Origin: Hondaea fermentalgiana
Lineage: Eukaryota > Sar > Bigyra > Thraustochytrida > Thraustochytriidae
Assembly (NCBI GenBank): GCA_014084085.1
Contig: NPFB01000040.1
Location: forward strand, 645,373-709,372
DNA length: 64,000 nt
Direction: 5' to 3'
Notes under the pieces: model-generated
The model's database searches: none
Told to the model about the DNA's origin: nothing
What the model saw: only the letters and a program-made list of their open reading frames with translations
Shown: positions 1 through 64,000 of the stretch, one piece after another
Layout of the letters: each line of letters starts with the position of its first letter
Position numbering within the stretch: the first letter of the stretch is position 1
Made by a program: the position numbers and the translations under genes

Positions 1-3000
1 CCGCCCTCCCTCCCTCGCTCTGCGCTCTGCGCTCTCGCGGCGTCGCTCGCGAGCGGGGTCTGCTGCCGCGCCCTGCCGCCTCGCCTGCCGCGGCTCCTCG
101 TTCGCCTCCTCGTTGAGCCGGAGTCGGCGCCGCGCCTGGGAAACGTCACCGCGGGGCCGGCCTCGCCTCGCCGGGCGCCCGACGCGCTGCGCCGCGCCCC
201 GCGCTCGGAAGGCCGACGCCGGCCGCGGCGGAGGCCGGCCGAGGCCGCGCCAGGCCGCGTCGAGGCCCGAGCGAGCGCGAGCGCGGGCGCGGCTCGGCCG
301 ACGGCGGCGCGATGAGGGAGTGAGAGCGGCTTCCCGCGATCAGGGGCCTGGGCACCTGAAAAAGCAATCGGGGGCTCGGAGGACCTTGATTGCGGGATGG
401 GGTTGTCCAGGCCCTGGTCGGCCGGGGCACCAATTTGAAGTCGGAAAAGTTTGTTTTTAGAGTGTGATGACCGTGCGTGCTGGCCTCGATTCGGCGGGCG
501 ACCTTTCCTCTGACAATCTGGACCTTTTCAGAGAACGAGGTGGGGCCCAAGAAGCACGTTTCTCTGAACGCAGAGAGCTAGCTAGCTCACTCTGCCGTGG
601 TGGCGCTGGCGGGCTGAATTGCCCCGCTGCACCGGGACGATCTCGATTCGATCGAAACGATGCCGCGATAGATGGTATACATTTTGTCAGCACCCACCTG
701 AAGCGTATCTGCGAGTTCCTCCTCCTCCTCCTCCTCCTCCTCCTCGGTGCGTGAGGCAATGAGTGATTCAGCCTCTCGAGGCAAAGCTAGGCCGCTGGTC
801 GCGGTCGCAATTGTTATTGCTGCTGCTGCGATGCGCTTCTTTGGATGCTCTCGGCCCTTCCTTCCTTCGGTCGCCGTGCCGCGGTTCTGGCCACAGCGGC
901 GACAAGCGGGCAGGTCAGAGTCGCTGTCGCCGACGGTCGCAGTCTCTGTCGCCAACCGCCAGCCAGCACTGCAAGCTGGAACTGAGCCTTCTAATATTTT
1001 TTTAGAAAGCAAGCGAACTTTGCGACCTTGGCTCAGCCAGAGCCTCGTTGGACCGTGGTCGACTCCGCCGTGCCGCAGTGGTGTGTGTGGCGGGTGCTGT
1101 CGCGACCGGTGCGAACGACTGCGACTGCGACTCCGACTCGCAGCGGGCAGCGGCAGCGGTCAGCGCATGAAAGAAGCATGAACGAATTCAAGCCGCCAGC
1201 CTGGGCTGTCGCGCCGCGTCGGCCCTGCGACCGTCCGTCCCTCCCTGCGACCATCTATCCCATCCATCCAAGCAGCGACGACGCGAAGCCGCAGCAGTAG
1301 CAACTGCAACAGCAGCCGCAAGCGTGCACGTTGTAAGTGCTGCTGCAGTAATTTGGACGCACCGTGAGCGGGGCGGCCGGATTGACAGTGAATCCATCCA
1401 CCCTTCATCCTGGACTGCCCAAGCCCGAGCTAGCCACCAGCGAGCGACAGCAACCACTGCCAGCCAGACCGCTCGGCGAACGAACAATCCTCGATCGACC
1501 GCACGAGCGAGCGAGCGAGCGAGCGAACGAACGACGCAGCCTCGCCCTCGCCAGTGCCGGCGCTGCAGTCTCGCGCGCGCAGCTGAATGAACCGCGCGCG
1601 GTCTCGTGGGCCGCCGCGGAGCCGAGTGACCTCCGTCTTGCCTGTCCTCTCTGCCTCTTTACTACGCACAGTGAACCGGGCTAGGCTGCTGCCAGGATGT
1701 GCGTGTGTGCGTGAGTGCTGCCTGCACTGCGCTGCACGGCATGGCACTGCCATCCTCTGCGGCTGCAGCTGCGTCGCAGCGGGTGGCAGCGCAGCGTGGG
1801 CCCCTGGCGGCTGGACCGATTGATGGACGCGTCGATGGACTCGTGAGCAACAAGCAAACTCACCGTCAGTGACAGTGAGTGCAGCGTGTGAGCCCGCCGC
1901 CGAGAATCAGCCTGCTGCTGCTTTCTGAAAGTGGACGACGATGGGGACCATTCCGTCGATCCCCTGGTGGCTGATGACATGGTTTTCTGGCGTTCGTTGG
2001 TGGTGTGGATGGCATATGGACAGCTGGCCGCTGCCGACGGACGGATTATCATCGCTAGATTGAACAATCCACCGGTGGATTGATTGACTGATTGACCGCT
2101 AAGGTAGAGAGTGTGAACCGCACCCCGGCTGAACCGCCAAGCCCAGTCGTGCGTCCAAGTGGGTGGTCGCCGTGGAGACGTAGAGGGACTCTCTCCCGCA
2201 CTCCGTTCCTCGCTCTCCTCTCTCCGCCTCCGCCTCGCCGCCGTTGCGCCTGCGCCGCGCGCGCGGCCTCTCTCCGCCTTCCTTTCCTTTGCACCGCGGA
2301 GGCCGAGGCCGGGGTCGCGTCTGCGCTGAGCGGGGGCGCGCCTGAGCTGAGCCGCGCCACGCCGCGCTGAGCTGCGGTGCGCGCGCGGGAAGAAAGCGGT
2401 CTGGAGGAACACTGCCCACGGTGCGTGTGCGTTAGGATGTTGACTGACAATGAGAGACTGTGCGCGAAAGAATATACCTACACGGCGAAGAGCTTGCAGT
2501 TGGTTGATGGATGCCAGTCGCAAGTCGAAGAACCAAGTTCAAGTTGTCAAGCAAGCGAGCAAGCAAGCCCGCCCGCCTCCACATCCATCTCCGCTCCTTG
2601 CCGCCAGCGCTTGCCGCCGTCCCCGCCGCGTTCGGCGCCGCCTCGCGCAAGCCGCTGCCGAGCCCGCCGTCCCGCCGTGCGAAGAGACAGACGGAGCCTC
2701 CTCCGCCTTGCTCTCCCTGCCAGAGTTTCTTCCCGGCCGGGCCGCAGCTGCCGCGACCAGGACCTCGCGCACCTCCCTCCCTCCCTCCCTCCCTCCCTCC
2801 CGCGCTGCACTGCACCGCGGGGGCGCGAGAGAGGCGGGCGAGAGACAGCGCTGCGCTGCGCCGCGAGCCAGCCAGCCAGCCAGCCAGACAGACAGACAGA
2901 CAGTCAGTCAGTCAGTCAGTCGAAGCGGAATCGCGCCGTTCGCGCCGCGGCACGCTCGCGTGGTCGGTGCAGGTGGCCGTGCCTGCCTGCCTGCCTGCCT

Positions 3001-3722
3001 CGCTGCCTCTCCGCCCGGCCGTCTGCCTGTCTGTCTGTCTGTCTGTCTGCGGCTGACTCAGTGACTGTCTGACTCACCGCCCGGCGGCCGACCGCCCTTC
3101 GAAGCAGCGCCGCGACGGGCGAGGAAGCAACCGAGGAAGGCAGGAAGCGAAGCACGGGCGGGCGAGCGGGAAGGGGCAAAGCCCCAACGGCGACGCCACG
3201 AAGCCGCGCCACGAAGCCGCGCCGTGCGCGACGCCGCGCGCAAGGGCTGGGCTGGGCCGGGCTGGCGAGCCGCGGTTCGGCGGGCCTGCGTGCGTGCACC
3301 GGCGGCCGGCCAGCTGTCTCGGGCTCGGAGTGGTAGACCCGAATCGCGCCCTCGTTCTTGCGTGCCTGCGTTCTGTCTTGCCGGGGCTAGCTGGCTGGCT
3401 GGCTTGTCTGGCGCGAGAGAGCGGGTGAGAGCGGGTCGAGCTCGCGCAGCGCAACGCAGCGCGGCCGCGTTGCTCGGCAGCAGAGAGCAGCAGAGCAGAG
3501 CAGAGCAGAGCAGCAGCAGAGCAGCTGCAGAGCGCAGCAGAGCCGCGCGCAAGGTGCCAAACGCCTTACGCGAGCTCGGAGTCGCGGGGACTGAACTGCC
3601 GGGACCACGTCTGGCTGGAGCAGAAAGCAAGCAAGGAAAGCAAGCAAGGGAAGCAAGCAAACAGACGGCCAACGGGCCTACCCCGCTCGCTAGCGCGCTC
3701 GCTCGCGCGCGCGCGCGCAACG
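1..3722. other. GC-rich gene-free region with many simple repeats
   Basis: No reading frame here looks like a real protein: the open frames in all six phases are low-complexity Arg/Ala/Ser/Pro translations of GC-rich DNA. The stretch holds a CCT run (about 717-744), a GAGC run (1504-1534), a CCCT run (2771-2800), a CAGC/CAGA/CAGT block (2867-2921), TGCC and TGTC runs (2980-3000 and 3021-3050) and a CAGAG/CAG block (3478-3542). It may contain the promoter and 5' UTR of the gene starting at 3723, but no defined element could be recognised. Confidence 0.6.
2867..3050. repeat. Cluster of tetranucleotide microsatellites
   Basis: CAGC units pass directly into CAGA and then CAGT units on the plus strand (2867-2921). 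After about 60 bases come TGCC units (2980-3000) and TGTC units (3021-3050), which are close to the inverse complement of the first block, so the two arms could pair imperfectly. Stepwise change of one base in a tetranucleotide unit suggests replication slippage plus point mutation. Confidence 0.85.
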
Positions 3723-4337
3723 ATGGGCGAGCTGGAGCTGCAGCTGCTGCCGGTCAAGAAGCGCAGACTCGCGGAGCTGCGCCTGGAGGCGGAGGCCAGC
3801 GGCGCCGGAACCGGCGCGGCCTGCACTCGGAACAAACGCCGTGACCCGCGCTTCCTGCCGCAGGACGACCCGGAAAACACAGACCCCGTCGCCGCCGCCG
3901 CCGCTGCCGCGCCCATGGGCGAGGACCTGCGCGAGCGCGCCATCAACCTTGAGGCCGCGCTGCGCGTCTCCAATAAACACTTTTCACGAGCATGCGAAGA
4001 CATGAAAAACTGCAGCGTCTGCGAAATCGAGTTCGAGTCCCAGGATGCGAGAATACAGAGCGTCACGAGCATTGCCAAGCGCGTCGACGACATCAAACGC
4101 AGGCGACGCGCCCATTCCCCATTGCCCCACTTTGTCAGCCAGCGTGAGCACAATTTGCGCCTCCGTCAAGGGGTCAGCGTCTACATGCGCCAGATGAAAG
4201 CAGCCATCCTCACCCGGAAACGCTGCCCCGCCTGTCGCAGAGACTTTACCTTTGACGAACTTGCCGGTGTCCTCAAGATGATGGACCGCAAGACAAATCC
4301 GCTCTTTCTATCCTTGACCTCGTCGCTTGTACATTGA
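3723..4337 (+). CDS. Small protein with two separated CxxC knuckles, function unknown
   Basis: A 204-residue protein of unrecognised family. The N-terminal 60 residues are basic and Ala-rich. A predicted helix (about 65-95) precedes the first CxxC pair (CSVC, near residue 98); a second pair (CPAC, near 175) follows a basic helical spacer. Two CxxC pairs about 75 residues apart could bind one zinc ion as a long-spaced zinc ribbon or a divergent RING/U-box-like fold; the segment after the second pair (RRDFTFDELAGVL) resembles the end of such domains. The ATG lies directly after an alternating GC run and is the first in frame. It is convergent with the PRP38 gene. Function is inferred only as zinc binding. 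Confidence 0.6.
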   Translation: MGELELQLLPVKKRRLAELRLEAEASGAGTGAACTRNKRRDPRFLPQDDPENTDPVAAAAAAAPMGEDLRERAINLEAALRVSNKHFSRACEDMKNCSVCEIEFESQDARIQSVTSIAKRVDDIKRRRRAHSPLPHFVSQREHNLRLRQGVSVYMRQMKAAILTRKRCPACRRDFTFDELAGVLKMMDRKTNPLFLSLTSSLVH

Positions 4338-4664
4338 CCCTCTTCATTCCTCCCCTACCATGTGTTTTATGTAACCCCAAACTGTCTTTCCTCCCTTTTC
4401 TTTTTAGATCCTTTGAATTGTATGGCTTTCATCATTTGAATTGTATTGCTTTTACTTTTTCTTCTTGGATGAACGCAAGTAGGCGATCCGGTTTGCTTTT
4501 GACAGCTCTCTCGAGCAAAGGTGCCTTCCCACCCACAGAATTGGTCGGGTCGACAGGTCGCAAGATAAGCACGCACGCTCTTCAACGAAGCCTCTTTCTT
4601 TCTACCTTTCTCCTGGCATCAAAGAACAAAGAAATTACAGATCCAACATGTTTTGCAAATCGAT
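4338..4664. other. Convergent intergenic spacer
   Basis: A 327-base AT-richer spacer between two convergent genes, expected to hold both 3' UTRs. It contains a short imperfect direct repeat (TTTGAATTGTAT followed by a T-rich end, copies near 4411 and 4434) and a pyrimidine tract ending in AG near 4408 that resembles a 3' splice site but has no convincing partner donor. Confidence 0.5.
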
Positions 4665-5915
4665 TCAAGCTCCATGCCGTTGACGCAGTCGGCGAGCCAC
4701 CTCTTCGTCATCACTATCAATACTATCTCCGCGCTGTCGACGTCGGTGCGAACGCTCCCGATCCCTTCTCCGATACCTGTCGCGACTGCGACTGCGGCTG
4801 CGACTACGATGTGAACGCCGTTCTCGCCCACCACGATCACGACTGCGCTCTCGAGCACGATCACGATCACGATAGTCTCGCTCTCTGCGATCATCAACCC
4901 GCGAGTCGCGATACCTACGACCATCGTCATCGCGGTCTCTGCGGTCTCTGCCGTCGCGACTACGCCTGTCACGGCCGGTACTGCGACTACGAGCACGCAC
5001 ATTCTCCAGGCCATTTTCGAGGTCCGCAGCGCCAGGCTGCCGCATCGCACCAAGAGAAACCTCCTCTTCATTTCCGTAAGCCGTGTATCGAACAAGAAAA
5101 GAGTTTGATGTTTGCCCAGGTCCCATCACTTCAGCATCGTACCATTTGCCATCATCCGCATAGAGCGCTTCAATCTTGGCGCCGACCACAAAGCGATCAC
5201 GCTCAGAAAGGTTTCGAGCAAAACGCGCTCGCTCAGCGCGCAAGCCGCCCACGCGCACGCGCAGATCCTCGTCCACAGTGTAAGGGAAGCGAGGCAGAAC
5301 AATGCCTGCAAATTTGTGCTCTACCAGCAAACTCTCCAGCCAGAGGCCCATCGTCCACGGTTTGTCCGCTTCCATGAGGGGGCGGAACTGCTCGTCGTCC
5401 ATGAAAAACGGTCGCAGCCAATCCCACACTTGATCCGGAGGGCAAACAAAGCGCACAAAGAGAAATCCAAGCGCGCGCACAAAGGGAGCGCCCTGCTGCG
5501 TTAGCATGCCCGAAAGCTGCTTTCGAGTGGGGCGCAGCTCGCAGAGTCTGTAAAGCGCGCAAAACGCGGTCCCGGCATCCCCGCTCGAGGTCTTGAGCCA
5601 AGGATCCAAGGACCGAACATTGTGTCTTACCTCGTCAACAAGCTGCGGCGCCGTCGTCGTCAGTTGTCTCAGCGACCTGTAATACTCGCTGGCTTGGACT
5701 TTGCGCGCGAGCATCGGGCCAAGGTTGAAATTACCATCCATTTTCACCGGAACGAGATTCTTGACGGCCACCTGCGGTTGCGTTTGCAGCGTATCATGCG
5801 CCTCACCCGCGCCATCCTCCCCTCGCCCAAATCTCCCTGTCGCTGCGGCCTGACCTTGCTGTTGCGCTTGCCGCACCTCTTTGCGCAGCTTGAAGGCCTC
5901 TGCGGCGCGGCTCAT
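4665..5915 (-). CDS. PRPF38B: PRP38-family pre-mRNA splicing factor with Tudor domain and RS tail
   Basis: A 416-residue nuclear splicing factor. Residues about 51-212 form the PRP38 domain (NLVPVKMDGNFNLGPMLARK, EYYRSL, TAFCALYRLCELRPT, GFLFVRFV), the B-complex-associated fold needed for spliceosome activation. Residues about 241-293 match an SMN/SPF30-type Tudor domain (VGAKIEALYADDGKWYDAEV, then VRYTAYGNEEEV), expected to bind dimethylarginine. The tail (307-395) is an Arg/Ser/Asp-rich RS domain, usual in PRPF38B-type members. The ATG is the first in frame and sits just before the CTAG repeat shared with the divergent ESF1 gene. The Tudor insertion between PRP38 and RS parts is unusual; see findings. 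The family call is firm, the B paralogue assignment less so. Confidence 0.9.
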   Translation of the reverse strand: MSRAAEAFKLRKEVRQAQQQGQAAATGRFGRGEDGAGEAHDTLQTQPQVAVKNLVPVKMDGNFNLGPMLARKVQASEYYRSLRQLTTTAPQLVDEVRHNVRSLDPWLKTSSGDAGTAFCALYRLCELRPTRKQLSGMLTQQGAPFVRALGFLFVRFVCPPDQVWDWLRPFFMDDEQFRPLMEADKPWTMGLWLESLLVEHKFAGIVLPRFPYTVDEDLRVRVGGLRAERARFARNLSERDRFVVGAKIEALYADDGKWYDAEVMGPGQTSNSFLVRYTAYGNEEEVSLGAMRQPGAADLENGLENVRARSRSTGRDRRSRDGRDRRDRDDDGRRYRDSRVDDRRERDYRDRDRARERSRDRGGRERRSHRSRSRSRSRDRYRRRDRERSHRRRQRGDSIDSDDEEVARRLRQRHGA

Positions 5916-6347
5916 CTTCCCTTCGTCTCTCAGCAGCTAGCTAGCTAGCTAGCTAGCTAGCTCTCCCTCCTTTCCACGCGCCCGCCCGAAGAAGCAAGGC
6001 AACCAAGCCCAGAAAATACGACGGCGGGCTTCCGCCCAGCCGCGCCCTCGCGCGCCGCGCCCGCGGCTTGCGCGCACGAGCGTCTCGGTCTGCCTGCGCG
6101 GCGCGGCGTGCGCGTTCTCGTATTGTCGCTCTGCGAAAGAAAAAAGGAAAAAGAAAAAAGGAAAACGAGGCTCGCCCCGCGCGCGGTCCGGTGCACATCC
6201 GCACTCGCCGGGCGCGGTGCGCGCCCACCGGACCCCGGGCGCCAATTCTCCTTCGACCAGCCAGCCAGTTCCGGGTGGTGGCCACTGGCCCAGAGCAGAG
6301 GCCAAGCGAGCAAGCGAGGTCGAGCGCGCGAGAAGGAGGGAGGGGCC
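5916..6347. promoter_or_regulatory. Divergent promoter region of PRP38 and ESF1 genes
   Basis: A 432-base spacer between two divergent genes, both acting in RNA maturation. It begins with a self-complementary GCTA run and continues as GC-rich sequence with an A/G-rich tract around 6136-6165. No TATA box or known operator was recognised; the promoter call is inferred from gene orientation. Confidence 0.5.
5936..5961. repeat. Self-complementary GCTA microsatellite
   Basis: About 6.5 copies of GCTA, each shift being its own reverse complement, so either strand can fold back on itself. It lies about 20 bases upstream of the PRP38 start codon. Confidence 0.95.
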
Positions 6348-8681
6348 ATGGCGCGCGAGGGCGCGCGGGGGCAGACGCCCGCGACGGCGAAGTCGTCGTC
6401 GACCAAGAAGAAGAGCGCCAAGAAGCAGACGCCGAGGGACGCCCGCGAGCAGAACGTCATGGACGAGATCAACGACGACCGCTTCAAGGAGGTCCAGTAC
6501 AGCGCCAAGTTCGCCAGAAACGCAAAGGACAGCAGCAAGGTCCGTATTGATTCGAGGTTCAAGCAAATCTTTGAAGACGAAGACTTTGTCAGTGGCGCTG
6601 GCCCTCGTGTCGACAAGTACGGCCGCAAGCTCAGCAAGAAGGAGCGGGCTCCGGGCGCCGACCTCAAACGATACTACAAGCTCGAAAGCGACGACGAAGA
6701 AGACCAAGACGATGCAGAGGAGAGCGGCCAGGACGAAGACGTCACAACTGCCAAGGCAAAGCCTTCCAAGAAGACGCCGACCAAGACCAAGTCCAAGTCC
6801 AAAGCCGCCGCCGAGATCGACGATGCGAGCGATGACCGCCTCGCGTACTTGAACAAGCTCGCACGCGGTGAGGTTGAGGGCGCTGACTCTGATTCGGATT
6901 CGGATTCGGACTCGAGCATTTCATCATTCGAGGACCTCGAAAATGCTGAAGAAGAGGAGGAAGAGGAAGAGGACATTCCCGTCGGAGACTCGACCTCGCG
7001 AATTGCCGTGCAGAATCTCGACTGGTCTCGTCTGCGCGCCCAGGACATTCTCGTAGCCCTGCAGTCTTTTCTGCCGGTTGGCGGTGTCATCCGCTCCGTC
7101 ACAGTGTACCAGAGTGAATTTGGCGAAAAGCGTCTGCAGGAGGAGGAAATGCATGGCCCTCGTGTCGAGGGCATTGAACGCCGCACGGTCGCCCTCAATG
7201 ATCCAACAGATTTTGAGCTCGCTGGAGAGCAGGAAGCGAATGAGGGCGCAGATTTTGATATGGAAAAACTTCGCAAGTACGAGTTGGACAAGCTCAAGTA
7301 TTATTTCGCCATTGTTGAGTTCAACTCTGTCGAGGCCGCTGACCACGTGTACAAGGAGTGCGACGGCGTCGAGTTCGAGCGTTCTTCCATCACATTCGAC
7401 TTGCGCTTTGTCCCTGACGGTCTCGAGATTGAGCGTCCCGTTCGCGATCGCGTCACCGACGTTTCGGAAGACTACCGTGCCCCTGACTTTATCACCAAGG
7501 CTTTGCAAAGCACGAAAGTGCAGCTCACGTGGGACGAAGAGGATCACGACCGACTCAAGCTGCGCAAGTGGCGCGCCAAATCGCAAAAGGGCAAGGAAGA
7601 AACTGTAATTGGTGAGCGCGAGCTTGAAGCGTTTATTGCGTCTTCCTCGGACGAGGACGAAGAGGACGAAGAAGAAGAAGAGGACGAAGACGAAGAGGAT
7701 GGGCATGATGTCAGTGCTCGAGCTGGTGGCAGCAAGAAAATGAGAAAGAAAGCGGCCGCAAGTCGCGGCGATGCCATGGCGTACCGCGCCAGTCTGCGCG
7801 CGGCTCTTCTGGCGTCCGACTCGGAAGACGATGACGAGGATGATGACAATGCTGACGAAGTGCCAAAGAAGAAGAAGAGCGGCGCTGCGGCAAGCGACGA
7901 GGACTTTGACCACGAATATGTGTTTGTCCCCGAAGACGAAGAAAAGGGCGCGACCAAGAAGAATACCAAAAAGAACAAGAAACAGCAGCAGCAAGAAGAA
8001 GAGAAGCAGCACGACGTGGAGGCGAGCGCGAACGATGGCTTCAATGACACCTTTTTCGCGAGTGAGAGCAAAAAGTCAAAGCGTAAATCAAAGGCGCAAA
8101 AACAAAAGGAAGAACAAGAGCGCGAGGACGATAACGACAGCGAAAACGAAGAAATTGACGAGGACGCACGTCGCAAGCGCGAGCAGGCCGAGCTCGAGCT
8201 CTTGCTACTTAGTGAGCAGGATCGTAAAAAGGGCAAGGGCTTGGAAGGGTTTGACTACAAGGCGATTGTTGAAGGCGAGCGTTTGATTAAGAAGAAATCA
8301 AAGCTGCGTGGCAAGAAGCGCGAGCGCAAGGAAGAGGCGGTCAAGGCCGCTCGCGAGGACGACTTTCAGGTGGATACTTCGGACGCTCGGTTTAATACAT
8401 TGTACGATGACCCTGACTTTGCCGTCGATCGTACAAACTCCCAGTACAAGGACACTCGCGGCATGCGTGCCTTCGAGGACGAGCAGCTGCGCAAACGCGG
8501 AGCAAAAAAGGCGCTTCAGCGCCGTGGCGGCGATACCGGGCCTGGTGCTTCAGGTGCTGGTGCTGGTGCCGACAACACTTCTGATCGCTTACAGACCACG
8601 GTGGAGTCTATTAAGCGGAGAGCCAAGGCGCTCGAACAAGCCAAGGCGTCCAAGAAGAAGAAGTTTGCCGCATCGAAATAG
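6348..8681 (+). CDS. ESF1: ESF1-like 18S rRNA processing protein
   Basis: A 777-residue nucleolar protein, about the usual length for ESF1, which is needed for 18S rRNA formation in the small-subunit processome. The N-terminus carries the conserved DDRFKEVQYSAKFARN and DSRFKQIFED blocks. Around residues 217-400 is the RRM-like ESF1 core (SRIAVQNLDWSRLRAQDILV, then a Glu-rich loop and KLKYYFAIVEFNSVEAADHVYK). Acidic and Lys-rich low-complexity stretches follow, and the C-terminal NUC153 motif starts near 674 (DARFNTLYDDPDFAVDRTN). The ATG chosen is the one in GGCCATGG just before the conserved start; the frame stays open upstream, but the extra 80 residues look like translated 5' UTR. AATAAA follows the stop. 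It is divergent from the PRP38 gene. Confidence 0.92.
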   Translation: MAREGARGQTPATAKSSSTKKKSAKKQTPRDAREQNVMDEINDDRFKEVQYSAKFARNAKDSSKVRIDSRFKQIFEDEDFVSGAGPRVDKYGRKLSKKERAPGADLKRYYKLESDDEEDQDDAEESGQDEDVTTAKAKPSKKTPTKTKSKSKAAAEIDDASDDRLAYLNKLARGEVEGADSDSDSDSDSSISSFEDLENAEEEEEEEEDIPVGDSTSRIAVQNLDWSRLRAQDILVALQSFLPVGGVIRSVTVYQSEFGEKRLQEEEMHGPRVEGIERRTVALNDPTDFELAGEQEANEGADFDMEKLRKYELDKLKYYFAIVEFNSVEAADHVYKECDGVEFERSSITFDLRFVPDGLEIERPVRDRVTDVSEDYRAPDFITKALQSTKVQLTWDEEDHDRLKLRKWRAKSQKGKEETVIGERELEAFIASSSDEDEEDEEEEEDEDEEDGHDVSARAGGSKKMRKKAAASRGDAMAYRASLRAALLASDSEDDDEDDDNADEVPKKKKSGAAASDEDFDHEYVFVPEDEEKGATKKNTKKNKKQQQQEEEKQHDVEASANDGFNDTFFASESKKSKRKSKAQKQKEEQEREDDNDSENEEIDEDARRKREQAELELLLLSEQDRKKGKGLEGFDYKAIVEGERLIKKKSKLRGKKRERKEEAVKAAREDDFQVDTSDARFNTLYDDPDFAVDRTNSQYKDTRGMRAFEDEQLRKRGAKKALQRRGGDTGPGASGAGAGADNTSDRLQTTVESIKRRAKALEQAKASKKKKFAASK

Positions 8682-9265
8682 AATGTTGTAGTCACGATGA
8701 AGAGAACAATAAAGTAACAAGCTCAAGCGTTTGAAGAACAAGAAGGCAATTGGAAGGCTTTCTCTATTCCTGTTTTACTTGTAGTAATTGTTCCGCGTGA
8801 CCGCGGCTACGGAGCACCATGCGCGAGCGAACTCACAGCCGGTTGTTTCTCCGCCGCTCTGTTTTATTCTACGGATAATGCTTTCTTTACCTCGCGGTTG
8901 TTCTTTTATGATATGGATGCGCTACTTTCTCACTCCAAGAAAGGGAAGGAGCGACGTGTGGGGTTCCGAAAACGGGATTCACAGGTTGCAAAGTTGTGAT
9001 TCACACACCAACAAAATAATGAAAGGTTGTTATAAAATTATGGTCCTGCAGAGAGCGAGAGAGAGAGAGAGAGAGAGAAAGGCGCGCCTGCATCGCTGCG
9101 CGCACATGTGAAAGGAGTGAGCGACTGCGTGCGGCAGGCAAAGAGTCCGTCTTCCTTTCTTTCTTTCTCTCTCTCTCTCTCTCCCTCTCTCTAGTCTTCA
9201 TACAGGAATGGTAGATGTAGGTTACGTTTTGTTTTGAGTTTCAGCAGGGGATGATCTACGGATGT
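8682..9265. other. Convergent spacer between ESF1 and the AGC kinase
   Basis: 584 bases with the ESF1 poly(A) signal, a GA dinucleotide run (about 9055-9082) and a complementary pyrimidine run (CTTT/CT, about 9150-9193). The two runs are inverted relative to each other and could pair into a hairpin of about 20 base pairs. No gene seen. Confidence 0.6.
8708..8713 (+). terminator. Poly(A) signal AATAAA after ESF1
   Basis: A canonical AATAAA lies 27 bases after the ESF1 stop codon, well placed for cleavage a short way downstream. No transcript evidence is available here. Confidence 0.6.
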
Positions 9266-12258
9266 CTAGTTTTCCGAAAGCGCATGGGGCGCATAGGAAA
9301 ATCCAGACCAGACGCCCTCCGCTTGCGCAGAGGCGACAAGAGCCTCGTCCTTGACGCGTGTCTTTGAATCCTTGTAGGCTGGCACACGAGCAGGGAGCGA
9401 GGTAAAATTGTAGTCAAAGCATGAGGTGTCGAGCGGCGAGGAACGCGCGCTCGGGACAAAGGGAGGTTTGATGCGCTTGGCGGCGAGTTTGACAAAGTCG
9501 AGCGGAGCAAAGTAAGGATGCTCGCTAATTTCTTTGACGCCAGCGGCAGAACCGAGTCGCTTGCGCGGGTCCTTGATGAGGAGACTGCGGATGAGCGAAC
9601 GCGCATTGCGGCTGACCTCGTTTGCGGGAAATTCAACGTGGCCCTCGCAAATACCGCGCGTGACGGCTTTTTTATCGTCCGAGTACCAGGGTGGGAGACC
9701 AGTGAGCATTTCGTAGAGGACCATGCCGAGAGCCCAGTAGTCGACGGCAAAGCCGTGACCGGTCTTTTTCAGCATTTCGGGCGAAAGGTACTCGGTGGTG
9801 CCGACAAAAGAGATGGCACCTTGGTGGGGTTGAGAGATGCCAATGCGGGCCAAACCAAAGTCAACGAGCTTGACATGGCCCTCGGCGTCGATCATGATGT
9901 TTTCGGGTTTGAGGTCGCGGTAGACGCATCCACGTTCGTGCAAATGGGCAAGGGCCAGAGCACACTCGCCAGCGATAAAGCGTGCGAGTCTGCTGGAGAA
10001 CTTGCCGTGAACGTCCAAGTGGAAGTACAACTCGCCACCGGAACAGAATTCTTGGATAAAGAAGAGGTGCGAGTCGGACATGAGAGCGGCCTCGAGGTTG
10101 ACGATAAAGGGGCATCCGCGACCCTCAATCATGCATCGACGTTCGGTCTCGATGCGGCGCGTTTGTTTGCGACGCACCGTCTCTGCTTTGCCGAGCGCCT
10201 TGACGGCAAAGGTCTTGATGGCGGAGGTGGCCTTGTTTGCCCGGGTTGGCGAGGCCGGGGTGTCGACGGCAGCGGGACCGTTCTTGCGGGTGGCCAGAAA
10301 GACCTCTCCAAAAGAGCCCTTGCCGATGACCTTGCGCAGAACGTACTCGTCGGAGACTTCACATGCGGCTGCGGGGCAGGGCGAGGAAGACTCGGGGGTG
10401 GGCGTCGAGGTGGGTTCGGGACGCTGTTCGGCGGGGCAGCAGATGGGCTTACACGCGGCGGCGTCGCCGCAGTCGGCGCCCTTGGTGGGGGGCGCGCGGC
10501 TGTTGACGTCGCAGCACATCATGCCATCGTAGTCAGCGTCCGAGGTGGCATTTGTTGCGGTGGACATGGCGTTGCTGTTATTCTGCTCGCTGTTGTTGTT
10601 GTTGTTGTTGTTGGATCTCGCGGGTAAGGAGGCTGCGGTGGCTGCGTCGGCTTGGGCGTTGGACCCGGTTTTCTTTTCGCCTTCCTCGTCCGAAGTAAGG
10701 TCTGCGTCGGAGCAGAGGGTGCCAGGGCTCGGGCAGCGGCGATCGAGGTCGAGAGTGACGATGCGGTCGCCGGGGCAGAGCGGGGAGTGGCCGGCCTTTT
10801 CAGAGAGAAAGCTGACGATGGTGTTGCAGAGAAAGTCGCTGCAGCGTGCGCGGGAGTGCGGGCCGAGCGAGGGGATGCGTCCCCAGAGATCGGCGACACT
10901 GCGCAGCCAAAAGTTGAGTCCCGCGGCGCGCTCGTGCAGGAGTTGGTCCGACAGTTCGTAGCTGAGCCGCTGGGGCAGCGCGGGCAGACACTCGACAAAG
11001 TCGCGCTGGAGCTGGCCCAGGCTGTACTCGAGCGTGAGAAAGGCCGAGAAGCGGCGAAAGACCTGCCAGCGCACCTCGCCTCCGCAGTGGACCTCGACGC
11101 GGTACACGACGAAGCGCTTGGGCGCCGAGACGGCCGCGAAGCCGCTGATCGTGATGCGCGCGTCCTTGACGCGCCTGCGCAGGAGCGAGGCGAGGTCCGC
11201 GTCGCTGGCGGCCTGCGACACGACGCGCTTGGGCCCGACCCCTGCTCCGCCCACTCCTCTCCCGAGCGGCCCGAGGCGCGCAACGGCGCCGCCGGTTGGC
11301 CCCTCCTCTTTCTCCTCCTCTCTGCGCTTATTGCTGCTGCCGCTGTCTCCGGCTTGATGAAGGGGCCCGTCACCGGTCGCCGGCGACGCCGCCGGCGACG
11401 TCGCGAGCCCCTGCTTGCTGCTGCCTGCTGCTGCTGCCGCGCGCTCGGGCGCGGCGCCGGTCTCCGCCATCATCATCATCGCCGCCGCCTGCCGCTGCTG
11501 CTCCTCGCGCGCGCGCGGGGCGTGCTGCTGCCGCTGCTGCTGGCCGCGGCCGGAGGTGGTTGGCGCCGCGGTGGTTGGGTTTCTGCCGCTGCTGGTATTG
11601 CTGTTACCGCCGCCGCCTCTCGTTTTTCCCGCTTCTTCCTCGCCTTCTCCGCCCTCCGCAGCCGCTTCTGCTTCTGCTTCTGCTTCTGCTGCTGCCTCTG
11701 CGTCTCCTTTTCCGGGGGGGCCACGGGTGGCGGCGGCCTCGCTCGAGAGCGCGGGCGCCGCGGACTCCGGCTCAGCGGCCGCTGCAGCAGGTGCCGCGGC
11801 GTGCCCTGGGCGGTCGGAGGCCTCGGAGGGCGCCGTCGCTGCGAAGGCCGCGGCCGGGGAGGGAGGCCTCGGAGGGGAGGGAGATGCAGATGCGGAGGAC
11901 GGGGATGACGGCGCGTCTCTTTGGTCCTGTGTGGCTCCAGCGGCGTCGCTGTCGCGTGCGGAGGCCTGTGAAGGGGCCCAGGCAGAAGGAGGCGACGATG
12001 GCGAAGGAGAACATGGGCACGGGCCCGCGCTCGATGGCGATGGCGATGACGATGCAGGTGGTGCCTCGCTCGCGCTCGCCGGGGCAGACATTGCCGGCGT
12101 CGGTGTCGGCGTCGCTGTAGCAGCCGCGTCCGCGGGGCACGCGGGCTGCCGCGCGCTGCTGGCGTGGCTGCTCTGCATGCCGATGCCCGCGAAGAAGAAG
12201 TTCTTGCCCGGCAGCACGCGCTTGGCGCCGAGGCCCGACAAGACGCCTCCGCGCTTCA

Positions 12259-12259
<1 letters not shown>
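9266..12259 (-). CDS. PX-domain AGC-family serine/threonine kinase (SGK3/S6K-like); 5' end uncertain
   Basis: From the Met encoded at 12257-12259 the protein has 997 residues. The first 350 are low-complexity Ala/Ser/Pro/Gln. A PX domain (about 363-484; FVVYRVEVHCGGEVRWQVFRRFSAF) should bind phosphoinositides. The kinase domain (about 639-917) has the glycine loop GKGSFGEVF, VK lysine in FAVKALG, catalytic YRDLKPEN, DFG (VDFGLA) and activation segment SFVGTTEYLSPE, with Ser where AGC kinases usually carry Thr. The tail ends in a hydrophobic motif (WSGFSY) like that of AKT/SGK/S6K. PX plus AGC kinase is the SGK3 layout, so a PI3K/PDK1-type pathway at endosomes is likely. The frame stays open through a CAG run into the 100-N gap, so the true start may lie further upstream. 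Confidence 0.85.

Positions 12260-12293
<34 letters not shown>
12260..12293. repeat. CTG/CAG trinucleotide run
   Basis: Eleven CTG units on the plus strand, read as a polyglutamine tract directly before the proposed start Met of the AGC kinase if translation began further upstream. It may be 5' UTR. It ends 24 bases before the assembly gap. Confidence 0.9.
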
Positions 12294-12317
12294 GCCGCGC
12301 GCCGCCGCCGCCGCGCG

Positions 12318-12417
12318 NNNNNNNNNNNNNNNNNNNNNNNNNNNNNNNNNNNNNNNNNNNNNNNNNNNNNNNNNNNNNNNNNNNNNNNNNNNNNNNNNNN
12401 NNNNNNNNNNNNNNNNN
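12318..12417. other. Assembly gap (100 N)
   Basis: Exactly 100 unresolved bases, the conventional size for a gap of unknown length. The flanks are GCC/CGC-rich, consistent with a sequencing drop-out. Any reading frame drawn across it is meaningless. Confidence 0.99.
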
Positions 12418-14732
12418 CGCCCTCTGCGCCTCGCCGCTGCCGCTTGCGCCGCCGCTCCGCACGGAGCTCCCGCCGCGCAGCCGCCGCGGCCATGCGCGGT
12501 CGCGACGCGGCTCTGGCTGCCTGCCTGCCTCGCGCTTGGGGTTTGCTCGCCCCGCCCCGCCTCGCCTCGCCTCGCCTTGCTCTCCTGGCTTCGCCTCGCC
12601 GGGCGCGACACGGGCGAGGCACGGGCGCTCGCGCTGCGGATTTCAAAAATGCGAGGGCGATGGAGGCGAGCGATGGAGGCGATCGATGGAGGCCGCGCCA
12701 GGTCGACGAGCTCGGGCGGGCCAGGAACTTGCTCGCGGGGGAGGCGCGCGAGACACGGGCGACTCCACTGCGCGGCGCTGCCTGCTGCGCGGCGCTGCCT
12801 GCTGCGAGCGCGGCGAGGAGTTGGCTCATTGCCTGCCTGGCTTGGATGGAGCGTGCATCCGACAGCGACGAAGCTGCCTGAAGACGAGGGGCCACGACGG
12901 AGGGCGCTGCGTCGCCGCGGCCAAGGGAAAGGAGAGAAGGAGGTGGAGGGTGGCCCAGCTAGCTCAGGCAGTCAGCGCGGCGCTGAGCCGGCAGAGGGGG
13001 GCAGGGAGGGGCAGTGCGGGACTTTCGCGGCACCCGGGAAAACATCAAAGCGAAACAAGGGGGCGAGGAAGAGAGAGAGAGAGAGCGAGCAGGGCGACCA
13101 ACCCAAGAAAGAAAGAAAGAAAAAAAGAATGAATGAAAGAAAGGAGGAAAGCGAGGAGACAGGGCGGCCGGGCTGGATGCGGCTGGCTGGTGGATGCGGC
13201 GGCCACGGATGGGGCCGGGAGCATGGACTCGCGGCGGCAGCGGCTTGCCGGCCGGTGCCATGCATGGCATGCTTGCGCCTTGTCGACGGACCGGTCAGTT
13301 GCTTGGTTGGGGTGGCCCCGCGAGCCTGCGAGCCCGCGAACGTGGACCTCGCTATAATAATAACATCACAGAGGACAAACGGACAGACAGACAGACAGAC
13401 AGACAAAGCAAGCAGCAGCAGACAAACGAACCGTACAAACGATCCAGTAACACAAGGCCACAGATAGTCGGCCACCGGCCGGTCAGCCAGGACGGACAGG
13501 ACAGCCAACCAGCCAGCCGCCAGCCGCCACGGACGTCCGGCCGTCCGGCCAGCACAGCCAGCAGACCACTGCTCTGGGCTCCGGAGACCAAGCAATGGCG
13601 AGAGAACCTGGGTCGTGATACTGAGGAGACCGTCTCGATCGCCTCGCTTCAAACAAGCACTCATGTCAGTCAATCAAGTGGCTACCGCTACCAATCTTCA
13701 GCAACAGCACAAGCAGGGCCTCGCCTGGGCCTCCGCCGCTCCGCACGGTCAGCGCATGCGAACTCCCGCGTTGCCCCCTCCCGCCCTGCCACCCTCTTTC
13801 CCCACAGCGTTCCTGCAGCTTCCGGCGGCTGCTTCCTCTTCCTTCCTCCCTCTCCTCCTTTCTCCCTCTCCCTTTTCTTCTTTCTCTCTCTCTCCCTAGT
13901 CAAGAGTCCTGCCCGCTAGGGCGGCCTAGGGTTCTGGTTACGCGGGCGCGGCCTGCGGCTGTGACAAAATAAGCAAGCTTCGAAGGCAAGCGAGTCTGGA
14001 GCAGGCGCCACGAGCCATTGCGATGCATGGGAGCCAAAGCTAGCGGCTTCCCGGCGCCGCGCTTTCAGTGGCCTGAGGCCAGGGGTGGATAACGAGCGAG
14101 CGAGCGAGCGACCAGCGGCCGCCGTGCTCGATAACTTCAACAGCTGCAACAACCTGCAGCTGCAGCTGCTGCTGCAGGTTCGGTCTCCAACGAAGGCAAG
14201 CTCGGCAAGATGGATGGATTTGCATTGCAAATGTAGGCACGAATTCGAGCTTTTCCCGCGTTCGCGTTCGCGCTGTAGCTGCAGCCAGCGCATGCTGCGC
14301 CGGGGAAGCGATGTGACGCGATTCGTGATGCGCCTGCCGCCGAGGCGAGACCGACCGACCGACCGACCGGCCAACTGACCGACGGAGCAGCGGCGCGAGG
14401 AACGCGGGCGACTGCGACGCGCACGCGCGTGCAGGGCGACGCAGGCACGGCGGTCGGTCGGCCATCGTGGCCGGCATCGTGAGGAGGATGACACAACTTG
14501 GCAACGCAAGGCAAGGCAAGGAAGGAAGATAGTGACGACAGTGAGCTAGCGTGCACCCGGCTTTGGGTTTTCTCTCTCAACCAAGCCAGCAAGCAAGTCG
14601 AGGAAAGGAAAGAAGGAAAAAAGGAAAGATTAGAGAGGAAGGAAAGGAAGGAAGGAAAGAAGAGCGATCTTCTTTTCCCGTGTCGGTCTGGCCGGTCCGC
14701 GGCGTGCAGGTGCAGAGCGACCTCGTGCGCAC

Positions 14733-14800
14733 GAATGGATGAATGGATGGATGGATGGATGGATGGATGGATGGATGGATGAATGGGCGGATGGATGATT
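14733..14800. repeat. GGAT tetranucleotide microsatellite
   Basis: About fifteen GGAT/GAAT units with a few single-base variants (AATG, GGGC) at both ends. Confidence 0.95.
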
Positions 14801-15933
14801 GGAGGCGAGCGCGAGCTCTCTTCTGGCAAAGCGGAGCCTGACTCGACACAGACAGGGCGACACGCGCGCACACGCACACGCACATGCACACGCACAAGAT
14901 CGAAAGTTGAATTCACCGCTCCAGCCTCCGCCCCGTCCCGACTCGACTCGACTCGCGAGGTCGGCCGCGTCGATGGAGACGCAGCGTGGGTGAATCCACC
15001 CCAAACAATGCTGCTCTTCTCTGCGTTGCTCTGGACTACGCAGCAAGCAAGCAACACAAGCAGCGCAAGCAACTGCAACTGCGAGTGGCAAGCAACAAGC
15101 AGCAACAAGCACCGCGAGCAGTGCACTTCGGTCGGCCGCGTCGCCTCGCGTCGGCTATGCTCTCTGCAAGTTCGCCAAGGCGGCAAGGCTTGGCCGCGAC
15201 GGGCCTTCTTCCTCGCGCCGTGTTTTCCAGTCCGAAGCTGGCCGAGGCCGGCCGCCGTGGCCAGTAGTCACGGCCTGCACAGCTGGCCTCGGTGGCCTGC
15301 TTGCGCCGGTGGCTTGCGCCGGCTGGCTGACAGTGACAGCGACACGACTGACAGCGGGGACAGGGACAGGGAGAGCGAGTCGCGGCCCACCCCGAAATCC
15401 GGATCCGCCGGCGACCCGCGAAGTGCTCGCGGCGGCCGCCAAAGTCCCGGGAGAGGCGCACGGAGGAGGCAGGGGCGGAAAGCAGGAAAAAGCGCGGAAA
15501 GCAGGAAAAAGCGCGGAAGACCAGGAAGAAAGAAAGAAAGAAGATCGATCGATCCTGGGCGAGAGCGAGATCTTGGGCGAGGAGACCTTGGAGAAGAGCG
15601 GCGGGAATGAGGAGAACTGGGCGAGGAAGATGCCCGGCGACGACGGGGAGGAGGATCGGGGGAGAGGGAGGGGGGAAGTGGCGGACAGCGATCGCATCGC
15701 GAGAGGAGAGCGAAAGCAAGAGCAGCCGAGCAAGAGCAGCCAAGCAAGAGCGGCGACGGGCCAGAAGTTGATTGATTGGCATGGCAAGTATGGCAAATGG
15801 ATCAATTGGCGAGCGTGAGGCTTGCAGCGAGATGCACGCAGACGTGGCACGCTTGTGCAATCGATCGACGAATCGCCATCCGCTCGTCCGTTCGTCCGGC
15901 GCACCGCGACAGCAGCTGCAAGCAAACATGGGC

Positions 15934-15963
15934 GGCAGGGCAGGGCAGGGCAGGGCAGGGCAA
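15934..15963. repeat. GGGCA pentanucleotide repeat
   Basis: About six copies of GGGCA in tandem, in gene-free sequence. Confidence 0.9.
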
Positions 15964-16686
15964 GATGCTTTTGCGACGCGCGAGCATCGTCGGGCAAGAC
16001 GGAACGAGCAAAGCACGCACCGGCAGCCTCTTGCGGCGCGCGAGGTCCAGACGCGGAGAACGGACGGGGACAAATCGAGGTGATCGATCTCCACCTGCGC
16101 CAATCCCCACACTCATGATGTGAATCATCAAGACCTCGAACGCTGCCTTGCGCTCTTGTCTCTGGCCGCCGCCAACGCGTATACTTGCATGGACAAGGGA
16201 GAAATGGCAAATGGCTGCTCGAAATCCTGGCTGCGAGACAAAGCTGCCGTAGGTGCGATTGTGCTGGCGCTGGACAATCGTTACAGAGGATGGGAAATCT
16301 CCATGTCATCACCAGCCTTGCGTTTCCTACCCCCTTGTTGCTTTTTCAACTTGTGACCACCGCCTTGGTGGCTTGCTACGTTGTTTTGCTACTTGCTTGC
16401 TTGGCAGCGAAATGTACAATGATAAACCAGCCGGTGAAGTTTCAAAAGGCAACAAAAAAGATGGGTCAAAGATCAGATTTCATACAGAGCAAGATTTTAG
16501 AAAGGGTGGGTATTGTAGCCCCTTGAAAACAGACAGGCAAAAAAGTTAAAGAGGTAGACGAAAGGTATGCTCCAAAGCCGCGCGCACAAGGTCACAGACA
16601 ATGCCCCGCGCAGCAAGTAAGCCACTGCCGCAAAGAGAAGAAAAAAGAGAGGATTTGTCGTCGTCCTCGTCGTCAATTGTTCATCC

Positions 16687-18636
16687 TCAGAGCAACGCAC
16701 ACGAGGCCATAAAGTTGCAGGGCGCCTCGACAGTGTCCCGCGTGGCCCACTGCCGCAAAAAGGAGTCGTCCTCCTCATCGTCGTCGTCGTCAGAGCCAAA
16801 GCCACCGTCGTTATGACGGCGACGATGCTTCTTGCGAGCAAAAGGATTGCTCGCAAGATACTTGCGCAAAGCCGGCGACTCCTCGTAGTAATGAGGCTCC
16901 TTAAAGTGGTGCTTGTTGATGCGCGTCGCGGGCATGAACGGCAGCGCAGGCATCGTGCCGTCCAAATCATTGTAATTGGGGTTCACAGGCGGGAGCTTCA
17001 AGTACCTGCATATCTGATTGCACCGGTGCGTCGACAAAAACTTGTCAAAGCCCCGTATGCCCAAATTCCCCTTGCCAAAGTCTCGCCCGTTTAGCGTGTG
17101 GATCTGTGGGTCCGTGTACAAGTCGCCCACACCTTGAATATCCACAACCAACATGGTGCGAGCCGAGGCCTCATAAGTAAAGTGCGAAAACGCCTGCGGC
17201 GTATTGCGCTCGTCTTCGCTCACGTAGCCGTAGTTGTTGTTGAACTTGCGGTAGTCGCCCGCCACAAAGCGCTCCACCGCACACAAAGGCGCGCCCTCGC
17301 GTTCCGTCAGCTCCAGAATCCAAGCCTTGCAAAACTCGACCAGCCGCGGCGGGTTGTACGAATTAAACAGCCTTGCGTAATGCGCGCAGTGCGCCTGCAT
17401 CTCCACATCCCGGAAATACGTCGACGGATCCTCGCTCGGGTTGATTGCAATCTTGGCGACGTAGCTCGACCGCTTCGCGTTGGCCGCGTTGCTGTTGATG
17501 CGGGCCACCGTGTCCTGAGCGCTCTGCTCGGCTGCGCTCTGTTCAGCGCTCGAGGTCTTGGCCGAAACCGCGGCCGCAGCCGCAGCTGCAGCCGCGGCCG
17601 ACGCTGCTGCAGCCATGCCGGCCTGCCGATGTGCCGCCAAGAGATCCTCTGGCGTAAACGTCATGAGCGGAGGCGGCTGCTCGCGCCCATCGGGACCCAC
17701 CTCTTGCAAATGATACACGAGACGGAGCCCGCCACGGGCAAATGGGGTATCGTCGAGACGAACAGTCACCGGTTCGCTCTTCCACGAGCGCGACTCCAGA
17801 CTAAAGTAGTGCTTCACGGCTTCCTCGGTCGGAATCTGCCCAAAATCCGGCGGCGGCCGCGGCACCACAATCGAACTCGACACGCGCGACTTGCGTCGTT
17901 TCGCGCGTGGCTTCGAGCGTGCTGCTGCGTTGCTCGTTGATGTTGTGGAGTACGACGACGACGTTGTGCCCGTCAGCTCGTCAATGAGCTGTGACCGTCG
18001 TTCACGATACTCCTCCTCCAGAATGAATCCTTGTTCATACAGCGCAGCCAAATTGTGAAGCTTGCTCCATTTGTCCTCGCCACTCCCGCCCCCGCCGCCT
18101 GCGCCTGCGCCTGCGATTGATGCATTATTTGTGTGAATATTGTTGCTGCGAGGGGGAACCTCTTCTGCTGCCAGAGATGACGACACAGCGTCTCCGTCTG
18201 CAGCTGGTGATCCGTACGCGTGGTGTCCATGCTCGTCTTTTCCAGCGGCAGGGCCAGCGACAGCATTCTTCTGGATCCGAGCTCCTTGCTGGAACGCAGC
18301 AGGCTCGCCGCCCGTCTGCCTCGGCCCTTCCTTGCGGACAAGTAGCGGCGCTGCCGGCGTCTTCATGTTGGGCGTCGTATTTTCTACACCCGCGCCCACG
18401 TCACGGCGCAGCCGCGATCGCTGCTGCTCCTCGCCATCGCGGTCCTCCTGCTCGCGCCGACGGCCGTCGCCGCCGTGCTCGCCGTGTTCGCGTCCCCGCG
18501 CAGCCGCGGCCTTGTCCTCGCGGATCGCGCTCTTGGGCGCCGTCGAGGGCGCCGTCGAGGCCGCCGTGCGGAAGCTGCCGTCCTCCTCGACCTCCTCCGC
18601 GATGGGGCCCACGGGCAGCCGCAGCAGGCCGTCCAT
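16687..18636 (-). CDS. Atypical alpha-kinase (MHCK/eEF2K family) with SHOCT-like segment
   Basis: A 649-residue protein with a C-terminal alpha-kinase domain (about 280-548). Visible family marks are the ATP-site lysine in SYVAKIA (near 395), ERFVAGDYRKFNNNYGYV, QAFSHFTYEAS, VVDIQGVGDLYTDPQIHT with the active-site aspartates, the Gly-rich GKGNLG, and the zinc-binding HRCNQIC (H537, C539, C543). These are the determinants of myosin heavy chain kinase/TRPM7-type folds. An Ala-rich insertion (about 340-390) interrupts the N-lobe. Residues 190-222 (KLHNLAALYEQGFILEEEY) look like a SHOCT helix pair. The chosen Met is the first after translated GC-rich leader and begins a plausible acidic N-terminus; the frame is open 175 codons further upstream. 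The acidic and basic C-terminus suggests nuclear or cytoplasmic action. Substrate unknown. Confidence 0.88.
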   Translation of the reverse strand: MDGLLRLPVGPIAEEVEEDGSFRTAASTAPSTAPKSAIREDKAAAARGREHGEHGGDGRRREQEDRDGEEQQRSRLRRDVGAGVENTTPNMKTPAAPLLVRKEGPRQTGGEPAAFQQGARIQKNAVAGPAAGKDEHGHHAYGSPAADGDAVSSSLAAEEVPPRSNNIHTNNASIAGAGAGGGGGSGEDKWSKLHNLAALYEQGFILEEEYRERRSQLIDELTGTTSSSYSTTSTSNAAARSKPRAKRRKSRVSSSIVVPRPPPDFGQIPTEEAVKHYFSLESRSWKSEPVTVRLDDTPFARGGLRLVYHLQEVGPDGREQPPPLMTFTPEDLLAAHRQAGMAAAASAAAAAAAAAAVSAKTSSAEQSAAEQSAQDTVARINSNAANAKRSSYVAKIAINPSEDPSTYFRDVEMQAHCAHYARLFNSYNPPRLVEFCKAWILELTEREGAPLCAVERFVAGDYRKFNNNYGYVSEDERNTPQAFSHFTYEASARTMLVVDIQGVGDLYTDPQIHTLNGRDFGKGNLGIRGFDKFLSTHRCNQICRYLKLPPVNPNYNDLDGTMPALPFMPATRINKHHFKEPHYYEESPALRKYLASNPFARKKHRRRHNDGGFGSDDDDDEEDDSFLRQWATRDTVEAPCNFMASCALL

Positions 18637-19428
18637 GGCGTCGCCGTCCGCGCGCGAGGCGCACCCCGTTGGGCTCCTGGCTGATCTGCCGCGCTGTTCG
18701 CCTTCCTTCGCGCCTGCGCCGCCGAGGCGCCTGCCGCGGGCGCGCGCGCGGCCCGCACCGCGCGCGCGGGCGCTCGCGCCAACGTGCCCAGGCGCCCTGC
18801 GCGCGGCTGCGCGGACCTCGCTCTGCGCTGCGCTGCGCTGCGCGGGGTCGGCTCGCGCCTGTTTCTCGTCTGCTTGTCGCTGTTGTTTGGGCTCAGCAGT
18901 TCCTGCCTGCGTGCCTGCCTGCCTGCCTGCGAGAGAGCCGCCGGGAAGGGAGGAAGCAGGGCCGGGAGAAACGAGCAAAAGCAGACAAACGACAGCAAGC
19001 TCCGAGAGATTTGCACGGGAGCCAACAGAACGATGCCGCCGCTGCAGGCCGGGCGTCTCCGCACCGCGTCTGGGGCCGGCCAAGCGATGGATGGCAGGAT
19101 GGCTGCCGCATGCAAAGAGAGCCACTCGGACATCCGATAAGCGAGCCAAGCGCGGACTCACAGTCTATCAATCAATCATTTCACTGATAAGAACGTTGGT
19201 GGCTGCGGGATGGTATAATCAGAAAAACGGGGGGGGGGGTGTTATGGTGAAACGTGACGACGGGAAGTTTCAATGAGACGAAACGGTACGAGGCCGATAG
19301 CTTGCTCGCATGTAGTAGGCTGATTCGTCTCGAAGGAGGAGCTCTGCGGAGGGTGTAAGTAGGTTGGCATGTATAGTATAAAAACGTTTCTTTCATCATA
19401 GTTTTATGCCAATCACAGGCCCTTCTTC
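18637..19428. other. Spacer between alpha-kinase 5' end and TRM5 3' end
   Basis: 792 bases with both flanking genes on the minus strand. It holds the likely alpha-kinase promoter and 5' UTR. It includes a short TGCC run (about 18903-18932), CGCTG repeats (about 18820-18840) and a run of G at about 19230. No gene seen. Confidence 0.5.
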
Positions 19429-20712
19429 TTACTCAGACTTGGCAAAAGCCGCGGCGGCGGGAACGCGGAAATGCAAGCAATACATCATTTTGCGCGGGGC
19501 AACATCTCGCACTTGACGCACCTCCACGGCATCGCGATCAAGTGAGCACCCCAAACTTTGCTCCGCGCGAGCCACAATGTCCTCCTTGTAATCTTCAGCG
19601 CTCGAAAAACAATAACAATGCACCAGAGGCAAAAGAGGCTTGGCATCATCGGATCGCTTGGCACGTTTGGCCGCAGGCTCATTGTCCGCATCATTCATGG
19701 CAACACCCGTTGCAGTGCCATCAAAAACATCCGGATCAAAGGCTCCTCGAAAGGCATCGAGAAATTCCAGACCTGAAGCGGGCAGATTCATGACCACGTG
19801 ATCAGGAACGACACCTGTTGATACAATGCGCGGAATAAAGGCTCGCGCGTCCTCATTGCTCGCGGTCACGAGCTTTTCAACCTTGTTCGCGGCAATATTG
19901 CCCACTAGCGCAGCATAGCTCTTGGGATTCAGGTCACTTGCGTATACTTTGAGTCCCTTGCGCGCGGCAGGAATAGCAAATGGCCCCACGCCGCAAAAGG
20001 CATCCACCAGAACCTCGTTCGCGTTGAAGCGGTTTACCAGGCGCCAGTGCTCTTCATGGAGCCGTGAATTCCAATACACATCGGCAAAGTCGAAGCGAAA
20101 GATACAGCCGTACTCCTTCACTTCAACCTCCGTGCTATTCTCCCCAGCAATTACCTCCATCGGAAAGGTGCGAAACTGATTCTCGATCGAGCCAACCTTG
20201 GTCACGACAGTGCGCAGCACCGGGTTCTTGTCAAGAATGACCTGCCCCACCTCGTATCGCCAAGGCAAGACCTCCTCGCGCAAATTTAGATGCGCAAGAT
20301 GGCCCACCGTCTCGAATGAAGACGGTAACTCTTTGATGTCCTCGGGAATCAGGCGACGCAAGACCTGCTCCACTGTCAAGTGCTCATACCCATTGCGCAC
20401 TTCCCAATCAATGAGCTCCGCTCCAGCCTTTTCACGCGAGGCCGGATCGACAATTTTATCCAAATCTTCAACACTTGGTACCAACGCAGGGTCGAGCACA
20501 ATGACCTTGGTCGTCTTACTGTCGCCGTCCTTCTCGTCCACCACGGAGCGTCGTCCACGACCCCTGACGGTAAACTTTTTCAATTTCGTCATGAGTCCTC
20601 CAACCTCACGCGGAGCGACGCGAAGCGCCAAGGTCGCTTGTTTTTCCTCAAACATCTCCCGGTCTATTTTAGCCTTGTTGCAAGAGCTCATCTTGGCCTT
20701 ATCCGTGCTCAT
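19429..20712 (-). CDS. TRM5: tRNA (guanine37-N1)-methyltransferase TRM5
   Basis: A 427-residue class I SAM-dependent methyltransferase that makes m1G37 next to the anticodon, preventing +1 frameshifting. Seen: the D1-like N-terminal part (GGLMTKLKKFTVRGRGRR), the central HLNLREEVLPWRYEVGQVIL and VGSIENQFRTFPMEVIAGE blocks, FRFDFADVYWNSRLHEEHWR, the SAM motif VDAFCGVGPFAIPAARKG, acidic motif YASDLNPKSYAALVGNI and the NLPASGLEFLDAF motif IV. The Met chosen begins MSTDKAKMSS; an earlier in-frame Met at 20833-20835 would add 41 basic, hydroxylated residues that could serve as a mitochondrial presequence, fitting the known dual targeting of Trm5. The family assignment is firm, the start is not. 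Confidence 0.93.
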   Translation of the reverse strand: MSTDKAKMSSCNKAKIDREMFEEKQATLALRVAPREVGGLMTKLKKFTVRGRGRRSVVDEKDGDSKTTKVIVLDPALVPSVEDLDKIVDPASREKAGAELIDWEVRNGYEHLTVEQVLRRLIPEDIKELPSSFETVGHLAHLNLREEVLPWRYEVGQVILDKNPVLRTVVTKVGSIENQFRTFPMEVIAGENSTEVEVKEYGCIFRFDFADVYWNSRLHEEHWRLVNRFNANEVLVDAFCGVGPFAIPAARKGLKVYASDLNPKSYAALVGNIAANKVEKLVTASNEDARAFIPRIVSTGVVPDHVVMNLPASGLEFLDAFRGAFDPDVFDGTATGVAMNDADNEPAAKRAKRSDDAKPLLPLVHCYCFSSAEDYKEDIVARAEQSLGCSLDRDAVEVRQVRDVAPRKMMYCLHFRVPAAAAFAKSE

Positions 20713-21315
20713 CGTCCTCCGCGTCGTCTTCGACGTGGTCCTCCAGCCAAGGGACTGCCCTGCACCGGCTCGAGCTCTCTCCAGGACCGTGCAAACGACG
20801 GGCTGGCCACGCGCCACGCGTGCGCCTACGAGCATGCACGCCCCGGGTCCTCCTCCTCCTCCTCCTCCTCCTCGGCAAGCCGCCCGCCCTTCACGCGCGC
20901 ACGTCTTTGGACGTTCTTGCTCGGGTTTGCCTGGGCCACAGACTCCTCCTCGTTGTCTTGTTGCCGAGATCACCTGGCTGGCTGGCTGCCAGCCAGGCGC
21001 ACTGTGCACGTGCGCATTCTTCACTTGCGCGCGAACTTGCCCCACTTGCTTTCCCGACTTTGATCCGCCCACCTTGGCGAGAGCGGGCAGGGCCGAGAGC
21101 AGCCTTATTACCTGATCCAATCTGAAGGAAGGCCGAGCAGAAGAAGAAGCCCGTTGGCTTGGCTCGACTCGACTCGACTCGGACGCGGCCGCGGGCGCGA
21201 GCGCTGCGCTCCGGCCTCCGTGGCCTCGCGCGTCCACTCGCTGGCCCGCTGCGGGCGCGTGGGCTGGCAGGCGAGCTGGCTCGCTGCTGCAGGCAGGAGA
21301 GGAAAAGAGAAGCCA
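20713..21315. promoter_or_regulatory. Divergent promoter region of TRM5 and the coiled-coil membrane protein
   Basis: 603 bases between two divergent starts, with a CCT run (about 20847-20873) and an ACTCG repeat (about 21163-21181). The alternative upstream TRM5 start lies in it. No promoter box was recognised; the call is from orientation. Confidence 0.45.
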
Positions 21316-23415
21316 ATGGCGTCGCAGGTTCGACCACGGTCAACAGGGCCAGGGACGACGACGACAAGAAGACGGCTGCCGAGGAGAGCCACTGCGGCGC
21401 TATGGTGCGCGGCAGTCTTGGCGTGCGTCCTCGCAGGGCCCACGGCGGCAAGAGCACAGGATACTGAAGTCTCGGATGAGGTTGTTCTTCTGCAAAGCTC
21501 GCTGCAACAGTGCAAGGCACTTGTCGGACCCCTGCGAGAAGGCGCCATGGCGCTCGAGGCCAAGCTTAAGACCTGCGGCGCAGAGACGCAGGCGAGCGAG
21601 AAAAGATACAATGCGCTCCAAGAGCAAATCCGACTCGACATGAACGAGCTCAAGGATCTTCGCGAGCGCGCGCGCCACGCAGAGGACAGCTTCTCTGATA
21701 AAGAGACGGATCTCGCCAAGCTTAAGCGCCAACTGAGAGATTTGCGGGCAAACAACACCAAACTCGTTCAGCTGGGAAAGCATCTCCGCGCGCAGAACAA
21801 AAAAGTCGCAGACGAACTCGACGACGCCCTTGCCCTTCTCGAAATCGAAAAATCCAGCGCCAACGACGCCAAGTCCGCGCACGACGAAGCCGTCGCCAAA
21901 GTAGATACCTTGGAAAAGCAGGTCCAAAACCTTCTCTCGTCGGAGACCCAAAAACAGGTCGCACGACTCACTCGCGAGGTCGAAGACCTCAAGCAAAAGC
22001 TTGAGAGCGCCGAGTCCGCGCGGGACGATCTCGAACGCGAGCGCGACACCGCGCAGACCTCGCTCGCTGACACCGAGCGCGATCTTCGCAAGACCAAGTC
22101 CGATCTCGAGGACGCCAACGAGCGCACAAAGGAACTTATCGGCGATCTATCGTCGCTCAAGACAGAAAAGAGTCGCATCGAGGCCGACCTGAATGACAAG
22201 GCTTCCAAACTCGACGCGGCCCAGTCCAGCGTCAGTGAGCTCGCATCTCAAAAGGACAGCGCCGAGAGTCGCGCCGCTGAGCTCAGCAAAAAGCAAGAGG
22301 CTGCCGCCGCCGAGTCAGAGCGTCTCAAGTCTGAATTCCTCAAATACAAGGAAAAGGTCGACGACCCTGCACTTGTGGACTACTTTGTGAAAAAGGCAGA
22401 GTGGCTCAAGAATCCTCACGTCGAGGGCGTCGACCGTGCTTACGAGAAGACGCTCAAGATGCTGGGCCCGCGTCTCGATCCGGCACAGGAAACTCTGCTC
22501 GAAATGCAGAGCATGCTGCAAGCCTCGCGTGAAAAGCTTTCCTCTGCCGTTGGCGAAACGGACGACTCGCCCTTCATCAGCGGTCTTCTCACCTACGGCA
22601 TCTTGCTCATTCCTTTCGGACTCAGTCTCTGCCTTCTTGTGCGTCTCAAGCGCTGCATCTCTCTCACAAAGGCCACCATGTTCATGAGCATGTACAATCT
22701 CATCTTCTCCGCTCTCGTCTTTGCCACCTCCTTCGCTACGGACGGCGAAGAACCCATGGCTGTCTTTCGCGAGCGAAACGAGACCGCCTTTGAGTCTTTG
22801 CAAATCATGCTCCCCATCTACTACAGCATCTACCTCTTCTTCTCGCTTCTCCTCTTTGCCAAGGCGCAGATTAATATGCGTTGCCGCTGTTCGCTGCGCG
22901 CACCGCTCCTTCTTGTGGTACCCCTGTCCGTCCTGATCCACTATTATCGTGCCGTGTGGCTTCCATCGATGCGCGACGAGAAGCCGAAAATGGAGTCCAT
23001 TTACTGGGCGGCCTACGCAGGTGCCTTTTTGCTACAATTTGGACTCATCACCTGCTGCGCCAAGGCTCCCGGGAAAAAGGAGGATGACCTCGAACTTCCC
23101 CTCCTCTCCGCCAAGACTGCAGGACGTGCCCACGGTCACCGCGTCGCGGAAGCGCAAGAGTCTCAGGAAGGCCACGTCATTAATGTCTCTGCCGACGTCC
23201 TCAGTCCCGAAGATGTCACTGAATCACTCACCGAAGGCGCGGAGCGCGTGCGCGACAAAGCGAGCGCTATTGCGGAATCCTTCAAGACAGGCCGGTCCGT
23301 AAAGGATATTGAGTCTGACCAGCGCAAGTCTAAAAAGTCCACCAAGAAAAAGAAAAAGAAGAAACCGCCCTCGACTGACGATCTTGAGTCTCTGGAGGAC
23401 CGCAAGGTTGACTAA
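21316..23415 (+). CDS. Signal-peptide, coiled-coil, five-TM membrane protein of unknown family
   Basis: A 699-residue protein. A basic start is followed by a hydrophobic stretch ending in an AxA site (AALWCAAVLACVLAGPTAARA), a credible signal peptide. Residues about 50-400 form a long, charged coiled coil (heptads such as LKRQLRDLRANNTKLVQLGK). Five hydrophobic segments follow at about 419-445, 455-475, 497-515, 527-547 and 563-582. The last 115 residues are hydrophilic and end in a Lys run with PPS and acidic residues. With the coil in the ER or Golgi lumen (or outside) and the tail in the cytosol, a tethering or scaffolding role is possible. I recognise no named family. The Met taken is the one directly before the signal peptide. 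AATAAA follows the stop. Confidence 0.78.
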   Translation: MASQVRPRSTGPGTTTTRRRLPRRATAALWCAAVLACVLAGPTAARAQDTEVSDEVVLLQSSLQQCKALVGPLREGAMALEAKLKTCGAETQASEKRYNALQEQIRLDMNELKDLRERARHAEDSFSDKETDLAKLKRQLRDLRANNTKLVQLGKHLRAQNKKVADELDDALALLEIEKSSANDAKSAHDEAVAKVDTLEKQVQNLLSSETQKQVARLTREVEDLKQKLESAESARDDLERERDTAQTSLADTERDLRKTKSDLEDANERTKELIGDLSSLKTEKSRIEADLNDKASKLDAAQSSVSELASQKDSAESRAAELSKKQEAAAAESERLKSEFLKYKEKVDDPALVDYFVKKAEWLKNPHVEGVDRAYEKTLKMLGPRLDPAQETLLEMQSMLQASREKLSSAVGETDDSPFISGLLTYGILLIPFGLSLCLLVRLKRCISLTKATMFMSMYNLIFSALVFATSFATDGEEPMAVFRERNETAFESLQIMLPIYYSIYLFFSLLLFAKAQINMRCRCSLRAPLLLVVPLSVLIHYYRAVWLPSMRDEKPKMESIYWAAYAGAFLLQFGLITCCAKAPGKKEDDLELPLLSAKTAGRAHGHRVAEAQESQEGHVINVSADVLSPEDVTESLTEGAERVRDKASAIAESFKTGRSVKDIESDQRKSKKSTKKKKKKKPPSTDDLESLEDRKVD

Positions 23416-23531
23416 AAGGCTGATAGGGACCGTGCTGATCTCTGTAGCGAGAGCGATCAGTGGTCGACGGCTATAGTCTGCCTAAACCTGAACCACTCCG
23501 AATCCCCGGGCTACTCATTCATCATCTCGAA

Positions 23532-23537
23532 AATAAA
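23532..23537 (+). terminator. Poly(A) signal AATAAA after the coiled-coil gene
   Basis: Canonical AATAAA about 115 bases after the stop codon. Confidence 0.5.
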
Positions 23538-24155
23538 CATGATAGAGACGTGTCTGTGTTCTTTCGCTTCTCTTGATTTAGTAAAGAGCATGTCGATGGA
23601 ATCAACATCATCGGCAGCGGAGTCTCTTCCTTCGCTTTCTTTTCATTTCTTGTCGGGTTCCTTTCCATGCAGTATTCCGCGTCGCGTCTGACTGGTCCTT
23701 ATCTCAACTTTTTGCTCACCAAGAAGATTACCATCAAATTGCATGCTTTGCCTACTTTACTCACTTTGCTCATTCTTCACTTGCCGTTGCTTGCTTGCTT
23801 GCTTGTTTGCTCACTTGCCTTTGGAAAGGGGAAAAAATCCATCTTCGCTGCTGTCACCATTCATCACTCGCCACGAAGAAAAGTCCTGGCTGGGACCATT
23901 CCAATTGGGGGCACGTTCCCCTGCCGTGTCAATCAATCAAATCTGCCCGGAAAGGAAAAAGGTCCGCAAATCGAATGAAGGACCGAATGGAAATGCTCTG
24001 CGCCCCCGCGCGACCACCCACTCGCCAGACAGCTCCTAAAGGTCAACTGTCAGTCCTGCAGCTCTTCTCGGCGCTCTCGCGCGCCGTCTCGCGTACTGCG
24101 CACTTCGGCCTTTCTTCGAGGCACCCGAGGGCGGTATCTTTGGAATAAAGTTTAC

Positions 24156-24169
24156 CCGAGACGTCTCGG
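24156..24169. promoter_or_regulatory. Perfect 14-bp palindrome with GACGTC core
   Basis: CCGAGACGTCTCGG reads identically on both strands. GACGTC is the core bound by many bZIP dimers (CRE/ATF type). It lies about 400 bases upstream of the F-box/LRR start codon. Function is inferred only from symmetry and position. Confidence 0.4.
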
Positions 24170-24573
24170 CCCCCTACATCTACTAGGTCAAACTTCGGGA
24201 CGACTCGTTTTATACTCCCAGTATGCTCCCCCGGGAAAACAAGAAGCAGACCCGCGAGCGGCGGCCGGGTCCAGATCTTCCAACTTTCAAAACACGATCA
24301 ATCTGCAAATCGTCAACTCGAGACCACGGAGCTGCCGCGCGCAGAGCTCTGCTTGCCTGCGTGTCTGCGTGCTCGCTCGCTCGCTTGCTTGCTTGCGCTG
24401 CCCGCGCTACTCGCAGACGCCAGGGGCGCTGCCTGCTCCGCGCGACCCCGCCGGCCTCCGACGCGGCGTCCGTCCCCGTTCTTTGTGTTCGCCAGGAGGG
24501 TGATCACAGCAAAGATTGCCGGCACCATTCCCCGCCGGGCAGCCCCAGACGCGAAGCCTGCGAGAAAGCCACG

Positions 24574-27114
24574 ATGCCGAACAGGAGCGGCGGCGGCGCC
24601 ACCGGCGCCACCGTCGCCAAGCCGAACGCCCTCGCTGCGGACAAGAGCGGCAAGAGCGACAAGCGCAAGCTGCTAATGTCCGGCGAGAGACACAACGTTG
24701 CGTTCATGACGGCCCTGCTGGCGGGCCTCGTGGCACCGCGCTTCTTCAGCCTGCCCGACAAGGTCGCAGAGGACACCGTAATCAGTTTCCTCAGTCTCCG
24801 CGACGCCATGATCGTGCGCACGGCCTCTACACAGCTCCGCGCTCTCGTGGAAGCCTCGCTCGCTCGACGCACGGTCGTCGATATTTCGCGAGTCAGCGCT
24901 TCCGACGAGGACATCGTCGCGCTCCTCAACATGTGCCCCGCGGCCGAGACCCTGACCTTGCGCGAAAACATCTTTGCTGGACCCAACTTCGGACGTGCGC
25001 TCAGCCCCAATCTCCGTAGACTCGAAATTGTGAACTGTCCCGAACTCCGGGTCTCCTCCACGCCCTCGTCCGAGGAGCCCCCCATGGCAAAAATTCTTGC
25101 GCATTGCCGAGACCTCGAGATTCTCATCTCCAACGCAATGTGCGATCGCGCTCTTCGCGCGCTCGCAGACGCATGCGGACCAACGCTTCGCGAAGTCTCC
25201 TGCCGTGAGTCGGGCCACCATGTCACCGGCGCAGGTGTCCTCACTCTCGTCCAGGCGAGTCCACGCCTGCGCGCACTCGATCTTTCGTGGTGCGCAATGG
25301 GCGACGAGCATTTTCAAACCATCGCAGGTGTGCCAAGTGTGCGGGAGCGGCTCCAAGTCCTCGACATTTCCGGATGCTGTGATGTCCGCGAGCCCTCCCA
25401 GCAGCGGCGCACATATACCTTGACCGAGGAGGGCGTAGCACTGGGGATCCTGCGCATGCACGCATTGCGCCAATTTGCCTGCGACGGCCTTTTTCCCGAA
25501 GGCCCGCTCTTTTTCGCCCTGTCGGAACATCGAGGATTTCCTCTCGACCTAGATCCCAACTCGACCCACACAGGTGTCACGCTGGTACGGTCGACTCTGT
25601 CTGCGCTGCGTTTCGGTGACTGCCCCCGGCTTGACTCCGGCGAGCAGCTTCGCCGCTTTGCTCATGCAGTCGGTCCCAATCTGCGTGTTCTCGAGCTCAA
25701 GGGCTGCAAGGAGATCTCTGATATTGGCGGGCTCTGCGAACTCGCCAAGGCCTCTCCGCGGCTCGAGGAAATTTGCTTGAGCGGATGCATTGGGGCTTCG
25801 AACCTCTTCATGCAGACGCTTGCTTCCTCTTGCCCGCGTCTCCGCAAGGCTGCCTTTCGCCGCGTCGAGCGGCTATCCGACGTCGGTGTGGAAGCCCTCG
25901 TGAGTGGTTGCCACGCCCTCGAGTACGTCGACCTTTCTGGCTGTCTTGGCATCACGGACCGCGGCCTTGAGCATCTCATGCAATGTACAAACCTGCAAAC
26001 TCTGCTTATTTATTGCTGCAGCGCCATCACCGACCACGGATTCCTCCGTGCGCTGGGCATCGAGGCCTCCACTGTCGAGCTCGAGGTCGCCCCTCAAGCC
26101 GGCACAGAGGAGGCGCTCTCCGAGGCGGCCACAGCGGCTGCAACTTTTTCGCTCTTCACCGACAAATCCGCGGTCAAGGCGCCTGTGGCGTGGCCCCGCT
26201 TGGAACACCTTGATCTGAGCTGGTGCTTCCACATTTCTGCGCCTTGCTTTCTGGCAATCATGCAGCGCCTTCCGAACCTGCGCAAGCTCTCCATGGAAGG
26301 CTTCGACCATTTTACTTCAAAGGATCTTGCCCGGATCCAGTGTTTTGGGCCCCGGGTTGTCATCGAAGCCAGTCACCATGCTGACGATGCGATGGAGCGT
26401 CATATTCAGCATCTTCACCGTCTCAACGTAGTCGACGACAAACGTAGTCTATCCGGGTCACGCCTACGCGCGCGCTCGGCCGACTCGACGCAAATATCGC
26501 CCAAGCTTGCTGCCTCGCCAGCCACCAGCCCCACGGCCAAAAGAGCTGCGGGACCCAAAAAGGGGTTGCGTCGCAAGGGCTCAGGTGACTTTGCGCATCA
26601 TATCACGCTTTATCAGCCTGTTCCTCATACCGTGGGAAGCCCTCGTGCGCGCGCACGCAACCGCGCGGCCTCGCTGTCCTCGCCCAAACATAATTTGGCG
26701 CTGGACCTGCTTTTGCCGCCCCCGGCGCTTCCCGTCGTCGATACGGAGCGACGCTGCGAGATTGACAAAACTCGCGTTCTTTCGTCACCGCAGCGCATCG
26801 GACCCAATGGTGCGCACCTTGTGCGTCGCGTATCCCTAGAAGATCTCGAGGCCATGGAAAGCCCGATTGGACCTGAAGATCTGCTACAAGCGCGTCCCCG
26901 AGCATACTCGGAAGCCCTTACGGGGGAAAGTGTCCCTGATGCAAAGGTATCCTTGGGTCGAGCTAGTTCTTTTCGTTCAAGCTCAGGTGAAACTTTTCTT
27001 GGGGAATCTCGCGGCGAGACGCTGAGCAGAGATCATGGAAATCTATGCCGGCGCCGTTTCGGTGACGACCAGCAGGACCTCTCCCGCCTCAGTGCCTTTG
27101 CTGCTGCAAAGTGA
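24574..27114 (+). CDS. F-box and leucine-rich-repeat protein (FBXL type)
   Basis: An 846-residue probable substrate receptor of an SCF (SKP1-cullin-F-box) ubiquitin ligase. Residues about 58-96 form the F-box (FSLPDKVAEDTVISFLSLRD). Residues about 98-600 hold cysteine-containing LRRs of the FBXL/AMN1 kind (ALDLSWCAMGDEHF, VLELKGCKEISDIGGLCELA, YVDLSGCLGITDRGLEHLM, HLDLSWCFHISAPCF). The last 220 residues are Ser/Pro/Arg-rich and probably disordered, with RVSLEDL- and RAYSEA-like sites that could be phosphorylated. The Met in ACGATGCC is taken because the frame upstream is Arg/Ala-rich leader sequence. No intron is needed. The degradation target cannot be read from sequence. Confidence 0.88.
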   Translation: MPNRSGGGATGATVAKPNALAADKSGKSDKRKLLMSGERHNVAFMTALLAGLVAPRFFSLPDKVAEDTVISFLSLRDAMIVRTASTQLRALVEASLARRTVVDISRVSASDEDIVALLNMCPAAETLTLRENIFAGPNFGRALSPNLRRLEIVNCPELRVSSTPSSEEPPMAKILAHCRDLEILISNAMCDRALRALADACGPTLREVSCRESGHHVTGAGVLTLVQASPRLRALDLSWCAMGDEHFQTIAGVPSVRERLQVLDISGCCDVREPSQQRRTYTLTEEGVALGILRMHALRQFACDGLFPEGPLFFALSEHRGFPLDLDPNSTHTGVTLVRSTLSALRFGDCPRLDSGEQLRRFAHAVGPNLRVLELKGCKEISDIGGLCELAKASPRLEEICLSGCIGASNLFMQTLASSCPRLRKAAFRRVERLSDVGVEALVSGCHALEYVDLSGCLGITDRGLEHLMQCTNLQTLLIYCCSAITDHGFLRALGIEASTVELEVAPQAGTEEALSEAATAAATFSLFTDKSAVKAPVAWPRLEHLDLSWCFHISAPCFLAIMQRLPNLRKLSMEGFDHFTSKDLARIQCFGPRVVIEASHHADDAMERHIQHLHRLNVVDDKRSLSGSRLRARSADSTQISPKLAASPATSPTAKRAAGPKKGLRRKGSGDFAHHITLYQPVPHTVGSPRARARNRAASLSSPKHNLALDLLLPPPALPVVDTERRCEIDKTRVLSSPQRIGPNGAHLVRRVSLEDLEAMESPIGPEDLLQARPRAYSEALTGESVPDAKVSLGRASSFRSSSGETFLGESRGETLSRDHGNLCRRRFGDDQQDLSRLSAFAAAK

Positions 27115-27176
27115 GGCAATTAGCGGGAGCGGATGGAACGAGACCGACCGCAAGGTTGCGTCTCCCCCTCGCTTAC

Positions 27177-27182
27177 TTTATT
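27177..27182 (-). terminator. Possible poly(A) signal AATAAA of the DEP-polycystin gene
   Basis: AATAAA on the minus strand (TTTATT on plus) about 180 bases after the stop of the minus-strand channel gene, in the 249-base convergent spacer. Confidence 0.4.
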
Positions 27183-27363
27183 GTTACTTATTTACAAAAC
27201 AAAAGCTAAGTTCTTTCTTCATTTTCAATAGTTGATCACAAGAGTCGAGGGCATGTCACCTGCGCGCAAGAGAAAAATTTTGGTTATGCGGACTTGCTCA
27301 CATCGATCGATCGAGTGGAAATCATACGGCAAAAGGATGAACGAGAACAATACCACGAATATA

Positions 27364-30300
27364 TCATTCATTATCTTTCACGAGAACCATGCGGGATCCG
27401 CTGACGAGAGCGCTGTCTCTGCGAAATTCAAGGTCCGCTTCGGGAACAATCTTCGTGGGCACGAGACGATTCCGTTTCGGGCCCTCTGAAGCACGTAAGA
27501 GACGGGTTTCGGCTGCGAGTTCGTCAAAAGAATACGCTTTGGCCACCTCGTCGCTCTCGCCCATCATTTCAGGCATCCATTGCCCGGCACGCTTCATCGT
27601 ATACAGAGAGTCCGAGCCCGAAGTCGCAAGAGGTACTCTCCTCATCGAGTGCAAAATCTCCTTGTCCGTCGCAGATGAGCGCACAAGGGGGCCGTTGGCT
27701 CGAGAAGAGGCATCCGGGCTTCGCGTCAACCACTCCTTGAGCGTTTCGAGTTCGCTTGCGGCCTCATCCGTGTACATGTGTCGCTTGAGCTCATTGTTGA
27801 GAGCGTATTCTTGCTTTTTTTGGTGCTGGAAGGACTCCAACATCAGTGCCTGGAAGAGGGAGAGGAGCACGAAGATCGAAAAGAAGAGATAAAAACCAAG
27901 CAACAAGAATCCTGTTGTCCCTGTGAGTAAACTTGGAAGCGCACTTGCGTGAAAGGACTTCCACGGCGCTCCACCAAACATGGACCCGAAAAAGGTCATT
28001 GCCGCCATCGTCGGACTCTTGAACTCGGGTGCTGAGGATTGCATGATGGCATATGCGGACATGGAGAACGCCACAAAATTCCCAAGGAACGAAAGTACAA
28101 TAATCTCCACCTCTCTGCTCACACCCCCAAGTGTTCGCATAATCACGGCGAAAATGTCGTATCTCGCGCCGCCAAGCTTGGCCATGAGCCCTACACATGT
28201 AAAGAACATGGCTGCCACCAGACACGTGTGCGACGCGTTGCCGGCATCAAAGAGATACTCAAAGGGGTCGTGCGCATATTGGGATTCTTCTTGGGAACGC
28301 GCGTGCCACGCGTTTCCAGATTCCACAACACCCTCCAAGTATTCGCGCTGTCGGGCATTGTGCTCAGCATGCAGCACAAGACCTACCAAAGATAAGACCA
28401 CTCGCGACATCATGCTGGCCGACCGAAGCGAGCGCATGTAGCGCCCGTGCGTGTACCACGCAGCCACAACATACTCAATAACACAGAGAGACCAAGCGAT
28501 CCAAAGGAGCCCCGTGGCCCAATGTTGGTGCTCGAGTTCTATTGCTGAGGTGCGAACGACAACCTCGTTGCGCACTGGACCCATGTGAGCCAGAGCGCGA
28601 ATGACTGTTACCGTGGGCGGTTTGGTCTGCGCAGAAAGGATCACAAGTTGAAGCGCGAGCCGGCTCGGTTGCAGGTGGTCGGGTTGCTCTCCCATTTCCT
28701 GGAACACATTTGCATTGGCCATTTGGCTCGCGCTCCCTGTATAATTGTTTGCTTGCCAAAGCATCGTGCGACGGGAAGAAAAGTTGTCAATGTGTGCCAG
28801 GCCGCTCGTCGTTGCTCGCGAATCGCGAAAGCAAGGAATCGAATCAATCTGTGTGAGATTCTCGCCCTGAAATCCTGCAATGCTCGCAGCGCGAGCGCGA
28901 AAGTTTCGTTCCGACACTGCGTCTGCGGTGCAATCCACGGCTTCCGGAACCGAAACCAATAAGGTGGGGTAGTCGACGAGCGCAAAGTGTCGACCGAGCC
29001 AAGGGAATCCAGGCGCAAGCATCGAATCCTCAAGCCAGCGGGCAAAGTCGGAAATGGTGCTAAGATGATCGAATTGACTCTGCGTGAAAGTGTCCTGAAT
29101 CCCGGACGTGAGATCAAGTGTCGAGGTCACACCCAGAGAAACCTCTAGAACGAGTGCAATTACCATGAACACGTGCACAAACTTGGAAAGCAACTTGAGT
29201 CCTCGTGACAGCGGCGTCATAGGAGCATGCGAGAGCCGTGCGGCAGCCCCACTGAGCTGCGCAAGAAGACGGAGAGCCCGACGTTGCGCTTCGCGCTGAC
29301 TGATGTTGCCAACAACATCAATGGGTTTATTCGGATCGTATACCACAGGATCGTAGTTTTGACTGTGATTTCCGCCAAAACCGTATGTGAGGCTCCCGAA
29401 ACCACCAATGCTCCCTGTCGGAAAGACGTTGGAGCTCTGACTCGGATCAAAGGGTCGCAACTTGACGATGCTTTGATTGTCGTCAAGAGCATTGTCAATG
29501 TCGTAGACGTTGAGAGTGCGAGCCGACCTGGAAAACGCAGACGAGGCCGTGGTCCGTTCTACGATTGGCTGTTTTGATGGAGCAAAAAGACCCGCAGGGG
29601 TGGCAGAGCCTGCTCGTGGAATAACCTCAATGCGTTTTTTCTCGAGCAGCCTGTCCAGCAAGTAGCGCGCCTTGATATCGTGGCAATCTTGCACGAGATC
29701 TTTAATAATCGTGACGCTCTCTCCGACGCTGAGGTGTGCGACCTTGCGGTCGTCCTTTTGTCTTTCATATTCCCTGGAGAAGCGGTTCACAAAATGTTCG
29801 AGAAGCCTACCTCGAAGGTTGATGTTACCGCAATAGGTGTCCTTGTGCTGGCATAGAGCGTGTGCGCTGTCGAGAAAGCGGGCGCTCCCATTGACATTGT
29901 AGATGTAACCCTCGTCCAAGAGTTGTTGCGCAATCTGTATGGCTCTTTCGCGCGGATAAACGTTGCGCACTGACACGCACCAGTCCACAAGCTCCGATGC
30001 AACAAAGCAGTGCTTGATGAGCTTTCCGTACGCGATTCTGTCCTTGAGCTTTGGGCCCGAGTTGTCGCGTAGCTGGCGATGCAGCAGATTGAGGTCCGAA
30101 GGCGCCACGAGCAAGTTCACGGTATAAGGGTGCGCCACCCGGAAGAAGAGATTCCGGCTGTTCTCGAAGGGTTTAAAGCGCTGCGTTCCGTGCGAAATGA
30201 GGCCTCGTGTCCACATTTCTTCGCAGATGAGCACGGCGAGGTGCTCCGTTGTTCCGTACGTTTTCATGATCCACTGCACAAGTTCGCTCGCAACAAAGCA

Positions 30301-30480
30301 TGCCTTGACGACATACCGCCCGACCCTGCGATCAGCAATATCGACCCCGCCATTTCTCTGCATGCGGATCGCAAGTTGTTGGATCTCGCATTGTACTTTA
30401 TCGCGCTCCTCCAGACGCTTGCGCACCGCTACCTCCTCCTCGTTGCGGGCCTCGATGCATATACCACGCAGGTTCTTCAT
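27364..30480 (-). CDS. DEP-DEP-polycystin (PKD2-like) cation channel
   Basis: A 1038-residue membrane protein. The N-terminus has two DEP domains (about 33-117, with VVKACFVASELVQWIM; about 128-215, with KLIKHCFVASELVDWCV), the fold that recruits proteins to membranes or GPCRs. A linker leads to TM1 (about 430-455), a large extracytosolic loop of polycystin type (about 455-650; DFARWLEDSMLAPGFPW), then TM2-TM5 (about 655, 690, 755, 795), a pore stretch (TFFGSMFGGAPW, about 828-840) and a last TM (GFYLFFSIFVLLSLFQALML, about 855-880). The cytosolic tail is Ser/Glu-rich. This pattern matches the PKD channel family (TRPP), calcium-permeable channels of cilia and internal membranes. The start used is the first ATG; only non-ATG codons lie in frame just before it. 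Confidence 0.85.
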   Translation of the reverse strand: MKNLRGICIEARNEEEVAVRKRLEERDKVQCEIQQLAIRMQRNGGVDIADRRVGRYVVKACFVASELVQWIMKTYGTTEHLAVLICEEMWTRGLISHGTQRFKPFENSRNLFFRVAHPYTVNLLVAPSDLNLLHRQLRDNSGPKLKDRIAYGKLIKHCFVASELVDWCVSVRNVYPRERAIQIAQQLLDEGYIYNVNGSARFLDSAHALCQHKDTYCGNINLRGRLLEHFVNRFSREYERQKDDRKVAHLSVGESVTIIKDLVQDCHDIKARYLLDRLLEKKRIEVIPRAGSATPAGLFAPSKQPIVERTTASSAFSRSARTLNVYDIDNALDDNQSIVKLRPFDPSQSSNVFPTGSIGGFGSLTYGFGGNHSQNYDPVVYDPNKPIDVVGNISQREAQRRALRLLAQLSGAAARLSHAPMTPLSRGLKLLSKFVHVFMVIALVLEVSLGVTSTLDLTSGIQDTFTQSQFDHLSTISDFARWLEDSMLAPGFPWLGRHFALVDYPTLLVSVPEAVDCTADAVSERNFRARAASIAGFQGENLTQIDSIPCFRDSRATTSGLAHIDNFSSRRTMLWQANNYTGSASQMANANVFQEMGEQPDHLQPSRLALQLVILSAQTKPPTVTVIRALAHMGPVRNEVVVRTSAIELEHQHWATGLLWIAWSLCVIEYVVAAWYTHGRYMRSLRSASMMSRVVLSLVGLVLHAEHNARQREYLEGVVESGNAWHARSQEESQYAHDPFEYLFDAGNASHTCLVAAMFFTCVGLMAKLGGARYDIFAVIMRTLGGVSREVEIIVLSFLGNFVAFSMSAYAIMQSSAPEFKSPTMAAMTFFGSMFGGAPWKSFHASALPSLLTGTTGFLLLGFYLFFSIFVLLSLFQALMLESFQHQKKQEYALNNELKRHMYTDEAASELETLKEWLTRSPDASSRANGPLVRSSATDKEILHSMRRVPLATSGSDSLYTMKRAGQWMPEMMGESDEVAKAYSFDELAAETRLLRASEGPKRNRLVPTKIVPEADLEFRRDSALVSGSRMVLVKDNE

Positions 30481-31615
30481 GGGGCCAATCAATCGAGCGA
30501 TCGATCGATCAATCTCGCGGCACCGGCTGCGGCGCCCGAGCCGAAGCCGCTTTGCTCTCCAATGCTTTCAAGTTGCTCTGCAATGCTTTGCTCTCCCATG
30601 CTTCCCTCTACTAAGGTGCGCTTTCTGGGGGTTCGGTCAGCAGAGCTTTTGCGGCGAGCCGTTGATGCGAGTCGTGCCCGGCCGCGGCGGCTCCTCGATC
30701 CGGATCGAGAGCGCTTGTGCGGTAGAGGGAGGAAGAAGGGATGGCCGTTCCACCGCATTTGATACCACCGGTCCGCAGGAGCACACAATCAATGATTGAA
30801 AATAGGTCATGGCGGTTGGTCGGTCATCTTCGAGTTGTGTGGGGTCGACGCGCGGCCGTCAGCGGTGCTGCCGTCAAGGTTTTTGTTATAGGTCGAATAG
30901 AGACAGCGCAGATGCACCCGTTGCATCGCATCGCATCGCATCGCAGCCACAGGTTCGGTCGGTCGGGCGGTTGGTCACCTTTCGCATCGATTGGGAATGA
31001 CGTGGGTGTGTGATATGTATGGTATAACGAAAAACGTGCACCGGATTTGCCCGATGCAGCAGCGCAAGTTGAGAAGCGTCCGCGACGGTCACTGTAAGAA
31101 GAAAGACCTTCGCGGCGAAATCTTATCTCTTACGCGTCGATTCTCGGAACGCGGCTTGGCTCGCTCGCTGTCTAGCTGGCTATGGCTGACTCACAGGCAA
31201 GTTCCTGTCACAATAATCTTCATATTCGTAGACCTCAGCCTACGTCCGCGCAAAAACCCTTTCCTCAGGACTCTAGCTCGCTCGCTCGCTCGCTCGCTCG
31301 CTCGCCCGCTCAGCACCGGTCAGCCAGTTGTCGCTGATCATGGCGCCGTCACAACGATCACAACAATCAGACCTCTGCATTCGGTTAGGTTTGGGGTTAG
31401 GTTAGGTTCGCTGGGCCTGCGGCTCCGCTGCCACTGCAGCGGCAGAAGTAGAAGAGCCAAGCAGCAGCACGCGTGCAGGAGGCGAGCGAGCGAGTGTGAG
31501 TGCGACGCGGGCGGGCCAGGCGAGGGAGGGCGGCAGCGAGCTAACTAACCCGGGGACCTCGGAAACCCTTGGCTTGGACAAAGGTCGGCGCAGGGAGAGC
31601 GAAACGAAAGGCACC
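30481..31615. promoter_or_regulatory. Divergent region between the DEP-polycystin channel and NDUFA8-like genes
   Basis: 1.1 kb with no credible gene. It includes GATC-type palindromic units right at the channel start (about 30494-30512), a GCATC run (about 30922-30943), a GCTC run (31277-31308) and the telomere-like GGTTAGG cluster (31383-31408) about 210 bases before the NDUFA8-like start. It presumably carries both promoters. Confidence 0.5.
31383..31408 (+). promoter_or_regulatory. Telomere-like GGTTAGG cluster
   Basis: Three GGTTAGG units within 26 bases, with a TTTGGG variant between the first two. A two-unit copy lies at 52280-52291, also upstream of a start codon (that of the 711-residue protein). 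Similar telo-box motifs act as promoter elements of housekeeping genes in other eukaryotes; that role here is inference. Confidence 0.35.
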
Positions 31616-32035
31616 ATGAGCGAGGGCGTCTCGACCAAGTACATGGCGCTGCTGGCTGCCGCGCCTGCCATCTCGGACAACTGCTTGGACCAGAACAGGG
31701 CCTTCATCAAGTGCAAGCAGAAGGACGGCAACCCCGCTGCCTGCCTCTCAGAAGGCGAGAAGGTCACCGCTTGCGCGCTCAAGGTGTAAGTGAATGGACG
31801 ATTCTACAAAAGAAAAAACAAAACAAAATCGGCGCCATACTGACGAACTAATTCATGACTGACTGACCGACGATTGACATTGTGTAGCCTGCGTCGCTGC
31901 GAAGAAAAGTGCGGTGAACCATTCTTCAAGTATCAAAAGTGCCTCGAGCTCAACAGCCGGCAGTTCAACCGCTGCCGCGAGGAGCAAAAGGCATTCGAAG
32001 TTTGCTTCGCCGCCGAGGATGTTGAGGAGAACTAG
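31616..32035 (+). CDS. NDUFA8: Complex I NDUFA8-like CHCH protein, two exons
   Basis: Coding exons are 31616-31785 and 31888-32035 (105 residues); the 102-base intron has GTAAGT at the donor and TGTAG at the acceptor, and the join restores a valine codon and the frame. The product has four CX9C motifs: CLDQNRAFIKC, CLSEGEKVTAC, CGEPFFKYQKC and CREEQKAFEVC. A quadruple CX9C array of about this size is the hallmark of NDUFA8 (PGIV/19 kDa), an intermembrane-space accessory subunit of mitochondrial complex I oxidised by the MIA40 relay. There is no cleavable presequence, as expected. The Met chosen sits in CACCATGAG; upstream frame is leader sequence. Confidence 0.88.
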
Positions 32036-32851
32036 GTTGGCCTATCCCTGCCTTGCAAGTCTAGAGTCTTGTCATCGGCCCTTTAAATTCCGCCGAAGGA
32101 TTCATAGATCATGCTAGCTAGCCCTTCCTCGCTCGAGGAAAGCCCTGAACGAAGAGGCAGCTAGCTATACTAGCTAGCGAGTCTCCTTCTTGCCCCCATT
32201 TTACACACACTTAACACATGTAGCCAGCCAGCGGTCCCGAGGCTTGGCTATCCGGCCTACGAGCTAGCTGCCGGACTCGCTTCTGTGCGCGCGCTTGCTT
32301 TTCCGGCGATGCGTCGCTCATCTACATCTACAAGCAAGCGAGTGAGTCCGTTAGCCAAGCTTGCAAGCTCAGTCAGACATGTCGTCCCGTCCACCTGCCC
32401 ATTGACTGTCGGGTCCCCACGAATGACCCTTTTGGTGTCCGCTCGCTACACTAGCAGCAAGCTCTAGAGTAGCGCGTTAGACCGAAAATAAGTTGCAATC
32501 GTGACGCTTTACAAATCCGCACCCTCCTTTTCCTTGACTGTGACACAGCGAATCCTCTTCGTTCTCGGAACCAGAACGGAACGATCTCGGATCGCAAACA
32601 TTTCCATCCTCGTTCCTCTATCTATCTAACTCACCATGTCACTGTCACAGCCAGGCTGACGGCCGAGCAGAGTCTGGCGACAAACCTTGAACTCATACCA
32701 TCTTTGAAGGTATACAGCCCGCCCGTATACCTTTTCAATTGGCTACGTGCAGCAACGCGCAACTCTTGCACTCACACGAAAAGAAAAGAAAAGAAAAGAA
32801 AAGAAAGAGGGAAAAAGTACACAGTCCTGGTAAGGAAAGAAACGCGAGACC
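32036..32851. other. Spacer between NDUFA8-like and RNA-repair genes
   Basis: 816 bases. It has CTAGC-type units (about 32110-32180, several self-complementary copies) in the 3' region of the NDUFA8-like gene and an A/G tract with AAAAG units (about 32779-32815) just before the next start. No gene seen. Confidence 0.5.
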
Positions 32852-35800
32852 ATGAGGCCCGCAATGGACGTGGTGAACCGCATACTCTGGGACGAAGGTC
32901 TCCCCAATCACGCCTTTGTCGTCGGATACCTCGATCGCTTTGTGGGGGTCAAGGAAAAAGCAATCTCGGCTTTCAATTTCCATGATGATTTCGGCAGCAT
33001 CAGCCACACCGAGACAGCCATTCCACAAACGCGCATCCAATATCTCAAATATGTGCACCAAGATGGATCGCGTCTCGTTTGGGATCGACGTCCAGAGAGT
33101 CGCGCCGACGATTTTTTTGGCAGCTTCCCACGCGGAAATGGAACCAACATTGAGCAGATCATGGCTCGACATCCGCCCCGGAATACACCTGACGAGAATG
33201 CTGCCTCGGCACACCCAGAACGCGCAATCAATGGCTTGAACGCTGGGAACCCAGACAGGCCAAACTTTTTTGTATGCTTTCGTGTGCTGTCGCCGCGGAT
33301 CGTGAAAAGGGCTCAAGAGATGCAGCTGCTCTCCCCAGAGGCTCACGAAGGTGCGCTCCCAACACAGCGTTTGCACTTTACAATGCTCACGCTTCGCCTT
33401 CGAAACGAACTCGAGCTGGAACGCGCACGCGAAGCATTGGCAACCTTTGACATTGGCAAATCTCTATCGTCTGATCAGCCCATTCATGTGCGAGGCGTGG
33501 ACTGCTTTCGAGATCGCGTCTTGCATGCGCGAGTTGATCCCGCTGATGGAAGTTTGCGAGCGCTCCTCCATCTTCACGAAGCCCTTCGCAACCACATGAT
33601 TGCAGCACTTGGCGTCCAGGCCTGGAAAGGACAAGACCAGCAGTCGTTTGTCCCACACATGACCATCACCAAGTGCAATCGTGAAATGTCCCGCCGGGGC
33701 GCCTTTTTTCATCCAAGCCTTTACAGCCCTCTCGCAGCGCAGAGCCTAGGTAAAGTGCGGGTTCGCGCGCTCCATCTTTGCCGTATGGCTGCGCCCGCTG
33801 ACCCGAGCGAATTTTACGAGACCTTTGGCTCGAGCATACCGAACCTTTCCCGCTGGAGCGAAGACGACGAAACCCTCGGCACGGACGTCATCTCTTGGGA
33901 AGACGCCCAGCAAGGAAAAGCAAAAGCGCTGCGCGCGCGGGGACGCCAGGTGCTCAAAAAGCGCGGAACACTTGTTGTGGTGCGAGGCTTCGCATGCGCC
34001 AGTAAAGACGCTTTCATGCAGAGCGAGTATCCGCAAGGAAGACGCTGTTCAAGCTCTTCGGCCTTTCGGGCTGCCATAACGTCGGAAGCTGCTGACCAAG
34101 AGGACGCCACAATTCTTTTGTGCCAAGATTTTGGGCAAATCTGGGAGTACGAGGGAGCCCTTCAGCTTGCGAAAGCAGCTGGCTTTGCATGTCAGGTGGT
34201 CCAACCTTGCCGCGGGTACAAGGCGTGGTTTGAAGAGGCCTTGAAAAGCGGCCATTCAATGAAGAAAGCTCTCCAGGTCGCAAAGCTCGCGCTTTCCTTT
34301 GAGCACGACCCGGCTTCGCTCTGGTTCCCTTTGCGCACGGCCGGTCCAATGCCTGCACCGCAGGAATTGTACGTTTTCGACTTTGATCACACGCTTTTCG
34401 ATACGGCAGATCCCGTCGGCCCATGGCGGGGACGTGGTGGACTCTTTGTTTCGCTTCCGCTTTCGCTGCAAGACGAGGCAACAGTCAGCCCCGGGCCGGC
34501 TTTGGCATCCTGGAAACGTGCTCTTGAGCGTCCGCGCGCGACCATGGTGGTCCTTACGGGTCGCAAAGAAATACTAGAGCCACAAGTACGGTCAATACTC
34601 GATCGTTACCAGCTTGCACCCGATGCACTTCTGATGAAACCCGCAGACACCTTTCAATCGGCGTCATTTAAAGCCACCAAGGTGCAAGAGCTCAGCGAGC
34701 TCGGTTTCTCCTCCGTCTCATTTTTCGATGATGACCCTCTCGCACGCGAGGCAGTTTGCCAGAGAATGGCAGGCTGCCCTGCCTTCCGCAGCATTGACGC
34801 GAACAGTTTGCGCAGAGAGGATGCGGGTCGAGCCGCCGAAAGTTCACACAATTTGCAAGAGGCCGCACTCTGCGCGGTCACTCGTCAACTGCACGAGCTT
34901 GTTTCCAAGGCTCACCCCGAGATGCTCCAAGTCGACCCCGAGGCGCTCGCGATTGTCTTTGGCTCGACCATGTACGGCCGCGAGTCAAACGACCTCGATG
35001 TGTGTCTCATTTGCCCCCACGTCGATGTGGCCGGCGGTCTTTTGCAAACCCTCTATGACCGTCTCCGACGCGGATCAATTTTGCGCAGGGATCACAGCGA
35101 AGAGATGCGCGTCCTTGACTCTCATCTTGCCAAGCGATCGAAGTGCCCGCGCATCGCAATGCACGTGCAGCACATTGTTAGTGGTGAGACCTTTGACGTG
35201 GACATTGTCCTGGCTATGTTGGACCCAAGTCGCGCCGTGGAAAGATTTTGCAATGCGCCAAGTACTCACACTTATGACAAGACAATGCTTGAGGAATGGC
35301 GATCAATCTGCGTCGACAAGGCCAGTGAACGGAGCCTTGAAGGCGCGATCTTCGGCGCCGGTCTTATCGCGCGCACCGAGACCGCCTGTGGTGCTCTTGG
35401 ACCGCGTCTCTTGCGTGCGCTCGTGGACAAGGCTGATGAGCGTCTCGTGGCGCATGGCCTTCGTGGACGACATTTACAAATGATACGCACATTTCAGATT
35501 GCCATGCTTGTGGTGACCTTTTTGGAGGATCCACAGACCGCGGTAAAAGGACTCGATGAAGTTGACGCGCTCTTTTCAGAGTTCTCAAACTATCTCGCAA
35601 TCTCTGTGACCCAAGAATCCTGGATGCAGGTGCTCGTCGGCTTGCATGACCCGGAATTCGCAGAGTGCCACGCAATGTACCTTCCTCGGCTCATTGCAGC
35701 TTTTCGAGGGGATCCCATCCAGGTCATTTGCCCGTACCTTGCATATGCTCATTTTCAGATCGAGGTCCGTACGCGGAGGCCATGGAAGGCGCGTCTCCAG

Positions 35801-36115
35801 CTCGAAGCTGGATTTCCGCGAGTTTTGCGCTCCCTCTCAGCGCGCGGAAGCATTTTTGTTTCAGGTGCTGGCCAGCTTCCATTTCTGCGCGAAGCGACAC
35901 CTTTTGATGGTTTCTTCTGCGCAGTCATCGACCTATACCTCGCTGTTTCTTCAGATCATCGTGACGACGGTAGTGGTGCTTCGGCGCTTCGGCTTCTCGA
36001 GCAGGAGGTCTCGCAGCTCCGCTTGCCCGAGAGCACATTTGCACGGGTTTTTCTCTCCGAACAGGTGAACAAGGTCTTCTCCGCGACTTCATGGTGCGAT
36101 CCAACTGAGTTTTAG
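32852..36115 (+). CDS. Swiss-army-knife RNA-repair protein: MJ1316 + 2H + kinase-like + HAD + nucleotidyltransferase
   Basis: A 1087-residue single-exon protein with five recognisable modules. (1) MJ1316 RNA cyclic-end recognition domain, about 6-80 (ILWDEGLPNHAFVVGYLDRF, IPQTRIQYLKY, LVWDRR). (2) 2H phosphoesterase, about 140-315, with both HxT motifs (H175-F-T177, H269-M-T271), which act on 2',3'-cyclic or 2'-5' phosphates. (3) A segment at about 371-470 resembling T4-PNK/N4BP2L P-loop kinases but with the Walker A loop decayed to GFACASKD. (4) HAD phosphatase, about 505-650, with DFDHT (D510, D512), LTG (T569) and FFDDD (D626-D628). (5) Poly(A)-polymerase-like nucleotidyltransferase, about 670-1087, with FGS (704-705), D714-L-D716 and third Asp in VDIV (D784). 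All three intact enzymes keep their catalytic residues. It is expected to recognise and heal broken RNA 3' ends. No ligase module is present. Confidence 0.85.
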   Translation: MRPAMDVVNRILWDEGLPNHAFVVGYLDRFVGVKEKAISAFNFHDDFGSISHTETAIPQTRIQYLKYVHQDGSRLVWDRRPESRADDFFGSFPRGNGTNIEQIMARHPPRNTPDENAASAHPERAINGLNAGNPDRPNFFVCFRVLSPRIVKRAQEMQLLSPEAHEGALPTQRLHFTMLTLRLRNELELERAREALATFDIGKSLSSDQPIHVRGVDCFRDRVLHARVDPADGSLRALLHLHEALRNHMIAALGVQAWKGQDQQSFVPHMTITKCNREMSRRGAFFHPSLYSPLAAQSLGKVRVRALHLCRMAAPADPSEFYETFGSSIPNLSRWSEDDETLGTDVISWEDAQQGKAKALRARGRQVLKKRGTLVVVRGFACASKDAFMQSEYPQGRRCSSSSAFRAAITSEAADQEDATILLCQDFGQIWEYEGALQLAKAAGFACQVVQPCRGYKAWFEEALKSGHSMKKALQVAKLALSFEHDPASLWFPLRTAGPMPAPQELYVFDFDHTLFDTADPVGPWRGRGGLFVSLPLSLQDEATVSPGPALASWKRALERPRATMVVLTGRKEILEPQVRSILDRYQLAPDALLMKPADTFQSASFKATKVQELSELGFSSVSFFDDDPLAREAVCQRMAGCPAFRSIDANSLRREDAGRAAESSHNLQEAALCAVTRQLHELVSKAHPEMLQVDPEALAIVFGSTMYGRESNDLDVCLICPHVDVAGGLLQTLYDRLRRGSILRRDHSEEMRVLDSHLAKRSKCPRIAMHVQHIVSGETFDVDIVLAMLDPSRAVERFCNAPSTHTYDKTMLEEWRSICVDKASERSLEGAIFGAGLIARTETACGALGPRLLRALVDKADERLVAHGLRGRHLQMIRTFQIAMLVVTFLEDPQTAVKGLDEVDALFSEFSNYLAISVTQESWMQVLVGLHDPEFAECHAMYLPRLIAAFRGDPIQVICPYLAYAHFQIEVRTRRPWKARLQLEAGFPRVLRSLSARGSIFVSGAGQLPFLREATPFDGFFCAVIDLYLAVSSDHRDDGSGASALRLLEQEVSQLRLPESTFARVFLSEQVNKVFSATSWCDPTEF

Positions 36116-36628
36116 GAGAGTAAAAAAAGAATGATGATGGTCTCGTCCTGACGGTTCTAACTGACATGTGAAAGGACGTACTTGAGGGAGAGAGGAAAAC
36201 CTTGTCCGAGAGAGAAAGACAAAAATGAGCAAGAACTGCAATTCCTCTTCGCGAGAAGTGATTACATGTTTCCACAAGAGCGACATTTTGAACAGCGTTC
36301 CATCTAGTACTTTTTCAGGCGTCACCTTTGTCTTGTAGTTGCATATGCACCTGGGCGCGCGCTTGTTCGTCTCGCAGTCGGCAAGCAGGCCAACAACACC
36401 ATGACTCTTGTTGTGCTATACACACTATAAATGAAGGAGGGAATGCGGGGAACGTGCCTCTTGGCGGGTGGTCGCGAGGCAATTCTGCATCGAGACGAAC
36501 CCGATTCCGCTCGCGGTGGTGGCTGCGCTCGCTGGCGAGGCCGGGCGAGGCGCTGCGAAGGCAGAGTCGGAGCAGCGGGAAAGCGTCTGCAAAGGGCGGA
36601 GTCAAGTCTAGTCCCCGCGACGGACAAG
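36116..36628. other. Spacer between RNA-repair and DRS1 genes
   Basis: 513 bases, same-strand genes on both sides. A TATA-like CTATAAAT sits near 36424, about 200 bases before the DRS1 start. Nothing else recognised. Confidence 0.45.
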
Positions 36629-39600
36629 ATGGTCCGCGAGGTGGCGGGCTTCGTGCTCACCATCGAGAGCGACGACGAGCGGGACTCCGAGGAGGAGGAG
36701 GAGGTCAAGAAGACCAAGGCCGGCAGCAGCAAGAGCAAGGTCGACGGTAAGACCAAGAGCGTGAAGTCAAAGGCTGACAAGAGCAAGGCGCAGTCTGCCA
36801 AGGTCGCGGAAACTGAGAAAAAGAAGCAAAGCAAGGAGAACAAGACTGCGAGCGAGGAGGCCGTCGCCGAGACCAAGTCCAAGACTTCGCGGCGCCTGCC
36901 TGCTAGCCTTTCATCCCTCGTGTACTCTGCCGGACCTAAGACTACGTCAAAGGAGCGAAACGGGTCAAAACAGGAGCAGACCAACGGGGTAAAGAAGCAA
37001 AAGGACGAAGCCAAGACGAAGGAACCCGAAGACGAGGAAGAGGCTGCAGGTGGCAAGAGCGACGACGAGGAGGAGGAGGACGATGACGATGAGGAAGCCG
37101 GAGTCGAGGCCGATGGGCCGGCGCTTCGCGGAAGCATGTTTCTTGATGATCTTGACGATGACGATGACGAGGAGGACGACGAGGAGGAAGTGATGCCCGA
37201 GTCCTGGGACTTTACCAGCGCAATCGAGCGAATTCGCTCCAAGGAAGACCCTTCGCAGCAAATGACAACCTCACTCAGTGATAAAATCCAACGGGCACTT
37301 CGCGCTCGGGCGCTCCGACAGGCTAAGGAGGAGCTTGCGCAGGAAGGCAAACTCCGGGGCAAGGCTTCCAAGAAGGCTGTCGCACAGAACAGCAATGAGG
37401 AAGACGCCAGCGACGACGAGGAAGACGATGCCAGCGATGAGGAGGAAAACAGCGACGCCGAGGGCAATGCCGCGGACGATGCCGCAATGCGCGCCCGCGC
37501 CGACGAGATCCAGGCGCGTGCGGCGGCAGTCGCCGCTGCGGAGCTTGCGAGAACTTCCCGTGCCGAAGGTGAAGACGACAGCGACGATGACGACGATGAC
37601 GAGGGCGCGGCAGGCGAGGATTTCTCGCGCGAAATGGGTACGAATTCCGAAGTGCTTGAAAAGGTGCGCGCGCGCACGAAGAAACGCATGGAGCAAATGG
37701 AAAAGGAAGCGAAAAAGAACAAGGTTCAGGCAGCGGCCATCGAGACGTTTGCGCAGCTGAACTTGTCGCGGCCGCTGATTCGAGCGACGCAGGTGCTCAA
37801 GTTTGAGAAGCCGACGCCCATTCAGGCGCGCTCGATTCCGTACGCAATGGCAGGTCGGGATATTTGCGGCAGCGCAGCGACCGGTTCGGGCAAAACAGCC
37901 GCCTTTGTGCTCCCCGTCCTGGAGCGTCTCCTCTACAGACCGAAGCGACTCAAGGCAACTCGTGTGCTCATGGTGACCCCGACGCGCGAGCTGACGCAGC
38001 AGGTGCTGAGCATGACGGAAGCGCTGGCGCAGTTCACAGACATCACGGCAACGGCGGTGGTAGGCGGTCTGAACATGGACGCGCAGGCACAGGAGCTACG
38101 TGCTCGGCCGGATATTGTGGTGGCAACGCCTGGCCGGCTGATCGATCATGTACTTAACACCAAGTCGGTGGATCTAGACGATGTCGAAATCCTGATTCTC
38201 GATGAGGCCGATCGTCTGCTTGAGCTCGGATTCCACGACGAAGTCATGCAGCTTGTTGATTTCTGTCCCAAGAACCGCCAGACACTGCTCTTTTCGGCAA
38301 CCATGACGACTTCTGTGAATGAGCTTGCGGACCTGAGTCTGCGTCGTCCTATTCGCGTGGAGACAGACCCGCTGTACGATATGGCCAACCGTCTTGTGCA
38401 GGAGTTCGTGCGCATCAAGCCTCAGCGCGAGGGCGATCGGGAAGCAATGTTGCTGGCGCTGTGCAAGCGAAGCTTCACGAGCAAGGTGATCATTTTTTTC
38501 CGGGCCAAGGTGCGTACGCACAGATTCGGGATCCTGTTTGGACTGTTCGGGCTCAAGGCAGCAGAGCTGCATGGCAACCTGACGCAGCGCCAGCGCCTTG
38601 AGTCTCTGCAGCAGTTCCGCGACGGCGAGGTCGACTTTCTTCTTTGTACAGACGTCGCGTCTCGCGGTCTGGACATCAAGGGCGTGGAAGTGGTGATCAA
38701 CTACGAAATGCCGAATGACCTTTCGACTTATGTCCATCGCGTTGGACGTACTGCGCGTGCGGGCCGCGGAGGGCGGGCCGTGACGCTGACAGGCGAGCGC
38801 CAGCGCAAGCTGACAAAGGAGGTCCTGCGTCGCTCGCAGCAGAACGTCAAGAGCCGCACGATCCCGGACAGCGTTGTGGAGGCACTGCGGGAGCGTGTTG
38901 CCGACTACGAAGAGGAAATTGAGGATGTCTTGCGGCAGGAGCGGGTGGAGCGCGAGCTGCGGGGCGCCGAGATGGACGCCAACCGTGCGCAGCGGCGCAT
39001 CGAGAACCGCGAGGAGATCTTTTCCAAGCCGCGCCGCACGTGGTTTCAGTCGCAGCAAGAAAAGGAACTGATTCGGCAGACAGCGCGCGAGAAGATGTTC
39101 GAGGCGGATGCGAAGGCCGAGGACCAGACGCCAGCTGGGCGTGCTCGCGCGCGGCGGCAGGCGCTCAAGGACGCAGAGGCAGCGGCTTCTGGGGAGAAGA
39201 AGGAGAAGAAGCCACACCGACTGACTCGCGCAAAGCGGCGGCGACTCGCCCAGCTCGAGGCCATGGACGCCGCCGCAAATGCAGAAGCCGAGGCTTTTGC
39301 GGATGACGGAGACCGTGATGAAACCAAGCGGGCGCCGAAGAAGCGCGCCTCTGACTATGAAGACATGCTGCGGAAAGATGAATCCAAGGTGGCAGCCTCT
39401 GCGCGCGTGAACAAGCGCAAGCTGCGCGAGCAGGACCAAGAAAAGTATACAACTTCGATTGACGAGTCCGAGGCACTCAAGCAGGAGAAGCGCAAACAGA
39501 AACAGGCACAGAAGCGGGCTCAGGCCGGGGAGACCGGGGAAGACGATAACGCCAAGCGCAAGGCGGATAAACCACTCAAGAAGCGCGTCAAGTTTGGCGG

Positions 39601-39811
39601 CGGTTCGCTGGCAGGATTCGGCTCGGAGCTGGCCCCAGGCGAGGGTCTGAACATGCTCGACGCGCGCACACGCAAGAAGAGCCGGAAGAACTCGGCAATG
39701 GGCGAGGCGCCGATCTTCAAGGAGGCAGATCTGTCCAAGGGTGGTCTTCGTAAGGGCGGCAAGATGGGAAGCAGCAAGTTCAAGTCCAAGAAGAAGTTTA
39801 AGCGTAGGTAA
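36629..39811 (+). CDS. DRS1: DEAD-box RNA helicase DRS1/DDX27
   Basis: A 1060-residue nucleolar helicase for 60S ribosomal subunit assembly. Residues 1-350 are acidic and Lys-rich low complexity. The helicase core (about 373-740) shows the Q motif (FEKPTPIQARSIPYAMAGRD), Walker A AATGSGKT (about 416-423), PTRELTQQ, TPGRLIDH, DEAD (about 525), SAT (about 556), IIFFRAK, DVASRGLDIKGVE and YVHRVGRTARAGRGG (about 703). The long basic tail (about 740-1060) has RRTWFQS and Lys/Arg-rich nucleolar-type stretches typical of DRS1. The start MVREVAGFVLTIESDDE resembles the family N-terminus, so the 66 codons open upstream are treated as leader. With ESF1 it makes two ribosome-assembly factors in the window. 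Confidence 0.93.
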   Translation: MVREVAGFVLTIESDDERDSEEEEEVKKTKAGSSKSKVDGKTKSVKSKADKSKAQSAKVAETEKKKQSKENKTASEEAVAETKSKTSRRLPASLSSLVYSAGPKTTSKERNGSKQEQTNGVKKQKDEAKTKEPEDEEEAAGGKSDDEEEEDDDDEEAGVEADGPALRGSMFLDDLDDDDDEEDDEEEVMPESWDFTSAIERIRSKEDPSQQMTTSLSDKIQRALRARALRQAKEELAQEGKLRGKASKKAVAQNSNEEDASDDEEDDASDEEENSDAEGNAADDAAMRARADEIQARAAAVAAAELARTSRAEGEDDSDDDDDDEGAAGEDFSREMGTNSEVLEKVRARTKKRMEQMEKEAKKNKVQAAAIETFAQLNLSRPLIRATQVLKFEKPTPIQARSIPYAMAGRDICGSAATGSGKTAAFVLPVLERLLYRPKRLKATRVLMVTPTRELTQQVLSMTEALAQFTDITATAVVGGLNMDAQAQELRARPDIVVATPGRLIDHVLNTKSVDLDDVEILILDEADRLLELGFHDEVMQLVDFCPKNRQTLLFSATMTTSVNELADLSLRRPIRVETDPLYDMANRLVQEFVRIKPQREGDREAMLLALCKRSFTSKVIIFFRAKVRTHRFGILFGLFGLKAAELHGNLTQRQRLESLQQFRDGEVDFLLCTDVASRGLDIKGVEVVINYEMPNDLSTYVHRVGRTARAGRGGRAVTLTGERQRKLTKEVLRRSQQNVKSRTIPDSVVEALRERVADYEEEIEDVLRQERVERELRGAEMDANRAQRRIENREEIFSKPRRTWFQSQQEKELIRQTAREKMFEADAKAEDQTPAGRARARRQALKDAEAAASGEKKEKKPHRLTRAKRRRLAQLEAMDAAANAEAEAFADDGDRDETKRAPKKRASDYEDMLRKDESKVAASARVNKRKLREQDQEKYTTSIDESEALKQEKRKQKQAQKRAQAGETGEDDNAKRKADKPLKKRVKFGGGSLAGFGSELAPGEGLNMLDARTRKKSRKNSAMGEAPIFKEADLSKGGLRKGGKMGSSKFKSKKKFKRR

Positions 39812-40854
39812 ACGAAATGAAACAAAAATGAAGACAAAACAAAACCAGATGTAACGATTCACGGTTGTGAGGACAAAAGAGTGGAGACGTGTTTGGGGCC
39901 AAGATGGTATGGTGTTGTGTGTTGTGCAGATGAAGACAGGCGTATAGGTGTGCTTGCGGAACAAACAAGATAGTACTACTTGTTCTCTTTGGTGTTGTGA
40001 GGCCTTTAATGGCAGGAAGTTGTGTGCTGTAAGTTGTGTGCTGTAAGTTGTGAGGATGGAGACAGGCGTGTACTTGTGCGCGTGTGAAATCAACGAGACC
40101 TTGCTTGTCCTGTTGGTCGTCGTGAGGCCAGATTGTTGTGCCGAAAGACTTGCACATAAACTCAAGAGGGACTTACGAGGTGAAAGTGACTGGCAATAGA
40201 TGGGAGAATGGCAATAAAGAAAGAAAAAGGCACTGAGAAGAAAGAGAAACGACCGTGCTTGTCATTATTTTTTTTGGGGGGGGGAAGGGGGAGACGGCTA
40301 GAAGATCGCAGTTTAGGCCCGTGAAAGATTCCGAAGCCACGACGATCTCACGAGCGCGAGCCGAGTCTGAGCTAAACCCAGCATATTTTGTCGAAGACAT
40401 TTTATGCAGATGCAACAGACCCGTACGCTGATCTCTCTCACGGCACACGAACGCTGTGGCCAAGCAAGGCGTGAAGTGAACAAGTCAACTCAGGTCAAGG
40501 AAAAAAAAGATTTGAAATCACCAAAGGTATCAAGCATAGGCAACAGAGCAGCCTCCGGAGAAAATCACCTTGTTCTTTTCTTCATTTCATATCGGCCTAA
40601 ACCCAAATCCCTCCAACCCCCGAAGTTTGCACGCTGTCGTCTGCATTCCGTGAAAAGGTGGGTATACGTGGTAGCGTAACGTCCCGCCACACGAAAGGTA
40701 GAGGGGCGGATGGAATAGCGACCAGCCGCTGCACGCAACGTGCCGCGGAGTCAAAGCGCCGCACGCGTGCGCGCACGCGCGCTGGAAAGAGAAAAGGGGC
40801 TGCAATTGTGGTGTGGACTATGGAGAAAAACGCAGAAAAGGGGGGGAAATAAGA
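39812..40854. other. Convergent spacer between DRS1 and the SOD-like gene
   Basis: 1.04 kb, GT-rich near DRS1, with an imperfect 76-base direct repeat (see separate entry), AATAAA at 40213-40218 on the plus strand about 400 bases after the DRS1 stop, and T and G runs at about 40268-40290. No gene seen. Confidence 0.5.
39929..40129. repeat. Imperfect direct repeat, two 76-base units 125 bases apart
   Basis: Units 39929-40004 and 40054-40129 both start with GATG(A/G)AGACAGGCGT and end with GTGAGGCC; the spacer contains small GTTGTGTGCTGTAA duplications. It lies just beyond the DRS1 stop, probably in its 3' UTR or terminator region. It looks like a local duplication that has since diverged. Confidence 0.6.
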
Positions 40855-41319
40855 TCAGCACTGGATACCGACGACACCAAAGGCGATGGCAGGGCCGGCG
40901 TTGCCGTTAATCAGGCTCTGCTCCTGGCCACCGAGGCCAAGGTCATCCTCCTGGCTCATGACGGCAATGGCGCGGCCGATGATCGACTGGGGCCCAATGA
41001 GCTTGACGAGCTTGTCGGAGATGCTGACGGTGGCCTTGCCGTCGGCGTCGGCCTCGACGTTGCCGAGGCTGCCGACGTGGCGCTCGTCAGCGTCGGGGCC
41101 GCCGTGGTTCTTGCCGTGCGGGTTGAAGTGCTCGCCGAGCGAGGTCGGGGCGTTGCTCAGGTCGCCGGACACGAGGACGGCGACGCCATGCTTGCCGGGG
41201 GCGAGGCCGGTGATCTCTCCCTGGATCGTGGTCGGCGCCGCCTCGGAGGCCTGCTCGAGCTTGAGGACGCCCTGGATGGCGCCGTCGACGCTGCTCAGCT
41301 TGACGGAGCACTTGGCCAT
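40855..41319 (-). CDS. Cu/Zn superoxide dismutase-fold protein lacking the copper site
   Basis: A 154-residue protein colinear with SOD1 along its whole length (EHFNPHGKNHGGP, DERHVGSLGNVEADADGKA, GRAIAV, DDLGLGG, GNAG, GVVGI). With human SOD1 numbering, offset by one: copper ligands H46, H48 and H120 are Ala47, Leu49 and Met121; bridging H63 is kept (H64); zinc ligands H71 and H80 are kept (H72, H81) but D83 is Ser84; active-site R143 is Ala144; disulfide cysteines C57 and C146 are Pro58 and Phe147. It should therefore not dismutate superoxide and at best binds zinc weakly. There is no signal peptide and no CCS-type metal-binding head. Frame and ends are intact, so it is a maintained protein rather than a pseudogene. 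Role unknown. Confidence 0.87.
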   Translation of the reverse strand: MAKCSVKLSSVDGAIQGVLKLEQASEAAPTTIQGEITGLAPGKHGVAVLVSGDLSNAPTSLGEHFNPHGKNHGGPDADERHVGSLGNVEADADGKATVSISDKLVKLIGPQSIIGRAIAVMSQEDDLGLGGQEQSLINGNAGPAIAFGVVGIQC

Positions 41320-41360
41320 CTTGCTTGCTGCTGTTGCTTCTGTTGCTTGACTGGCTGCTG

Positions 41361-41424
41361 CCTGCTTGCCTGTCTGCTTGCCTGTCTGCCTGCCTGTCTG
41401 CCTGCCTGCCTGCCTGCCTGCCTG
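41361..41424. repeat. TGCC/TGTC tetranucleotide microsatellite
   Basis: About sixteen TGCC/TGTC/TGCT units, ending as pure TGCC, starting about 40 bases upstream of the SOD-like start codon. Confidence 0.9.
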
Positions 41425-41563
41425 CTCGGGGCCGCGGGCTCTCGCTCCTCGACCTGGCCTGGGACCTGCTGCTGCCGCCGCCGCTGCTGCTGCTGCTCTC
41501 CGCGATGTCTGACTGACTGACTGTCTCGTCTCGTCTCGTCTCGTCTCGGGCCTTGCTCGCGCG

Positions 41564-41595
41564 CGATCGATCGATCGATCGATCGATCGATCGTC
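41564..41595. repeat. Self-complementary GATC microsatellite
   Basis: About eight copies of GATC, fully self-complementary and able to form a cruciform, about 245 bases upstream of the SOD-like start codon. Confidence 0.95.
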
Positions 41596-41974
41596 GATCA
41601 ATCGCTCACTCACTCCATACGGCACTCAACCACAATCGATGGGCCTCCGCCCGCCGCCGCCGCAAGTGCGCGTCCCGGCCATTCTTCACTTGCGCGCCGC
41701 TATAAACCACTTGCCGCCGCGGCCGGTAAAAGCGAGCGAGCGGAGGGCGGTGGCCTCCTCGCACGCCGCGGCACTACACCGCACGCACGCCCGCTCTCGC
41801 TGCGATCTGCAGCTGATCTCCGACCCGGCCCGACGCGGGCTCGGGCTCGACGCAGCTGCAGGCAGCGGCCGCGCTTTTCTTCGCCCGTCTGCATGCAGCC
41901 AGCCTCTCGGCCTCGCGGCGCGGAGCACCAATGGCAACAAAAATGCAACAAACGACCCGCCACCGCACCAAGCC

Positions 41975-41975
41975 C

Positions 41976-42015
<40 letters not shown>
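41975..42015. repeat. CAA trinucleotide microsatellite
   Basis: About thirteen CAA units in non-coding sequence. Confidence 0.95.
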
Positions 42016-42620
42016 CAAAGAAATAGGCCACTGATAGATGCTCGCAAAAACAAGAACAAAAAGAAAGCGAGAGCCCCGGCCAGCCAAAGAGAAAGGAAAT
42101 CGACGGCCCAGCGAAAGAGGCCTAACTGCCGCAATAGGCCTCTTCGCGCTCCAGACCCAGACTCGCGCGTCCCGCCCCGCGCCCGGCCCGGCCCTCTCCT
42201 CCGCGGCGTCCTGCGTCGCCTCGCCGCGCGCCCGAAGCCCCGCGCGCCGGGCGCGGGCGTCCTGCGCGGGTTCTCCGCTCTGCCAGGGCCTTCCGAGCGC
42301 CTGGCCTCGCCGGTGCGCCTCCGCACGTCCCATCCTCATAGCGGCCGCGGCTTGCGCCTACCTAACCATGGTAACTGCAACAACGACCCGCAAAGTAGAG
42401 TATAGGCCTTCAGAAGCCAATAAACGCGACGGCGCAACAAACGAATAGGCGGGAAGAGGAGAGAGAAAGCAGCCACAGGGAGAAAAGAGAAGGGGCAGAA
42501 AGAAGCGCCTCGGGAAAAGGAGGCCAGCGAGGCCGCGCAGGCGAGACAAACTCGATCAATCGAAGCCCGCCGGCGCGAGGCGGCTGCAGAGCGCGAGCGA
42601 GCGGCGGCGCGGGGCGGCGA

Positions 42621-42720
42621 NNNNNNNNNNNNNNNNNNNNNNNNNNNNNNNNNNNNNNNNNNNNNNNNNNNNNNNNNNNNNNNNNNNNNNNNNNNNNNNN
42701 NNNNNNNNNNNNNNNNNNNN
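42621..42720. other. Assembly gap (100 N)
   Basis: Exactly 100 unresolved bases flanked by GCGGC-rich sequence, about 150 bases upstream of the WD40 gene start. True length unknown. Confidence 0.99.
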
Positions 42721-42871
42721 GGAGACGCGGCGCTGGCTGGCCGGCGGCCGGCGCGTCGCGCGCTCGGATCGATCTGATCGCGCGCGGGCTGCGCTGCGCT
42801 GCGCTGCGCTGCTGCGCTGCTGCGCTGCGCGCGCGCGGGGGCGGCGCGAGGGCGGCGGAGAGGGCGGCAGG

Positions 42872-44080
42872 ATGAACTTCGGCGGCGGGAATCACAGCGG
42901 CAACAGCAGCCGCGGCGGCGGCGGCGGCAGGGGCCGGGGCCGAGGCGGGTCGAACGCAAACTACAATAACAACAACAACAACAACAGCGGCGGACGGGGA
43001 GGACGGGGACGGCGCGGAAACTCGCGCGGCGGGGGCCGCGGCACGAGCGGCCGGGGACGCGGCACGCGCATCAAGTTCGCAGACAGCATCGCCACCTTTG
43101 ATGTATCGGTGGACGCCCACGTCATGCCGGGCAAACCCGGGATCCAGGCCCTGACGCTCTGGGCAGAGAACAACATTCTCTTCTCCGGGGGTGCCGACGG
43201 CATCACGAAAATGTTCGACATCAACAGCGGCACCTGCAACGAGTCTCCCGACGGCAAGGAAGTCAGTAGCCTCTGCTTCGAGCTGGGGTGGCTCTTCGTG
43301 GGCTACTTAGACCAGCCGCAGCCCGGCCAGGACGTGGGCTTTGTCAAGGGCTACAACCTCATGGCTTCTCCCGTCGAAATCTTCAACTTTGAGCTCAACG
43401 CTCAGTTCCCAGCGGCACACCAGGGACGTGTCACGTCCATCTGCGTCGCCGGCGAGTTCGTTTTCACCGCAAGCGAGGACAAAACCGTCCGCGCCTGGAA
43501 GCTTGACCAGAAATGGAACCTGGTCGGCTCGCTGGGCAACCAATTTGCGCACGACACGCCTGTGCGCAAGGTTGCGGCGTGGAACAACAAAATCTTTACG
43601 GGTGCCTTCAACGGCGAAATCAAAATTTGGTCCGTCCAGGGCGCTCAGGAGTCTGTCTTTCAGGCCCACTCCGAAATGGTCACAGACATTTGCGGGTGGA
43701 CTGGCCCCAATCAGAACGTTCTCCTCACCTGCTCGGCCGACAAAACCATCAAGGTCTGGGACCTGGCGGCCAACCAGGGCCTCATCGCGCCCAACTCTCA
43801 GCCGGTCTTCACCTACCCCCCACCGGACAGTCCGTTGCGGCCCAAGGCGCTCACGTGCATGAAGACGCACCAGCTTGGCTCCGGCGTGTCCATTCTCATC
43901 TGCGGCTTCCTTGACGGCTCCGCACAGGTGCTGGACCTACCAGACTTTACAGATCTTGGTTTCCTCAATGGTCACGATCGCAATTCCACAGTCACTAGCC
44001 TTCAGGTTGTACCGCAGCAGAACCTTCTTTTCCTCGGATCGCTCTCGGGAAAGCTCAGCTGCTACAAGTTTGTGTCCTGA
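42872..44080 (+). CDS. WD40 beta-propeller protein with RGG/Asn-rich N-terminus (ZFWD-like)
   Basis: A 402-residue protein. The first 65 residues are Gly/Arg/Asn-rich with RGG and GRGRG repeats, usually RNA binding and a target for arginine methylation. Residues about 70-402 form WD40 repeats: LFSGGADGITKMFDINSG, FTASEDKTVRAWKLD, FTGAFNGEIKIWSV, LTCSADKTIKVWDLA, ICGFLDGSAQVLDL, and a last blade ending in SGKLSCYKF, giving about seven blades. The propeller resembles plant zinc-finger-WD40 (ZFWD) proteins, but no CCCH finger is seen between the Gly-rich part and the propeller. Start: first ATG after the GC-rich leader, about 150 bases after the gap. A role in RNA or ribonucleoprotein binding is inferred. 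Confidence 0.82.
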   Translation: MNFGGGNHSGNSSRGGGGGRGRGRGGSNANYNNNNNNNSGGRGGRGRRGNSRGGGRGTSGRGRGTRIKFADSIATFDVSVDAHVMPGKPGIQALTLWAENNILFSGGADGITKMFDINSGTCNESPDGKEVSSLCFELGWLFVGYLDQPQPGQDVGFVKGYNLMASPVEIFNFELNAQFPAAHQGRVTSICVAGEFVFTASEDKTVRAWKLDQKWNLVGSLGNQFAHDTPVRKVAAWNNKIFTGAFNGEIKIWSVQGAQESVFQAHSEMVTDICGWTGPNQNVLLTCSADKTIKVWDLAANQGLIAPNSQPVFTYPPPDSPLRPKALTCMKTHQLGSGVSILICGFLDGSAQVLDLPDFTDLGFLNGHDRNSTVTSLQVVPQQNLLFLGSLSGKLSCYKFVS

Positions 44081-45071
44081 GATGCGGACGTCACATTGTT
44101 GCTGCCTGGCCGGTGAGGTCACGTCCGGTCCGGTCAGGTGAGGCTTCCTGCACGCCGATTTGCCTCTGCGAGTGTCCACTGCCGTTTCCCTTCAGCATCG
44201 CCTTCACTCGCGCTTGTATCTGCATGTGCAAGCACCGCTCGCGCACATTTTCGGATTCTTTACAGCAGCTTGTGAGTTGTGCTAATCTCTTTTGTGGTCA
44301 GAGCCAAGCCACATTCGGAATTTCTCCAGTTCGCTCACACGCGGGATCGTTTTCGTCCCTTTAACACACAAGCAAGAACGTACGCTGATATACCCAGCAC
44401 TAGCTCGCCATTGTATCGTCAAGTCAACAGCGGTCACTCCTTTTCCTTTTCCCTTTGATAGTACGTAATTCATCGCCAAGCACGATTCATGGCGCATGTG
44501 CCTTTCTTTCTTTATTCTCCTCATGTTCACCGCCTGCAGCTTGACCTCCATCGGGGCGCACGTCGTCCGTAGGGAACGAACGCCTTTTCAGGGTCCTTCC
44601 TCGCAAACATGAGCAAACCCTTGTCCCTTATTCAGCACACAAGCAAGAGCGCATGCTCCAACAGAAGCAAGCACGGCATCGGCCTCAGGATAGCTGAGGT
44701 CATGTGACGCATCTCGAGGCAGCAGCGAAGAGAAAGCCTTTTCTCTCTCTTTGAGCGCGCACGCGCATGCGCATGCGAGCGCGGCCAGCCAGGCAGGCGT
44801 TCACGTCGCGAGACGAAGGAAGGAAGCAGGCAAGCAAGCAAGGAAGGACGCCTGGCTCGGAGCAGGACTGACACGAGCCTTGCTCACAAACCAAACTCAC
44901 AAACGCGAACAGAACGAATAGTCGCCAGCGCCCGTCGCGCGCGAGCGCAAGCGCGCGAGCGCCAGCGCACGCCGCGCGCGAGCGTGCCTCGCGTGCCTCG
45001 CGTGCCTCACGTGTCTCCTCGTCCGTCTGTCCGGACGCACCCCAAAGAGCTGAAGGGGAAACAGAGCAGCC
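44081..45071. other. Spacer between WD40 and lipase genes
   Basis: 991 bases with same-strand neighbours. A GGTCACGTCCGGTCC-type duplicated motif lies near 44116, alternating purine/pyrimidine GCGC stretches at about 44757-44780 and 44935-44985, and a GCGTGCCTC triplication at about 44985-45010. No gene seen; likely promoter and leader of the lipase gene. Confidence 0.45.
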
Positions 45072-48000
45072 ATGGACGCGGACGTGCCAGGAAATGCGGA
45101 CGTGCCGCGGAACGCGGACGCGCTGCGGAAGGCGGACGCAGAGGACGCCAAGCCGCTCGTTCTCTTGGAGATTATCGGGTCGAGGCCCATCAATTGCACG
45201 ATCATCGCCATGTTCCTGGCTATGATCATTGGGGCAATGTACACCTTTGTCGTCGTAGGCATCAGCGTGCCGCTCTGCGGCTCCGTCGCGAGGAACTTTG
45301 AGGTCAATCAGTGGTACAAAGTCTTTGACCGGCAAGATGGAGATCTTGCAGATGTGGCAATGGCCGAATTCATGATGCGTCAGACGCTGCTCATCGACGT
45401 CTCAGATCAAGATCTGGCCGATGGCACAGATGGCATGGTGCCACAGTGTGCCTTTTGCAATGCAAACGACCTCGCCAATTTATCCGCGTATTTCGAGGGG
45501 ATACCCAGCGAACCTTGGACCTTCGAAATATTGGGGACCTTTTTTGACGACAACACCACCGACACGCTCAACTCCACCAACGCCACCGATGCAGAGATGA
45601 TGGCTGTGGTCGATATCATCCTACCTCTTTTGCTCTTGGTGGACGTCGTCGACGATGCATTCGGGGGCGCAATGGACAGCTCCACATGCTTGTGGACCTT
45701 TCTTGTTGATTTGTACAAGGGCTGGACGCGCAGTAGCTATGCAAACATAGACTCTGTTGCCGCAAATGGTACTGCGGCAAACGACACAGCGGTTGGCTAC
45801 GCACAAATGGTGGAGTGCCTCGTAGGAGATTACGCAGGCTCAGAATGCTACCCGTGCGGGGACCTTACTGCAATGGGCCTTGAGCTTTTATCGTCGGACC
45901 CGGAGACCGGGCCCGAATTTCTGGACATCAGCTCAGGTTCCGTCTTGGACGTCCGTGGGTTATCGCGTCTTGCGCCAAGGTGCGCAAAGCTCTTAGGCCA
46001 GACCTTTTTGGCGCCATGCCGGGATGATAGCGACGTCTCGGCCTTTATGAGCATCTTTGAGGTTGACGAGCCATCCAGCGAAGAGCGCGTCTCAAGATCT
46101 GCAGCGCCGAGTCCGGCAATATTTGCCGCTCGTATGTTCCAAAGCAGCTCGCAGGTGAGACTCGCGCGCGTGACCTCGTCGGAGGTTTCAGATTCGCCCT
46201 CGGCAACCTCTACCACAAGTGTGGCTGCTGCAATTCTGAGGGACTCCTTTCTCACAAGCTCTTTGGTGAACGCCTCTGGGCATCTTGCCTACCTGTTAAG
46301 GGACTTCCAGGACCAGCTGCTTCAGGGCAGTGGTGAGATCATTGATACCTTGAGTTCCAGCTGTGTTGAGCTCCCGAGCGCCACTTCCCTCTTAGTGTTT
46401 GAGGAGGAGAGTATCTTTCGGCAAGAGGCTGGACAGGAATCCGCAACTGTCACGGCAGAACGGTGGAGCGAGTGGAGAGCCTGCTGGACGGCTCTCGTGT
46501 ACTACTACTGGAAAGAGCCTACTTGCTTTGCGCAACTCGGTATAGAACCGAGTCTCAGCAATACATCCAACGCGACCGGGAGCACCGTGGTCGCACTTGA
46601 TGAAAATGAGACTGAAACAAACGGGGCCGATGACGAAGACGTTGGATCGTCTGAACGCATTCTCCTAAGTATACTTCTTTACAGCCTCTTCAATGCGTCG
46701 AGTAGGTCCCTCCCTTCGTCAAGTCGGTACGGCGACGGCTTTTCACTAACACATTTCGCCGAGGAATGGCCGCTGCTGGAAATCGGCAATGACACCGAAG
46801 GAATCATCAACAACACCGGCGAGGCAATGCCTTTCACGCGCGACAGCTTTGTGGAGTACGGGCGAGCGTGCAATGAGAATCTCATGGGGGCCTTTTCCTC
46901 TGGAGAGCTTGAGAGCGCATTGGACTTCTTGGGCAAGACCTCCGGCTGCGAGGTTCCTGCAAGGCAGGTCCGCGTGTCGATTATAGCAGACCTTGCATGC
47001 TGGTTTCTCGGGCTGATCCTCCTGTGCGTTCAATTCTTTTGGATTTTACGGAGATACTGGACACCGTTCTCCGTCGCAATGGTGTCCCTCACCGTGGCGG
47101 GCATTTGCATTTGCGATAATGGAGCCTTTATATACAAAACATTCGCATGGACGACAGAGGACTTCAAGTTGCTCATCTTTTTCAATATCGATTCTCACCA
47201 GACCAATCTGGAGCAAATGAAGGACTACATCGCAAGCATGAGGTCCCTTGCATTGACCGGCTTTTTCCTTTTCCATGCATTGACGATGTCGCAGCTATCC
47301 CGCAAACCGTTTCCCAAACACAAATCGGGAAGCCGTTTGAGTCGGTGGCGAACCATCGCCTCATCACGCGCCAGTCCGGCGATACCCGTCGCACTGGCAT
47401 TTTTCGCTTTCCGTGTGTGCATTGTGAATATTTATCTGGGTGTTCATCCTGGATTCGTGCCTCTCGTCAACATGATCACAGTGATTCGCGTGTGTGCATT
47501 GGAAGAAACAACACGCAACAATTACTGCAGCTCCAGTGACGTGGACCAGGAAACTGCAAAGCTTGCTTTCATTGGTAACTTTGTTGTCTTCTTTCTCGAT
47601 GCAGCACTTTGGACGTACACAATGCGTATTAACTCTCACACGCGAGCGGCTATACGAAAGCTCACCTTTATCGAAGCCCGCGACCGCCACCTTGTGTACA
47701 ACCTTGAGATGCTCTTCATGTCGTTTCTCCTTTTAGCGTTGTATGTGTGCGGCATCATGTATGTGAGTATCGCGGATGTCCTGGTAGGCTACAGCGGATA
47801 CTATGCGTTTGAAGATGGCAAGCTTGTTGTAAAAGGGATATCCTTGGACACTACGGGCGTGGATGCATGGGACCTAGGCTTTACAATCCTTTTGTGGGTT
47901 TTCATCATTGGCTGGACGCTGCTTATGGTTCCAATCTCATCCTCGACGGGTTGGCTCTTTTCGAAAGCCTTCAAGACGATCGGAAAACGTGTGCAAGTTT

Positions 48001-49454
48001 TTGCTTCTGAGAAAGACGCACTTGACGCGCTGGCACCAAACCTGAAGACCGGCACCAAGATGGCGAGCGAGGTTGTCTTTGACGAGTCCGTCTTCGTGAC
48101 GGAAACGCACCTTGTCAACTTTCAGCTCACCCACTCAACGTACCATATCGGCTCGGTCTTTCACTCGGGCGAAGGCATTCTGCCCAGGGGCATTCACGAA
48201 CTTGCATACATCAAGGACGATGAGACAGATACTCACGTCTGGGTCCTTGCGACGAGCGATCGCATTCTCATTGGTTTTCGGGGAACCACCAGCAAGCGCA
48301 ACGCGCAAACAGATTTGCACATGGGCTTCAAATCACTTTCTTGGAGGCACACGGAAAAGCGAAAGAAGCGGAAGCCACGCGAGTCTTCTGCCGAGTCAGT
48401 CAAGCCCCTTCATTCCCAAGTCAACAAAGAAGCTACTTCCAGCAGCGTCGCTGATACAATGGACCATGACTCATCTACCGGCTCAAGACCTGATACTTCC
48501 GACTCAGTAGCGAACAACCGAGCGAGTATTTCGGGCCAGCCCTCGGAGTCTGCAGCTGTGACACGTGCTCAAAGGGTTCTAGGGTCCTATGCAGAGACTA
48601 ACCGCTTGCCGAAAATTCATGGGGGCTTTCTTCTCGCGTTCAGCTCCATTCAGGACCAGCTTTACGAGGTCGTTTCGCAGCATTTGGATTCGCACCCAGA
48701 GGTTGACAAAGTCATTACTAGTGGCCACTCCTTGGGTGGAGCACTTGCCACTGTTTGCGGATTGTATTTGTCGACAGCTCTGCCATCGAAGCGGGCACTC
48801 GTCCAGGTTTCGACGTTTGGTTCCCCTCGTGTGGGGAACCATGCATTCAAAAGGTATTTCCATCTTCACGTCCCTTCGTGCTGGCGCTTTGCTAAACGAG
48901 GAGACCCAATCAGCAAGACTCCACCTCGCTTGTACGGCTCGAGCCGACATGGGTACACTCATGTAGGCGTGGAAGTTTTGCTCGAGCAATCCGGAGACGC
49001 CATTATTGATCCAACCGTCGTGGAGCACTTTGTGCTGCACGGATGTCGCAACGGTGGTGGCGCAGATCACAAAGTCGCTGCTTATCTTGCGTCTTTGCTG
49101 GGATTTGCTTTGCAGGGGGGTCAGCGCGCGCCGTCTCATGGTCTTCAACCCTTATGGCCGAATTGCGAGGAGCGAATCAGGGCGCACGCAAAGCTTATTG
49201 CTGAGACTTTCCCAAGGACATCAGAAGCAATTCTATCGTTCATTGGGAAGGCAACCGATGCGAGCGAGACTCAATTTAAGATCCGCGATGTCCACAAGAT
49301 GCTTGAAATGACCGAGTCTGGAGGATTCCTCGATCACGATGCCGCTTCTGAACTATTGGACACTGGTCTGAGAGCTTGCGTTGATGAGCCAGAAAGTGGT
49401 GACAAATCAGCCCCGAAGCTAAACGAGATATCTCGAGAGCTTAACATCGTCTAA
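45072..49454 (+). CDS. Multi-pass membrane class 3 lipase (DAG lipase-like) with large extracytosolic domain
   Basis: A 1460-residue single-exon membrane enzyme. TM1 (about 52-75) is followed by roughly 560 residues rich in NxS/T sites (such as NATD, NSTN, NGTA, NDTA) and cysteines, consistent with a lumenal or extracellular glycosylated domain. Seven further hydrophobic segments lie between about 635 and 960. The C-terminal alpha/beta-hydrolase (about 1040-1345) has the oxyanion motif IGFRGTTS (near 1067), nucleophile elbow GHSLGGA (Ser1220), acid in RGDPISK (near Asp1278) and a candidate His in ADHKVAAYL (His1333), the class 3 lipase pattern. It most resembles membrane diacylglycerol lipases, but with twice the usual number of TM segments. 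The lipase domain should face the cytosol. A Ser-rich insertion (about 1095-1175) splits it. Confidence 0.83.
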   Translation: MDADVPGNADVPRNADALRKADAEDAKPLVLLEIIGSRPINCTIIAMFLAMIIGAMYTFVVVGISVPLCGSVARNFEVNQWYKVFDRQDGDLADVAMAEFMMRQTLLIDVSDQDLADGTDGMVPQCAFCNANDLANLSAYFEGIPSEPWTFEILGTFFDDNTTDTLNSTNATDAEMMAVVDIILPLLLLVDVVDDAFGGAMDSSTCLWTFLVDLYKGWTRSSYANIDSVAANGTAANDTAVGYAQMVECLVGDYAGSECYPCGDLTAMGLELLSSDPETGPEFLDISSGSVLDVRGLSRLAPRCAKLLGQTFLAPCRDDSDVSAFMSIFEVDEPSSEERVSRSAAPSPAIFAARMFQSSSQVRLARVTSSEVSDSPSATSTTSVAAAILRDSFLTSSLVNASGHLAYLLRDFQDQLLQGSGEIIDTLSSSCVELPSATSLLVFEEESIFRQEAGQESATVTAERWSEWRACWTALVYYYWKEPTCFAQLGIEPSLSNTSNATGSTVVALDENETETNGADDEDVGSSERILLSILLYSLFNASSRSLPSSSRYGDGFSLTHFAEEWPLLEIGNDTEGIINNTGEAMPFTRDSFVEYGRACNENLMGAFSSGELESALDFLGKTSGCEVPARQVRVSIIADLACWFLGLILLCVQFFWILRRYWTPFSVAMVSLTVAGICICDNGAFIYKTFAWTTEDFKLLIFFNIDSHQTNLEQMKDYIASMRSLALTGFFLFHALTMSQLSRKPFPKHKSGSRLSRWRTIASSRASPAIPVALAFFAFRVCIVNIYLGVHPGFVPLVNMITVIRVCALEETTRNNYCSSSDVDQETAKLAFIGNFVVFFLDAALWTYTMRINSHTRAAIRKLTFIEARDRHLVYNLEMLFMSFLLLALYVCGIMYVSIADVLVGYSGYYAFEDGKLVVKGISLDTTGVDAWDLGFTILLWVFIIGWTLLMVPISSSTGWLFSKAFKTIGKRVQVFASEKDALDALAPNLKTGTKMASEVVFDESVFVTETHLVNFQLTHSTYHIGSVFHSGEGILPRGIHELAYIKDDETDTHVWVLATSDRILIGFRGTTSKRNAQTDLHMGFKSLSWRHTEKRKKRKPRESSAESVKPLHSQVNKEATSSSVADTMDHDSSTGSRPDTSDSVANNRASISGQPSESAAVTRAQRVLGSYAETNRLPKIHGGFLLAFSSIQDQLYEVVSQHLDSHPEVDKVITSGHSLGGALATVCGLYLSTALPSKRALVQVSTFGSPRVGNHAFKRYFHLHVPSCWRFAKRGDPISKTPPRLYGSSRHGYTHVGVEVLLEQSGDAIIDPTVVEHFVLHGCRNGGGADHKVAAYLASLLGFALQGGQRAPSHGLQPLWPNCEERIRAHAKLIAETFPRTSEAILSFIGKATDASETQFKIRDVHKMLEMTESGGFLDHDAASELLDTGLRACVDEPESGDKSAPKLNEISRELNIV

Positions 49455-49799
49455 AGAATGCAAATTGTAGATCGAATTCGTAGATTGAACAGGGCAAGAA
49501 AAGAAAGAAAGAGAGAAAGACAAATGCCACACGTCATTATAAACGTCTGGACAATGATGCAATCATCATCCAGAGTTCTTGTCTGACAAATTTTAACGAA
49601 TTTCCGAAATTCCATTCGGGCTCGTAGCACTAATTGCGTCTGGCCAGTTTGTACGTTATTCCTTCTGCGTGCGCCGCCTCCTTCTTCTATACGCAGAGAA
49701 AGTTCCTGGTACACTCTTGTTGCTAACGAGATCAATATGGCGCATTTGATAGACGATTGAAGAATACAAAGGCTATGTTGCGCATCGTCACTTGACGCT
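49455..49799. other. Convergent spacer between lipase and sulfotransferase genes
   Basis: 345 AT-richer bases, presumably both 3' UTRs. AG-rich tract (AAGAAAGAAAGAGAG) near 49498-49518. Nothing else recognised. Confidence 0.5.
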
Positions 49800-51446
49800 T
49801 CAAGAGAAACCAAAGGTGGGAATCTCGGAACATGATGCTACGGGCTGCCAAGGGTCTATGCCGTACCCGAGAGCATGATTTGCTCGTCGTACGATTGGAT
49901 TTCCTGCTGCGACTTGCGAGAACTCGCGGCGTTGCGTTGCTGAATACTTGTTGCCAAAGTACCGATCCTTTTTGACAGTAAAGAGACGAATACTCTTGCC
50001 AATGACAATGTCTGCGCGAGCACGCGAAGTACCTGAGAAGTCAGCAAGACGTTGAAAGCAGTTCGGGTCGCCAAGAACAAAGTCTTCGATCCGAACGACC
50101 ATGAACTGTTTTGGATCAAAGTGCTCTCGCGCAAAGCGCAAAATGTCGAGATTGAGGCGTGCCCAAAGCTCGAGCTTATTCTCATACTTGTCTGTGCAGA
50201 GTTCCGAGTCTGGACCGTGATACTTTTTGCAAATTGAGTTGAAAAAGTACTGATTGTCTCCAGCGGCAATGTCGCGACCATCTCGAACAATATGCACGTA
50301 CTTGAAGTTACCATCGAGCACATGATTAATGTATGGCAGAATGAAGGAAGCTCTTGGATGCTTGAAACCCCATAGCCCAAAGGCATACATTTCTTGATTC
50401 GCAGCTTTGGGGGTGTATGTTTTCGTGTCTCTCCATAGGGTGCGAAAGAGAGAAGATGTCCATTGTGTCCCTCGATTCCAAGTGAGTTCGTTCGCAATGC
50501 AAGATTGGTTGTAGGCAAGCGACCCACACGGCGCCAGCGACCTGCTGTAGAACACGTACGATTTGACGACACCTTCCACAGTTGACACACCGTCCTCGTC
50601 GCAGGCTACTGTATTGAAGCCATTGATGAAAAGTCTAGAATCTCTCGAATCCTTTTTCACAGTCTCACCATACTTGCCCATCCACACGCCCAACTGCGTC
50701 ACGAGATATGCAACTGCGCGCGTGCCCGAGTCGCCAATGCCTCCGAACACCAAGGGTTCAGAAGCATTTCGTACTTCTGCACGAAGCTGCGCGAGCTCTC
50801 TCGACGCGGCGTGGGCACTATCTCGATAGCACTGCGCATCTGCGTTCGAATTTTGCATAGTGCTAGTAGCCTTCTTGCGTACGATATTCGCATTTTGAAG
50901 CGTTTGTACATCCTCATGTTGAACATCTTCTAGTCCCGTGGTGAACAACTCTTGGGACTGGTGGTGGTCAGATTCAGCGTCAAGCTGGAACTGACTACTG
51001 TCAGATTGAGCGTTAAGCTTGCTCTGGGCTTTATTAGCATTGGGCATAATGTGGTGAGCGATCATAATGCTGTATACAACAACGAGAGCGTAAATAGCGA
51101 GCCATCTCCAGCTCGCAAGCTCTCTGCGTACGCCGGGGTCAGCAATGATCTTGCGTAGGGAAAATGACTGCAATGAGCATTCATCGTTGACGAGGTCGTC
51201 AAGGCTAACTCCAAAGCTTGTGATCCTTGGCTTCTTCGTCGGTGTGCCCCCAAGCTCGGGTTTGCGAAGAGAGTCTGGGTCTTGGTCTGCGCGCAGTCTC
51301 TTGTCGTTGTTGCTAGTTTGACCTTTTTGCTTTGCGTCGCTTTGGGTCGTGGACGCATTGCTTTGCTGTCCGCGAGCACGCGTGCGTCGCGCACCTCGCG
51401 TCGTCGTCTGTATCGACACGTCAAGGTGCAGTTGTTCCCGCCCCAT
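49800..51446 (-). CDS. Type II membrane sulfotransferase-like protein
   Basis: A 548-residue protein. About 113 cytosolic-type residues precede one TM segment (about 114-132; WLAIYALVVVYSIMIAHHI), then a Ser/Gln-rich stem and a catalytic domain (about 231-530). GGIGDSGTRAVAYLV fits the 5'-phosphosulfate loop position (with Gly/Ser/Thr but lacking the usual Lys), and YVHIVRDGRDIAAG matches the 3'-phosphate loop of PAPS-dependent sulfotransferases. Later FMVVRIEDF and KDRYFGNKYS blocks are typical of the fold. A Golgi carbohydrate sulfotransferase is the likeliest role; because the phosphosulfate loop is divergent, substrate and even activity are uncertain. Start is the ATG at 51444-51446. It is convergent with the lipase gene. 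Confidence 0.72.
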   Translation of the reverse strand: MGREQLHLDVSIQTTTRGARRTRARGQQSNASTTQSDAKQKGQTSNNDKRLRADQDPDSLRKPELGGTPTKKPRITSFGVSLDDLVNDECSLQSFSLRKIIADPGVRRELASWRWLAIYALVVVYSIMIAHHIMPNANKAQSKLNAQSDSSQFQLDAESDHHQSQELFTTGLEDVQHEDVQTLQNANIVRKKATSTMQNSNADAQCYRDSAHAASRELAQLRAEVRNASEPLVFGGIGDSGTRAVAYLVTQLGVWMGKYGETVKKDSRDSRLFINGFNTVACDEDGVSTVEGVVKSYVFYSRSLAPCGSLAYNQSCIANELTWNRGTQWTSSLFRTLWRDTKTYTPKAANQEMYAFGLWGFKHPRASFILPYINHVLDGNFKYVHIVRDGRDIAAGDNQYFFNSICKKYHGPDSELCTDKYENKLELWARLNLDILRFAREHFDPKQFMVVRIEDFVLGDPNCFQRLADFSGTSRARADIVIGKSIRLFTVKKDRYFGNKYSATQRREFSQVAAGNPIVRRANHALGYGIDPWQPVASCSEIPTFGFS

Positions 51447-52406
51447 CGCGTTGTCTTACTCCTCGGCAAGGCGAGTAAGCTCTTGGTCTGCGCCGTGTCG
51501 CGATGAACACTGGCCGTACAGTGTTTGCACCATTGACCGTTTCGTGAGGTCAAGTCTCGTTCTATTTAACTTTAAGAACTATAGGCCCTGCTCGAGCTTA
51601 GTTTGGCAGGTAATTTCGGGATACGTTGCATGCAGCCCACGCCTGGGTCTCCTAGTATGTGTAGACAGTGAGCCCAATGGGGAGTAGTAACGGGTCTCTG
51701 CGAAACCCATTTTGACGGGAGGTCTTTCTGCACCTCTGCTCTGCAGATGCGGATGGATCACCAGGTTGCCGCTATTTTTGGCTTGTTCCTCGACGAGAGG
51801 AGAAGAAAGCCGTGAATTCAATCTTTTTGGTCTGGTTTTTGGGATGGGGCATGGGCAAAGTGACAGAGCAAAACATACACGCCAAGGAGTGAGGACAAAA
51901 AAATTAAATTCAAAAGTAAAAATAGGGCGACATCGATCCAAAGAGCTCACAACAGACACAAAGCTTCATCTCTGGTGATTGAAGAGCTCTCTAATGTGCA
52001 TGGGCCAAATGAAATGCCCCTAAGCGTCCACGCTGCAACCTCTGTGAACTTCCTTACTCCGTGAAACGAAAGGAAGAAAGACTGAAAGAATTACAGGTAG
52101 CCTGTTGCGCATTTCTTCTTTCTCGTTCGTGCCACGTCTTCATCTGAGCTGGGCGCGTACGCGCACTTGTCTTACATAGGCCTCTCCTAAGATGGAGGCA
52201 ATGCTTGCTCTTTCCCGCACATTTCCTAGGAAGGGTCATCTGTTCCTGTCACGGTGCCACAGTGTCAAACCCATAAAACGGTTAGGTTAGGAACAAAATG
52301 GTGTGTACTTTTGAAGTCCACCGGACATAAAAGATTCCGAAGCGACGAGAGAATAAGAGCGCACCAAGACAGGAAGCCATCAAGAACACAATACATCGCA
52401 AAGAGC
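51447..52406. other. Divergent region before the 711-residue protein
   Basis: 960 bases of moderate GC between divergent genes. It contains the GGTTAGGTTAGG element at 52280-52291, about 115 bases before the next start. No gene recognised. Confidence 0.45.
52280..52291 (+). promoter_or_regulatory. GGTTAGGTTAGG element
   Basis: Two direct GGTTAGG units sharing the motif of the cluster at 31383-31408; both are on the plus strand and 115-235 bases upstream of a start codon of an intron-bearing gene. Confidence 0.35.
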
Positions 52407-54643
52407 ATGTCTCGCGCAGCGGAGAGCGGCAAGAGCGTGCGCCACGGGTACTTTCTAGACCCAGGGCGGTTTCGCAAGGTACGTGCGTAGTGCAAGTCAT
52501 ATGAGATAAAAGCCGAACAATCTAAAGCGAAGCATACGCTAACAATAATCGTGGGTGCGGTGCTTATCACGACATGCAGGCACTTGGTGATAATGTATAT
52601 GACTCATTGCGATACTATGAAGCTGCAGCGGAAATTGTCCAAGACACGGACGACCCCAAGGCAGCCAAAAAGTTTCATCGCATCGTCCTGCTCACAGAGG
52701 CAGTGCTCTTCGTTCTGGACATCAGTAAACAAGAAGGAAAGCGAAACATTTGGGCTGGAGAAGGTGCGCATCCGCCCATCATGCTGCAGGACGTAATATC
52801 AGTGAATCCATTGCCAAAGCGCTCCGAAATCTTCGCCGAGGATGAAATCAATAAAACGGTCCGTCACTTTGAGGTGACGTACCTCGTGAAGCAAGATCGT
52901 AAGGTCGTCGAGCTTGCCGCGTGGGAAACAGGAAGTTTGCTATTAAATCAGATTGAGAGTGCGTGGACGAGTCTACAAATGCGACTCTGTCAAGATATTC
53001 CCATCGAAGTGCGACTCGATCCGGACGAGTCTCAGAGTCTCATGCATGAACTTTTCACGGAAATTGCTGCAGACATAATGGTCCGGCAGGTTGAAAGTCC
53101 GGGCAAAGTGTTACAGAGCATTGACGAACTCGCAGATGCAGCTCTTCATGATCGCGAGCTCAAGCGACTCTTTTTCATCATGCCCGCACTCTTTCACCAC
53201 CTGGTCTCGGAGTTGCAGGCAAACCGGCTTCCCCCCCGTGGTCTGGCGCGTTCGAAAACGCTTGAGCCAGGCCACGGGGAGGACAGACTTACGCAGCGTG
53301 CAGGGTTCCTCGCGGGCGTCAGTGTTTTGCGCGGCAAAGTTTCGTTCCCGAGTCGCACGCAGCAGCTTGGGTACATTCGCGCGATTCTGAGGCTCTTGCA
53401 CTGCATGCTCTTCAACTCGCAGACCGTGCTCGACCGCAGCAACATCCTCACACCGACACCTCTTAGTTTCGTGGAACTTTTGCAAGCACTCACGATTCAG
53501 TATGACGCCAGGAGTGTTTCCCGAGCCTTGCATCGTCTCGAAGTTGCGCGGGTGAGTGCTGCAGAAGAAGTGCAGCGCCAACAGGGCCCAGGAGAGAGAC
53601 AGCGACGGGCAAGTCTTGATAGCCAATGCTCGGGCGCCTCTGCTACGCGCCATGCCCATCGTGAACGCAAGTGGGCGTCTGGGGATGACGAGTCTGATAC
53701 GTCTAGTTCCGATGACGATGATGACGATGACGATGACGATGTCGATCTTGACGATGCTCTGGCTAGTGAGGGAGAGACGGGTGGTCTAGGCAAAGCCAAG
53801 AGAAGCCGAAAGACTCATTCGCTCGGCAGTAACAGCGACGAGACCAGCAGTAGTGACGATAACGACGACGACGACGACAATGTGATGAAATCAAGGCTCA
53901 AGGGCTCGAAGGCACGAGGGACGGCCTATAATCAAAATTTTGGACATAAAAGCAAGAAGCGAGGAAAGCAAGGACAAGTGAAAGCGGTTGACGCCTTTGA
54001 CGATAATTTTGTCCAAGAAGGCGAGGGAAATGGCAAATCAAAAGGAGGGAATGGCAAGAAGCGTGTGGCTGGTGGAGGAGGCGATTTACTGCGTGCTATC
54101 TCCGAGTACCAAGTCTCGATTCTTCTCGAGCTTGACAATGTTGTGACGTTTGCGATTTGGCAAGGACGATCTCGAGCCGTTGTTTCCGAAACGCTTGCGA
54201 CGCAACTGAGCAAAGCTGGGTCCGAATTTACGCGGCATGCATTGGCAAAGATTGTCCGTCGCTTTGTGGAGCTCATCGAGCAGTGGCGCTGTCTGACGGG
54301 CACGGTCGGCAAAGTGAAGGACCAAACGGCGCACAAGAGTCTAGGCTCGTTCGCAGTCCGCATTTATCAGCACGCACGGTTGCTGCAGGTGCTTATGCTT
54401 GGTAATTACCGTGTATTGCGGCACATTTTGGAAAACAGCGAGGAGGAGCTTCGATATTACTTGTTCAAACCAAGTTTCTACAGCAGTCTCACCGATGTTC
54501 CGAGTGCCGCAGCGCATTTCAAGCAGATCGTCGTGCTGAATCGAATCTCCAAGGCCATTGTCGAGGATATGCGCTCGGCGATTGATTCCCTCGAAATGCA
54601 GAAGAAACGCGCAGTGCAGGAACACTCGGTGCTGCTTATATGA
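52407..54643 (+). CDS. Unrecognised 711-residue protein with acidic linker, two exons
   Basis: Exons 52407-52478 and 52580-54643 join in phase 0; the intron is 101 bases (GTACGT donor, ATGCAG acceptor). The first exon codes 24 residues ending in DPGRFRK. The rest has a helical N-terminal half (about 25-380) without a known motif, an acidic Ser/Asp-rich linker (about 395-455, with a run of ten Asp), a basic stretch (KKRGKQGQ) and a helical C-terminal half (about 500-711; SEYQVSILLELDNVVTFAIW). The conserved-looking halves around a charged linker suggest a scaffold or complex subunit. I recognise no family. The intact 2.1-kb frame and consistent splice signals support a real gene. Confidence 0.72.
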
Positions 54644-54939
54644 TGAGAGCAGAGCGTCAGCCAGTTGCTCATGTATTGTTTTTGGCAGAGGCTGACTGAG
54701 AGTATGAAATGAAACTGATATGCCAATTTGCTCGCCGGAAGTGCTACATTGCTTTGGAAAAAGCCCGATAAACTATGTTAATGTCTTATGCTTGAGGGCT
54801 AATCAGCTGGCTGGCTGGCTACTGGCCTTTTGCTGGGATGAATGGATGATTCATCGTGATGGTGGGACACGGACATGGACATGGACGGAGCGTTCCTTTC
54901 CGTCCGTAATGGCAATGCGAGAAAGGAAAAGGGGGCAGC

Positions 54940-55868
54940 TTAAATATCGCTACCAACGTTGAGAAGAACCTTTGTTCCGTCTCCGCGGACCTCAATGGGC
55001 GGCTTGGTGCCCGAATCAAAGGTGGGCAGACCAAGGTACGGGCACGAGGCGCAGCGGAAGGCATCACCCTTGGCGCAGTTGCCGCAGGCAGAGGCGCTCG
55101 GTTGCGCAACGGCTCCACCCTTCTCTTCGGCATCTTGAATCTCCTTGAGACCGCACGAGCAGTTCTTGCAGGCACGCTTCTTCCCCGTCGTGGCATCAGG
55201 GCCGCACTCGGCAGGGTTCGGTTTGGTGGGCATCTCGTCGCCAGCGAGGAGCGAATCCTCATCGGCGAGCTCATCGTCCTCTCCGAGGTCGTTCGCCATG
55301 AGCTTCCACACGGCGGCCTTGCTGCTGCTACCATCGGTCTTGCTGTCAGTGGGCTTCTTGAGCGGCGCGCCCTTGGCCTCGAAAGAGGGCTTGCCGGCGC
55401 GGACGAGACCCTCGCCAGCCTCGGCAACGTCGACAAAGCCGCACATGAGCAGAGAGCCCTTGACGGACACAAGGCGATCGCCCGTAGCACCATCGACCAT
55501 GAGGTTGGCACCGGGGCGGAGACGGGTGAGTGCCGCCTCTGCGGCGCCGTTCACGCAAGCATCGGAGGTCAGAACCGCCGCGTCAAAGTACTGTGCGTCC
55601 TTGAGCGTGTCGCGCGCTGGGTTGTATCAAAGGATCGTTGCATTTACGTTGTGCATCACAAGCGAACAAAACCACAAAGAGTCAGTGTCTCCTGGCCACA
55701 AGGACGGTCCTTTTTTCTTCATTCTCGCAAGCAAGGTCAAAATAACGTACCGATCTCTGCGTCGGGCGCAGCCAGAACGCGCTTGCCTTCGAGGGCCTTT
55801 TGCGCGTCAGCGCTCAGGCTCGAGCTTTGGCCAATGACCAGAACAATTTTGACATCATCCCCAAACAT
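54940..55868 (-). CDS. CIAPIN1: CIAPIN1/anamorsin (Dre2), cytosolic Fe-S assembly, two exons
   Basis: Coding segments on the minus strand are 55868-55751 and 55616-54940, joined across a 134-base intron (GTACGT donor, CCCAG acceptor); the join gives 264 residues in one frame. The C-terminal Fe-S domain has motif A CX11CX2CXC ([19 protein letters not shown]) and motif B CX2CX7CX2C ([15 protein letters not shown]), the canonical anamorsin/Dre2 signature. It passes electrons from the diflavin reductase Tah18/NDOR1 to the cytosolic Fe-S machinery and also has a MIA40-related intermembrane-space pool. The N-terminal part is short (about 115 residues) compared with the full methyltransferase-like domain of animals. 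The ATG at 55866-55868 opens exon 1 ([18 protein letters not shown]). Confidence 0.9.
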
Positions 55869-57197
55869 AGTCTTTTGCGATACGTCCTCGGCGCTGCTTC
55901 TTCTTGCCAGTCTGCGCTCGCGGCATCGTCGTCGTCATCATCGTCATCGCCGCCGTCATCGTCATCGTCAGTCATTCATTCCCTCGCTCCCTCTCGTCCG
56001 CCTTTCCCCCCTCCGCATGCGCACAGACGGGCACGTCGGCAGCGCAAGCAAGCAAGCAAGCAAGCAAGCGTCCCGCGTTGCCGGGGCCAGTCTCCCGAGG
56101 CCCCGAGCTCCGCATGCACCGCACCATCCGCGTCCCGAGCCCGTGGTCGTTTCCAGGCGCCTGGAGGGCGCGCGCGCAGAGCGCTCCCGCGCGCGCGGCC
56201 ATCTCCCGCGCGCCCTCGCTGCCCGCGCGCACGCCTCCCCGCTCGCGCCTCGCGCCCGCGCGCCGCACCTACCGCGCCGTCTCCGCTCTGTGTCTCGCGA
56301 TTCCGGAATGAAGCCGCGCTAGGGCGGCCGCCCCCGCCCCACTTTTGTCCCCCCGCCGCGAAGCACAAACGTGCCGCCAGCGGTGCCGGCACAAGTGAGG
56401 GCTTTGCAGAGGGCACATTCGTGCCGCCCCGCGCGACTTTGGCACTTTGGCCGCCGCTGCCGCCGGTTCGATCGATCGATTGATCGATCGATCGCTTGCT
56501 CGAGCGAGCGATCGATGGGTGGACGCAGGGCTCCATGGATCGAAGGGCGCTTGATCAGAAACTCGACGGGACGGATCGCCGCAGCGCGCCGCGGCGAGAA
56601 CTGCAGAGTTCGACTCGCGCAAGGCTTGGTTGATCGCGACGACTGCGATGGATAAAGAGTGCACAACTTGGCGAAGAAGACCAACCTGGCAAGCATGCAA
56701 AAGCAGCCAGAAGCAACAGCAACAGCAAGCAGACCCGCTACTGCTATCTATTATCGCGCGCGAGACACACGAGGTACGCGGCGCAGGCGCACAGGCGCGA
56801 GCGAGCGAGCGAGCGAGGGGAGGGGCCGCGGGAGGCTTCGCGCCGCACGCGCCCGAAGATCGGGCCGGGCTCGAGGAGAATCGGTCTGGCAAGGTGCCGG
56901 AGGGGGTGGGGGGGATGATCATGGAGATGCTAATGTTGATAGCAAAGAAGGCGCGTGTGGGACAGCTCCCGTCGAGGACCGCGCGAGGCTCAAGGACCTC
57001 ACTTCCCAGCACGGGAAGGTTCTGATGGCCGGGGAGTGAGGACGGCGAGTAAAGAGTGGCGTAGAGAGGGAAGGGGCGACGCGTGGACCGTAGGCTGACG
57101 TGTATGAATGAATGAATGAATGAATGGGGTCGCGATAAATTTGCATGCACCCAGACAGGTCACGGAACGGTAGACAAAGTCCACAAGAAAAAACAAG
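55869..57197. promoter_or_regulatory. Divergent region between CIAPIN1 and DUF4833 genes
   Basis: 1.33 kb, GC-rich, with CGTCAT units (about 55929-55975), an AAGC run (56045-56069), GATC-type self-complementary units (about 56467-56515) and a GAAT run (57101-57126). Open frames are low complexity; no gene accepted. Confidence 0.45.
56467..56515. repeat. Self-complementary GATC/CGAGC repeat block
   Basis: GATC units with a few substitutions flank a central CTCGAGCGAG; the whole block is close to an inverted repeat able to fold into a hairpin. Confidence 0.8.
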
Positions 57198-57719
57198 ATG
57201 CCCACCAAGGATCGCTTCGCGGGCGCAATGCCTGCCGGCGCCACGTCGGAGGAGCTGCAGAGCACCTTTTGCGGCAAGAATGTGCTCTTCTACATTGAGC
57301 GCAGCAACAACAGCAACGCCGTCATCTACGAGGCGAACGTGGGTGCCGACGGCAAGCTTGTGACGGAAGAGCCCGTCAAGGTGTACTGGATCCTGTACGC
57401 TCGCAAGCCCATCGTCGAGGAAGGTCTGACCATGATCGAGCGCAACACGGCATACGGCAGCAAGACCTCTCCGCTTCCTGCCAAGGGCGAGGGCCACTTT
57501 GAGATTGCTCTCTCGGCTCTGCCAGAGAAGAAGATCCACGTCTACCAGGATGAGGCCGGCGAGCTCCACGCGACGACCGAGATCGAGGGCTCGGAGAAGG
57601 AGCTCCTCCACGTGTTTGTGGAGAACACTAGCTTTATGGGAATTCCCAAGGTCAAGCACATCGACATCAAGGGCCGCAGCCCCGACGGCAACCTTTCGGT
57701 CGAGCGCAAGATGGCGTAA
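57198..57719 (+). CDS. DUF4833-family protein
   Basis: A 173-residue protein matching the DUF4833 pattern across its length: FYIERSNNSNAVIYEANVG, PVKVYWILYARKP, then ERNTAYGSKTS, a beta-rich middle (HFEIALSALPEKKIHVYQDE), LLHVFVENTS and PKVKHIDIKGRSPDGNLSVE. The family occurs in bacteria and scattered protists and has no established biochemical role. There is no signal peptide or TM segment, so a soluble cytosolic protein is expected. The ATG follows an A-rich leader (AAAAAACAAG). Single exon. Confidence 0.8.
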   Translation: MPTKDRFAGAMPAGATSEELQSTFCGKNVLFYIERSNNSNAVIYEANVGADGKLVTEEPVKVYWILYARKPIVEEGLTMIERNTAYGSKTSPLPAKGEGHFEIALSALPEKKIHVYQDEAGELHATTEIEGSEKELLHVFVENTSFMGIPKVKHIDIKGRSPDGNLSVERKMA

Positions 57720-57850
57720 ACGCGAAGCATTCTCCATGCACGCACCATGATACGACATGGCTTGCAAGTAAATAAGAATCACCATCTCATCTTGTTCTGT
57801 TCTGTGTTGCTTTTGCTTTTGCTTTTGGTTTTGGAATTTCGTTTTCTTTT

Positions 57851-58600
57851 CTAGACAATGTCTTTTTCTTGTGAGACGGGTGAAAACGTGGGCGTTGCCG
57901 ATACTTGCGTGGCAAAGTACGCGTGGACGAGGAGCTGGATGGTGCCTGCTGATCCACCAAGAAAGTTGGGAATATACACGGTCGGATCGTTTGCCACGAG
58001 CGCGCCGTAACCGGCCCAGAGTGCGCCGTTCATGAAAAGTGTCAACGAAGTCTGAAAAGGCATCGATTCGGTTGATCGCGTGCGAAAGACTGTGAGAAGA
58101 GCGGCGAGCGGCGAGGCCGCAAAGAAGACGCTGCTTGAGGCTGCAACGAATCCGAGCAAAAGCAAGTTGTCTTCGGGCGAGAGAATAAGAAAGGACACAC
58201 CAATACTGCCGAGAATCCCTGCTGCAATGTACAGCTGTCGCATGAGTTGGTCCATGTTGCCTACAAAGTGCGAAAAGAAGATCGACGTGTACATGGTGCC
58301 CATGGTAACACCGACGAGGTTAGGCACAATGATTGGCATAGCCTTGACGAGGATGCCATATCCGAGCCAAAGCATACTCTGTACCGCCATGCACAGAAAT
58401 GGGAGAAGAGGCAGGTCTCCTGTGCTGTTTGCCTTTCTGATCTTGAGCACCGTGGACATGGGAATAAGAAAGCACGATATGGACGCAAGCGGGCCCGCTA
58501 CTGAAAAGAACAACCCGAGCGCTGAGTCTGCCGGTACGCTCCCGAAGACGCCGCCAACGTCAGCGTTGCCGCCGGACATATCCATGTCGAAGCTCGCCAT
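57851..58600 (-). CDS. SWEET-family sugar transporter
   Basis: A 249-residue seven-TM protein made of two MtN3/saliva triple-helix repeats. Repeat 1 has LIPMSTVLKIRKANSTGDLPLLPFL and QSMLWLGYGILV; repeat 2 has RTRSTESMPFQTSLTLFMNG and ALWAGYGALVANDPTVYIPN, then GGSAGTIQLLV. These are the paired SWEET signatures including the conserved prolines of each repeat and the W-x-x-YG segments. SWEETs are passive uniporters for mono- or disaccharides at plasma or internal membranes. The length is typical. The short tail ends in SPVSQEKDIV. It is convergent with the DUF4833 gene. Confidence 0.92.
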   Translation of the reverse strand: MASFDMDMSGGNADVGGVFGSVPADSALGLFFSVAGPLASISCFLIPMSTVLKIRKANSTGDLPLLPFLCMAVQSMLWLGYGILVKAMPIIVPNLVGVTMGTMYTSIFFSHFVGNMDQLMRQLYIAAGILGSIGVSFLILSPEDNLLLLGFVAASSSVFFAASPLAALLTVFRTRSTESMPFQTSLTLFMNGALWAGYGALVANDPTVYIPNFLGGSAGTIQLLVHAYFATQVSATPTFSPVSQEKDIV

Positions 58601-59128
58601 CGCTCCTGCGCGCTCTTACGTGCTAGCTGCGTTTCTTTCTTTCTACAAACTGGGGCAAGCGGCCTTGCTGTCCCTTGCGCTTTGCTGCTCCTCGGCGCCA
58701 GCTAGGTCTGCTCTTGCTGCCAAAGATCTTGCGCGCGCGACAATTATGTGTTTTTGCTTCAAAGCAAGAAGAAGAAAACCATGGAGAAAAGATGCACGGT
58801 GCGCCGCTTCACACTCAGTGGTATACATGGCCAAGGCTACTTGCCGGCAGGAAGGGAAATGGGAGGGAAGGAAGAGAAAATTCCAATAGGTATCTGCAGA
58901 ATTTGGAGGCGACGTCAAGATTGCTCGTAAAAAATGATAAATGTCCAAGACAGAGAACCAAGATGCGGCATGGCAAGCAAGAGCAAAATGTTTCTTCTTC
59001 ACCTTGAGGTCAAAAAGGAGGCAGACGGGGTCCCTTGAAACAAGAGAGGAAGCCAATCGATGCTTGACTGTTGATTATTCGACATGGCGTCGCTACTTGA
59101 AAGAGTTACTTTTGTTGAAATCAAGAGT
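58601..59128. other. Spacer between SWEET 5' end and RidA 3' end
   Basis: 528 bases, minus-strand genes on both sides. Likely the SWEET promoter. A TTTC run at about 58633-58645. No gene seen. Confidence 0.45.
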
Positions 59129-60142
59129 TTACTCGCTGATCTCGACGATCGCCTCAACCTCAACGGGGATGTTGAGCGGAAGCGAGTTGGTGCCGACAGC
59201 GGAGCGGGCGTGCTGTGAGGAGGTGAAAGGGCAATTTTAAAAAAAGAAAGAAGAAGAGATATTTCGACAGGCGAAATTTGGTCAGTCTCCATGTGGTTCG
59301 ACAGAAAAAGGTTCGCGCGGGATCTCCGACTTGAACTTACGAGTCCACGCTCTCCGAGGACCTCGGCGAAGAGGTCGGAGGCGCCGTTGATGACCTGAGG
59401 CTGCTGCGCAAAGCCGTCAGCGCAGTTGACAAAGCCAACAACCTTGACGACGCGTGCGACGCGGTCGAGGTCACCGAGCTCGGCTGTATATACATTTACA
59501 TTTACATTTTCCACGATCAAAGAGAGCGTGAGTCTTTTTTTCTTTTCTTTCTTTCACGCACGCAGTTAACTTGGCAACATAGAATGCATGACGCAGGATG
59601 CCGTCGTCTTGATTTAGAACTTACCCTTGAGGGTGGCGAGGATGCTGAGAGCGCAGTACTGCGCGGCCTTGTTGGCCTCCTCAACGCTGAGGTCGACGCC
59701 AACCTTTCCAACGAGAAGGTCGCCGTTGGCCGGTTGCGGAAGGTGGCCAGCCGTGAACATCTGGTTGCCGGAGCGGACGCCTGTGTCAATGCACGCGCAA
59801 AGAAACGAGCGAATGTACAACGAGACGAAACGGTGTTCCGCAGAGCTGTGAGTGTGCGTTTTCTTCTTTCAATCTTTATCGGGCACATTCATCTGATTGC
59901 TGATCAGATCAGGTTGGATCAGATCAGATCGAGGCTGATCGATTCTAACCTGGCTGCGAGCGTTGAAACTTACAGAGCTGGTAGCTGCCCTTGGGGCTGG
60001 CGACCTGGGGGAGCGTGTAGCCGAGCTTCTCGAGCTTGGCCTCGGTATGCACGCCGCGCATGAGCACGGGCGCGGCCTGGAGGGCCTGCGTCTTCTGCGC
60101 GACGGCGGCGCGGCGCGCGACGTTGGCGAGGGAAGCCTGCAT
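59129..60142 (-). CDS. RidA/YjgF-family protein with predicted mitochondrial presequence, four exons
   Basis: Minus-strand exons 60142-59974, 59780-59625, 59483-59341 and 59212-59129 give 183 residues; all three introns (193, 141 and 128 bases) have GTAAGT donors and CAG acceptors, and every join keeps frame. The first 45 residues are Arg/Ala/Gln-rich without acidic residues until VHTEAK, a good mitochondrial targeting sequence. The body matches the YjgF_endoribonc subfamily: CVRSGNQMFTAGHLPQPANG, GKVGVDLSVEEANKAAQYCA, LGDLDRVARVVKVVGFVNC, QPQVINGASDLFAEVLGE and HARSAVGTNSLPLNIPVEVE. RidA proteins hydrolyse 2-aminoacrylate-type enamine/imine intermediates of amino acid metabolism. The ARSAVG arginine expected to hold the substrate carboxylate is present. 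Confidence 0.88.
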
Positions 60143-60572
60143 CTTTCCTTTACTCGTTCGCCCCGGGGCGTGCGTGCGTGCCTGCGTGCGTGTCTGCCTT
60201 CTCGTGCGCTGGCGCGAGGAAAATCTTCTGCTGCAGTTTGTGGTCTGCAGCGGCGCCGTCTTTTCAATGTGCGCTTTTGTGGTTCTTGCGAGCCCTTTCT
60301 TTCTTTCTTTCTTTCTTTCTTTCTCCTTGTTCTTTACTACTAGGTTGTTTGTTATGAGCCAGGCGCGCAAGCAAGCAAGCAGAGCGACCTCTCGACAACC
60401 TGCGAACACGACCAACTTCACCGGCGCCTTCGTCTCGCTCGCCGTCGTTGTCCTCCTCTTCTTCTCCTCCTTCTTCGGCTCGCCGCTGCTGCCGGACACC
60501 CCCGCGGAGAGGGCCCCGACGCGACGCCGCGCGGGAGATCGAGCCGCGGGCGAGTGAGCGTGGGGAGCGAGC
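60143..60572. promoter_or_regulatory. Divergent promoter region of RidA and RabGGTase beta genes
   Basis: 430 bases between two divergent starts, with a TTTC run at about 60297-60323 and CCTCTTCTTCTCCTCCTTC around 60450-60475. No promoter box was recognised; call is from orientation. Confidence 0.45.
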
Positions 60573-61658
60573 ATGGCCGAGGCCGCGGAGCAGGCGCTGC
60601 GCGCGCGGGTGGGCGTGCTGGAGGCGGAGAGCGCGGCGCGCGGCGCGGAGATCGACAGGCTGGAAAGGGAGCTGCGCAAGCGCGACGGCGACGTGGACGG
60701 CTTCATGCGCGAGAAACATGTCGCGTACGTGCTCGACTTTTGGCGCAAGGAAAAAGAGACCAAAGATACGCTCGAAATGCTCTCGATCGAGCACATCCGG
60801 GTACAAGGCGTCTTCTGGGCCTTTGGATCGCTGCAGATCTTGAGTGCACAGGACAAGGTAAACACCGAAGAAATTGTCGCCTGGGCGCTCAAGTGCCAGG
60901 ACAAGACCTCTGCAGGCTTTGCGGGAAACGTCGGCCATGATACCAATGTCATCAATACGCAGTTTGCAGTCTACGTGTTGGCGCAGTGCGGCGCGCTCGA
61001 CAAGATTGACGCTGACGCCGTCGCTGCCTACGTGGCCGCACGTCAACAGCCAGACGGATCCTTTGCGGACGAGTGGTCTGGCGAAAAGGACACACGCTAC
61101 ACTTGCTGTGCGCTCTTTTGTCTTCAAATCCTTGGCCGTCTCGAGGTCGTCGACCTTGCTGGCGCAGTTCGCTACGTGCTGAGCTGCCGCAACGCCGCAG
61201 ACGGTGGTTTCGGACAGGTCCCGCACGCCGAGTCGCATGCTGCGTTTACGTACACGGCCTTGGGGGCGCTCAAGGTCGCAGGCCACGAGCTGCCTGCGGA
61301 CGAGGCCGACGAACTTGCCTGGTGGCTCGCAGAGCGCCAATGTGACTCGGGCGGGCTCAACGGGCGTCCGGAGAAACAGGCCGACGTTTGCTACAGCTTT
61401 TGGGCGCTCACCTGTCTCAAGATGCTTGGGCGCATCGACTGGATTGACCGTGACCGCCTCTGCAAATTCATCCTCGAGTGCCAGGACGAGGACGCCGGTG
61501 GAATCGCGGACCGTCCGGGCAATGTTAGTGACTTGTTCCACACGTTTTTCGGGCTCTGTGGTCTCGAGCTCCTACACAGTATTGCAACGCCAGCTCAGAT
61601 CTCACCGGTGCTGGCATTGCCCATGAGCGTGCTCCCGCCGCACGCTTCGCTCTGCTAG
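60573..61658 (+). CDS. RABGGTB: Rab geranylgeranyltransferase beta subunit (Bet2/RabGGTB)
   Basis: A 361-residue protein prenyltransferase beta subunit. About 45 coiled-coil-like residues precede the alpha/alpha barrel, which has the repeated QDGSF/DGGF-type turns (DKTSAGFAGNVGHD, QQPDGSFADEWSGEKDTRY, NAADGGFGQVPHAESHAA, CDSGGLNGRPEKQADVCYSFWAL, DEDAGGIADRPGNVSDLFHTFFG). The zinc ligands of the family are present: Asp and Cys in ADVCYS and His in LFHTFFG. GRPEK and the DTRYTCCA stretch favour the Rab-specific type over farnesyl or GGTase-I. With the alpha subunit and REP it adds two geranylgeranyl groups to C-terminal Cys pairs. A Rab5-like protein ending in CC is encoded 2 kb away. Poly(A) signal follows. 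Confidence 0.93.
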   Translation: MAEAAEQALRARVGVLEAESAARGAEIDRLERELRKRDGDVDGFMREKHVAYVLDFWRKEKETKDTLEMLSIEHIRVQGVFWAFGSLQILSAQDKVNTEEIVAWALKCQDKTSAGFAGNVGHDTNVINTQFAVYVLAQCGALDKIDADAVAAYVAARQQPDGSFADEWSGEKDTRYTCCALFCLQILGRLEVVDLAGAVRYVLSCRNAADGGFGQVPHAESHAAFTYTALGALKVAGHELPADEADELAWWLAERQCDSGGLNGRPEKQADVCYSFWALTCLKMLGRIDWIDRDRLCKFILECQDEDAGGIADRPGNVSDLFHTFFGLCGLELLHSIATPAQISPVLALPMSVLPPHASLC

Positions 61659-62146
61659 CTTGACGCTTCGGCTCCTTCTCGCTTGTTTGCTTGCTCTTCC
61701 TTCTGCCAGCAACATTGACAATGTATTAGTATGTAATGGGCTCTACGTCCTCTTTTCATTCTCCTTCCTCTTGGCATTTCGTTCTTCGAGCTCCCCATCG
61801 TTTTCCTCCATCACCTGTGCCGACCTTGCCTTAGATAGCTATAGCTTGCTGTCATGCATGTATGGAACGAAGGCTATAGCCTATGCAAAGAGCAAGTATA
61901 ATAAGCTGGTGAATAAAGAACAAAGCGGCGGCGGCTGGTTGACTCATTGATTGATTGTATCAATTCTCGATTGCGCGCGCGCGCGGGGAGGCAGGCCACG
62001 GAGACTTGCGCCATCGTCTGCTCGCCTTCTCACTCGCCTGCAGACCTGCCTGCACGCTTGCGCTTGCATATTCGCGGCCCCAAGCTCGCGGTCTCTTGCG
62101 CCAAACTGGCACGCACGAGACGAGACAGGGGCACGAGAGCAGCGCC
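61659..62146. other. Spacer between RabGGTase beta and EMC8/9 genes
   Basis: 488 bases with a poly(A) signal for the first gene and a short alternating GCGC run (about 61972-61984). Presumed promoter of the EMC gene. No other gene seen. Confidence 0.5.
61912..61917 (+). terminator. Poly(A) signal AATAAA after RabGGTase beta
   Basis: Canonical AATAAA about 254 bases after the stop codon in AT-rich sequence. Confidence 0.45.
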
Positions 62147-62985
62147 ATGGGCGACAAGGTGGATGAAGTGAGCGACTTGGCTGCTGCCGCCAAGGAGGCG
62201 CTGGCGCCTGCGCAGGGCGGAATTGTGGGCCGGCAGGCGCACCTCAAGATCCTCTTGCACGCAGCAAAACACCCGTGGGCAGAAACGAGCGGTAAGTTTT
62301 CTTTTTTTTCTTGCTATTCTTCTCTCACTCTCATGGCGGCCCCTGCCATTCTTTTACAACGACAATGACGTGCTTTTCGCCACCGCAATCATGGTCACTA
62401 GCGTGTCTATATCCTAGAGAGCAAGACTGACACAGGTAGGCACTCTGAATTTTGTTGTGATCTCTACTGTTCGCGATTACTTACACAGGTATGCTCATTG
62501 GCACGGAAACCAAGGGCAAGATCTCGGTCACGGATGCGATCCCCTTTTGCCATGCGCCCATGATGGCTCCCATTGTCGAAATCGGCACTGCGTTCGTGGA
62601 GGAGTACTGCAAGAGCGAACAGACCCCCGAGGGTTCTAAAATCTTCGGCTGGTTCTATGCGACCTCTCGCGGCAACGTCGACACTGTACCCAAGCCTACC
62701 CTTGCCGTCTTCAAGAAGTTGCAGACCGTCTCGGGCACCCAGGGAACGTGCCTTGTGAGAGTCCTAAACAAAAACCTGAGCGACGAAAGCACAACCGCCT
62801 TGGACATCATGACACTCAAGAGCAGTGGTGATGGCTTTTCTTCATCCAGTCAATGGAAGACTGAGCTCGATAACACTAAAGAGTTCACCAAGCTCCTCAA
62901 AGAGGGCCGCCAAGACATCGTCTTTGATATGGACGACTTTATGCACGATTCCACCTCGGATTGGAGGAACCTTAATCTTGTGTAG
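62147..62985 (+). CDS. EMC8: ER membrane complex subunit 8/9 (UPF0172), two exons
   Basis: Exons 62147-62291 and 62489-62985 join across a 197-base intron (GTAAGT, CACAG) to give 213 residues; the split codon is glycine, within the conserved SGMLIGTE segment. The protein follows EMC8/EMC9 from end to end: HLKILLHAAKHPWAE, SGMLIGTETKG, ISVTDAIPFCHAPMMAPIVEIG, FVEEYCKSE, IFGWFYATSRGN and the C-terminal VFDMDDFMHDSTSDWRN. It has the MPN-like fold without the JAMM metal motif, as usual for this family. EMC8/9 is the cytosolic cap subunit of the complex that inserts TM helices into the ER membrane. No TM segment, as expected. Confidence 0.9.
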
Positions 62986-63612
62986 CAACCGGCCAGGCCA
63001 TCAACTCAGTTTCCACGTATTCAAAACATTTCATTTTGGAGGAAGGGGGAACCAGTGGTCGAAGAGAAGAGATCTTTACCACTCGAGATCTCGATAAAGC
63101 GAAATTGTGATCCGCGACAGAAGCTAATCAGATGTCGATCAGCATCGGGGAATGAACTATCGAAGGCCGTGACCATAATTCTGAGTTCGACTTGACTTCA
63201 AGTCGCTGATGATAATGCCGCGTGACACGTAGCCCTGCATCGTGAAAGCGACTTGTAAAAAAGAAAAAAGGAATCTGGGAAAAAGCGAATAAAAAAGTGC
63301 TAGTCGAGTGACGGCGTCGTCAACAAAGTGCTTGTACGCCCTTGTCTCGTTCTGTTTGATGTCTCGGCAGCAAGATTTCTTCTTTGCAATCAATTTGCAA
63401 ACCATCCGTAAGGTCGGCGTCCAAAAAGGCGAGGAAGAGGGCAACAAAAAAGTAAGCGCAAAACTATGGTAAAATATACCTTCTTACCAGTAGTTTGGTT
63501 TCTACAGGGCGAATAACCTTGGTCAACTCGAAAAGCACGAGGATCAAATGGAAAGGTGGAAAAGAATAAAGGACTGAGGTCGGCGTAAAGATCCAAAGAA
63601 TGAAGACGCGCA
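62986..63612. other. Convergent spacer between EMC8/9 and Rab5-like genes
   Basis: 627 AT-richer bases with both genes pointing inward; expected to be two 3' UTRs. A-rich tract with AAGAAAAAAGG near 63260. No gene seen. Confidence 0.5.
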
Positions 63613-64000
63613 TTAGCAGCAGCCGCGCTTCTCTTCGCTGACGTCATCCGTGACGGGAAATGCGGACGCTTCGTCGGCCTGCTCAGTCTTGGGAAGCTTG
63701 TTGGCAATTTCTACAAAGAGCTCCCGCACGTTTTGTGCCGTCTTGGCTGAAGTCTCAAAAAAGACAATTCCATTCTCGTTGGCGTACTCTTGAACCTCCT
63801 CTTTGGGAACCTGTCGCTGCTCTTCGTTGTCGACCTTGTTGCCTGCGAGTGCCAGAATCACATTGGGGTCTCCGCGACGCTGCAGCTCGGTGATCCATGA
63901 TTTTGCACCATCATAAGACTCGCGGTTCGTCATGTCGTACACTACGACCGCGGCCGAGGCGCCGCGATAGTACATTGGCGCGAGGCTTCGGTACCGCTCC
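63613..64000 (-). CDS. RAB5: Rab5-like small GTPase, C-terminal part (cut by window edge)
   Basis: The frame is open to the right edge; the visible 128 residues or so start in switch II ([20 protein letters not shown]), which is the Rab5 form of that segment, and continue with the guanine-specificity motif GNKVD, the ETSAK motif ([20 protein letters not shown]) and a C-terminus ending in GCC. The terminal cysteine pair is the geranylgeranylation site. Rab5 proteins control early endosome fusion. The P-loop and switch I lie outside the window. It is the probable substrate of the RabGGTase encoded nearby. Confidence 0.9.

Follow-up and report, generated by a model that had tools for sequence, protein, structure and literature searches.

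A compact Swiss army knife protein of Hondaea fermentalgiana, a candidate for the resetting of RNA 3' ends

RNA repair is usually pictured as a process in which both ends of a break are healed and then sealed. The so-called "Swiss army knife" (SAK) proteins, reportedly described as RNA repair proteins by Burroughs and Aravind in 2016, carry in one chain an MJ1316 domain, a 2H phosphoesterase, a P-loop kinase fold, a HAD phosphatase and a nucleotidyltransferase; the SAK idea is not new, since Pfam already names the class (HAD_SAK_1/HAD_SAK_2). Two of these modules, the MJ1316 domain and the AKAP7-type 2H phosphoesterase, also occur in LENG9, and both LENG9 and AKAP7 resemble in this respect the protein described here (P0001); nevertheless, unlike P0001, they are not known to have the HAD or the nucleotidyltransferase module. 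The Pnkp of T4 and other phages has a HAD phosphatase of the same family as that of P0001, but P0001 lacks a working-looking kinase, and its HAD domain is set in a larger chain together with MJ1316, 2H and transferase modules. In one report, a phage polynucleotide kinase has been annotated with a SAK HAD domain (PMC7765460). The bacterial Pnkp1-Rnl-Hen1 system also acts in RNA end repair; it differs in being a three-protein complex that includes a ligase (Rnl) and Hen1 (PMC4411300).

P0001 is encoded in a window of 64,000 nucleotides of H. fermentalgiana by one open frame on the plus strand (32852..36115) that opens with ATG and comprises 1087 aa plus the stop codon. Three full-length relatives, P0002, P0003 and P0004 (the last with the source name 'Leukocyte receptor cluster member 9'), are 29-38% identical to it; P0002 and P0004 begin at the identical residue and so back this ATG as the start, and P0003 is extended by 42 residues. 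The module order is common to all of them, i.e., MJ1316, AKAP7-type 2H, P-loop-kinase remnant, HAD phosphatase and a nucleotidyltransferase with GS/DxD/D motifs. An earlier note on this DNA had placed five modules within one polypeptide; the single frame agrees with this, and because the same continuous order is repeated in the three relatives, P0001 is taken to be one protein, against the alternative of separate genes. The reading that we favour, with somewhat more confidence than doubt, is that P0001 is a SAK protein of the compact form whose task is to reset the 3' ends of RNA.

Sixteen proteins of this kind were found, i.e., four compact SAK proteins including P0001, seven long SAK proteins and five fungal fusions, in protein searches that lose true relatives, the last one having failed to return P0002 and P0003, both rows of its own query. 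The compact forms have 1,024-1,149 aa (n=4) and the long forms 1,407-1,921 aa (n=7). Judged by sequence, P0001 is a member of the eukaryotic SAK class: the MJ1316 and 2H domains co-occur in its chain, both over the Pfam cut-offs, and the nucleotidyltransferase module is also present. What is added here is the split into compact, long and fungal forms, and the absence from the compact forms of the 5'-kinase motifs and of a second 2H domain. This second 2H, which is tRNA-ligase CPD-like, shows its HxT pair at the aligned place in 7/7 long forms and in none of the four compact ones, P0001 included; the long forms differ as well by the presence of R3H in P0005 and P0006 and of NUDIX in P0006, neither of which occurs in P0001. 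On the other hand, the active-site motifs that would act on the 3' end (2H, HAD and nucleotidyltransferase) are retained in all 11 SAK proteins. In the tree, one branch with a support of 100 separates the compact from the long forms, and this separation is consistent with a single loss.

The MJ1316 domain (residues 1-79; 32852..33088, plus strand), with a predicted role in the recognition of cyclic RNA ends, matches PF04457 with an E value of 2e-19, and this match is the sole one across the 36 Mb assembly. It is followed by a 2H phosphoesterase of AKAP7 type (residues 137-327; 33260..33832, plus strand) that matches PF10469 (AKAP7_NLS) with an E value of 5.5e-21. Both matches exceed the Pfam cut-offs, so that the lack of a profile match which the earlier note named as refuting was not observed, and the two HxT motifs that had been claimed for the 2H domain are in place, HFT at residues 175-177 (33374..33382) and HMT at residues 269-271 (33656..33664), with HxT/S at each position in 11/11 SAK proteins. 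The matches of this segment in PDB are AKAP7/18 and mS64/AKAP7_NLS chains, and its match to TIGR02258 (RNA 2',3'-cyclic phosphodiesterase; 1.4e-5) is under the family cut-off. The name '2-5 RNA ligase' that is given to such domains denotes the 2H fold, and some members join RNA 2'-5' weakly in vitro. Mammalian AKAP7 degrades 2-5A, and the AKAP7 type of this 2H domain speaks for a reading in which P0001 acts not on RNA ends but on 2-5A-like messengers or other small nucleotides, made by the transferase and degraded by the 2H domain; this is considered very improbable, given that an MJ1316 domain and a Pnkp-type HAD domain in the same chain point to polynucleotide ends.

The next segment (residues 373-491; 33968..34324, plus strand) is a remnant of a P-loop 5' kinase and a probable pseudokinase, recognized by hhalign with 4 compact against 5 long forms. 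In this profile-profile comparison the two pooled regions were matched with prob 93.4 and E 2.4e-7; the real score was 54.8, against a maximum of 21.3 in a column-shuffle control in which 0/200 shuffles came near. The kinship is visible only with the pooled compact profile and P0001 by itself is undetectable: its sequence alone gave prob 2.8 against the long-form kinase region in hhalign, and no kinase family was detected in a Pfam scan of P0001 at E up to 10. The SAK kinase region matches Pnkp1 in PDB (2.9e-4 and 1.5e-5). The kinase-like character that had been attributed to this segment is thus upheld as kinship, but P0001 has no Walker A: at this position it reads RGFACASKD (residues 378-386; 33983..34009, plus strand) versus RGxPG[SA]GKS in the long forms, and G4xGK[ST] is found in 7/7 long and 0/4 compact forms. 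The same distribution is seen for the whole set of 5'-kinase motifs (Walker A, SAD, DNT and lid), so that the features of an active P-loop 5' kinase shown by the long SAK proteins are missing from P0001. Some kinase residues persist, since a Lys is retained in the P-loop column by three of the four compact forms (P0002 has KS) and the Asp that precedes the lost N-T is retained in two (P0002 and P0004); because of these residues, the compact segment may still bind ATP, although it is probably a pseudokinase. The mean identity among the four compact forms is 20.6% in the kinase segment, versus 53.3% in MJ1316, 44.4% in 2H, 29.4% in HAD and 31.3% in the transferase palm; in long P0005, P0006, P0014 and P0015 the aligned stretch covers the second 2H besides the kinase and has a mean identity of 34.6%. 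Other stretches of the compact forms are of low identity as well (a mean of 27.5% in the last segment and 12.9% in the pre-kinase stretch), and low identity by itself would be weak proof of kinase decay.

The HAD phosphatase (residues 499-665; 34346..34846, plus strand), which had been recognized previously from its motifs, is confirmed by a match to PHROG 415 'polynucleotide kinase' (1.6e-8) and by the presence of the Pnkp-family motifs DxDxT, T, K and D in 11/11 SAK proteins; these include motif I, DFD (D510 and D512; 34379..34387), and the motif IV Asp (D627; 34730..34732). Compact and long HAD domains are matched by hhalign with prob 99.8 and E 1.5e-29. The Pfam family HAD_SAK_1 gave 0.071 in P0001 and 2.2e-4 in P0004, both under the cut-off, and is over the cut-off in P0005 and P0006; it is by its relatives, its own Pfam score being under the cut-off, that the P0001 domain is assigned to the SAK/Pnkp type. 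A scan of viral contigs gave 16 loci from 379 stretches, with all the matched parts inside residues 483-717, around the HAD domain. One of these loci was examined, a HAD-kinase gene (L006) whose HAD domain matches that of the 4-row compact profile with prob 98.3 in hhalign, and this match also indicates the phage type. A eukaryotic PNK3P type was rejected and the phage type preferred, given that hhalign to the PNK3P domain of the genome itself gave prob 1.6 over 9 columns. The match of the compact HAD region to Pnkp1 in PDB is very weak (E 0.1). Other Pfam HAD families, all under the cut-off, were Acid_phosphat_B (2.9e-5 in P0002 and 2.8e-5 in P0003) and NIF (0.0017 in P0004); these weak matches say HAD fold and no particular type. 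A scan of genome contigs for whole-length prokaryotic or viral relatives, with two short patterns from one alignment (A4), gave 595 pattern matches, among which tblastn identified 0 relatives.

The last module is a nucleotidyltransferase whose palm (residues 690-800; 34919..35251, plus strand) is matched between compact and long forms with prob 98.1 and E 6.9e-14. The GS ... DLD motif (G704, S705, D714 and D716; 34961..34999) and the third catalytic Asp (D784; 35201..35203) are conserved in 11/11 SAK proteins. This upholds the GS pair and the three Asp that had been noted earlier, but the poly(A)-polymerase kinship that had been attached to them is weakly supported: poly(A) polymerase profiles from PDB gave weak matches (E 0.0014 at best, and 0.059), and neither a nucleotidyltransferase nor a PAP family was detected in the Pfam scan of P0001 at E up to 10. 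A 4-row profile of the C-terminal part matched no polymerase in PDB up to E 1. Comparison of the compact transferase with the fungal PAP by hhalign gave E 0.01 and prob 4, in a test of uneven power: it recovered the MJ1316 pair (99.4) but not a pair of 2H domains whose kinship is certain (prob 8.9). After the palm, the C-terminal part (residues 801-1087; 35252..36112, plus strand) matches the long forms over residues 811-955 (prob 93.9, E 1.5e-7), and its last stretch does so weakly (prob 19, E 0.0012).

The modules, their order and the motifs retained or lost are given by the sequence, and from them we infer the reactions, the order of the steps and the RNA substrate. In the favoured reading, an end with a 2',3'-cyclic phosphate would be docked by the MJ1316 domain and its ring opened by the AKAP7-type 2H; the Pnkp-type HAD phosphatase would strip the remaining phosphate to leave a free 3'-OH, and the nucleotidyltransferase would then extend it with nucleotides. 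Because the kinase has decayed to a probable pseudokinase and the second 2H is lost, the 5' side of the break would be left untreated by P0001, the decayed kinase being possibly a scaffold. The earlier note had proposed this logic (recognise, open, dephosphorylate and extend, with no ligase), together with a conjectured use against toxins or oxidation. The logic fits the modules and the retained motifs, two of the five modules being under curated thresholds (HAD_SAK_1 at 0.071, and the nucleotidyltransferase without any family), but the kinase-like module probably has no catalytic part in it and looks intact only in the longer relatives.

As for the absence of a ligase, no ATP-dependent or RtcB-type ligase domain was detected in P0001 by Pfam (E up to 10). 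Such a protein could also belong to a split pathway of repair or splicing, in which it would serve the 3' end as one subunit of a complex, with a separate kinase and ligase of the same cell to treat the 5' end and seal the break. The genome encodes Tpt1/KptA, as two domains in one frame, and a PNKP-type kinase in which GLPGSGKS is intact and which is fused to aprataxin-like domains; Tpt1/KptA removes 2'-phosphates and accompanies tRNA ligation of the Trl1 type, and the pseudokinase could serve as a docking surface. However, neither RtcB nor a PF09414 ligase was found in the genome, in searches that were positive in 9/14 and 5/14 control genomes, respectively; PF09511, PF08302, PF08303 and PF17720 gave no match either, though no control genome was positive for them, so their absence is not implied. 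This possibility, which overlaps with the favoured reading and does not exclude it, is regarded as unlikely. The added nucleotides may rebuild a tRNA-like end or may tag it for decay. In the latter case, P0001 would be a clean-up enzyme that converts cyclic-phosphate fragments to 3'-OH ends tailed for 3' exonuclease decay, a role based on the same chemistry and hence compatible with the favoured reading. The same anatomy would serve it, and a protein that heals ends but has neither a kinase nor a ligase is unable to join the resulting fragments again; nevertheless, no sequence feature tells clean-up from rebuilding, and we find this role rather doubtful, if somewhat less so than the split pathway.

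The proposed resetting of 3' ends by a compact SAK protein has a possible parallel in the fungal fusions, P0010-P0013 from Orbilia/Arthrobotrys and P0016 from Xylariales (by source name). All five contain 2H, an EEP-fold stretch, PAP and MJ1316, and no Walker A; the EEP match is over the cut-off in 2/5, a clear poly(A)-polymerase central domain is present in 5/5, and the first 2H motif of P0010 reads HLN by eye. They are like the compact SAK proteins in having a cyclic-end domain, a 2H, a phosphatase-type fold and a 3' nucleotidyltransferase, and they differ in the module order, in the unrelated EEP fold as the phosphatase type, and in the clear PAP central domain. By these features, similar functions at the 3' end seem to have been assembled separately in the fungal fusions. 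It is tentatively suggested, with more reserve than conviction, that protists and fungi independently built single-chain resetters that would turn a cyclic phosphate into an extended 3'-OH without a 5' kinase or a ligase; 3' rebuilding would then be the goal rather than a prelude to sealing, and the compact SAK proteins would have discarded a working Pnkp-type kinase and kept it as a pseudokinase. A lineage that has lost the 5' kinase but retains the 3'-end active sites amounts to a natural experiment, by which 3' healing and extension may be of use alone; the compact form provides a smaller protein for assaying the SAK idea, and the fungal fusions provide a second test.

The gene at 32852-36115 (+) encodes P0001, an unbroken frame of 1087 aa in an assembly of 36.0 Mb and 238 contigs. 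The earlier note read in it five modules, i.e., MJ1316, 2H, a P-loop kinase segment, HAD and a nucleotidyltransferase, and this five-module protein is real and well conserved. Three protein searches revealed at least 16 distinct proteins, P0001 included, at E ≤ 0.001; this and the other homologue counts are lower bounds, because scoring in each search was limited to the 7999 or 8000 candidates with the most words in common, and because one search, of incomplete sensitivity, did not return two rows of its own query. Downstream, the adjoining gene on the same strand (36431-39811, +) encodes a DEAD-box helicase with long charged tails (DEAD 7.6e-46, Helicase_C 2e-30). On the opposite strand, the window also holds a frame whose protein has two stretches of DEP domain and, after them, a region that resembles ion channels/polycystins below threshold (27364-30492, -), and a Cu/Zn superoxide dismutase (2.2e-37) whose frame has a low-complexity N-terminal extension (40855-41625, -).

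Grouped by architecture, the homologues fall into three classes: four compact "Swiss army knife" (SAK) proteins (P0001, P0002, P0003 and P0004, the last with the dinoflagellate Durusdinium trenchii as source name), seven long SAK proteins that carry kinase motifs and a second 2H (P0005-P0009, P0014 and P0015), and five fungal fusions (P0010-P0013 and P0016). P0007-P0009 are mutually close (branches of 0.02-0.12), therefore the seven long forms amount to about five independent ones; in P0008 and P0009, whose N-termini are short, MJ1316 is reduced to a stub (E about 0.03). A tree of the 11 SAK proteins was built from 612 shared columns, each occupied in at least 9 of 11 rows, excluding the kinase and the last segment; it splits compact from long forms with a support of 100, and the internal branches on the compact side have supports of 83 and 77.

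The kinase segment differs in its motifs between the two SAK classes. A profile of residues 328-497 from the four compact forms aligns exactly at the kinase of the long P0005-P0009 (hhalign probability 93.4, E 2.4e-7), as against at most 0.9 for the other four long-form modules; 200 column shuffles reached a maximum of 21.3 versus the real score of 54.8. Comparisons with single kinases were weak, with probabilities of 5.0 for a viral kinase and 0.9 for the genome's own PNKP. At the P-loop in the 11-row alignment, the long forms read RGxPG[SA]GKS, whereas P0001 to P0004 read RGFACASKD, RGMPSVMKS, RTLKGQAGV and RGLGAAAKR, respectively. All seven long forms, but none of the four compact ones, carry the SAD stretch, the DNT motif and the lid (R..H); the remnants in compact forms are the DNT aspartate (P0002 and P0004) and the P-loop lysine (P0001, P0002 and P0004). 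Polynucleotide kinases use the SAD aspartate and the lid arginine in catalysis. Likewise, the second 2H, with two HxT motifs in 7/7 long forms, has no counterpart in the four compact forms of the 11-row alignment; in the Pfam scan tRNA_lig_CPD covers it over the cut-off in P0005 (1.1e-5) and under it in P0006 (8.1e-4) and P0007 (0.0066), and is not listed for P0008 and P0009. From these sequences we infer that the compact form would be the derived one, since a degenerate P-loop must come from an intact one.

The first 2H, the HAD and the transferase kept their motifs. MJ1316 and the AKAP7-type 2H exceed the Pfam cut-offs in P0001-P0006, and both HxT/S motifs of the first 2H are conserved in 11/11 SAK proteins, as are DxDxT, T, K and D of the HAD module. 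HAD_SAK_1 falls under its cut-off in P0001 (0.071) and P0004 (2.2e-4) and is not listed for P0002 and P0003 in the Pfam scan; the phage 'polynucleotide kinase' family PHROG 415 matches all four compact forms (1.6e-8, 6.6e-6, 1.1e-4 and 9.9e-8). A viral contig carries a HAD-then-kinase gene (L006, 4779-6077, +), the order of a bifunctional end-healing enzyme, with a HAD close to that of SAK proteins: its HAD half matches the compact HAD profile with a probability of 98.3, and its kinase half does not (0.1). The transferase palm agrees between compact and long forms (98.1), and GS, DxD and D are present in 11/11, motifs by which it is a predicted pol-beta-type nucleotidyltransferase, probably PAP-like. 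The sub-domain at residues 811-955 also matches the long forms (93.9), and the match of the last 130 residues is weak (19). In the PDB, poly(A) polymerase gamma was found with a whole-protein profile of nine rows (E 0.0014) and poly(A) polymerase alpha with one of 11 rows (E 0.059); a C-terminal profile of three compact and one long form returned no poly(A) polymerase. Because the 2H, HAD and transferase motifs are kept in 11/11 proteins, loss affects, among the motifs checked, only the 5'-end kinase and the second 2H.

The P0001 gene is the single MJ1316 gene in the assembly, and one of two with an AKAP7-type 2H; the other (L003, 643-2367, +, contig C157; 8.3e-14) has domains of this kind alone in the Pfam scan at E 0.001. 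RtcB and the PF09414 ligase have no match in the assembly and match in 9/14 and 5/14 control genomes, respectively. PF09511, PF08302, PF08303 and PF17720 were silent in the assembly and in every control genome; thus, a Trl1-type or RLIG1-type ligase may be present. PNK3P occurs in two places, and AAA_33 kinases gave at least eight matches in seven frames among 21 of 58 candidates scored. Three of these frames were examined: a PNKP-aprataxin-like fusion (Pfam), and a PFK-2/FBPase-2-like and an adenylate-kinase-like frame (by eye). The fusion (L032, 2173-5022, +, contig C14) is one frame of 949 aa with PNKP phosphatase and kinase, HIT/DcpS_C and a C2HE zinc-finger, domains that identify it as a putative DNA end-repair protein. 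Another locus (L004, 640-2559, -, C199:18497-19765) encodes tandem Tpt1/KptA (RNA 2'-phosphotransferase) domains in one frame, and each of the two matches the family profile over almost its full length (8.4e-58 and 1.2e-57; whole protein 5.1e-118). The gene content of the assembly suggests a eukaryote. Outside RNA repair, the omega-3 PfaA synthase family has a match that is long but partial (E 1.5e-137, 461.9 bits, under the cut-off of 1010.1); 11/14 control genomes also match, none above the cut-off. This match would agree, as weak evidence, with a thraustochytrid-like protist. PfaA-like polyketide/PUFA-synthase-type pieces lie at L024, L026-L028 and L030 (C154 and C161), with an open frame of 5708 aa on C161.

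The best reading, held with moderate confidence, is that P0001 is an enzyme that heals and extends RNA at the 3'-end only. The first two rivals, a subunit of a split pathway and a clean-up enzyme, propose the same chemistry in another role, and their odds overlap with those of the best reading. The SAK concept is already established, since Pfam's names carry it (MJ1316 'RNA cyclic group end recognition domain'; a HAD domain 'in Swiss Army Knife RNA repair proteins'); the literature searched, with subscription papers mostly outside it, gave no enzymology of any SAK protein. The compact, probably kinase-dead variant is the addition of this analysis, with no claim of priority.

The fungal fusions provide a parallel case. 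All five have an N-terminal 2H, PAP_central and a C-terminal MJ1316, every one over its Pfam cut-off, plus an EEP-fold stretch that exceeds the cut-off in two of them; of the EEP motifs, LQE is present in 4/5 and GDxN and SDH in 5/5. Walker A was found in none of the five, and the first 2H motif of P0010 reads HLN by eye. These 2H-EEP-PAP-MJ1316 proteins apparently represent a parallel assembly of 3'-end functions, a convergence that would be the strongest indirect support for the proposed SAK function. The human EEP protein ANGEL2 removes 2',3'-cyclic phosphate; if the fungal EEP acts likewise, the same 3'-end pathway would have been made in fungi from different parts.
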